The position numbers and the translations under genes are program-made. From Bacteroidaceae bacterium (GTDB lineage Bacteria; Bacteroidota; Bacteroidia; Bacteroidales; Bacteroidaceae): a DNA stretch of 37,760 nucleotides. Under the pieces are notes generated by a model. That model did no database searches. It saw only the letters and a list, made by a program, of their open reading frames with translations, and was not told the origin of the DNA. Below are positions 1 to 37,760 of the stretch, in pieces; within the stretch, counting starts at the first letter, position 1, and every line of letters begins with the position of its first letter. The stretch is taken from positions 1 to 37,760 of the forward strand of contig JAFZDY010000033.1 in the NCBI GenBank assembly GCA_017560945.1, read 5' to 3'.

Positions 1-1
1 A

Positions 2-577
<576 letters not shown>

Positions 578-605
578 TTTTTTAGCTATTCTTTATAAGA
601 GTTTT

Positions 606-637
606 GGGCTACGGATAATCTCCGTGGCCCTTTTTTT
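606..637 (+). terminator. Intrinsic terminator after gap
   Basis: A 10-bp stem (GGGCTACGGA with TCCGTGGCCC, one G-U pair) and a 5-nt loop are followed by seven T. It lies 29 bp after the gap stop codon. Confidence 0.9.
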
Positions 638-648
638 CGTTTATTTCT

Positions 649-679
649 TTTGAGTTTATCCTTTTTTGTATTACTTTTG
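649..679 (+). promoter_or_regulatory. Bacteroidetes-type promoter for miaA
   Basis: TTTG at 649-652 and TACTTTTG at 672-679 are separated by 19 bp. This matches the Bacteroidetes primary-sigma consensus TTTG-N19-TAnnTTTG. The start codon at 703 lies 23 bp downstream. Confidence 0.75.
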
Positions 680-702
680 TTTCCTGAAAAGGTATTGCTT
701 GC

Positions 703-1620
703 ATGAATAAGTATAATCTCATCACTATTTTAGGCCCTACTGCCTCAGGAAAGACTCCGTTGGCGGCAACATTGGCGGCTCGCATGGATACTGAAATCAT
801 CAGTGCCGATAGTCGTCAAGTGTACAAGCGTATGGATTTGGGTACAGGTAAAGACTTGGTGGATTATCATGTCGGGGGTGTGGATATTCCATATCATTTG
901 ATTGACATTTGCGAACCTGGGTACAAGTACAATGTGTTCGAGTATCAGCGCGATTTCTTGCAAGCATACGAACAAGTGACGGCCAAGGGGAAGACTCCCA
1001 TCTTGTGTGGAGGAACGGGCATGTATCTCGAGAGTGTGCTCAGGGGATACAGGTTGATACCAGTGCCCGAGAATAAGGTGTTGCGCAGTTCCTTGGAAGA
1101 CAAGTCGTTGGAGAAACTCACCGAGATGCTTAGTCAATATAAGACATTGCACAACACTACCGATGTGGACACTGTCAAGCGAGCCATTCGTGCCATTGAG
1201 ATTGAGGAGTATTACCTGCATGTGGATGTGGCCGAGAGGGAGTTTCCCTCGCTCACGAGTCTTGTCATAGGAGTGGATATTGACCGCGAACTTCGTAGGC
1301 AAAAGATTAGCAAACGCCTTCGCCAACGCCTCGATGAAGGTATGGTGGACGAGGTTCGCCAGTTGCTCGATAGCGGCATTCCTGCCGAAGACCTCATCTA
1401 CTACGGATTGGAGTACAAGTATTTGACTCAATACGTCATTGGAGAGATGGAGTACGATGAGATGGTGCGTCAGTTGGAAATCGCCATCCATCAGTTTGCC
1501 AAGCGTCAGATGACTTGGTTCAGGGGAATGGAGCGTCGTGGCATTCACATACATTGGCTTGATGCCACTCGCACTATGGAGGAAAAGGTGGAAGAGATAA
1601 TGAGAATATATAATTCATAA
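703..1620 (+). CDS. miaA: tRNA dimethylallyltransferase (MiaA family)
   Basis: Transfers a dimethylallyl group to N6 of A37 in tRNAs that read UNN codons. The P-loop GPTASGKT is at residues 11-18. It is followed by the SADSRQVYKRMDLGTGK segment, then PYHLIDI and ILCGGTGMYL, and near the C-terminus HQFAKRQMTWFRG, the family's substrate-binding helix. The length of 305 aa is normal to slightly short. The usual IHPND-RRVIRALE segment is changed to DVDTVKRAIRAIEI. Bacteroidetes often carry two MiaA paralogues, and this divergent form could be the second one (inference). The gene has its own promoter, and a 23-bp gap separates it from the lipid kinase downstream, so the two are probably co-transcribed. 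Confidence 0.92.
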   Translation: MNKYNLITILGPTASGKTPLAATLAARMDTEIISADSRQVYKRMDLGTGKDLVDYHVGGVDIPYHLIDICEPGYKYNVFEYQRDFLQAYEQVTAKGKTPILCGGTGMYLESVLRGYRLIPVPENKVLRSSLEDKSLEKLTEMLSQYKTLHNTTDVDTVKRAIRAIEIEEYYLHVDVAEREFPSLTSLVIGVDIDRELRRQKISKRLRQRLDEGMVDEVRQLLDSGIPAEDLIYYGLEYKYLTQYVIGEMEYDEMVRQLEIAIHQFAKRQMTWFRGMERRGIHIHWLDATRTMEEKVEEIMRIYNS

Positions 1621-1643
1621 TATACAATGTATAATTCAAAGTC

Positions 1644-2576
1644 ATGGCTGTAGAACCGAATAGATGGGGAGTCATCTACAATCCCAAGGCAGGTACTCGT
1701 AAGGTGCAAAAGCGTTGGGATGAGATACGTGGCTACATTGAGTCTCGTGGGGTAGATTTCGATTATGTTCATTCCGAAGGGTATGGTTCGGTTGAACGAT
1801 TGGCTCGCACATTGGCCAACAATGGGTATCGCACCATTGTGGTAGTGGGTGGCGATGGTGCATTGAACGATGCACTCAACGGCATTCTTGCCTCCTCGGT
1901 TGAGAACAAGACCGACATTGCCTTGGGCATCATTCCCAATGGTATCGGTAACGATTTCGCACATTTTTGGGGTATCAAGTTCGATGATTACAAGCACGCG
2001 GTTGACACCATCATCCATCGTCGTACACGCTTGGTGGACGTTGGCTATTGTCGCTATCAGGCAGAGGAGAAGCACGAGTGTCGCTATTTCCTGAATGCCG
2101 TGAACATTGGTTTGGGAGCACGTGTGGTGAACATTACCAATGGCACTCGTCGTTTTTGGGGAGCCAAGGCCGTGGCTTTCATAGCCTCTATGTTTTTGGT
2201 ATTGTTCGAGCGAAAGGACTTTCGTACTCACTTGAAAATCAATGGCGAACACATACGTGGAAACTTTATGACTTTGTGCGTCGGTAGTGCACGAGGATAT
2301 GGACTTACCCCCAATGCCGTACCCTACAACGGTTGGTTGGATGTATCGGTTGTCTCTCAGCCCGCCTTTTGGCAAGGTTTCATGGGGTTGTGGATGTTGT
2401 TGCAGGGCCGCATACTCAATCACAAGATGGTGAAACCCTATCGCACTCGCAAGGTGAAGGTACTTCGAGCACAAAATGCGATGGTCAGCCTCGATGGACG
2501 CAAGATTCTCCCCCAGGGATTCCCTTTGGAAATAGGCATTTTGCATGAAAATATCAAGATGATAATACCGAGGTAA
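1644..2576 (+). CDS. Diacylglycerol kinase family lipid kinase
   Basis: Belongs to the DgkB/YegS/sphingosine-kinase fold. The N-terminal NPKAG motif is at residues 13-17, the nucleotide-binding GGDGALND at 69-76 and GIIPNGIGNDFA at 95-106; the last is usually GTGNDFA, and here the Thr is Ile. The C-terminal half is a beta-sandwich-like region ending DGRKILPQGFPLEI. Length 310 aa is typical. It probably phosphorylates a lipid such as diacylglycerol or a sphingolipid-type base at the inner membrane, but the substrate cannot be read from sequence; bacterial sphingosine-kinase-like activity is possible because many Bacteroidales make sphingolipids. It follows miaA by 23 bp. Confidence 0.88.
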   Translation: MAVEPNRWGVIYNPKAGTRKVQKRWDEIRGYIESRGVDFDYVHSEGYGSVERLARTLANNGYRTIVVVGGDGALNDALNGILASSVENKTDIALGIIPNGIGNDFAHFWGIKFDDYKHAVDTIIHRRTRLVDVGYCRYQAEEKHECRYFLNAVNIGLGARVVNITNGTRRFWGAKAVAFIASMFLVLFERKDFRTHLKINGEHIRGNFMTLCVGSARGYGLTPNAVPYNGWLDVSVVSQPAFWQGFMGLWMLLQGRILNHKMVKPYRTRKVKVLRAQNAMVSLDGRKILPQGFPLEIGILHENIKMIIPR

Positions 2577-2694
2577 TACCGAGTGAGAAGAAACTCGCAC
2601 GTGCACACATTATACACACCACATCCGTACTCGATTTTTTTCTCAGGTTAGGAAAAACTTTTTTTCAGACGAACAAAAAAATATATAGAAACAA

Positions 2695-3495
2695 ATGGAT
2701 ATAAAGAGTTTGACATCTACTGACAATTTCTTCTTGTTGGCTGGCCCTTGTGTGATTGAGGGCGAGGAGATGGCCATGCGTATAGCCGAACGTGTGGTTG
2801 GCATTACCAATCGTTTAGGAATCCCCTACGTGTTCAAGGGTTCATATCGCAAGGCCAACCGCTCGCGCTTGGATTCCTTCACAGGCATAGGCGACGAGAA
2901 GGCTTTGCAAGTGTTGGCCAAGGTGCGCGACACTTTCGGAGTACCTGTTGTGACTGACATTCACACTGCCGACGAGGCTGCTATGGCGGCTCAGTACGTG
3001 GATGTGTTGCAAATTCCTGCTTTCCTTTGCCGACAGACCGACCTGTTGGTAGCGGCTGCTAGCACGGGCAAGGTAGTAAATATCAAGAAAGGGCAATTCC
3101 TTTCGGCAGGAGCTATGCGTTTTGCGGCCGAGAAGGTGGTCGAGGCAGGCAACCCCAACGTCATGTTGACCGAGCGTGGTACCACCTTTGGCTATCAGGA
3201 TCTTGTAGTTGATTATCGCGGTATCCCCGAGATGCAGACCTTTGGTTACCCCGTGGTGTTGGATGTCACTCACTCGTTGCAACAACCTAATCAGACATCA
3301 GGTGTCACAGGCGGAATGCCTCAGTTGATAGAGACCGTAGCCAAGGCTGGTATTGCAGTAGGAGCCGATGGTATCTTCATCGAGACACACGAGAACCCCT
3401 CAGTAGCCAAAAGTGATGGAGCCAACATGCTTCGTCTCGACCTGTTGGACGGCTTGCTCGAGAAACTTGTTCGCATCCGTCAGGCAGTCAAGTGA
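2695..3495 (+). CDS. kdsA: 3-deoxy-8-phosphooctulonate synthase (KDO-8-P synthase)
   Basis: Condenses phosphoenolpyruvate with arabinose 5-phosphate to form KDO 8-phosphate, the precursor of the inner-core sugar of lipopolysaccharide. The 266-aa protein begins with the FFLLAGPCVIEGEEMA strand and has the KGSYRKANRS substrate loop. It also has DIHTADEA, LQIPAFLCRQTDLL, NIKKGQFLSAGAM, VMLTERGTTFGYQDLVVDYR and DVTHSLQQPN, all diagnostic of KdsA. The internal residue in DIHTADEA and the Cys in FLCRQ are candidate metal ligands, but the metal class is not decided here. No clear TAnnTTTG promoter was found in the 118-bp gap upstream. A very strong hairpin follows. Confidence 0.96.
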   Translation: MDIKSLTSTDNFFLLAGPCVIEGEEMAMRIAERVVGITNRLGIPYVFKGSYRKANRSRLDSFTGIGDEKALQVLAKVRDTFGVPVVTDIHTADEAAMAAQYVDVLQIPAFLCRQTDLLVAAASTGKVVNIKKGQFLSAGAMRFAAEKVVEAGNPNVMLTERGTTFGYQDLVVDYRGIPEMQTFGYPVVLDVTHSLQQPNQTSGVTGGMPQLIETVAKAGIAVGADGIFIETHENPSVAKSDGANMLRLDLLDGLLEKLVRIRQAVK

Positions 3496-3536
3496 TTCTT
3501 TCCCACACTTGTATTGGTGAATAGAGTATAAAAAGA

Positions 3537-3586
3537 AGATAGAGAGTGAAGAATGTCAAATTCTTCACTCTCTATCTGTTTTGTTT
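3537..3586 (+). terminator. Strong hairpin terminator after kdsA, possibly bidirectional
   Basis: Perfect 18-bp arms (3537-3554 and 3560-3577) enclose a 5-nt loop and are followed by GTTTTGTTT. On the minus strand the hairpin is followed by a CTTTTTATA tract, so it may also stop transcription coming from the Crp-type gene. Confidence 0.85.
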
Positions 3587-3683
3587 ACACCAGCATCAAG
3601 ATGGTATTATTCTTTAGAATCCTTCAGAGTTGAATTTCTCCCCTTTGTTATGAGCTCGTTGACAAGATCGGTAGCTTTTATGA

Positions 3684-3698
3684 TGTGATCATATCACA
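3684..3698. promoter_or_regulatory. TGTGAT-N3-ATCACA palindrome downstream of the Crp-type gene
   Basis: Two 6-bp arms form a perfect inverted repeat around CAT. The half-site TGTGA is the classic Crp half-site, but the spacing is shorter than the N6 of the E. coli consensus. It lies 22 bp beyond the regulator's stop codon rather than in a promoter, so function is uncertain. Confidence 0.25.
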
Positions 3699-3720
3699 CT
3701 TTTACGAATGGGGGAGGATT

Positions 3721-4422
3721 TTATCCAATCTTGCTTATTTTCTTCAATCGTTCTTCGTCGATAAGTTTTATCTTTCTACCGTCTATGGTAATCAGTTTCT
3801 CGTTGGCAAAGATTGAAAGGGTGCGTATTGCATTCGACGTGGTCATGTTCGACAAGTTGGCCAAGTCTTCGCGGCTCAGATAAATGCTGAGGGTTGAGCC
3901 ATCCTCTTCTACACCGTAATTTTCTTTCAGGAAGAGTAGAGCTTCGGCCAATCGTCCGCGTATATGTTTTTGAGTAAGGCTCACAGTGCGTTCGTCCGCA
4001 ATACCCAAGTCTATGGACAACTGGCGGATAAAGAATTGAGCCAACTGATTATTTTCACTTATCAGCCTGGTGATGGTGTCCATGGGGAACATACAGATAA
4101 CGGAAGGCTCAAAAGCCGCCGCTGCCGTCACATACTCTTCGTTGGCAAAGTATGCGCGGTAAGCAAAGTACTCCACGGGCTTTATCATACGCATGATCTG
4201 TGTACGTCCACCCACTCCGTCCTTGTAAATTTTTACCTTTCCACTGAGCAGACACATAATGTGCGTAGGCTTGTCTCCTTCGCAATAGATGATTTCGTTT
4301 TTCTTGAATCGTTGTATGGTGAATTCTGTAGCAAGTATCGAACGCTGTTCAGTGGTCAAGGGTTGCCAAAGTTCGGCAATACTTGAACTGATTTCATTTA
4401 ACACCATTTCTCTTCTTAGCAT
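3721..4422 (-). CDS. Crp/Fnr family transcriptional regulator
   Basis: 233-aa regulator with an N-terminal cyclic-nucleotide-binding-like beta-barrel (about residues 20-130; LSGKVKIYKDGVGGRTQIMRM). A long dimer helix follows, then a C-terminal winged helix-turn-helix (about 165-225; LSREDLANLSNMTTSNAIRTLSIF). It has no N-terminal Cys cluster, so it is not an oxygen-sensing FNR with an iron-sulfur cluster. Residues for cAMP binding are not convincingly conserved, so the ligand is unknown. Two starts are possible: ATG at 4422, or ATG at 4407 (MVLNEISSS). The promoter-like box upstream suits either. It is convergent with kdsA. Targets cannot be deduced. Confidence 0.88.
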   Translation of the reverse strand: MLRREMVLNEISSSIAELWQPLTTEQRSILATEFTIQRFKKNEIIYCEGDKPTHIMCLLSGKVKIYKDGVGGRTQIMRMIKPVEYFAYRAYFANEEYVTAAAAFEPSVICMFPMDTITRLISENNQLAQFFIRQLSIDLGIADERTVSLTQKHIRGRLAEALLFLKENYGVEEDGSTLSIYLSREDLANLSNMTTSNAIRTLSIFANEKLITIDGRKIKLIDEERLKKISKIG

Positions 4423-4452
4423 GAGTATGTCCTATAATTATGTTTTAGAGCA

Positions 4453-4486
4453 CAAAAGTAGTAAGAATTAGTCACATTTTTCCAAG
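4453..4486 (-). promoter_or_regulatory. Promoter of the Crp-type regulator gene
   Basis: On the minus strand TACTTTTG (4453-4460) matches the TAnnTTTG box. A weak CTTG upstream box lies at 4483-4486, 22 bp away, slightly longer than the usual 19-21. Confidence 0.5.
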
Positions 4487-4659
4487 TTTAGTACGAAAAA
4501 ATCTACTTTTTGTCCAAAAAAGTGGTAAAAAACCTCTTTTCTGGTTGAAAAGGGGGAAAAAGAGATGCATTTTTCTTCTTCATCTACGTTCTTACTTGCA
4601 TTCACCTTGATGGGTGATTGCAGGATTGTACATCGGGGTTTTCTCCATCTGCATCTGAT

Positions 4660-6216
4660 TCAATACGAAAGGTTTTCTTCCCTGTGGAAGGAGAGTATCA
4701 GCTGTGTATGTGTCTCCTCTCCTTGACTGATGTATTGAGTCGAAAGCATGAAGTGCTTGAAGAAGTCGGGGTACCTTGCACTGAAGGTTGTCATCATGGG
4801 AAACTCGTCACTCCACGTGGAGGTGAACTTGTCTCCCTCCTTTATCAAGTAGTTCATATTGGCTACCAGTGTATAGTCTGCCTCTTCGGCCAAGTCGGCC
4901 AAACATTGCTTGAAGATGTGTAGGTTGGTTTTTCCTGTCACCTGTATAGTGTTCGTATGTTTTTCCACGATGTAACTCTTCAGCGTCTCGCGGTTGGTGG
5001 ACATCAGTAAGTGGCTGTTGCTCACACTTATCCACCACTCTGCAGGAAGGCCAAGTGAGGTGCAGGGTTGTATCAGAAGGCTGGCTAAGGTGGTGTCCAC
5101 TTCGCATTGCCAAATGGGTGTAGCTTGATTATTTCTCCATACTGAGGGACGTTGTACGGCTCTCAATGGGTGGCGCAAGGCTTGCCTTAGCGCAGTGTGC
5201 TTGTTTTCCTCCAAAGGTAATATCAGCAGTCCTGCCAATGTCGTGTCGGTGGGTGAAAAGAGTACAGATGTCACCTCTCTTACCTCCAATTCTCCCAATA
5301 TCTGCGACAGGTTTGGCTTGGTGGAACTCTCCATGGGTGTGGAATGTAGGGTGTGGGGCAATGCAGATTGTGTCATTACCTTTACCGATAGAGGCAACAG
5401 GTTTCCATCTGTGCGTTCGACGGGTATGTGGTGCTCCATCTTTTCGTTATTTGACGCACGGTGTGGTGGCTGATTGCTTGTCAAGTATATGGCATCTGCG
5501 CTCATTCTTATCTCGAAATGTCTCCACGCCTCCTCTTCCAAGTAGTAGAGGGAGAGTTGTTCGTTATGCTTTGTTTGCTTGCGCAAGGTGTCAAGCGTTG
5601 CCCATTTTTCTGCAGATTTACCCTCGAGTAGGGCGTCTATTACCTGCTCAATTAACTTTTCCTGTAGGCTAATGGCAAAGAAACCCTGCTTGAAGTAACA
5701 CGCCACAAACTCTCTTCCTAATGTGTATATGGTGATGGTTTCACCCCTGTACATCAATTTCTTAGGGGCGTGTGTGGCTCCCTTGTCTTGTAGCAGTTGT
5801 TGGGTGATGAGGCTCATGTCTCCATCGCCCATTCGTCCGTATATCACCTGGTCGTGTGTACTACCAGGTTGGTGAAAACTTACCAATAGTTGGCTGTTCA
5901 TCTCCGTGCTCAACCCATGTGCCTGTTTGCTTGCCAATGCCTCAATGTGTTGGATAAATTCGTTTAGCAAGTAAGACACGTTGGGCAATCCCTGTTCTTG
6001 CACATAGTATGCACCATGAATGGTCTTGCACAAGGCATTCACGTCCTTGGTCTCCAGTATAGCCCTACAATCGGTAGGAATCAAGGAATAGAGGTCGATG
6101 TCAGCCTTCTCCTCCTGTATGCTCAGGCGGCTATATCCCCACCCACACAAAGCGGCCAGTACACCTATGATGCACAAGGGGATTGCTATGACTATCGATT
6201 TTCTTCTTTTTTCCAT
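4660..6216 (-). CDS. Hypothetical membrane-anchored envelope protein
   Basis: No family recognised with confidence. The 518-aa product has a short basic start (MEKRRKS) and one hydrophobic segment at about residues 8-27 (IVIAIPLCIIGVLAALCGWG). It is therefore probably anchored in the inner membrane with a large periplasmic domain. The body contains repeated mixed alpha/beta elements and no Cys or catalytic motif that stands out. The layout loosely recalls DUF3352-like bacterial proteins, but that is only a guess. The gene has its own well-formed promoter and no close co-directional partner. Conservation of the open frame and the promoter support a real gene. Confidence 0.8.
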   Translation of the reverse strand: MEKRRKSIVIAIPLCIIGVLAALCGWGYSRLSIQEEKADIDLYSLIPTDCRAILETKDVNALCKTIHGAYYVQEQGLPNVSYLLNEFIQHIEALASKQAHGLSTEMNSQLLVSFHQPGSTHDQVIYGRMGDGDMSLITQQLLQDKGATHAPKKLMYRGETITIYTLGREFVACYFKQGFFAISLQEKLIEQVIDALLEGKSAEKWATLDTLRKQTKHNEQLSLYYLEEEAWRHFEIRMSADAIYLTSNQPPHRASNNEKMEHHIPVERTDGNLLPLSVKVMTQSALPHTLHSTPMESSTKPNLSQILGELEVREVTSVLFSPTDTTLAGLLILPLEENKHTALRQALRHPLRAVQRPSVWRNNQATPIWQCEVDTTLASLLIQPCTSLGLPAEWWISVSNSHLLMSTNRETLKSYIVEKHTNTIQVTGKTNLHIFKQCLADLAEEADYTLVANMNYLIKEGDKFTSTWSDEFPMMTTFSARYPDFFKHFMLSTQYISQGEETHTQLILSFHREENLSY

Positions 6217-6252
6217 ATACTTGAATGCAAGGCTCTTTCACCTATTTCGTGG

Positions 6253-6284
6253 CAAAGATATAAAGAATATCTTTTATATACAAA
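6253..6284 (-). promoter_or_regulatory. Promoter of the envelope-protein gene
   Basis: Minus-strand TATCTTTG (6253-6260) and TTTG (6281-6284) are separated by 20 bp, a full Bacteroidetes consensus. The start codon at 6216 is 36 bp downstream. Confidence 0.75.
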
Positions 6285-6371
6285 AAAACTTAAGGGAGGT
6301 TCTATAAGAACTGATGTGATAAGGTCGTAGGATGGGGCAGAGGTGAGGGGTACTCACACAGTATAAGTAAA

Positions 6372-6402
6372 GAGGACCACTCCTGTCACAGGAGCAGTCC
6401 TC
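6372..6402 (-). terminator. Terminator after the OmpP1-family gene
   Basis: A 14-bp stem with two G-U pairs (GAGGACTGCTCCTG with CAGGAGTGGTCCTC) and a 3-nt loop is followed on the minus strand by TTTACTTATAC. It lies 75 bp past the stop codon. No good T-run is present in the plus direction. Confidence 0.7.
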
Positions 6403-6477
6403 TTCGGATTTTGAGTTTTAGTATAGTTAAAATGCGTGCAAAAAAATGCCAAATGTTTTCTTCTTTCGGTCTTCGCT

Positions 6478-7923
6478 TTAGAACTGGAAGTCGAGTGACA
6501 AACCTACAGCGTCGCTCTTGCGAGTGTAGATGTCTGATCCAGTAGCAGAGATTACCTCGTGCTTGTCATAGAAAGAGTGAGTGTAACCGAAGTTCAACTT
6601 CAAAGTCTCGCTGAACTTGTATGCACCACCGATAGCAAGACCGTATGAACTTGTGTTGAAGTTGGTGTCGCTCATGTCTGAGTCAGCAAATCCGTACTGA
6701 GTACGTTGCAAACCGAAACTGGCTACCCAGTGCTCGTTCAAGTCACCTTCTACACCGATGATGGCTTCCCAAGTGTTATCACCCTCCTTGATGGGAGAAC
6801 CTTGAGCCTTCTTGTCCCAATAGTAGTGGAAACCAGCACCGAAACGCAAAGCCTCGATGGGACTGTACTGAGCACCTACAGTCATCAATGCAGGGATGTC
6901 AGAGCGCACCTTGGCACCATTGGCATAAGCGGGCATCATCATATCCACATTCTGAGAGTTTGCAGATTCGTTCTCCAACTCCAACTTAGTGCGGAATTCG
7001 TACTTGGCAGCCAAGTTCCACTTGCCCAGGTTCACGTCAACACCTACGATGGGAGTGATACCGAAACCACTCTGTGAGCAGTCGAGATTAAAGTCTTCCT
7101 GCATTAAGAAAGCGTATGTACCAGCTGTTTCAGCAGCTGCAGCTAATTGCTGAGCCATAGCTTGATATTGAGCCGCTTCAGTAGCCATACCTGCAAGTGC
7201 ATATTGAGTAGCAGCGTCAGCGGCTTGCAAAGCACCAGCTGCAGCTTGTTGTGATACAGCACCCAAGTATGTAGCACCCTTCACGCCATTAGCAGTGATG
7301 TTGGCAATGGCACCAGTGTAAGCACTGTTGGCCAATACACCACGTACACCACCGAATACTGATACATTGTCGGTTACCTTATAAGTACCACCCACCTGCA
7401 AAGCATAGAGGTATTGTTCACCAGTCAAGTTCTGAGTCAATCCGTATGAAGTAGCATTAGCGGTAGCCAAGTTGCCACCTACCAATTTTTCGAACATAGG
7501 AAGACCGTCGGCGAAGTCGCACTTACCACCACCACCACCGATGGCAAACTGAGCAGATACTGACCACTTGTCGTTGAAGATATATGCGGCTTGGAATGAA
7601 GGAATCACGGGAGCCTTAGCCTTACCCAAGAACTCCTTGCGAGTTTCGCCGGGGTTAGCAGTGTTCAGTGCAAAGAAATTGTGTTGAGACATCATTTCGC
7701 GTTGCTGAACAGCAGCCTGCCAGCTGAGCGAGAAGTGAAAGCCCTCGGGCAAGAAGGCTACACCTGCGGGGTTACTATATACACCATCGATGGCGATTAC
7801 GGCATCGCGGGCGGGGTTACGCAAGAATGTTGCATTTTGATTCGTATTTGTCAGGATACCACCTGCAAAAGTTGAAGTTGAAACGATAAGTGCAGCTGCA
7901 CCAATTAACAGTTTTTTATTCAT
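6478..7923 (-). CDS. OmpP1/FadL family outer membrane protein
   Basis: Predicted outer-membrane beta-barrel for uptake of hydrophobic compounds such as long-chain fatty acids. The start at 7923 (MNKKLLIGAAALIVSTSTFA) gives a clean signal peptide cleaved after TFA; a longer frame upstream adds 20 residues that would bury it. After the signal comes the FadL-type N-terminal plug region (NPARDAVIAIDGVYSNPAG; family form is N-P-A). Alternating amphipathic strands continue to a terminal Phe (VGLSLDFQF), the usual barrel-assembly signal. About residues 205-260 are rich in Ala and Gln, which is unusual inside a barrel. The gene has its own promoter and terminator, and strong codon bias suggests high expression. 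Confidence 0.9.
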   Translation of the reverse strand: MNKKLLIGAAALIVSTSTFAGGILTNTNQNATFLRNPARDAVIAIDGVYSNPAGVAFLPEGFHFSLSWQAAVQQREMMSQHNFFALNTANPGETRKEFLGKAKAPVIPSFQAAYIFNDKWSVSAQFAIGGGGGKCDFADGLPMFEKLVGGNLATANATSYGLTQNLTGEQYLYALQVGGTYKVTDNVSVFGGVRGVLANSAYTGAIANITANGVKGATYLGAVSQQAAAGALQAADAATQYALAGMATEAAQYQAMAQQLAAAAETAGTYAFLMQEDFNLDCSQSGFGITPIVGVDVNLGKWNLAAKYEFRTKLELENESANSQNVDMMMPAYANGAKVRSDIPALMTVGAQYSPIEALRFGAGFHYYWDKKAQGSPIKEGDNTWEAIIGVEGDLNEHWVASFGLQRTQYGFADSDMSDTNFNTSSYGLAIGGAYKFSETLKLNFGYTHSFYDKHEVISATGSDIYTRKSDAVGLSLDFQF

Positions 7924-7953
7924 AACTATAAATATTTTGTTAAAAATCTGCGG

Positions 7954-7984
7954 CAAAGGTACAAAAAGAATGTTACCGAACAAA
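7954..7984 (-). promoter_or_regulatory. Promoter of the OmpP1-family gene
   Basis: Minus-strand TACCTTTG (7954-7961) and TTTG (7981-7984) are separated by 19 bp. They lie 30 bp upstream of the chosen ATG at 7923 and exclude the longer start at 7983, which would fall inside the -33 box. Confidence 0.8.
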
Positions 7985-8287
7985 CTTTTTGCACAAAAAA
8001 TACAATTTTGTGCAATTATTCTTTCGTTTCAGGTTGAACTAATGTACTTGTCAAATTACAGACTTTTGGTATTCACCCTTCTATAGTTTGAATGTCAAAC
8101 GCCAATATTTTGTACTTCAGATGTATGAGTTGTTGATGGTTGCATTTTTGTTCAATCCCTCGCAGGGGAGAAAAGGAAACGATGATAATATGGGGAGTGC
8201 TGATTTCAAATAAAATATGTTATAGAACATTGTTTTGGATGAAAAAACGAGGATTTTTCTAAAAAGTTAAAGTTTTCCCCCTTTTTA

Positions 8288-8319
8288 TTTGTCGCTTCGT
8301 GAAATAATGTGTAATTTTG
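8288..8319 (+). promoter_or_regulatory. Promoter of the debranching-enzyme operon
   Basis: TTTG (8288-8291) and TAATTTTG (8312-8319) with a 20-bp spacer match the Bacteroidetes consensus, giving a leader of about 60 nt before ATG 8387. The rest of the 460-bp gap 7924-8386 holds only this promoter and the divergent one of the OmpP1-family gene; nothing else was recognised. Confidence 0.7.
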
Positions 8320-8386
8320 AAAGCCGCTAATTATGTGGTGTAAAATCAGTGTGTAATTTTAAACAACCTTAAAAATATAACAAACT

Positions 8387-10327
8387 ATGAGTTATTTGCG
8401 ATTTGACAAGACGCTGATGACCAATCTGGAGGAGAGTCTTCAACGCGAGATTCTGCGCACCAATCGGTCGGGTGCCTATCATTGCTCGACCATCGTGGAT
8501 TGCAATACGCGCAAGTATCATGGGCTGCTCGTAGTGCCCATCCCTGGGATGGACGACGAGAACCATGTGTTGTTGTCGAGCCTCGATGAAACGGTGATTC
8601 AGCATGGGGCTGAGTTCAACCTTGGTCTGCATAAGTACCAAGGCAATAACTATAGTCCCAATGGACACAAGTACATTCGCGAGTTTGAGTGGGAGAAAGT
8701 GCCTACCACCCTCTATCGTGTGGGTGGTGTGATACTGAAGAAGGAGAAACTCTTTGTTCACCACGAGAATCGCATCCTTATCCGTTACACTCTATTGGAG
8801 GCTCACTCGGCCACTACATTGAGATTGCGCCCCTTCTTGGCCTTCCGAAGTGTTCGTGAATATACGCACGAAAATGCCCAAGCCAGTCGTGACTATCAGG
8901 TGGTGGAAAATGGTGTAAAGACCTGCATGTATCCTGGATATCCTGAGTTGGTAATGCAGTTGAACAAGAAGAACGATTTCCACTTCCACCCCGATTGGTA
9001 CAGAGGTATGGAGTATCCGAAGGAACAGGAGCGCGGATATGAGTTCAACGAAGATTTGTATGTGCCTGGCTACTTCGAAGTGGAGATTAAGAAGGGCGAG
9101 AGTGTGGTATTCTCGGGCGGATTGTCTGCGACACCTACTCGTAGTTTGAAGACAACATTTGACAAGGAGGTGGAGGTACGTGCACCGCGCGACAATTTTT
9201 ACCATTGCTTGGTGAATGCGGCTCATCAGTTCCACAATAAGCAGGGCGAGCGAAACTATGTGTTGGCCGGTTACCCATGGTTCAAGTGCAGAGCCAGAGA
9301 CATGTTCATCAGTTTGCCTGGATTGACATTGGCTGTGGGTGAGTTGGATGAGTTCCACAATGCGATGGAGACGGGTCGCGAGTCTATCAATGACTTTATC
9401 AACGAACGTCCGAGCGAGGCAAAGGTATATGAGATGGAGCATCCCGATATTCTTCTGTGGGCCGTGTGGACACTTCAACAATATGCCAAGATGGTGGGTG
9501 AGAAACAGTGTTGGGAGAGATATGGCCAACTGCTGATGGACATCATGGCTTACCTGACTGGTGGCAAGCATGTGAATTTGTTCCTCCATCAGAATGGATT
9601 GCTCTACACCAATGGCGTAGATAAAGCTGTAAGTTGGATGAACTCTACCGCTGGCGGACGCCCCGTAGTACCTCGTACAGGTTACTTGGTGGAGGTGAAT
9701 GCCTTGTGGTACAATGCGCTGATGTTTGCCGCCAAGATGATGAACGAACACGATGCTGTCTCACAAGCCTCTTCGTTGGAAAAGATAGCGGCAAAGGTCA
9801 AGGGTTCGTTCGTGGATACATTCCTCAATGAGTATGGATACTTGCTCGATTATGTGGATGGATACGTCATGGATTGGAGCGTAAGACCCAATATGATATT
9901 TACCGTTGCATTTGACTATAGCCCATTGGACACACATCAGAAGAAGCGCGTGTTGGACACAGTGACCAAAGAATTGTTGACTCCGAAGGGACTCCGCAGT
10001 TTGTCACCCAAGAGTGGTGGATACAACCCCAACTATGTAGGTTCTCAGAACCAACGCGACTATGCCTATCATCAGGGTACTGCTTGGCCGTGGTTGGCGG
10101 GTTTCTATTTCGAGGCTTATCTGCGCATCTATAAGTTAAGCGGACTCTCGTTTGTAGAGCGTCAGATGATTGGCTACGAGGCGGAGATGAACTCACATTG
10201 TGTGGGATCGATTCCTGAGTTGTTCGATGGTAATCCGCCGTTCAAGGGTAGAGGAGCTGTATCTTTTGCTATGAACGTGGCCGAGATATTGAGAACTTTG
10301 TATACATTAAATAAGTATAATATATAA
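8387..10327 (+). CDS. Glycogen debranching enzyme (archaeal/bacterial amylo-alpha-1,6-glucosidase type)
   Basis: Hydrolyses alpha-1,6 branch points in glycogen or imported alpha-glucans. The 646-aa protein has the N-terminal GDE_N domain (RTNRSGAYHCSTIVDCNTRKYHGLLV at about 24-49). It also has a C-terminal alpha/alpha six-barrel GDE_C domain with GYPWFKCRARDMFISLPGL, RPVVPRTGYLVEVNALWYNAL and YAYHQGTAWPWLAGFYFEAY. This is the single-activity bacterial type, unlike the bifunctional eukaryotic enzyme. It starts a three-gene glucan cluster with a GT4 glycosyltransferase 17 bp downstream. The same gene order (debranching, GT4, GH57) is known from Bacteroides. Confidence 0.93.
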   Translation: MSYLRFDKTLMTNLEESLQREILRTNRSGAYHCSTIVDCNTRKYHGLLVVPIPGMDDENHVLLSSLDETVIQHGAEFNLGLHKYQGNNYSPNGHKYIREFEWEKVPTTLYRVGGVILKKEKLFVHHENRILIRYTLLEAHSATTLRLRPFLAFRSVREYTHENAQASRDYQVVENGVKTCMYPGYPELVMQLNKKNDFHFHPDWYRGMEYPKEQERGYEFNEDLYVPGYFEVEIKKGESVVFSGGLSATPTRSLKTTFDKEVEVRAPRDNFYHCLVNAAHQFHNKQGERNYVLAGYPWFKCRARDMFISLPGLTLAVGELDEFHNAMETGRESINDFINERPSEAKVYEMEHPDILLWAVWTLQQYAKMVGEKQCWERYGQLLMDIMAYLTGGKHVNLFLHQNGLLYTNGVDKAVSWMNSTAGGRPVVPRTGYLVEVNALWYNALMFAAKMMNEHDAVSQASSLEKIAAKVKGSFVDTFLNEYGYLLDYVDGYVMDWSVRPNMIFTVAFDYSPLDTHQKKRVLDTVTKELLTPKGLRSLSPKSGGYNPNYVGSQNQRDYAYHQGTAWPWLAGFYFEAYLRIYKLSGLSFVERQMIGYEAEMNSHCVGSIPELFDGNPPFKGRGAVSFAMNVAEILRTLYTLNKYNI

Positions 10328-10328
10328 T

Positions 10329-10335
10329 AAGGAGG
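10329..10335 (+). promoter_or_regulatory. Unusually strong Shine-Dalgarno before the GT4 gene
   Basis: AAGGAGG lies 9 nt before ATG 10345. Most genes in this window lack a clear Shine-Dalgarno, as is usual in Bacteroidetes, so this site stands out. It fixes the start. Confidence 0.6.
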
Positions 10336-10344
10336 AACCTAACG

Positions 10345-11610
10345 ATGAAAGTGTTAATGTTTGGATGGGAATTTCCTCCCAAAATCCTTGGTGGATTGGC
10401 CGTAGCCTCATACGGTATTACAAAGGGCTTGAGCATGCAAGGCGATGTGGAAACCACCTTCTGCTTACCAAAGCCGACAGGTGAGGAGGAGAAGTTTCTC
10501 AACATCATAGGCATGAATCAAGTACCCATTGTGTGGCGCGACATGAACTACGATTATTTGAAATCGCGTTTGCAGAGCTACACCACCCCCGAGCAATACT
10601 ATGCCTTCCGTGACCATATCTATGCCGACTTCTCGTACATGCACGTGAACGAGTTGGGTTGTATGGAGTTTGCTGGAGGCTATCCTAAGAATCTGCACGA
10701 GGAGATCAATAACTACTCCATCATTGCTGGAGTGGTGGCTCGTCAACAGGAGTTTGACATCATTCACGCGCACGATTGGCTGACCTATCCCGCTGGTGTA
10801 CATGCCAAGATAGTGAGCGGAAAACCCTTGTGTATCCACGTACATGCAACGGACTTTGACCGTTCACGCGGAAAGGTAAACCCCACCGTGTATTCTATCG
10901 AAAAGGATGGTATGGATCATGCCGATTGCATTATGTGTGTGAGCGAACTCACCCGTCAGACGGTGATTCACCAATATCATCAGGATCCTCGCAAGTGTGT
11001 GGCTATGCACAATGCCGTATATCCTCTCTCCCAGGAGTTGCAGGAGATACCTCGCGTAGAGCATCCGAAGGAGAAGGTCGTTACCTTCCTTGGCCGTATC
11101 ACCATGCAAAAGGGACCCGAGTACTTCGTAGAGGCCGCAGCATTGGTACTCCAGCGCACACAAAACATTCGTTTCGTGATGGCAGGTTCGGGTGATATGC
11201 TCAATGCCATGATTAACTTAGCAGCTGAACGAGGCATTGCCGACCGCTTCCATTTCCCTGGCTTCCAAAAGGGTAAACAGGTGTACGAGGCGTACAAAAA
11301 TAGTGATGTATTCGTGATGCCCTCAGTGTCAGAACCTTTCGGTATTGCACCACTTGAGGCAATGCAGTGCGGTACTCCCTCTATCATCAGTAAACAATCA
11401 GGATGTGGTGAGATTCTCAACAATGTCATCAAGGTTGACTATTGGGATATCAATGCCATGGCCGATGCCATCTACTCCATCTGCACCAATCCCTCGCTCT
11501 TCAAGTTCTTGCAAGAGGAAGGAATCAAGGAGGTAGATCAGATTACGTGGGAGAAAGTAGGCTTGCGCCATCGTGCCATCTATGACGAGTTAATTAGAAA
11601 GAATAAGTAA
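10345..11610 (+). CDS. GT4 family glycosyltransferase (glycogen-synthase-like)
   Basis: Retaining GT-B glycosyltransferase of 421 aa. The N-terminal Rossmann domain starts MKVLMFGWEFPPKILGGLAV and carries DIIHAHDWLTYPAG. The C-terminal donor-binding domain carries FLGRITMQKGPEYFVEAA and the EX7E motif EPFGIAPLE (E330 and E338). The acceptor is not fixed by sequence. Because it sits between a debranching enzyme and a GH57 glucan hydrolase, a role in alpha-glucan elongation or in making a glucan primer is likely (inference). The window also encodes a GT3 glycogen synthase, so this enzyme is not the only candidate for chain elongation. Confidence 0.88.
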   Translation: MKVLMFGWEFPPKILGGLAVASYGITKGLSMQGDVETTFCLPKPTGEEEKFLNIIGMNQVPIVWRDMNYDYLKSRLQSYTTPEQYYAFRDHIYADFSYMHVNELGCMEFAGGYPKNLHEEINNYSIIAGVVARQQEFDIIHAHDWLTYPAGVHAKIVSGKPLCIHVHATDFDRSRGKVNPTVYSIEKDGMDHADCIMCVSELTRQTVIHQYHQDPRKCVAMHNAVYPLSQELQEIPRVEHPKEKVVTFLGRITMQKGPEYFVEAAALVLQRTQNIRFVMAGSGDMLNAMINLAAERGIADRFHFPGFQKGKQVYEAYKNSDVFVMPSVSEPFGIAPLEAMQCGTPSIISKQSGCGEILNNVIKVDYWDINAMADAIYSICTNPSLFKFLQEEGIKEVDQITWEKVGLRHRAIYDELIRKNK

Positions 11611-11712
11611 TAATCAAGGAAACAAAAGGAATATAAAGGAGTAGTCGGCTCTGACGAGCATAGAAGTTAATGCCAGATGATTAGCAATATCGTTAGTTAG
11701 TAGGTGAAATCT

Positions 11713-11765
11713 GCAATAACTCCTCTAAACTCCTAAGAGAAGCGATAACTCCTCTAACTCCTTAA
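11713..11765 (+). repeat. Two direct repeats rich in AACTCCT in the GH57 leader
   Basis: Two 24-bp copies (11713-11736 and 11742-11765) differ at few positions and together contain four AACTCC elements about 10-17 bp apart. They lie just before ATG 11781. A Shine-Dalgarno-like AAAGGAG lies at about 11635-11641 in the same 170-bp gap; CTCCT elements could pair with it. No TAnnTTTG promoter was seen here. Confidence 0.5.
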
Positions 11766-11780
11766 AACAAAGAATAAACA

Positions 11781-13193
11781 ATGAAAACAATCTGTCTTTA
11801 TTTCGAGATACACCAGATTATTCATCTGAAGCGCTACCGTTGCTTCGACATCGGTCGCGACCACTATTACTACGATGACTACGAAAACGAACGTAGTATT
11901 ACCGACATAGCTGAACGCAGTTATATCCCCTCGTTGACTACCCTTATCGACATGGCTAAGGCCAACGCAGGTGCTTTCAAGGTTGCCCTCTCGCTCTCAG
12001 GCGTAGGACTTGAGCAATTGGAGATGTATGCTCCGCGTGTGATTGAGTTGTTGCACGAATTGAACGAAACGGGTTGTTGCGAATTCTTGTGCGAACCCTA
12101 TTCACACGGCCTCTCGGCATTGGCCAACGAAGAGTGCTTCTGCGAAGACGTGGAGAATATGCGCAAGAAAATCAAGCAAATGTTTGGTCAAGATCCAAAA
12201 GTCTTCCGCAATAGTAGTTTGATTTATAGCAACGAGATAGGTGCCATGGTGGCCAAGATGGGCTTCAAGGGAATGCTTACTGAGGGTGCTAAGCACGTGC
12301 TCGGATGGAAGAGCCCTCACTATCTCTACCACTGCGCTTACAACAACAAGTTGAAGTTGCTCCTACGTGACTTCAAACTTTCGGATGACATCAGCCTTCG
12401 CTTCAACAATAGCGAGTGGAGCGAGTATCCCTTGTTTGCCGACAAGTACATAGGATGGATTGCTGATATGTCGGAGGAAGAGCAGGTGTTCAACATCTTT
12501 ATGGAGTTGTCTGCATTGGGAATCAGCCAACCACTCTCAAGCAACATTCTTGAGTTCTTGAAGGCATTGCCCGCTTGCGCCAAGGAGAGAGGAATCACCT
12601 TCTCTACACCTACGGAAATCATCTCTAAACTGAAATCTGTTGACCAATTGGATGTTCCCTATCCCCTCAGTTGGGTTGATGAGGAGCGCGATATCAGTTG
12701 CTGGTTGGGTAATGTAATGCAACGCGAAGCCTTCGACAAACTCTATAGTGTGGCCGATCGTGTACGCATCTGCACCGATCGTCGCATCAAGCAAGACTGG
12801 AGTTATATGCAAGCCTCTAACAACTTCCGCTTCATGACCACCAAGCAGACAGGCATATGGCTTAATCGTGGCATTTACGATTCACCTTTCGATGCCTTTA
12901 CCAACTATATGAATATCCTTGGTGACTTCATCAGCCGTGTGAACTCGCTCTATCCTGTTGAGATGGATAATGAAGAGTTGAATGCATTGTTGACCACCAT
13001 CAAGAATCAGGGTGAGGAGTTGCAGATGCTTCAGAAGGAGAATGACAAGTTGCAGGCAAAATTGGCCAAGTTGGCTCCCACACCTGCAAAAGTAAAGAAG
13101 GAGGTAGCCCCCAAGACCAAAAAGGAAACTGCTCCTAAGGCTAAAAAGGAAGCGACTCCTAAGAAAGCAACCAAAAAGGCTAAAGAGGCATAA
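11781..13193 (+). CDS. Glycoside hydrolase family 57 (alpha-amylase-like) with basic C-terminal tail
   Basis: 470-aa GH57 protein that probably cleaves or rearranges alpha-1,4-glucans in the cytoplasm (no signal peptide). The N-terminal region MKTICLYFEIHQIIHLKRY holds the family's conserved HQ. CEFLCEPYSHGLSAL and VFRNSSLIYSNEIGAMVAKMGF correspond to later GH57 signature regions; I could not place the nucleophile Glu with certainty. About residues 410-432 form a predicted coiled coil (QGEELQMLQKENDKLQAKLAK). The last 38 residues are almost only Lys, Ala, Pro, Thr and Glu with repeated PKxKKE units, resembling histone-H1-like tails. Third gene of the debranching/GT4/GH57 cluster, 170 bp after GT4. 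Confidence 0.88.
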   Translation: MKTICLYFEIHQIIHLKRYRCFDIGRDHYYYDDYENERSITDIAERSYIPSLTTLIDMAKANAGAFKVALSLSGVGLEQLEMYAPRVIELLHELNETGCCEFLCEPYSHGLSALANEECFCEDVENMRKKIKQMFGQDPKVFRNSSLIYSNEIGAMVAKMGFKGMLTEGAKHVLGWKSPHYLYHCAYNNKLKLLLRDFKLSDDISLRFNNSEWSEYPLFADKYIGWIADMSEEEQVFNIFMELSALGISQPLSSNILEFLKALPACAKERGITFSTPTEIISKLKSVDQLDVPYPLSWVDEERDISCWLGNVMQREAFDKLYSVADRVRICTDRRIKQDWSYMQASNNFRFMTTKQTGIWLNRGIYDSPFDAFTNYMNILGDFISRVNSLYPVEMDNEELNALLTTIKNQGEELQMLQKENDKLQAKLAKLAPTPAKVKKEVAPKTKKETAPKAKKEATPKKATKKAKEA

Positions 13194-13282
13194 AACAAAT
13201 GACGCATATCCTTCGGAAGGGGTGGGGGATTGACTGAAGAAATTTTCTCCCCTACGAGGAAAAAATATTTTCCCTACCGAAG

Positions 13283-13328
13283 AAAAAAAATTGAGGTGCA
13301 TCTACCGTATTTGGCAGGTGCACCTCAA
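13283..13328 (-). terminator. Hairpin with a minus-strand T8 tract after the GH57 gene
   Basis: Perfect 10-bp arms (13291-13300 and 13319-13328), extendable by about 5 bp with one mismatch. Reading the minus strand it is followed by eight T, but the plus strand has no T-run. No minus-strand gene ends here, so it may act as a barrier to antisense transcription or as a 3' stabilising hairpin for the glucan operon. Confidence 0.5.
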
Positions 13329-13452
13329 GTTGTTAAATCTCTTTGCTGAACAATGCTTACGTTAGGGTTGTTTAACATACAAAATTGTAAAAAACTTCTC
13401 AAAAATTGACCCACATTTCGAATTGAAAGAAAAGAGTTTGCACTTTTGTAGG

Positions 13453-13481
13453 TTGAATATGAAAAATAGTTTGTATCTTTG
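13453..13481 (+). promoter_or_regulatory. Promoter of the V-ATPase operon
   Basis: TATCTTTG at 13474-13481 is an exact TAnnTTTG box, with a weak TTG at 13453-13455 (18 bp apart). ATG 13527 of subunit E lies 45 bp downstream. The 333-bp gap 13194-13526 otherwise holds only the hairpin at 13291-13328. Confidence 0.65.
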
Positions 13482-13526
13482 CCACTAATTTTAATAAGAA
13501 TACATATAATATACATATTTTAGATT

Positions 13527-14123
13527 ATGGAAAATAAGATTCAAGAGCTGACCGACAAACTTTTCCGCGAAGGAGTGGAGAAGGGTAATGAAGAAGCACA
13601 GCGAATCGTTGAGAAGGCGAATGGCGAGGCTGCCGAAATCGTGAAAAACGCAGAGAAGGAAGCCGAAAGAATAGTGGTTTCTGCCGAAAAGAAGGCTGCC
13701 GAGTTGTTGGAAAACACAAAGAAGGAACTTGGCCTGTATGCAGGACAGACGGTAAATGCACTGAAGAGTGAAGTGGCAAACTGCTTGACTAACAATGTGG
13801 TGGCCGATGCTGTGAAGGGTATGGTCGAGGACAAGGAATTCCTCTGCAAGTTTGCCGTGACACTGGCCGAGAAATGGGCCGCTGACGAAGCCGTTGTCAT
13901 CTCTACCTCTGAAGCCGATGCGTTAAAAGCTTACTTCTCCTCAAATGCCAAGGCTTTGTTGGATAAAGGTGTGAAGATTGAACAGGTGAATGGTCAAAAG
14001 AGCCTCTTCACCATTGCTCCCGCCGATGGTTCGTACAAGGTAAACTTCGGTACTGAGGAGTTTGAGCAGTTCTTCAAATCATTCCTCCGTCCTCAATTGG
14101 TGGAAATGTTGTTCAATAAGTAA
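13527..14123 (+). CDS. atpE: V-type ATP synthase/ATPase subunit E
   Basis: Peripheral-stalk subunit that links the catalytic head to the membrane sector. The 198-aa protein starts with a long charged helix rich in Ala, Glu and Lys (about residues 1-80: KGNEEAQRIVEKANGEAAEIV), typical of the E-subunit coiled coil that pairs with a G/H subunit. A C-terminal globular domain follows (FGTEEFEQFFKSFLRPQLVEML). It is the first gene of the operon E-DUF2764-A-B-D-I-K, with 15 bp to the next gene. No G/H or F subunit gene is present in this operon. Confidence 0.88.
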   Translation: MENKIQELTDKLFREGVEKGNEEAQRIVEKANGEAAEIVKNAEKEAERIVVSAEKKAAELLENTKKELGLYAGQTVNALKSEVANCLTNNVVADAVKGMVEDKEFLCKFAVTLAEKWAADEAVVISTSEADALKAYFSSNAKALLDKGVKIEQVNGQKSLFTIAPADGSYKVNFGTEEFEQFFKSFLRPQLVEMLFNK

Positions 14124-14138
14124 TACCTCCCGTCCCTT

Positions 14139-14978
14139 ATGAGTAATTACTATTGCCTGATGGCCGGTGTGCCCGACGTTGCATTGGACGACGCCCGTGG
14201 AGCACTGTCTATGGCTGAGTTCAAGGAGGAATTGGAGGGGATACTCACCGAGGCAGACAAGCAGTTGATGTTTTACCTCTACCTGCGCTACGATTGCCTG
14301 AACTTGGTGAAGATGTTGAAGAACCCCGAGGCTGAAATCAGCCCCTTGGGAAACTATACTCGCGATCAGTATATGGACATGATGACCTCTGCCCGCGAGA
14401 TGACCTTCAACGTACATCGTTACCCGAAATTTCTCTCAATCTTTGCCCGCGAATACTCCTATAATAAGGATAAGGCTGGCTACTTCCCCGAGGATGCAAT
14501 TATGCTCGAGTACTACTTGTATTCATTCAAGTGTCCCAATCGTATGTTGCGTAAGTGGTTCGAGATGAACTTGAACGTGACCAATATCCTTACTGCCTTG
14601 ATTGCCAAGAAGTACGGATGGAATGTGTCCGACTATATCCAAGGTGATAATATGGTATGCGACATGATTCGCCATAGCAATGCACGCGACTTCGGATTGA
14701 GTCTTGAATTGGATTACGTGGGCGACCTCATGAAGATTGTCGATTGTGACGACCCCGTGGAGAAGGAGAAACGTATCGATGCATTCAAGTGGATGTGGTT
14801 AGACGAGCAGACATTCATGGACGTCTTCTCTATCGAAGCCGTCTTTGCCTATATGTGCAAGTTGGAGATGCTCGAGCGTTGGGAAAAACTCGACTTGGAA
14901 ACAGGACGTGAGACCTTCCGCCAGATAATAGAAAACCTGCGTGGTGAGGCACGAGTGCCAGAGGAATTTAAAAGATAA
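14139..14978 (+). CDS. DUF2764 family protein in V-ATPase operon
   Basis: 279-aa protein matching the Bacteroidetes family DUF2764, which occurs inside V-type ATPase operons between subunits E and A. It begins MSNYYCLMAGVPDVALDD and is mainly alpha-helical, with many aromatic residues and no hydrophobic segment long enough for a membrane span. The E-x-A-B-D-I-K order and the absence of a recognisable C subunit suggest that it fills the role of subunit C (the rotor-to-membrane-ring connector). This is inferred from position and helical character, not seen directly. It is 15 bp after E and 20 bp before A, so translation is probably coupled. Confidence 0.8.
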   Translation: MSNYYCLMAGVPDVALDDARGALSMAEFKEELEGILTEADKQLMFYLYLRYDCLNLVKMLKNPEAEISPLGNYTRDQYMDMMTSAREMTFNVHRYPKFLSIFAREYSYNKDKAGYFPEDAIMLEYYLYSFKCPNRMLRKWFEMNLNVTNILTALIAKKYGWNVSDYIQGDNMVCDMIRHSNARDFGLSLELDYVGDLMKIVDCDDPVEKEKRIDAFKWMWLDEQTFMDVFSIEAVFAYMCKLEMLERWEKLDLETGRETFRQIIENLRGEARVPEEFKR

Positions 14979-14998
14979 AACTAAAGAATAAAATATAT

Positions 14999-16747
14999 AT
15001 GACAAAAGGAACTGTAAACGGCGTTATTGCCAATATGGTAACGCTGAAAGTGGATGGTCCTGTGTCTCAAGGCGAAATTTGCTACATCGAGACAGGTGGT
15101 GATCGTCTGATGTCGGAAGTCATCAAAGTGGTGGGTTCTGATGTGTATGTACAGGTATTCGAGAGTACACGTGGTTTGAAGGTCGGTGCAGTAGCCGAGT
15201 TTACAGGCCACATGTTGGAGGTTAAATTGGCCCCTGGTATGCTCTCAAAGAACTTTGATGGATTGCAAAACGACCTCGACAAGATGGAAGGTGTGTTCTT
15301 GAAACGCGGACAATACACCGACCCTATCGACGAAGATCGTCTGTGGGAATTTACACCCATTGCCAAAGTAGGCGACGAAGTACAAGCCGCAGATTGGTTG
15401 GGTGGTGTAGATGAAAACTCACAACCCTTGAAAATCATGGTACCCTTCCAACTCGAAGGAAAGGCCAAGGTCAAGAGCATTGCCGCTAAAGGACAGTACA
15501 AGGTAACCGATGTGGTGGCCGTATTGACCGATGCTGAAGGAAACGACATCGAGGTGAACATGATTCAACACTGGCCGGTGAAGTTTGCAATGACAAACTA
15601 TAAGCAGAAACCTCGTCCTTTCAAATTGTTGGAGACAGGTGTACGCACCATTGATACATTCAATCCCATTGTAGAGGGTGGTACAGGATTCATCCCTGGT
15701 CCCTTCGGTACAGGTAAGACAGTGCTTCAGCATGCAATCTCAAAGCAAGCCGAGGCAGATATTGTAATCATTGCCGCTTGTGGTGAGCGTGCCAACGAGG
15801 TCGTGGAAATCTTTACCGAGTTCCCCGAATTGGACGACCCCCACACAGGTCGCAAGTTGATGGAGCGAACCATCATTATCGCCAACACTTCTAACATGCC
15901 CGTAGCCGCTCGTGAAGCATCTGTTTATACCGCCATGACCATGGCTGAGTACTATCGTGCAATGGGTCTTCGTGTATTGTTGATGGCCGACTCTACTTCA
16001 CGTTGGGCACAGGCATTGCGTGAAATGTCAAACCGTATGGAAGAATTGCCTGGTCCTGATGCTTTCCCCATGGACTTGTCTGCCTTGATTTCAAATTTCT
16101 ACGGACGTGCAGGATATGTATATTTGAACAACGGAGAGGTAGGATCAATCACATTCATCGGTACTGTGTCTCCCGCTGGTGGAAACTTGAAGGAACCTGT
16201 GACCGAGAATACTAAGAAGGTAGCACGTTGCTTCTATGCTTTGGAGCAAGATCGTGCCGATAAGAAACGCTATCCGGCCGTGAACCCCATTGACTCGTAT
16301 TCAAAATACTTGGAGTATCCCGAGTTTGCCGAATACATCAAGGAGCGTATCAACGATCGCTGGATACCGAAGGTACTTGACTTGAAAACCCGTATGTTGC
16401 GCGGTAAGGAAATTGCTGAGCAGATCAACATCTTGGGTGACGATGGTGTGCCCGTGGATTATCACGAAACATTCTGGAAGTCGGAAATCATCGACTTTGT
16501 TATCCTTCAACAGGATGCCTTTGACGATGTAGATGCTGTAACCTCATTGGAGCGTCAGGAAGAAATCCTCGACTTGGTGGTGGAAATCTGTAACATCGAC
16601 TTTAAGTTTGACAACTTCCTGGATGTGGTAGATTATTTCAAGAAGATGATTAACGTATGCAAGCAGATGAACTATGCTGAGTTCAAGTCGGAACAATATT
16701 ACGACTTCAAGAACCAGATTCAAGAGATGCTTGTGGCACACAAATAA
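14999..16747 (+). CDS. atpA: V-type ATP synthase/ATPase catalytic subunit A
   Basis: Catalytic subunit that hydrolyses or makes ATP in the V1 head. The 582-aa length is normal. The beta-barrel start (KGTVNGVIANMVTLKVDG) precedes the V-type 'non-homologous' insert region. The Walker A GPFGTGKT is at residues 234-241. The sequences IIIAACGERANEVVEIF, NTSNMPVAAREASVYTAMT, LLMADSTSRWAQALREMS and LPGPDAFPMDL carry the Arg and Glu of the active site. It is followed 15 bp later by subunit B. Very well conserved and unambiguous. Confidence 0.97.
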   Translation: MTKGTVNGVIANMVTLKVDGPVSQGEICYIETGGDRLMSEVIKVVGSDVYVQVFESTRGLKVGAVAEFTGHMLEVKLAPGMLSKNFDGLQNDLDKMEGVFLKRGQYTDPIDEDRLWEFTPIAKVGDEVQAADWLGGVDENSQPLKIMVPFQLEGKAKVKSIAAKGQYKVTDVVAVLTDAEGNDIEVNMIQHWPVKFAMTNYKQKPRPFKLLETGVRTIDTFNPIVEGGTGFIPGPFGTGKTVLQHAISKQAEADIVIIAACGERANEVVEIFTEFPELDDPHTGRKLMERTIIIANTSNMPVAAREASVYTAMTMAEYYRAMGLRVLLMADSTSRWAQALREMSNRMEELPGPDAFPMDLSALISNFYGRAGYVYLNNGEVGSITFIGTVSPAGGNLKEPVTENTKKVARCFYALEQDRADKKRYPAVNPIDSYSKYLEYPEFAEYIKERINDRWIPKVLDLKTRMLRGKEIAEQINILGDDGVPVDYHETFWKSEIIDFVILQQDAFDDVDAVTSLERQEEILDLVVEICNIDFKFDNFLDVVDYFKKMINVCKQMNYAEFKSEQYYDFKNQIQEMLVAHK

Positions 16748-16750
16748 TAT

Positions 16751-16756
16751 AAGGAG
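16751..16756 (+). promoter_or_regulatory. Shine-Dalgarno of subunit B
   Basis: AAGGAG lies 6 nt before ATG 16763, in the 15-bp gap after subunit A. It is one of the few canonical ribosome binding sites in the window and fits a subunit needed in high amount. Confidence 0.5.
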
Positions 16757-16762
16757 AAAGAT

Positions 16763-17959
16763 ATGGCAACAACAGCTTTTCAAAAAGTATATACGAAAAT
16801 CAGTCAGATTACCAAGGCTACCTGTTCGCTGAAAGCAAAGGGGGTAGGGTATGACGAACTGGCTACCATCAATGGCAAACTTGCTCAGGTGGTAAAGATT
16901 GCAGGTGAAGATGTAACCCTTCAGGTGTTCGAAGGAACAGGCGGTATCCCCACCGATGCTGAAGTGGTGTTCTTGGGAAAATCTCCCTCACTGAAAGTTG
17001 GTGACCAATTGGCCGGACGTTTCTTCAATGCTTATGGTGCTCCTATCGATGGAGGACCCGAGATTGAGGGAAAAGAGGTGGAAATCGGTGGCCCGTCAGT
17101 AAACCCTGTTCGCCGTAAACAACCAAGTGAACTCATAGCCACAGGTATTGCAGGTATCGACTTGAACAATACATTGGTGTCTGGTCAAAAGATTCCTTTC
17201 TTTGCTGACCCTGACCAACCGTTCAACGAAGTGATGGCTATGGTAGCCCTTCGTGCAAAGGTTGACAAGATTATCTTGGGAGGTATGGGTATGACCAACG
17301 ATGACTATTACTTCTTCCGCAATACCTTCTCCAATGCCGGTGCACTTGACCGTATCATCTGCTTTATGAATACGACTGAAGACCCCGCCGTAGAGCGTCT
17401 GTTGATTCCTGATATGGCACTTACTGCAGCTGAATACTTTGCTGTGGAGAAGAATGAGAAGGTACTCGTATTGTTGACTGATATGACCTCTTATGCTGAC
17501 TCATTGGCTATTGTGTCAAATCGTATGGATCAGATTCCTTCAAAGGACTCTATGCCAGGCTCACTCTATTCAGACTTAGCCAAGATCTACGAAAAAGCCG
17601 TGCAATTCCCCGAGGAAGTAGGTGGAGGTTCAATCACCATCATTGCCGTGACTACGTTGTCTGGTGGAGACATCACTCATGCTGTACCTGATAATACTGG
17701 TTACATTACAGAAGGACAACTTTACTTGCGTCGCGATTCAGATGTAGGTAAGGTCATCATTGACCCCTTCCGTTCATTGTCTCGTTTGAAACAATTGGTG
17801 GCAGGAAAGAAAACTCGTAAGGATCATAGTCAGGTAATGAATGCTGCAATTCGTCTTTATTCAGATGCTGCCAATGCAAAGACTAAGATGGAGAACGGTT
17901 TTGACTTGACTGATTACGATAACCGTTGTCTTGAATTTGCCAAGGATTATGCAGGCTAG
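16763..17959 (+). CDS. atpB: V-type ATP synthase/ATPase subunit B, ended early by an in-frame TAG
   Basis: Non-catalytic nucleotide-binding subunit that alternates with A in the V1 hexamer. Residues 1-398 match the family (YTKISQITKATCSLKAKGV, GRFFNAYGAPIDGGPEI, FFADPDQPFNEVMAM, VLLTDMTSYADSLAIVSNRM, GSLYSDLAKIYEKA). The frame is then closed by TAG at 17957-17959, straight after CLEFAKDYAG. Subunit B is normally about 440 aa or more, and the sequence after the TAG continues in the same frame for 43 codons with the expected C-terminal helices. The gene as read is therefore truncated, recently mutated, read through, or wrongly sequenced at one codon. All neighbours are intact. Confidence 0.9.
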   Translation: MATTAFQKVYTKISQITKATCSLKAKGVGYDELATINGKLAQVVKIAGEDVTLQVFEGTGGIPTDAEVVFLGKSPSLKVGDQLAGRFFNAYGAPIDGGPEIEGKEVEIGGPSVNPVRRKQPSELIATGIAGIDLNNTLVSGQKIPFFADPDQPFNEVMAMVALRAKVDKIILGGMGMTNDDYYFFRNTFSNAGALDRIICFMNTTEDPAVERLLIPDMALTAAEYFAVEKNEKVLVLLTDMTSYADSLAIVSNRMDQIPSKDSMPGSLYSDLAKIYEKAVQFPEEVGGGSITIIAVTTLSGGDITHAVPDNTGYITEGQLYLRRDSDVGKVIIDPFRSLSRLKQLVAGKKTRKDHSQVMNAAIRLYSDAANAKTKMENGFDLTDYDNRCLEFAKDYAG

Positions 17960-18091
17960 TTGTTGGCTATTGACGTGAACCTCGATACCGAAGAGATGCT
18001 CGATGTAACATGGACACTCTTCCGTAAGTACTTCAAGATTGAAGAGGTGAACATCAAGAAGGAATTTACGGATATTTACTGGAAAGACTAA
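17960..18091 (+). other. C-terminal coding segment of subunit B beyond the amber codon
   Basis: In frame with subunit B, 43 sense codons run from LLAIDVNLDTEEMLDV through KKEFTDIYWKD to TAA at 18089-18091. This is the usual end of V-ATPase subunit B, and it restores a total length of about 442. There is no indel, no other stop and normal codon choice. The first codon after TAG is TTG, so re-initiation is formally possible, but no Shine-Dalgarno precedes it. Confidence 0.85.
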
Positions 18092-18136
18092 CATATTGAG
18101 AGATATATCGCTCTTAAATTATTAGTTGAATAAAAA

Positions 18137-18742
18137 ATGGCAATAAAGTTTCAATATAACAAAACATCGCTTCAACAGATTGAAAAGCAACTGAAGATGC
18201 GACAACGTACCTTGCCCATTATCAAGAGCAAGGAGACTGCGTTGCGTTTGGAAGTTAAGAAATGCAAGGAGGAGGCCGTGGATTTGGAGAAGAAACTGGA
18301 AAGTCAGATTGGTGGATACGAATCAATGTATGCTCTATGGGGAGAGTTTGACCCTTCGTTGGTGGCTCTCAAGGATGTGGAATTGGATATAAAGAAGATT
18401 GCTGGTGTCCGTGTCCCTGTATTGAAAAACATACGTTTGGAAGTTCGCCCATTTGGTTTGTTCAGTGCTCCGAAATGGTATTTCGATGGAATCAATCTGT
18501 TGCAAGGACTTGCCAAGACTGCTGTCGAGCGCGAATTTGTGCTTGCCAAGTTAGGCTTATTGGAGCATGCCCGCAAGAAGACTACTCAGAAGGTGAATCT
18601 TTTTGAGAAAGTCCAGATTCCGGGTTTCCAAGAGGCCGTACGCAAGATCAAGCGATTTATGGAAGATGAGGAGAACCTCTCTAAATCTTCACAGAAAATC
18701 TTGAAGTCACTTCAGGAGAAGAGAAAGGAGGCTGAGGCATGA
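18137..18742 (+). CDS. atpD: V-type ATP synthase/ATPase subunit D
   Basis: Central rotor shaft that turns inside the A3B3 head. The 201-aa product is two long helices that pair as an antiparallel coiled coil: N-terminal FQYNKTSLQQIEKQLKMRQR and C-terminal VRKIKRFMEDEENLSKSSQK. The less helical middle carries the family's LKNIRLEVRPFGLF-like segment. It lies 45 bp after the restored end of subunit B. Its last four bases overlap the start of subunit I (ATGA), so D and I are translationally coupled. Confidence 0.93.
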   Translation: MAIKFQYNKTSLQQIEKQLKMRQRTLPIIKSKETALRLEVKKCKEEAVDLEKKLESQIGGYESMYALWGEFDPSLVALKDVELDIKKIAGVRVPVLKNIRLEVRPFGLFSAPKWYFDGINLLQGLAKTAVEREFVLAKLGLLEHARKKTTQKVNLFEKVQIPGFQEAVRKIKRFMEDEENLSKSSQKILKSLQEKRKEAEA

Positions 18743-20601
18743 TTCAGAAAATGAAAAAACTGACATTCCTTGTTACTGGTAAGGAATATGATCAGTTCTT
18801 GACTGATATACGTGAGTTGGGCGTTCTTCACATTCAAGAATTGCAGAGCGGCGCTACAAGTCCCGCATTGCAGGAGGGTTTGGCTTTGGCTGAACGATAC
18901 ACTAATGTGTTAAAAGCATTAGATTTCGTAGCTGAAACCTATACCTTTGATGTGAAGATTGAACGTCAACCTGCTGATGCGTCCAAAGCTCTGACTTTGG
19001 TGCAAAATGTGGAAAATAAGTTGGCTGAAGAATATAAACTGAAGCATCAGATTGATAGTGTAGAGAAGTCTATCGAAACCCTGCTCCCTTGGGGAGATTT
19101 TGATTGGGCTTCAGTAGAGCGCCTCTCATCTGTGGGCTATCAGACAAATTTCTATAGCTGTCCTAATAAAATGTTCAAGCCCGAGTGGATTGAGAATTAT
19201 TTTGCACAAATTATTAGTGAAGCAGGTGGAAAATCGTACTTTGTAACTTTCTCAACTGAAACTCCCGATATAGCAGCAGAGAGATTGCAACTTCCTGAGA
19301 AATCTCTTTCTTATTATAATAAGGAGAAAACTGAGTTGGTCGACAAGTTAACAGAGGTGCGTAAATGTCTCTATCAGTTGAATCTTGAGCAACGCGCAAG
19401 TATTTTGGCAGGACAAGTGGAGAATGAAAACAATATCTCTCTCTCCAAAGTACACTTGAATACCGAGTCTGTGGCGGGCGATGCTGTAAAACTGATTGTT
19501 GGATGGACATTGGAAGAGAAGGCCGATGAGGTGGTTTCATATTTGGAAGCCCATCATGTGTACTTCGAAATGGAAGATCCTACATTGGAGGATGATGTGC
19601 CTGTACAGATAAAGAATGACGCTTATAGTTCGTTGTTCGAACCTATATTGCGTATGTACTCTTTGCCTAAGTATCACGATTTGGATCCTACACCTTTCTT
19701 TGCTCCTTTCTTTATGCTCTTCTTTGGATTGTGCATGGGCGATGCAGGTTATGGCCTTATCATCTTATTGGTAAGTTTGATCTTGCGTAAGAAGTTGAGC
19801 GCCGACATGAAGGGATATGGTACGTTGGGTATCATCCTTGGAGCCATGACTATGGTATGTGGTGCATTGACAGGTTCATTCCTCGGTATTGACCTCAATC
19901 AGACAGATTGGGCATTCTTGGCTCCCATTAAACCATACTTTATTAGTGATGCAAACTTCACTTTGTTTGGCTATTCTCCTATGATGGTGATTTCTGTCTT
20001 CATCGGCTTAGTACAAGTCTTGTTGGGTATGGTCATGTCTGGAATAAAGGCAGCAAAGTTGTATGGTTGGAAGTTTGGAATAGGTAAGATGTCCTGGGTA
20101 ACCGCCTTGTTATCTGCAATTGTCTGCTTTGGATTACCAGCATGTGGAGTGACTTTGCCTATTATCATTACATATATGCTATATGTATTGATTGGAATTT
20201 CCGTATTGGGAATATTCTTCTTGAACTCTCCAGATAAGAACCTCTTAATGAACTTTGGTTCTGGATTGTGGGATACGTATGGCATGGCAACAGGATTGTT
20301 GGGTGACCTTCTCAGTTATATCCGCTTGTTTGCTCTTGGTTTGACCGGCGGTGTATTGGGTGGTGTGTTCAATGAATTGGCAATGGATTTGACATCAGAC
20401 ATGTCCTGGGCTGTTCGTTGGTTACCTATGCTTATCATCCTGTTATTGGGCCATGGTATCAACTTTGCTCTTTGTATGATTTCATCATTCGTACACCCTA
20501 TGCGATTGACTTTTGTAGAGTTCTTCAAGAATGCAAGTTTCGAGGGTGGTGGCAAGGAGTACTCACCTTTCCGTATGAAAATTTTCAAGGAAAATAAATA
20601 A
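18739..20601 (+). CDS. atpI: V-type ATP synthase/ATPase subunit I (a-subunit, stator membrane channel)
   Basis: Membrane stator subunit that forms the two ion half-channels next to the K ring. The 620-aa protein has a cytoplasmic N-terminal half with coiled coils (about 1-320). The C-terminal half has about seven to eight membrane helices starting at FFAPFFMLFFGLCMGDAGYG (about 315-335). The essential Arg facing the rotor is R529 in LSYIRLFALGLTGG, equivalent to Arg735 of yeast Vph1. The start ATG overlaps the subunit D stop codon by 4 bp. A 42-bp A-rich gap separates it from subunit K. Confidence 0.95.
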   Translation: MIQKMKKLTFLVTGKEYDQFLTDIRELGVLHIQELQSGATSPALQEGLALAERYTNVLKALDFVAETYTFDVKIERQPADASKALTLVQNVENKLAEEYKLKHQIDSVEKSIETLLPWGDFDWASVERLSSVGYQTNFYSCPNKMFKPEWIENYFAQIISEAGGKSYFVTFSTETPDIAAERLQLPEKSLSYYNKEKTELVDKLTEVRKCLYQLNLEQRASILAGQVENENNISLSKVHLNTESVAGDAVKLIVGWTLEEKADEVVSYLEAHHVYFEMEDPTLEDDVPVQIKNDAYSSLFEPILRMYSLPKYHDLDPTPFFAPFFMLFFGLCMGDAGYGLIILLVSLILRKKLSADMKGYGTLGIILGAMTMVCGALTGSFLGIDLNQTDWAFLAPIKPYFISDANFTLFGYSPMMVISVFIGLVQVLLGMVMSGIKAAKLYGWKFGIGKMSWVTALLSAIVCFGLPACGVTLPIIITYMLYVLIGISVLGIFFLNSPDKNLLMNFGSGLWDTYGMATGLLGDLLSYIRLFALGLTGGVLGGVFNELAMDLTSDMSWAVRWLPMLIILLLGHGINFALCMISSFVHPMRLTFVEFFKNASFEGGGKEYSPFRMKIFKENK

Positions 20602-20619
20602 TAAACAAAACAATAATAA

Positions 20620-21099
<480 letters not shown>

Positions 21100-21140
21100 T
21101 CGTAACAGTTCTGCTGAGAACTGATAAGTCGAATTTACAA

Positions 21141-21193
21141 AAGAAATCACCATCCTTCCGCATTGTCGGTCGGATGGTGATTTCTTTATTTAT
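21141..21193 (+). terminator. Intrinsic terminator of the V-ATPase operon
   Basis: Perfect 15-bp arms (21141-21155 and 21172-21186) contain a further CCG/CGG pair inside the loop and are followed by TTTCTTTATTTATTTT. Confidence 0.9.
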
Positions 21194-21251
21194 TTTACAT
21201 TTTGTTAGCGAGAAATGGATTCATATGACTGATTATCTGGTAAAAAAGTAG

Positions 21252-21259
21252 TATCTTTG
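21252..21259 (+). promoter_or_regulatory. Promoter -7 box of the glycogen synthase gene
   Basis: TATCTTTG is an exact TAnnTTTG box 35 bp before ATG 21295; no TTTG is seen at the expected -33 position. The 15-bp stretch 21251-21265 recurs with one mismatch at 25707-25721, upstream of the HD-domain gene. Confidence 0.55.
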
Positions 21260-21294
21260 CACCGGTTACTAATTTTAGGTATAATTTGAGAGAA

Positions 21295-22962
21295 ATGACG
21301 AATAAAATGCAAACTCCGGATTACATTTTTGAATCCAGTTGGGAGGTCTGCAATAAAGTAGGTGGTATTTACACCGTGTTGTCTACGAGAGCGAAGACAT
21401 TACAAGAAACTTTTAATGACAGAATAATATTTGTAGGACCGGATTTCTGGCAGAACAAAGAAAATCCTCTTTTTATTGAAGACAAGGCATTATATGCTGA
21501 ATGGAAGAAGCAAGCTTCCATCGAAGGATTGCAAGTAAGAACAGGTCGATGGAACATTCCTGGCCAACCGTTGGTTATATTAGTAGATTTCCAACCTTTC
21601 TTTGCGCAAAAGAATCAGATATATGCCGATATGTGGAACGATTTTCAGATTGATTCACTCCATGCTTATGGCGACTATGACGAGGCGTCCATGTTTTCTT
21701 ATGCTTCGGCAAAGGTGGTAGAAAGTTTCTATCGTTTTTGTTTGACTGAGAATACCAATGTGGTTTATCAGGCACACGAGTGGATGACAGGTATGGGTGC
21801 TCTTTATTTGCAAAAGGCTGTTCCCGAGATTGCCACCATCTTTACGACCCATGCTACTTCTATCGGACGTAGTATCGCAGGAAACAACAAGCCTCTTTAT
21901 GATTATCTCTTCGCATACAATGGCGACCAAATGGCTTATGAACTGAATATTCAATCCAAACATTCAGTAGAGAAACAGACGGCTCATTTTGTGGATTGCT
22001 TCACTACGGTGAGCGATATCACAGCTCGTGAATGTGCCGAGTTGCTCGACAAACCTGCTGATGTGGTGTTGATGAACGGATTCGAGAATGATTTTGTGCC
22101 CGTAGGCTCGTCTTATACAGCCAAGCGTAAAAAGGCACGTCAATTGAAACTCCGTCTTGCCAATTGCTTGTTGGGTGAAGAATTCAAGGATGATGAAACA
22201 CTCATCATCGGTACCAGTGGTCGATATGAATTCAAGAACAAGGGTATCAATGTCTTCTTGGAGGCTCTTAACCGATTGAATCGCGACAAGAATCTGAAGA
22301 AGAAAGTGTTGGCTTTTGTGAATGTACCCAGTTGGGTAGGAGACCCTCGTGAAGATCTTTTGGAAAGATTGAATAGTAAAGAAGTATTTACTACTCCGTT
22401 GTCTTGTCCATTGATCACTCACTGGTTGCACAATATGACACATGACCAAGTACTCGATATGTTAAAATATTTGGGTATGGGAAATAATCCCGATGATAAG
22501 GTGAAAGTAATCTTTGTTCCTTGTTATCTGGATGGCTTTGATGGTATTGTCAATAAGCATTATTACGATGTAGTCTTGTGTGAAGATTTGACAGTTTATC
22601 CTTCGTATTATGAGCCTTGGGGATATACTCCGCTTGAAAGTGTGGCGTTCAAAGTTCCCACTATTACTACAGATTTGGCAGGTTTCGGATTGTGGGCAAA
22701 CACTCTAAAGAATAATGGCAAGTATAGCGAATTGGAAGATGGTGTGAAGGTTATCCATCGTTCAGACTACAACTACTCCGAGGTTGCCGATGCCATTCGC
22801 GACACCATTGTAGAGTTTTCAGGAAAGAGCGATGCAGAGGTTAAGAAGATACGCAAGAATGCTGCTTCAGTAGCCGAGAAGGCATTGTGGAAACACTTTA
22901 TACAATATTATTACGAAGCATACGACATTGCCCTTCGAAAGGCTCAAAAGCGTAATGCCTAA
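21295..22962 (+). CDS. Glycogen synthase, eukaryotic type (GT3)
   Basis: Elongates alpha-1,4-glucan chains. Unlike the bacterial GlgA (GT5), the 555-aa protein resembles fungal/animal glycogen synthase. The N-terminus YIFESSWEVCNKVGGIYTVL holds the donor-binding KVGGIYTV loop. The C-terminal half has YPSYYEPWGYTPLES, with the EX7E pair E440 and E448, followed by TITTDLAGFG. GT3 enzymes commonly prefer UDP-glucose; GT5 enzymes commonly use ADP-glucose. The start is placed at ATG 21295; a TTG at 21286 and an ATG at 21307 are also in frame. The phosphorylase follows 80 bp later, so one transcript is likely. Confidence 0.92.
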   Translation: MTNKMQTPDYIFESSWEVCNKVGGIYTVLSTRAKTLQETFNDRIIFVGPDFWQNKENPLFIEDKALYAEWKKQASIEGLQVRTGRWNIPGQPLVILVDFQPFFAQKNQIYADMWNDFQIDSLHAYGDYDEASMFSYASAKVVESFYRFCLTENTNVVYQAHEWMTGMGALYLQKAVPEIATIFTTHATSIGRSIAGNNKPLYDYLFAYNGDQMAYELNIQSKHSVEKQTAHFVDCFTTVSDITARECAELLDKPADVVLMNGFENDFVPVGSSYTAKRKKARQLKLRLANCLLGEEFKDDETLIIGTSGRYEFKNKGINVFLEALNRLNRDKNLKKKVLAFVNVPSWVGDPREDLLERLNSKEVFTTPLSCPLITHWLHNMTHDQVLDMLKYLGMGNNPDDKVKVIFVPCYLDGFDGIVNKHYYDVVLCEDLTVYPSYYEPWGYTPLESVAFKVPTITTDLAGFGLWANTLKNNGKYSELEDGVKVIHRSDYNYSEVADAIRDTIVEFSGKSDAEVKKIRKNAASVAEKALWKHFIQYYYEAYDIALRKAQKRNA

Positions 22963-23042
22963 TCAGCGTAGTAATATATAAATAGGTATTTAGAGAGAAA
23001 ATTAATAGAAACAGAATCGTTATTTATAAATTAAGTACAGAA

Positions 23043-25607
23043 ATGAAATTAAAAGCAAGTAACGCGAATACTCCTAATTGGAAGGAGATTACCGTTAAGG
23101 CGAGCATTCCTGCTGAATTGAAGAAGTTGGAAGAGTTGGCTCGCAACATGTGGTGGGCTTGGAATCACGAGGCAACAGATTTGTTCGGTGATTTGGATCC
23201 CGCTCTTTGGAAAGAAGTAGCTCAGAATCCTGTTCTCCTGTTGGAGCGCATGAGCTATGAAAAATTGGCTGAATTGGCAGCAGACAAGACTATTCTTAGT
23301 CGTATTGACGCAGTATATGCACAATTCCGTGCTTATATGGACGTACAGCCCGATGCAAACCGTCCTTCAGTAGCATACTTCTGCATGGAGTATGGTTTGA
23401 GTCATGTATTGAAAATCTATTCTGGCGGTCTTGGAATTCTTGCCGGTGACTATTTGAAGGAGGCTTCTGATAGCAACGTTGATATGTGTGCTGTTGGTTT
23501 TCTCTATCGTTTTGGATACTTCACTCAGTCACTTTCAATGGATGGCCAGCAAGTTGCAAACTATGAGGCTCAGAACTTCGGTTCATTGCCCATCGAACGC
23601 ACCTTGGATGCCAATGGCAACCCCGTAGTTGTGGAGGTTCCCTATATGGACTATAAGGTTCATGCTTATGTATGGACAGTAAATGTAGGTCGTATCAAGC
23701 TCTATTTGCTCGATACTGACAACGAGTTGAACAGCGAGTTCGACAAGAGTATCACTCACGCCCTCTATGGTGGTGATTGGGAAAACCGCTTGAAGCAGGA
23801 GATTCTTCTTGGTATCGGTGGTATTCTCACTCTCCAGAAGTTGGGTATCAAGAAAGATATCTACCACTGCAACGAGGGTCACGCAGCCCTCTGCAACGTA
23901 CAGCGTTTGTGCGATTACGTGAAGAGTGGCCTCACCTTCAACCAGGCTATGGAGTTGGTTCGTGCCTCTTCACTCTACACTGTACATACTCCCGTTCCCG
24001 CTGGTCACGACTATTTCGACGAAGGTCTCTTCGGCAAGTACATGAGCGGTTATCCTCAGATGATGGGTATTTCTTGGGACGAGTTCATGGATATGGGTCG
24101 TATCAACCCGGGTGACAAGGGCGAGCGTTTCTGCATGTCAACTTTCGCTTGCAACACTTGCCAGGAAGTAAATGGTGTAAGCTGGTTGCACGGAGAGGTA
24201 TCTAAGAGCATGTTCTCAGGCATCTGGAAGGGATATTTCCCCGAAGAGTCACACGTAGGATATGTAACCAATGGTGTACACTTCCCCACATGGAGTGCTA
24301 CAGAGTGGAAGAACCTCTACAACAAGCACTTCGACAAGGCTTTCATGGGTGACCAGAGCAATCAGAAGATTTGGGAGAAGATTTACGAAGTGAGTGATGA
24401 AGAGATCTGGAACACCCGTTTGGCTCTCAAGAACAAGCTCATCGACTACATCCGTAAGAGCTTCCGCGAGGATTGGTTGAAGAACCAGGGCGATCCCAGC
24501 CGTATCGTGTCATTGATGGAGAAGATCAACCCCAACGCATTGTTGATTGGTTTCGCTCGTCGTTTTGCTACATACAAGCGTGCACACCTGTTGTTCACCG
24601 ACCTCGACCGTTTGGCTAAGATTGTGAACAATCCTAACTATCCTGTTCAGTTCCTCTTCGCCGGTAAGGCACATCCCCACGATGGTGGTGGTCAGGGACT
24701 CATCAAGAAGATTTACGAGATTTCACGTCGTCCCGAGTTCCTCGGTAAGATTATCTTCCTCGAGAACTACGACATGAAGTTGGCTCGTCGTCTTGTGTCA
24801 GGTGTAGACATTTGGATGAACACTCCGACTCGTCCCCTCGAAGCATCAGGTACTTCTGGTGAAAAGGCATTGATGAATGGTGTTGTAAACCTCTCTGTAC
24901 TCGATGGATGGTGGCTCGAGGGTTACCGCGAAGGTGCTGGTTGGGCATTGACTGAGAAGCGTACTTACCAGAACCAAGAGCATCAGGACCAGCTCGATGC
25001 TGCTACTATTTACAGCTTGCTCGAGAACGAAATCCTTCCTCTCTACTACGCTCGCAACTCTAAGGGCTATAGCGAAGGTTGGGTACGTACCATCAAGAAC
25101 TCTATCTCTCAGGTAGCTCCTCACTACACCATGAAGCGTCAGTTGGACGACTACTATAGCAAGTTCTATTGCAAGGAAGCTGCCCGCTTTGCTGAGATTT
25201 CTGCCAACGACAACGAAAAGGCTAAGGAAATCGCTGCATGGAAGGAGCAAGTAGCTGCCGTATGGGATCAGATTGAGGTGGTTTCTTCAACTAAGGACGA
25301 AGCACTTCTCGCTGGTTCTACCGAGACAGGCAAGGAGTACACCATTACCCACGTTGTGGATGAGAAGGGCTTGGATGATGCTATCGGTATCGAACTCGTT
25401 TCTATCTATAAGGACAAGGAGGGTAAGGATCACGTATACAGCGTTGAACCTATGGATGTTGTTAAGCGCGAGGGTAACCTCTTCACCTTCCAGTGCAAGC
25501 ACCACTTGGATCACGGTGGTTCATACCGTGTGGCATATCGTATGTTCCCCAAGAACGTCAACTTGCCTCACCGTCAGGACTTCTGCTACGTTCGTTGGTT
25601 CGTGTAA
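23043..25607 (+). CDS. glgP: Alpha-glucan (glycogen) phosphorylase, short GT35 subfamily
   Basis: PLP-dependent enzyme that releases glucose 1-phosphate from alpha-glucan ends. The 854-aa protein belongs to the subfamily with an N-terminal DUF3417-like domain ([20 protein letters not shown]). The catalytic core has [34 protein letters not shown] and [20 protein letters not shown], where K608 is the probable PLP lysine. The usual motif in this subfamily is GTSGMKA; the Met is Glu here. A C-terminal beta-rich extension (about 750-854) follows. It lies 80 bp after glycogen synthase and ends at a strong terminator, which gives a synthesis/breakdown pair in one unit. Codon bias in the second half suggests high expression. 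Confidence 0.93.
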
Positions 25608-25637
25608 TTCGAATGTAAATTGCAATTACAATAGAAG

Positions 25638-25672
25638 GGGATGCACCGAGTTTGCGGTGCGTCCCTTTTTTC
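25638..25672 (+). terminator. Intrinsic terminator after glgP
   Basis: An 11-bp stem (GGGATGCACCG with CGGTGCGTCCC, one G-U pair) with a 6-nt loop is followed by TTTTTTC, 30 bp past the stop. Confidence 0.9.
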
Positions 25673-25682
25673 TTCCCCGTTC

Positions 25683-25715
25683 TTGGAAAAAATAGAAAAG
25701 TTATTCGTATCTTCG
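25683..25715 (+). promoter_or_regulatory. Probable promoter of the HD-domain gene
   Basis: TTGG (25683-25686) and TATCTTCG (25708-25715, one mismatch to TAnnTTTG) are 21 bp apart. The leader to ATG 25935 would be about 210 nt and includes the heptad repeats. Confidence 0.4.
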
Positions 25716-25856
25716 CACCGGAATAACAATAAGTGATGGGCCATGAGCAGTAAGCGAAAAATTGTTTTGAAGTTCTGAAGTGCTTTGAACGATGAACGTT
25801 GAACAGTGATTGTTAATCTTAAACGTTAATCTATATTCTCGTCACTCCTCACTTCT

Positions 25857-25926
25857 TTGAACTTTGACCCTTGAACTTTGATCCTTGAACTTTGATCCTT
25901 GAACTTTGAACTTTGAATATTGAATC
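25857..25926 (+). repeat. Ten tandem 7-bp repeats (TTGANNN)
   Basis: Ten consecutive heptamers all begin TTGA; the last three bases alternate mainly between ACT and TCC. The array ends 8 bp before the start codon of the HD-domain gene. A degenerate earlier run of heptads (TTGAACG, ATGAACG, TTGAACA) is at 25785-25805, not in the same phase. Confidence 0.9.
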
Positions 25927-25934
25927 TTAAAATT

Positions 25935-26549
25935 ATGACTAAAGACGTAATAGCAGCAAACAAAGACAAGTTTATAGAACTTTTGCAATCTACAGGACGT
26001 AAGGGTATCAACGAAGCCATCAGTGTGTTGGAAGAACTTGGCTTCTTCTCCGCACCCGCATCCACCCGTTTCCATCTTGCCTACGAAGGCGGCTTGTTGG
26101 AGCACTCCTTGGGTGTATGTCGCATTGCTCTGATGGTGCGTAAGCAAGTGCTGTTGGTTCGCCCCGAGTTAGAACCACAAATACCTGTGGAGAGTGTCAT
26201 CCTCACCACCTTGTTGCACGATGTCTGCAAGGCCGAAGTCTATAAGCGGACGATCAAGCATCGCAAGAACGAGCGTGGATTTTGGGAAGATTACGAAGGT
26301 TACGATGTCGATTATTCCGATTTCCCCGTAGGTCATGGCGAGAAGTCCGTCATTGTTCTCCTTCAGTCGGGTCTTGAACTTACTAAGGAAGAGATACTTG
26401 CCATCCGTTGGCACATGTCCGCATGGGACCTTCCTTTCCAGAGCTACGAGTTGATGGGTTCTCTTAATGCCGCCCGTGAGAAGACTCCCTTGCTTGGCAT
26501 CCTCCAAGCAGCTGACGGCCTCTCAGCCAATGTGTTGGAGACCAAATAA
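25935..26549 (+). CDS. HD-domain phosphohydrolase
   Basis: 204-aa protein with a metal-binding HD domain. H57 (GLLEHSLGV), H95-D96 (LLHDVCK), H134 (VGHGEKS), H160 (RWHM) and D194 (AADGLS) form a plausible two-metal set, as in HD-type nucleotidases and the C-terminal domain of 3'-5' exonuclease YhaM. The substrate is unknown, and a nucleotide or a short nucleic acid is the usual case. ATG 25935 is preferred over an in-frame TTG at 25920, which lies within the heptad array. It may be an ordinary housekeeping gene at the edge of the accessory region. Confidence 0.82.
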   Translation: MTKDVIAANKDKFIELLQSTGRKGINEAISVLEELGFFSAPASTRFHLAYEGGLLEHSLGVCRIALMVRKQVLLVRPELEPQIPVESVILTTLLHDVCKAEVYKRTIKHRKNERGFWEDYEGYDVDYSDFPVGHGEKSVIVLLQSGLELTKEEILAIRWHMSAWDLPFQSYELMGSLNAAREKTPLLGILQAADGLSANVLETK

Positions 26550-26606
26550 TGAAAGTCTTAAATATTGCTTGCTTATATTCTTAAGGTGTAATTGCTATAT
26601 AAGCAA

Positions 26607-26700
26607 AAAGTAATATATACTTCATTGGCAAAGTAAGTAGTACTCCTATAGCAAAGTAATATATACTTCTATGACCGATGAAGTATATATTACTTTTTTT
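26607..26700 (+). terminator. 17-bp repeat set forming a perfect hairpin with T-run
   Basis: The 17-mer AAAGTAATATATACTTC occurs directly at 26607-26623 and 26653-26669 and inverted at 26680-26696. The second and third copies form a perfect 17-bp stem with a 10-nt loop followed by T7, so it can terminate plus-strand transcription from the HD gene. The extra upstream copy could form a competing, much larger hairpin. Confidence 0.75.
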
Positions 26701-26838
26701 GAATGCTTCAACTTGTTGGAAGATTACTAATCTTTCGGCCTGAAGAATGCAATCTTTCAATGTTAATTGAATAATGTGAGTGTACTCCTCAAACCTTTCT
26801 TGTTTTTTTTGAAAAATCTTAACTGTGATGAAACAACT

Positions 26839-26973
26839 CTTAAGCTTCATTGGACAACGCTTAAGCGTAATTTGATAACGCTTAAGAGAAAAGTTGGTAA
26901 CGCTTAAGCGTTTTCGTGTTTACGCTTAAGCGCTACCGAGCTAACGCTTAAGCGATTTTTCGCTGCGCTTAAC
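26839..26973. repeat. Seven CTTAAG palindromes at 21-22-bp spacing
   Basis: Cores start at 26839, 26860, 26881, 26903, 26925, 26947 and 26968 (the last is CTTAAC), so intervals are 21, 21, 22, 22, 22 and 21 bp. The best copies read AACGCTTAAGCG, a 10-bp palindrome CGCTTAAGCG with an AA flank. The 15-16-bp spacers are unrelated in sequence. The spacing equals two helical turns, placing every copy on the same DNA face. This is a protein-binding type of layout (operator, iteron or centromere-like); no partner gene is recognised. Confidence 0.85.
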
Positions 26974-27518
26974 AGACTGAAAATCAATTGTAATAAAGTA
27001 CTTTCATTCCCGCTTATTGTCGCATCGAACTATCTACACCCCAACGTTATATATAGACACTTTTCTGAAAGTTCTACTAAAAAACTTTACAATTCTTGAA
27101 CATGACAGCAGAGGAAGGTATAGGAACATACAGTTGCATACCCTATCGCAGAGTTTCATAGCCATTGCCATCGCCAATAGCCATAGCGGCAAAGCCTATC
27201 CAACGTTAACAGCCATAGCCCTTAAAACTGGTACATGAATTGTGTTCTTCAACATATCCTTAAAATTCTTCATAATTCATAATTCCTAATTCATAATTAA
27301 TCCTTATCTTTGTCCCGTCACTCATGTGCTCCGCCTTTTTTGAGAGAGGAAAGCCGTAAGTGGCAGACATATTAAAAGAAGACGTTTACTCAGCGTTTTG
27401 TCTTTGGCTTATCAGAACTTCGCAACTTTTGAATAGCTGTCAGAGATGAATCAACGGTAGGTGTCTGCGGGATGTGTATCCAATTACGCATCCCTTTACG
27501 CTGTCATACCTGTGTAGC
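26974..27518. other. Gene-poor AT-rich spacer
   Basis: No convincing gene. It contains three copies of TTCATAATT (27269-27277, 27276-27284, 27290-27298), partly overlapping, and a TATCTTTG promoter-like box at 27305-27312 without a clear -33 element. If that box is used, the next plus-strand stop signal is the T8 tract at 27671-27678, which gives a possible noncoding transcript of about 350 nt. Confidence 0.45.
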
Positions 27519-27691
27519 CCCAACTGTACCCGTACGGTTGGGCGCACATTTGGCGTAGAGGGTTGTTATATATACATATTGACGTGGGCCTGATGTTGTT
27601 TGTTCTACAGCTATAGGTAATGCGAAGACCTTGATAAGCGGAACATACAACGAGTCAGATTCCCCACGTCTTTTTTTTGTATGTGCGAACC
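27519..27691 (+). other. Large imperfect inverted-repeat element with T8, upstream of the helicase
   Basis: A first hairpin is at 27519-27542 (10-bp stem, CCCG loop). A long nested hairpin follows. Outer arms GACGTGGG (27581-27588) and CCCACGTC (27663-27670) enclose CTGA/TCAG (27590-27593, 27655-27658). Inside these are 11-bp arms with one mismatch (27595-27605 and 27641-27651) and an inner AGGT/ACCT pair. T8 follows at 27671-27678. Even further out, GGTT-CGCACAT (27536-27549, 3-nt bulge) pairs with ATGTGCGAACC (27681-27691). This suits a structured RNA with an intrinsic terminator, or a small inverted-repeat mobile element. Confidence 0.6.
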
Positions 27692-27755
27692 AAGGTAAAA
27701 CCACCCAGAAAAACTGTTCGCTCTCGGGGAATTGGCGGATGCTTTCGTCATACGT

Positions 27756-30700
27756 ATGACCACAAGCAGTAAATTCTTCAACAACACGCCGGGAAACACC
27801 CTTTTTGACAAATTGAAGGGCATAGCCCAAGGCATGGCTAATTTCGACCGCTTTCTGGCAGTGGTCGGATTCTTCCGATCGTCGGGATACTTTAAACTAC
27901 GTCGCGAATTGGGCGATGTTTCCGAAATAAAGATTCTGGTAGGCATCAACATCGATAACATATTCCGCAGTCACAACAAAGCCCTGCTGATGTTGGCCGA
28001 CGAAGATAAGGCCAAAAAGGTCTATAGCGAAGCGTTCAAGAACGACATCCTGCAAGCACAGTATTCTCCCGAAGTGGAGCAGGGCATTCTGCAAATGTGC
28101 AACGACCTTGTGGATGGCCGCCTGCAGATGCGTATTCATGCCACCAAGAATCTTCATGCCAAGTTCTACCTCTGCCTGCCACAGCACCATAGTGAACATA
28201 GCGACGGGTGGGTTATCATGGGTTCGTCAAACATATCCGACTCAGGACTTGGCATCAAGCAACCGCCACAATACGAACTGAATGTGGCCATGAAGGACTA
28301 CGACGATGTGAAATTCTGTTCCGATGAGTTCTGGACACTGTGGAACGAAGCCATCCCTCTGACCACTGACGATATTGCAGCCTACAAAGACCAGACCTTC
28401 CTTGGCTACCAACCGACTCCGTACGAACTGTATATAAAGGTATTGATTGAAGCCTTTGGCGACCAGGTGGAGGATGATTTTACCATCCAATTGCCCGACG
28501 GAGTGAAGGACCTGAAGTATCAGAAAGATGCCGTCATCCAAGGCTACCAGATGCTGATGCAGCACAACGGCCTCTTCTTGGCCGATGTGGTGGGTTTGGG
28601 AAAGACCATGATTGCCACCATGATAGCCAAACGGTTTGTAGAGGCAAACGGTAAGAGCACCAATATCCTTGTGGTTTATCCGCCGGCCTTGGAAGACAAC
28701 TGGCGAAACACATTCAAACTGTTCGGTATCTACAAGAAAGCACAGTTCGTCACCAATGGCAGTCTGTCCAAGGTTCTTGACGGGCGCGACCAATACAAGG
28801 ACAAGGAAGAGTTTGACCTAATCATCGTCGATGAAGCCCACGGATTCCGTAGCGACAGTTCGGGCAAGTACGACGAGTTGCAGAGAATATGCAAGTCTCC
28901 CCGCTGCAACAGCGGCCTTGTGCGCGACACACAGAAGAAAGTGATGCTCCTTTCGGCCACCCCGCTCAACAACCGCCCCGATGATTTGCAGAACCAATTG
29001 CTCCTGTTCCAGAACAGCCAAAGCTGCACCATTGACGGTGTGCCTAACCTGAAAGCCTTCTTCTCCGGCCACATTTTGGACTACAAACGGTTGATGCGCG
29101 AACGCGACCAGCGTGACGTCACCGCCGAGGTGGATAAGATATACGAGCAGATACGCAGTAAGGTGATTGACAAGGTGACTGTCCGCCGTACACGCAACAA
29201 CATCCTGAACGACCCCGATTATAAGGCCGACATCCAGTCTCAAGGCATCATATTCCCACACATCCTGCCACCCAACGAACAGGAGTATGTGATGGATTCC
29301 GACACAAGCAACCGTTTCTATGAAACCCTGAAGCAACTGACCGATGGCCCTTCAGAAGAGAATCCCAAAGGCAAAGGGCTGACTTACGCCCGCTACCGTG
29401 CCGTAGAGTTCCTGAAACCTGAGTATCGCGACAAGTACAAGAATGCCGTACACATCGGCCAGACATTGGCAGGCATCTACCGTGTACACATGGTCAAACG
29501 GTTGGAAAGCAGTTTCTATGCTTTCAAGAAATCACTGCGCACCTTGCTCCGCATCACCACCGACATGATCAAGATGTTCGACGAGGACAAGGTAATCATT
29601 GCCCCCGACCTGAAGGTGAAAGACCTGCAAGCAAAAGATATGGAGCTTGACGAGATTATCGAATATGCCATCACAAAGGGATATGCCGCCGAAGACATCC
29701 TCTTCTCTGCCGATGCTTTCAGTCCCGATTTCCTGGAAATGCTCCATCATGACCGTGAGATACTGGAACGCCTCAATGCCGATTGGGAGAAAGAGAACGA
29801 CGACCCAAAGTTCAACAAGTTCCGCGAAAACCTCATCCAAGTCTTCTTCAACAGAAACATCAATCCGTCAGGCAAACTGGTGCTGTTCTCTGAAAGTGTC
29901 GATACCCTTACCTATTTGCACGAAAGGCTCACCAAGGAGCTGGGACGTACCGACGTGCTGATGGTCACTGCCTCTAACCGCAACCGGTTGGGGCAGACCA
30001 TCAAAGAGAACTTCGATGCCAACTATGCCAGCGACTCCATGCGGTACAACATCATCATCACCTCCGATGTGTTGGCCGAAGGTGTCAATCTGCACCGCTC
30101 CAATGTGATTGTCAACTACGATTCCCCTTGGAACGCCACCCGACTGATGCAGCGCATTGGCCGTGTGAACCGCATCGGCTCTGTGGCTCCCAACATCTAC
30201 AACTACATGTTCTATCCATCGCAACAAGGCGACAAGGAAATCCAACTCTACAAGAATGCCCTTGTCAAGTTGCAGGGTTTCCACTCGGCCTTTGGTGAGG
30301 ATGCCCAAATCTATTCTAAGGAGGAGATTGTCAAGGAGTTCCAAATGTTCGACAACCAGGTGAAGGACAGCATCGACAAGAAGATTGCCCTGTTGCGCGA
30401 GGTGCGCGAACTCTACAACAGCGACCGCAAACTGTATCACAAAATCAAGGCACTGCCCATGAAGAGCCGTGTAATGCGCGATACAGGCAAACATAGCGGA
30501 AAGTCTGTAGTCTTTGTCTCTTCCAACGTGAAGACAGAGTTCTATCTGGCCACTTCCACAGGTGTTGACGTGATAGACTTCCTTGAAGCGGTGAAATACC
30601 TCAAAGCCAAACCCGAAGAACAGGCTGCCTCCTTCACAAATGAAGCGCAGCACTACCAACATGTGAACAGTGCCTTGGCCCGATACACCACCGAGTATGT

Positions 30701-31055
30701 GGAAGCAGCCGACACCTCGTCCATCAACCGCACCGACCTTGACAAGACTTCGCTCGAAGCCAACAAGTTCTTGCGAACCATCAAGCAGATAACGACAGAC
30801 AACGAACTGAAGTCGCAATGCGATGTACTGAAGGCTTATATCAACGAAGGTATCTATGCCCAACTGCCCCGTTACCTCAAAGCCTTGTCGCGTGAGTACA
30901 AGAACGACCGTGCCAAAATGAAGCAGGACGAATACCAACTGCAAGGCAAAATAACCAGCCTACTCGGCGAGTACCAAACCCAAGACAAAGAGCAACGCCG
31001 CGAAGCGCAACATGCCTCTGACCCACAAATCATTATTTCCGAAACTTTCATCTAA
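27756..31055 (+). CDS. PLD-nuclease/SNF2-type helicase fusion (restriction or defence translocase)
   Basis: 1099-aa protein. The N-terminal phospholipase-D nuclease domain has an HxK motif at H134/K136 (LHAKFYL) and GSSN at 156-159, as in BfiI, R.NgoAVII and R.CglI nucleases. It is followed by an SF2/SNF2 motor with Walker A VVGLGKT (K283), DEAH at 359-362, LLSATPLNN, EGVNLHRSNVIVNYD and RLMQRIGRVNRIG. The C-terminal 300 residues are helical and charged. ATG 27756 is chosen; a TTG at 27732 is in frame. It lies 11 bp before the methyltransferase gene, so the two form one unit. Likely role: ATP-driven translocation and cutting of unmethylated phage DNA (inference). DISARM DrmD is a related helicase, but drmA/B/C are absent. 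Confidence 0.88.
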   Translation: MTTSSKFFNNTPGNTLFDKLKGIAQGMANFDRFLAVVGFFRSSGYFKLRRELGDVSEIKILVGINIDNIFRSHNKALLMLADEDKAKKVYSEAFKNDILQAQYSPEVEQGILQMCNDLVDGRLQMRIHATKNLHAKFYLCLPQHHSEHSDGWVIMGSSNISDSGLGIKQPPQYELNVAMKDYDDVKFCSDEFWTLWNEAIPLTTDDIAAYKDQTFLGYQPTPYELYIKVLIEAFGDQVEDDFTIQLPDGVKDLKYQKDAVIQGYQMLMQHNGLFLADVVGLGKTMIATMIAKRFVEANGKSTNILVVYPPALEDNWRNTFKLFGIYKKAQFVTNGSLSKVLDGRDQYKDKEEFDLIIVDEAHGFRSDSSGKYDELQRICKSPRCNSGLVRDTQKKVMLLSATPLNNRPDDLQNQLLLFQNSQSCTIDGVPNLKAFFSGHILDYKRLMRERDQRDVTAEVDKIYEQIRSKVIDKVTVRRTRNNILNDPDYKADIQSQGIIFPHILPPNEQEYVMDSDTSNRFYETLKQLTDGPSEENPKGKGLTYARYRAVEFLKPEYRDKYKNAVHIGQTLAGIYRVHMVKRLESSFYAFKKSLRTLLRITTDMIKMFDEDKVIIAPDLKVKDLQAKDMELDEIIEYAITKGYAAEDILFSADAFSPDFLEMLHHDREILERLNADWEKENDDPKFNKFRENLIQVFFNRNINPSGKLVLFSESVDTLTYLHERLTKELGRTDVLMVTASNRNRLGQTIKENFDANYASDSMRYNIIITSDVLAEGVNLHRSNVIVNYDSPWNATRLMQRIGRVNRIGSVAPNIYNYMFYPSQQGDKEIQLYKNALVKLQGFHSAFGEDAQIYSKEEIVKEFQMFDNQVKDSIDKKIALLREVRELYNSDRKLYHKIKALPMKSRVMRDTGKHSGKSVVFVSSNVKTEFYLATSTGVDVIDFLEAVKYLKAKPEEQAASFTNEAQHYQHVNSALARYTTEYVEAADTSSINRTDLDKTSLEANKFLRTIKQITTDNELKSQCDVLKAYINEGIYAQLPRYLKALSREYKNDRAKMKQDEYQLQGKITSLLGEYQTQDKEQRREAQHASDPQIIISETFI

Positions 31056-31066
31056 TTAAACGAACT

Positions 31067-34000
31067 ATGGCAACCGTATATTCATCTGATAACCTGAGAA
31101 CTATCTTCCAATCCCCGTTCAACCTTGCCCAATGGTACACAGTTCTGCAAAATCTGTTTGAAGCAAGCGAGCTGAAAAGTACCCCCGAACGAATCATCAA
31201 CAACACCGCTGACGAAGGATATTACTTGGGAAGCATCGACACCACTGACAGCTACCGCATCGGACTTTTCCACTACAAAATCAGTCATGGCTCCGTTGCC
31301 AACAAGCGTGTAGGGCTTCGCAATCTGGTAAAGTCGTTCATCAATCCCACATGGGGTGAGTTTGAAGGTGCTTTGGTAGTATTCGATAGTGGCGACTATT
31401 GGCGCTTGTCCTTCATCAGCGACATCAAGGGAGAAGCCACCTCGCCCAAACGCTATACTTACGTGTTTGGAAATGGAAACTTGCTTTACCGCACACCCAT
31501 CGAACGTTTCAACTTACTGCAAAAGAAGGGAGTCTCGTTCGAGAACCTGAAAGAGGCCTTCTCCGTGGAAGCTCTGTCAGATGAATTCTTTGATAAGTAC
31601 CGTGAACAGTATGCCGATTTTATCCAATATATCACAGGCAAGCGTTTCGTTAAGGTTGGTGGTAAATGGGAAGAAAAGGTACAGGGTACACCCAACGCTG
31701 CCTTAATGCAGGCATTCGGTTACGATGAGAAGAAAATACGCGATTACATCAAGAAGATGATGGGACGCATTACGTTCTTGCATTTCCTGCAACGAAAGGG
31801 ATGGATGTGTGGTGATTTGAACTATATGCAGAATATGTTTAACCGTTCAGCGTATCAGCACGATTATCTCGATTCAGTGCTTGAACCACTATTCTTTGGT
31901 ATCTTGAACACCAAACCTGCAGAACGCGAATATTGGTTCAATAAATACAATTGGGATTTGAGCTTGCTTGAAGAATGGAAAGATATTCCATACCTTAATG
32001 GTGGCTTGTTTGAACGTGATGCAGAAGATGAACCAGAGAGTCGTTTCCCTGCCGACTACTTCAAACGCCTATTCCAATTCTTCAGTGAGTATAATTTCAC
32101 CATTGATGAGAACGACCCTAACGATGCCGAAGTGGGTGTCGATCCCGAAATGTTGGGTAAAATCTTTGAGAACCTACTCGAAGATAACAAGGATAAAGGT
32201 GCATTCTACACTCCAAAAAAGATTGTACGCTATATGTGCCAGGAATCGCTTATTGCTTATCTTGAAACCAATACAAGTGTCGCAAAGGACAAGATTCGTC
32301 AATTTGTGCTTTCCCCAGAAGAGGGTGTTGCAGATATTCCAGAGAATAAGAAACCGAAACTTCTCGCTGCACTTGAAGAAGTTAAGATTTGCGACCCGGC
32401 CATTGGTTCGGGAGCATTCCCTATGGGCTTGCTCAATGAACTTTTGCATTGTCGTGAGGTGTTGAGTGGGGAACATTACGACCGTGCAGAAATAAAGAAG
32501 AGCATTATCCAAAACAATATCTATGGTGTGGATATTGAGAAGGGCGCTGTTGATATCGCCCGTTTGCGTTTTTGGCTCTCTATCGTGGTCGATGAGGAGA
32601 CTCCATCGCCATTGCCAAACCTTGACTATAAGATTATGCAAGGTAATTCGCTTATCGAGAGTTTTATGGGCGTGGATTTGAGCAAACTCACTTACGAAAA
32701 GGAATACAAAAAAGACAAGGGAGAATTTTCTCTCTTTGATGATGAGAAGAACCGTTTGCAAAAGACTGTTTCATACCTACTATCATCATACTACTCTTGC
32801 AGTGATCACGACAAAAAAGTAAAATTGCAACAAGAGATTTCCGATACCATCAATAAGCAGTTGGAGGCACAGGCATACAATCCGTCTATTCTTGCCAAAC
32901 TCAAAGAAATCAACCTTGCCGAGAATAATAATTTCTTCTTATGGCACACTTGGTTCAGCGATGTGTTCAACCGAGACGACAAGGAAGGATTTGATATTGT
33001 GATTGGTAATCCGCCATATTTTCTATATCAAGAATCACATGTTGGAGAGATTGCAGATTTACGTAGTGATAAGGACTATACGATAGCATTTGGGGGTAAA
33101 TTAAATGCCTACAAACTCTTTATCGCAAATGCGGTAAAAAAACTCCTATCTACAAATGGTATAAATTGTTTTATCTTCCAAAATTCTTTTTTAGGAGATA
33201 GACAGGCTACTAATTTGAGAAAGTATATTCTCAAGAATGACAAGATTATCAAAATTGATTCGTTCCCCGAACGAGATAGTAAGAAGAAACGTGTTTTTGA
33301 GAGTGTAAAGATGAGTGTGTGTATATCATTAATACAAAACACTAAAATCAATAGTGATTATATATTCCCTGTATATGTATGGGATGACAAGCATAAATCA
33401 TCAGGGTTAAGTACTTCTTTTTCTCTTAATGATATTATAGCAATTGATAGTATTGATTATACAATACCACGTTTGAGACCTGAATACAAAACAACAGTCA
33501 TTAAGTTATTGAAGAAAAAAGGAATATCACTGAAATGTATAGAGGGTGAGTTAAATGTAACATTTCATAAAAAATTCTTTGGCTCAAATATTAGCAACCC
33601 TGTTATATTGAAGGGAGCTTCAATACAACGATACTATTATACTCATCAAATGAGCCAAGGTCAAATAGATTATATCGAAGAAGATAAATATTTGTCAGAA
33701 TATGGGACTACTGAGAAATCTGCCCATCACAAATATGAGAGAATTGCAATGCAAGGAATGACAGGTGCAAATGACAAGATTAGACTTGTAATGTCCATTG
33801 TGCCTAAAGGATATTATTTGGCTAATTCATGTAATTACATCTTACCCTCGGAATCAATAGACTTATATTGTTTATTGGGCTTCCTAAACTCAAAGGTTAT
33901 AAATTGGTTCTTTAGATGTTTCAGTACTAATAGCAATGTTAATGGTTACGAAGTTGATAATTTCCCAATTCCACGGTTAGATTTAGGTGTTCAATTGAGG

Positions 34001-34150
34001 ATTTCTGAGCTAGTTAAAGAAGTTATTGAAACTAAGCGTATAAATAATTTGACAGATACTTCTGTAATAGAAAAGCAGATTGATGAGTATGTTTATCAAG
34101 CATATGAGTTATCAAAGGAAGATATAAGAATCATCGAACAAAGCATCTAA
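31067..34150 (+). CDS. Eco57I-class adenine-N6 DNA methyltransferase with target-recognition region
   Basis: 1027-aa class I SAM methyltransferase that probably marks host DNA. The N-terminal region (1-370) is of unknown role. GAFYTPKKIVRYMCQESL precedes the SAM motif DPAIGSGAFPMG (from D443). The catalytic NPPY is at 648-651. The remaining 376 residues form a variable target-recognition region of type IIG/type I-S style, with ERIAMQGMTGANDKIRLV and CLLGFLNSKVINWFF, and DNFPIPRL near the end. No nuclease motif is evident here, so cutting is likely supplied by the upstream PLD-helicase. Base composition falls sharply from about codon 648 onward. It ends 37 bp from a convergent TOPRIM gene. Confidence 0.9.
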   Translation: MATVYSSDNLRTIFQSPFNLAQWYTVLQNLFEASELKSTPERIINNTADEGYYLGSIDTTDSYRIGLFHYKISHGSVANKRVGLRNLVKSFINPTWGEFEGALVVFDSGDYWRLSFISDIKGEATSPKRYTYVFGNGNLLYRTPIERFNLLQKKGVSFENLKEAFSVEALSDEFFDKYREQYADFIQYITGKRFVKVGGKWEEKVQGTPNAALMQAFGYDEKKIRDYIKKMMGRITFLHFLQRKGWMCGDLNYMQNMFNRSAYQHDYLDSVLEPLFFGILNTKPAEREYWFNKYNWDLSLLEEWKDIPYLNGGLFERDAEDEPESRFPADYFKRLFQFFSEYNFTIDENDPNDAEVGVDPEMLGKIFENLLEDNKDKGAFYTPKKIVRYMCQESLIAYLETNTSVAKDKIRQFVLSPEEGVADIPENKKPKLLAALEEVKICDPAIGSGAFPMGLLNELLHCREVLSGEHYDRAEIKKSIIQNNIYGVDIEKGAVDIARLRFWLSIVVDEETPSPLPNLDYKIMQGNSLIESFMGVDLSKLTYEKEYKKDKGEFSLFDDEKNRLQKTVSYLLSSYYSCSDHDKKVKLQQEISDTINKQLEAQAYNPSILAKLKEINLAENNNFFLWHTWFSDVFNRDDKEGFDIVIGNPPYFLYQESHVGEIADLRSDKDYTIAFGGKLNAYKLFIANAVKKLLSTNGINCFIFQNSFLGDRQATNLRKYILKNDKIIKIDSFPERDSKKKRVFESVKMSVCISLIQNTKINSDYIFPVYVWDDKHKSSGLSTSFSLNDIIAIDSIDYTIPRLRPEYKTTVIKLLKKKGISLKCIEGELNVTFHKKFFGSNISNPVILKGASIQRYYYTHQMSQGQIDYIEEDKYLSEYGTTEKSAHHKYERIAMQGMTGANDKIRLVMSIVPKGYYLANSCNYILPSESIDLYCLLGFLNSKVINWFFRCFSTNSNVNGYEVDNFPIPRLDLGVQLRISELVKEVIETKRINNLTDTSVIEKQIDEYVYQAYELSKEDIRIIEQSI

Positions 34151-34156
34151 CGACAA

Positions 34157-34181
34157 AATAGCCTGCATCCCGCAGGCTATT
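34157..34181. terminator. Bidirectional terminator between convergent defence genes
   Basis: Perfect 10-bp arms (34157-34166 and 34172-34181) with a 5-nt loop sit in the 37-bp gap. Short A/T-rich tracts flank both sides (ATTGTGTTAA on plus, TTGTCG on minus), so it probably serves both directions. Confidence 0.75.
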
Positions 34182-34187
34182 ATTGTG

Positions 34188-35207
34188 TTAACTTATTGGA
34201 AGATCTTCTCTTGCACATGAAAATGTTAAAATAATCTTTGCCAGCATATGCCATTCGTCTTCAAAATAATTAATTGGATAATACTTATTTTTATCATTTA
34301 AGTATTTGTTAATAGCATCTTGCCTAATAGGAGGGAATACCGCATTGTTCCGTTTTCTAATTAAACTATCTATGTGTTTTGTAAAGCCTTCTATATTACT
34401 TTTATAGAGTCTTTTGTAAAGTTCTGCTGCAAAATTATAATATGAATCATCATTTTGAATTGCATCAAGAGTAATACCCTTTTTCATATCGTAGAATCGT
34501 AATATCTCCTTGGCAACATCACCAATAGATGCAATTTTTTTCAAAAAATCACAACCATTAGAATTCGTTATTTTTATTAGAAATGAAAATGGTAATAGAT
34601 TTTCTATTTCATGAAAATTTAACGTATGCAAAAAAATATGTTTAACCTTTCTTCTTGATACTTTTTCCACTTTTTTATATGTCTCTCCAAAATCATCATC
34701 TGGAAATCGTTTATCCGTATCTACTATCACTAACCCAAGAAAATTATTATTTTGCAATCGCCTGAGATTTTGTGCAGTATCAGAACCTCCTCCATTGTAT
34801 GCTATATAATTAATATTTGTATCTTGAGAATACATTTTACAGATGTTGATAAAGAAATCAACATCTTGAGCATTCTCACATAATATATGTACTGGTTGGA
34901 TTGAAGAAGTCTTTTCAAAAAAATCAATTGATATTTCGTGTAGATTATTTTTGTCATCATTAATAACTACTTGCATAATCCAATCTACATCATAAGAAAA
35001 AGAACAATGATTTTTTAAATAATTTAATGCACTTTTAGCTCTAGAATCTGATAGTTTACTTTGAAAATGGTCGCATAGCAACTCTGAAGCCATTAATAAA
35101 TGGTTTCCTTCGTAGTATCCAATTAAAAGGTTTGTAATACATATTAGTATTTGTTCTTCTCTTTCTAATGGATATTCACATAGATTATCTGTTAATTCAA
35201 AAACCAT
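34188..35207 (-). CDS. TOPRIM-like OLD-family nuclease subunit (PARIS AriB-like candidate)
   Basis: 339-aa protein. A helical N-terminal 100 residues precede a TOPRIM-like fold: acidic Glu E111 in HILCENAQDVDFF, a GGG turn at 139-141, and the D-x-D pair D163/D165 in GLVIVDTDKRFPDDD. Then comes FHEIENLLPF (E200, E202), as in DUF4435-type proteins. TOPRIM domains use these acids for metal-dependent DNA or RNA cutting. The start is set at ATG 35207, 2 bp after the ATPase stop codon; a longer frame to 35234 would overlap the ATPase. Adjacent ATPase plus separate TOPRIM matches the two-gene layout of PARIS (AriA/AriB) or other split OLD systems. Family assignment is inference; AT-rich (about 30% GC). 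Confidence 0.7.
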   Translation of the reverse strand: MVFELTDNLCEYPLEREEQILICITNLLIGYYEGNHLLMASELLCDHFQSKLSDSRAKSALNYLKNHCSFSYDVDWIMQVVINDDKNNLHEISIDFFEKTSSIQPVHILCENAQDVDFFINICKMYSQDTNINYIAYNGGGSDTAQNLRRLQNNNFLGLVIVDTDKRFPDDDFGETYKKVEKVSRRKVKHIFLHTLNFHEIENLLPFSFLIKITNSNGCDFLKKIASIGDVAKEILRFYDMKKGITLDAIQNDDSYYNFAAELYKRLYKSNIEGFTKHIDSLIRKRNNAVFPPIRQDAINKYLNDKNKYYPINYFEDEWHMLAKIILTFSCAREDLPIS

Positions 35208-35209
35208 AA

Positions 35210-36712
35210 TTAATCTAGAAATCCGATTGGCCAACGTTGAATTCTCCCGTGATTATCAAATTTGGTTGAAGTAATATTAGTGATTCCTTGATTTTTGTCA
35301 AACAAATACACAGAAACATCATCAGAAGATAATTTCTCTTCCCGAATAAATCGTCCTAATTTATTTACCAAATATGAACTATGTGTTTCAAGAATTAGTT
35401 TTATCGGATTTCCTTTTTCTTTAGATAAATTCAAAGCATTTATAAATAAATTAACTAAGTCTGCCTGCATTGAAGGATGTAAATGAATCTCTGGTTGCTC
35501 TATCACAATTGTTTCCGAAAATTCACACTTATGTTGTTTATTAGCAACATCCCACAGCATTGTTGCAATTGGCAAAATTTGTGAATATCCATATCCAACA
35601 TCAATAATGTTATCCTTCTCTTCATCTTTTTGAATATAAATGCTTTTATTTTCATCCTTACCTTCAACGGTTACACTAATACCTAAAGAAGTTTCTAAAA
35701 AAGAAATATATGATTTCAAATCATCTTCTCCTAATGATAGTATATACTCCATAACATTCTTGCCAGAGGGGTCAATGTTGTCTACAGCAAAGTCCTTATT
35801 TCTTATATAACGGGTAAAACTATATCGTAATGGAGTTATATAATGTGACTTTGTAAAGTCAGTGCTTATAGATTTATCCATAAAAAGCAAGAACTCCATT
35901 AAATTGATGAAAATTATAGAATCACAAATTTTTGAAAATTCCGGATCATCAAAAGTCATCGATTCTGTGATTAGTTTTGCGAAACTATTATTCTTTTTTC
36001 TTTTAAATTGAGTATATATATCCTTTTTACTCAATGAGTTTATAGAAAAAAGAGACCTAAATTCTTTTTCTGTGTATTTAAGTTCTATTTTGTCTTTTTT
36101 AAGATATTTGTTGATTATTTGTGATATAACCTTGGATGGATTGTCTTCATCACCAGCGAAATCAGGTAATATTCCTCTAGTATTATATTTCCATTTTATT
36201 TGTATGTCATTATATAAATTATCATTAATTTTTATTAATATGTTATCATTCCTATCATTAACACTTAAGACGATATTATATAAACCAACAGTAGCTTCTA
36301 TTTTTTGTAAAAAGGTCCCTTTACTATCAGCATTAAGATAAATATCCAGTGAACCTTGAATTGCACCTTTCATAAATGGATTGCTCATATATTTGTATAT
36401 AAAACAATCTAAACATTTTTCGGAAGAACATTTTTTCCGAGGGAAATCTATTGTAAATCCAAACATTATATTGCCATCTTTTTCAGCATATCTACTATAA
36501 GCATTAGAATAATTTCCAAAGTCATATGATTCATCAAACCATAGTACAGGTCCTCTCAATTCATTTCTCACTGTCTGTTTAAACATGGGGAACAATCTCA
36601 AGAAAGAACTTTTTCCTGATGAGTTCTTACCTAAAAGAAGATTTAAATTGTTAATCTCTATATTACCAGAATTTAAGATGCTTCTAAAATTTTTAATTCT
36701 AATAGTTTTCAT
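35210..36712 (-). CDS. AAA/ABC-type ATPase of the OLD family (PARIS AriA-like candidate)
   Basis: 500-aa SMC/OLD-like ATPase. Walker A GKNSSGKS is at 28-35, an ABC-like signature is in VGYGYSQILPIATML, Walker B with the catalytic Glu is in VIEQPEIHLHP (E405, E408), and a switch His is in LILETHSSYLV. The end GRIQRWPIGFLD resembles the DUF3696 C-terminus of such ATPases. A Cys cluster C95-x4-C100-x2-C103 lies between Walker A and the central region. It is the first gene of a two-gene unit with the TOPRIM protein, 2 bp downstream. Such pairs sense phage infection and unleash the nuclease. Septu PtuA and Gabija GajA have similar ATPases, but no HNH or UvrD partner is present. Confidence 0.85.
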   Translation of the reverse strand: MKTIRIKNFRSILNSGNIEINNLNLLLGKNSSGKSSFLRLFPMFKQTVRNELRGPVLWFDESYDFGNYSNAYSRYAEKDGNIMFGFTIDFPRKKCSSEKCLDCFIYKYMSNPFMKGAIQGSLDIYLNADSKGTFLQKIEATVGLYNIVLSVNDRNDNILIKINDNLYNDIQIKWKYNTRGILPDFAGDEDNPSKVISQIINKYLKKDKIELKYTEKEFRSLFSINSLSKKDIYTQFKRKKNNSFAKLITESMTFDDPEFSKICDSIIFINLMEFLLFMDKSISTDFTKSHYITPLRYSFTRYIRNKDFAVDNIDPSGKNVMEYILSLGEDDLKSYISFLETSLGISVTVEGKDENKSIYIQKDEEKDNIIDVGYGYSQILPIATMLWDVANKQHKCEFSETIVIEQPEIHLHPSMQADLVNLFINALNLSKEKGNPIKLILETHSSYLVNKLGRFIREEKLSSDDVSVYLFDKNQGITNITSTKFDNHGRIQRWPIGFLD

Positions 36713-36733
36713 AATAAACCTTTATATTTTTGA

Positions 36734-36741
36734 CAAAAATA
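36734..36741 (-). promoter_or_regulatory. Promoter-like box of the ATPase/TOPRIM unit
   Basis: On the minus strand TATTTTTG matches TAnnTTTG and lies 22 bp before the ATPase start codon. There is no convincing TTTG upstream box. The 200-bp gap 36713-36912 is AT-rich and otherwise holds only short imperfect repeats such as TAGTCATA. Confidence 0.35.
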
Positions 36742-36912
36742 ATACTATTTTATAAAAGTTGGGACTAATAGTCATAGTCATAATCATAATAATGCTTGGT
36801 TATATAAACAACATTAATTTTATCTCCGATGTGATGTATTAAATTGATTCATTCCATAAACTTTTCCAATTTTGATTGTACAATGAACAAATTATTTAAT
36901 GACACATCTCTG

Positions 36913-37760
36913 CTATATATTCTTTACCTGTTTTTGAAGTTCTTCCATTCTCTGCATAAGTTCATCAAACTCTAATGATTCTCCATAAATAAAGAAACGC
37001 CTCATATCAGCATAATCATCTTGCCATGCCTCCATAACCGATTCTGGTATCTTAAAGTTGATGGTTGATGGTGAATGTAAATTATAGTTTACGTACTTCA
37101 ATGCATAATATGTTTTGCGATGCTCAACAATGGTGTCATAAAGATTTCGATTCGATAAAGCTTCTACACCATATTTGGTATCCATCAGTTTCTCCAAGTC
37201 ATACAGATGTCGTGACATTCGTACGCTTCTTGGTTTTTCTTTTTGGAATTCTTCTGCCAATAGAAATAGTTTCTCAAGGAACGTACGAGTAGGAACTACG
37301 GTTCTAACAAAACTATCTGCATCAGTATCTTCTCCATCAAAACTTTCACCTATTAGAGAACGGATTGGTCGTAATTCCGTTGGTTCATCCATTGAAAGAC
37401 AACTTATCTCAATCTTTACACGTGGAGGAATATAATTTATCGTATCCTCAAGAATTGACGGGTAGTGTAACAGAATTACCGTAGGATCTTTATCTGAATC
37501 TATCGGTCGCCATTCTCCATCTTTATCTTGTACCTGAGATACATTCTCGATGGTGTAACCTGAAACTCCTATTTCTTTCAAGTTGGCATCTAATTGAGCA
37601 GAAAGAGTCTCGTGGATATATGCTCGTGACATTTTGCGTAATTTTTCACGCTGACTTTTACCAGTCTTCTCAATACCAAAGAATGAATGACTGATTGCTA
37701 AGTCAATGTCTTCAGAAAAACGTTCTATGATGCCAAAACCTTTTGACAACGATGTTCCGC
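36913..37760 (-). CDS. AbiEii/AbiGii-type nucleotidyltransferase toxin, partial (N-terminus outside window)
   Basis: The reading frame is open to the window edge and encodes the family motif GTSLSKGFGIIERFSEDIDL, in which the GTSxSK and DxD-like residues bind nucleotide and metal. The C-terminal part includes VKIEISCLSMDEP and a helical end MEELQKQVKNI. At least 281 residues are present and the stop is TAG at 36913-36915. AbiEii-family proteins are toxins that modify tRNA or other targets by adding nucleotides, usually paired with an AbiEi antitoxin encoded upstream, which would be outside this window. GC is higher than in the ATPase/TOPRIM genes, so it may be of separate origin. Confidence 0.85.
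   Translation of the reverse strand, partial: GTSLSKGFGIIERFSEDIDLAISHSFFGIEKTGKSQREKLRKMSRAYIHETLSAQLDANLKEIGVSGYTIENVSQVQDKDGEWRPIDSDKDPTVILLHYPSILEDTINYIPPRVKIEISCLSMDEPTELRPIRSLIGESFDGEDTDADSFVRTVVPTRTFLEKLFLLAEEFQKEKPRSVRMSRHLYDLEKLMDTKYGVEALSNRNLYDTIVEHRKTYYALKYVNYNLHSPSTINFKIPESVMEAWQDDYADMRRFFIYGESLEFDELMQRMEELQKQVKNI

Follow-up and report, generated by a model that had tools for sequence, protein, structure and literature searches.

Genomes that carry an amber suppressor or have recoded TAG have TAG codons inside conserved genes. Assembly errors account for many of the internal stops seen in assembled bacterial genomes (Cooley and Wright 2024, PMC11017572), and Belinky et al. (2021, PMC7918605) describe in-frame stops as tending to persist only briefly. 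Here we describe an in-frame TAG in the gene for V-type ATPase subunit B of a Bacteroidaceae bacterium, found in a stretch of 37,760 nucleotides which was analysed as a whole (the window). This stretch forms contig 32 of a draft assembly with 57 contigs, a total of 2,347,499 bases and a completeness of 81.84%. The window's case resembles the assembly-error pseudogenes of PMC11017572 in that a single stop interrupts a draft-assembly gene without other defects, but here an assembly error is only a possible cause. With the short-lived stops of PMC7918605 it has in common the TAG, the purifying selection around it and the sense codon in relatives; however, the worked example in that paper has the same TAG in eight sequences, whereas the TAG of the window is seen in one genome only. 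A TAG within a conserved gene is also common to the window's genome and to amber-suppressor or TAG-recoded genomes, from which the window's genome departs in that no suppressor tRNA is seen, release factor 1 is present and TAG is a normal stop. Among the titles listed by a literature search, none is on this V-ATPase B gene. Most likely the TAG arose by an ordinary recent mutation or through an error of assembly, and does not represent a new way of reading genes.

The TAG is codon 399 of subunit B and is found at 17957-17959 (+ strand) in a frame that starts with the ATG at 16763. The first 398 codons with the premature TAG occupy 16763..17959 (+) and match NCBIfam NF002555 with 638 bits (cut-off 431), Pfam PF00006 and, in part, PF22919. 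On the 3' side of the TAG, 43 in-frame codons stay open and are followed by a TAA at 18089-18091, the remainder of the gene with its stop spanning 17960..18091 (+). In the relative G004 the intact subunit B gene is 442 codons long, and the window gene can be aligned to it codon for codon with no indels; counted against the G004 gene, the residues lost through the TAG number 44 (399-442). The first-pass annotation had placed the TAG 43 codons before the end of B with the downstream part in frame and free of indels, and both the frame and the G004 alignment confirm this; its observation of an in-frame TAG with an intact tail was correct. The tail is real gene sequence and not a chance extension, since its first 40 codons, at 0.52 bits per codon, have the top coding score among the 41 candidate extensions of a scan that covered 1.46 Mb, or 62% of the assembly. 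For the last 43 codons of ordinary ORFs, in a sample of 832 kb, the median score is 0.26 and the 95% point 0.52. The tail was also considered as a separate small gene and this was rejected, as it has no Pfam match, its first ATG is its thirteenth codon and it is fused to B in the relatives read.

Relatives were taken from the 8 of 14 other genus genomes in which B was found and from the best 80 of 578 confirmed loci, minus duplicates. Two of the 93 rows belong to the window's own genome and 3 end before the codon; removal of 3 duplicates from the remaining 88 left 85 distinct relatives. Within this set of genus genomes and best 80 of 578 loci, no stop was found at the place of codon 399, all 85 having a sense codon there. 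The residue is Lys in 55, Gln in 20, Ala in 4, Arg in 3 and Asn, His and Glu in one each, with Lys and Gln together accounting for 75 of the 85, and is thus variable among relatives yet always sense. Since every distinct relative read has a sense codon, the TAG is private to the window's genome. A sense codon in relatives had been named beforehand as the sign of an error or a private mutation, and this is the situation in the related species.

The V-ATPase operon (13527-21099, + strand) has the gene order E, C (DUF2764), A, B, D, I, K. The gene at 13527..14123 (+), which we take to be subunit E from the gene order, has a Pfam ATP-synt_B match of 25.5 bits, just under the cut-off of 28, and is 90% identical to its counterpart in G004, with a TAA end in both. 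It is followed by the DUF2764 or subunit C-like gene at 14139..14978 (+; PF10962, with vATP-synt_AC39 under the cut-off) and by subunit A at 14999..16747 (+; NF003220 with 745 bits against a cut-off of 470, 97% identical to G004). Beyond B lie subunit D at 18137..18742 (+; PF01813, 98.5% identical to G004), subunit I at 18739..20601 (+; PF01496) and subunit K at 20644..21099 (+; PF00137). E, C, A, D, I and K are all open from ATG to stop, in agreement with the earlier claim that the other operon genes are intact. Subunits I and K (18739-21099) are merely 38% and 47% identical to those of G004, as against 97-98.5% for A, B and D; in the relatives L033 and L034, subunit I is 83-84% identical to that of the window and K, of which part is present, 98%. 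In the line of G004, the membrane half of the operon appears to have been replaced. The operon is flanked by glycogen-metabolism genes (8387-13193 and 21286-25607), with a debranching enzyme, a glycosyltransferase and a GH57 on one flank and glycogen synthase and phosphorylase on the other.

Up to the stop, B and its G004 counterpart differ by 191 synonymous and 17 nonsynonymous changes (dN 0.019, dS 1.9). The tail has 13 synonymous and no nonsynonymous differences, and its protein is 100% identical to that of L003, the locus of G004. With no constraint on the tail along its own branch after the split from G004, about 50 amino-acid changes would be expected, against the none seen. As a rough estimate, with equal branches assumed and dS near saturation, the tail has been unconstrained for no more than about 6% of its own branch. 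At near-invariant columns the own genome has no private change in B, in the tail or in D, and one in A. With the own genome included, rows with no private change make up 40 of 86 for B, 79 of 86 for the tail and 61 of 76 for D, and for A 46 of 72 rows have none or one. Since the private changes in B, the tail, D and A are within the range of the other rows, the stop is not accompanied by further decay; decay elsewhere in the operon was likewise rejected, the G004 comparison and the private-change counts giving no sign of it. Furthermore, since the tail has no amino-acid differences and the stop is private, the stop would be either very young, or an error, or read through with the tail still translated, a choice that appears to lie beyond sequence alone.

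We put the probability at roughly 85% that the TAG is a private, very young and non-adaptive single-base nonsense change in an otherwise intact B gene. That it is a base-level error or a minor variant fixed into the draft assembly has, in our estimate, slightly less than an even chance, and that it is a real and recent null allele of a pump that may be dispensable is a possibility that we hold more tentatively, this split being inferred from one genome of the species and from its assembly sequence. The slight preference for an error arises because a second lone TAG (see below) lies in a gene conserved through the genus. The first-pass annotation had offered four explanations, of which a recent nonsense change and a single-base error are those that we favour; for a working truncated B we found no support, and for readthrough or suppression no positive support.

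If the TAG is real, ribosomes would halt after codon 398 and release factor 1 would free a B subunit without the second half of its C-terminal domain. Assembly of V1 would probably fail with such a subunit, and the cell would live on its F-type ATP synthase. It is likely that a real stop would cause loss of V-ATPase function. No further intact copy of B turned up in the window's genome, the three other matches being F-type alpha, F-type beta and V-type A. The F-type atpA and atpD genes (alpha and beta) are present and full length. In the genus, B was found in 8 of the 14 other genomes and was not found in 4 of the 6 others that are at least 90% complete, weak matches in other genomes being assigned to the F-type by identity and length. 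Since B is patchy in the genus and F-type alpha and beta are full length, the V-ATPase pump may be dispensable in the window's organism.

The scan of 1.46 Mb produced one further case besides B, a TMEM260-like gene (PF11028, formerly named DUF2723) at L185:8766-12113 (- strand), which corresponds to G000:C16:48766-52113. It is split by a lone in-frame TAG after 408 codons, the part before the TAG being G000:C16:50890-52113, with 707 coding codons behind. A match was found in 13 of the 14 other genus genomes, in uninterrupted frames of 1111-1181 codons. At the place of the TAG the relatives have Leu in 10 and Trp in 3 of the 13 rows read, the place being located through a motif anchor in 13 of 14 relative rows (not found in L206) and one genome contributing two of the Leu rows. 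Against G004, dN is 0.029 and dS 1.50 before the TAG, and 0.070 and 1.93 after it, with a similar pattern against five further relatives, all of these being comparisons of the own gene with a relative; both parts appear to be under purifying selection, the second with the higher dN. Since the gene is present in 13 of the 14 genomes its real loss would be surprising, which favours an error or suppression over a simple null allele.

The other scan candidates were judged mostly by eye from their translations, with five looked at more closely and one pair (L162) taken to Pfam. They were neighbouring genes with a nearby ATG, short ends unlike a continued gene, or antisense-looking frames, and by this judgement no TAA or TGA interruption was recognised among them. 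That both recognised cases involve TAG, and none TAA or TGA, gives a slight lean towards something specific to TAG, although two events are too few. At L162, an AAA/DUF4143 ATPase gene that terminates in TAG is immediately followed, at L162:4907-5209, by what remains of the C-terminal part of a sugar-nucleotide dehydratase (PF16363); this arrangement suggests an insertion into a gene rather than readthrough. In two relatives, the same coding-score scan over 372 kb yielded 9 candidates, and by eye none of these resembled a continued conserved gene. A frameshift-rich assembly was rejected, there being no frame change in 77 relative ORFs with a match in the window's genome. Apart from a start difference in one gene, the interruptions among these ORFs are B and the TMEM260-like gene (2 of 77, which overstates the rate because the two control stretches were picked for holding these genes; without them, 0 of 75). 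The gene set aside as a start difference is one of the own genes, in L163, where the stops fall right at the beginning of the alignment. In the reverse comparison, 2 of 68 own ORFs with a match in the relatives' stretches were flagged, with stops at the alignment end, and these were set aside as end differences.

It is also possible, but unlikely, that the TAG is read through, either by near-cognate misreading or by a suppressor tRNA encoded in the missing part of the genome, giving some full-length B and a low-level pump. Readthrough would also leave a tail with no nonsynonymous differences, and it would fit the finding that another conserved gene of the genome is likewise interrupted by a single TAG with coding sequence behind it, with no TAA or TGA case recognised. 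PMC7918605 makes the case that many bacterial genes with in-frame stops should not be counted as pseudogenes. However, TAG is an ordinary stop in this genome, since the release factor 1 gene prfA is intact (450.9 bits against a cut-off of 423.25, in an open frame of 371 with no internal stops), no UAG-reading tRNA is present among 45 and most TAG-ending genes end normally. ARAGORN read no CUA anticodon among these 45 tRNAs in a genome that is 81.84% complete, and the list is visibly incomplete, with tRNA-Ile also missing; the missing CUA tRNA is therefore weak evidence for a true absence and leaves readthrough some room. Among the 837 coding-like ORFs that reach 120 aa, 81 terminate in TAG. 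Where a TAG-ending gene has a comparable relative, the two ends lie no more than 15 residues apart in 9 of 11 genes, and the same holds for 38 of 38 TAA genes and 16 of 16 TGA genes; the two exceptions are subunit B and the TMEM260-like gene, and this 2 of 11 is also an overstated rate, which becomes 0 of 9 without the stretches picked for these genes. An AbiEii-type nucleotidyltransferase gene at 36913-37749 (- strand; PF08843) also terminates in TAG, as the first-pass annotation had correctly reported.

The RNA 3' of the codon-399 TAG folds with a z of -2.02 against shuffles, but at least as good a fold is found in 21 of 85 relatives without the stop (including the best 80 of 578 loci). It is thus not unusually structured, and a readthrough hairpin after the TAG was rejected, since relatives without the stop fold equally well. 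The stop itself is common to none of the 85 relatives read, again including the best 80 of 578 loci, which also speaks against readthrough. A related proposal is that low-level amber suppression, through an unseen suppressor tRNA encoded in the missing part of the genome, would let a few conserved genes (V-ATPase B and the TMEM260-like gene) carry lone TAGs while most genes still end at TAG; we regard this as distinctly improbable.

That the 398-residue B is functional as a truncated subunit is very improbable. The truncated protein still contains the complete nucleotide-binding domain (PF00006) and passes the NF002555 cut-off with the score given above. However, its match to PF22919 covers only profile positions 6-54 of 101, compared with 6-99 or 6-100 in three intact relatives, so that half of the C-terminal domain is missing. 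The B of L003 aligns to residue 460 of the 465-residue B chain of a solved Na+-ATPase (3vr2_D), and without the tail to residue 412. Furthermore, none of the 85 relatives (including the best 80 of 578 loci) stops at codon 399, and the C-terminal region of human B1 is mentioned in passing as critical for assembly between subunits in a case report that cites earlier work (PMC6297984). Reassignment of TAG to one amino acid, for which the in-frame TAG in two conserved genes could be cited, is barely conceivable and was rejected, because the lost residues differ between the two genes (mostly Lys or Gln in B, Leu or Trp in the TMEM260-like gene), TAG ends so many coding-like ORFs normally and prfA is present, which upholds the doubt that the first-pass annotation had expressed about general reassignment.

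The preferred reading, a fresh single-base change or an error, carries a caution for similar cases: when a draft genome shows a clean in-frame stop, the usual cause is an error or a recent null allele, and readthrough is not proved by the preservation of the tail or by the integrity of the operon. Should the TAG be real and translated, the two conserved genes in one genome would allow tolerated amber suppression to be tested directly in a lineage of the Bacteroidales.
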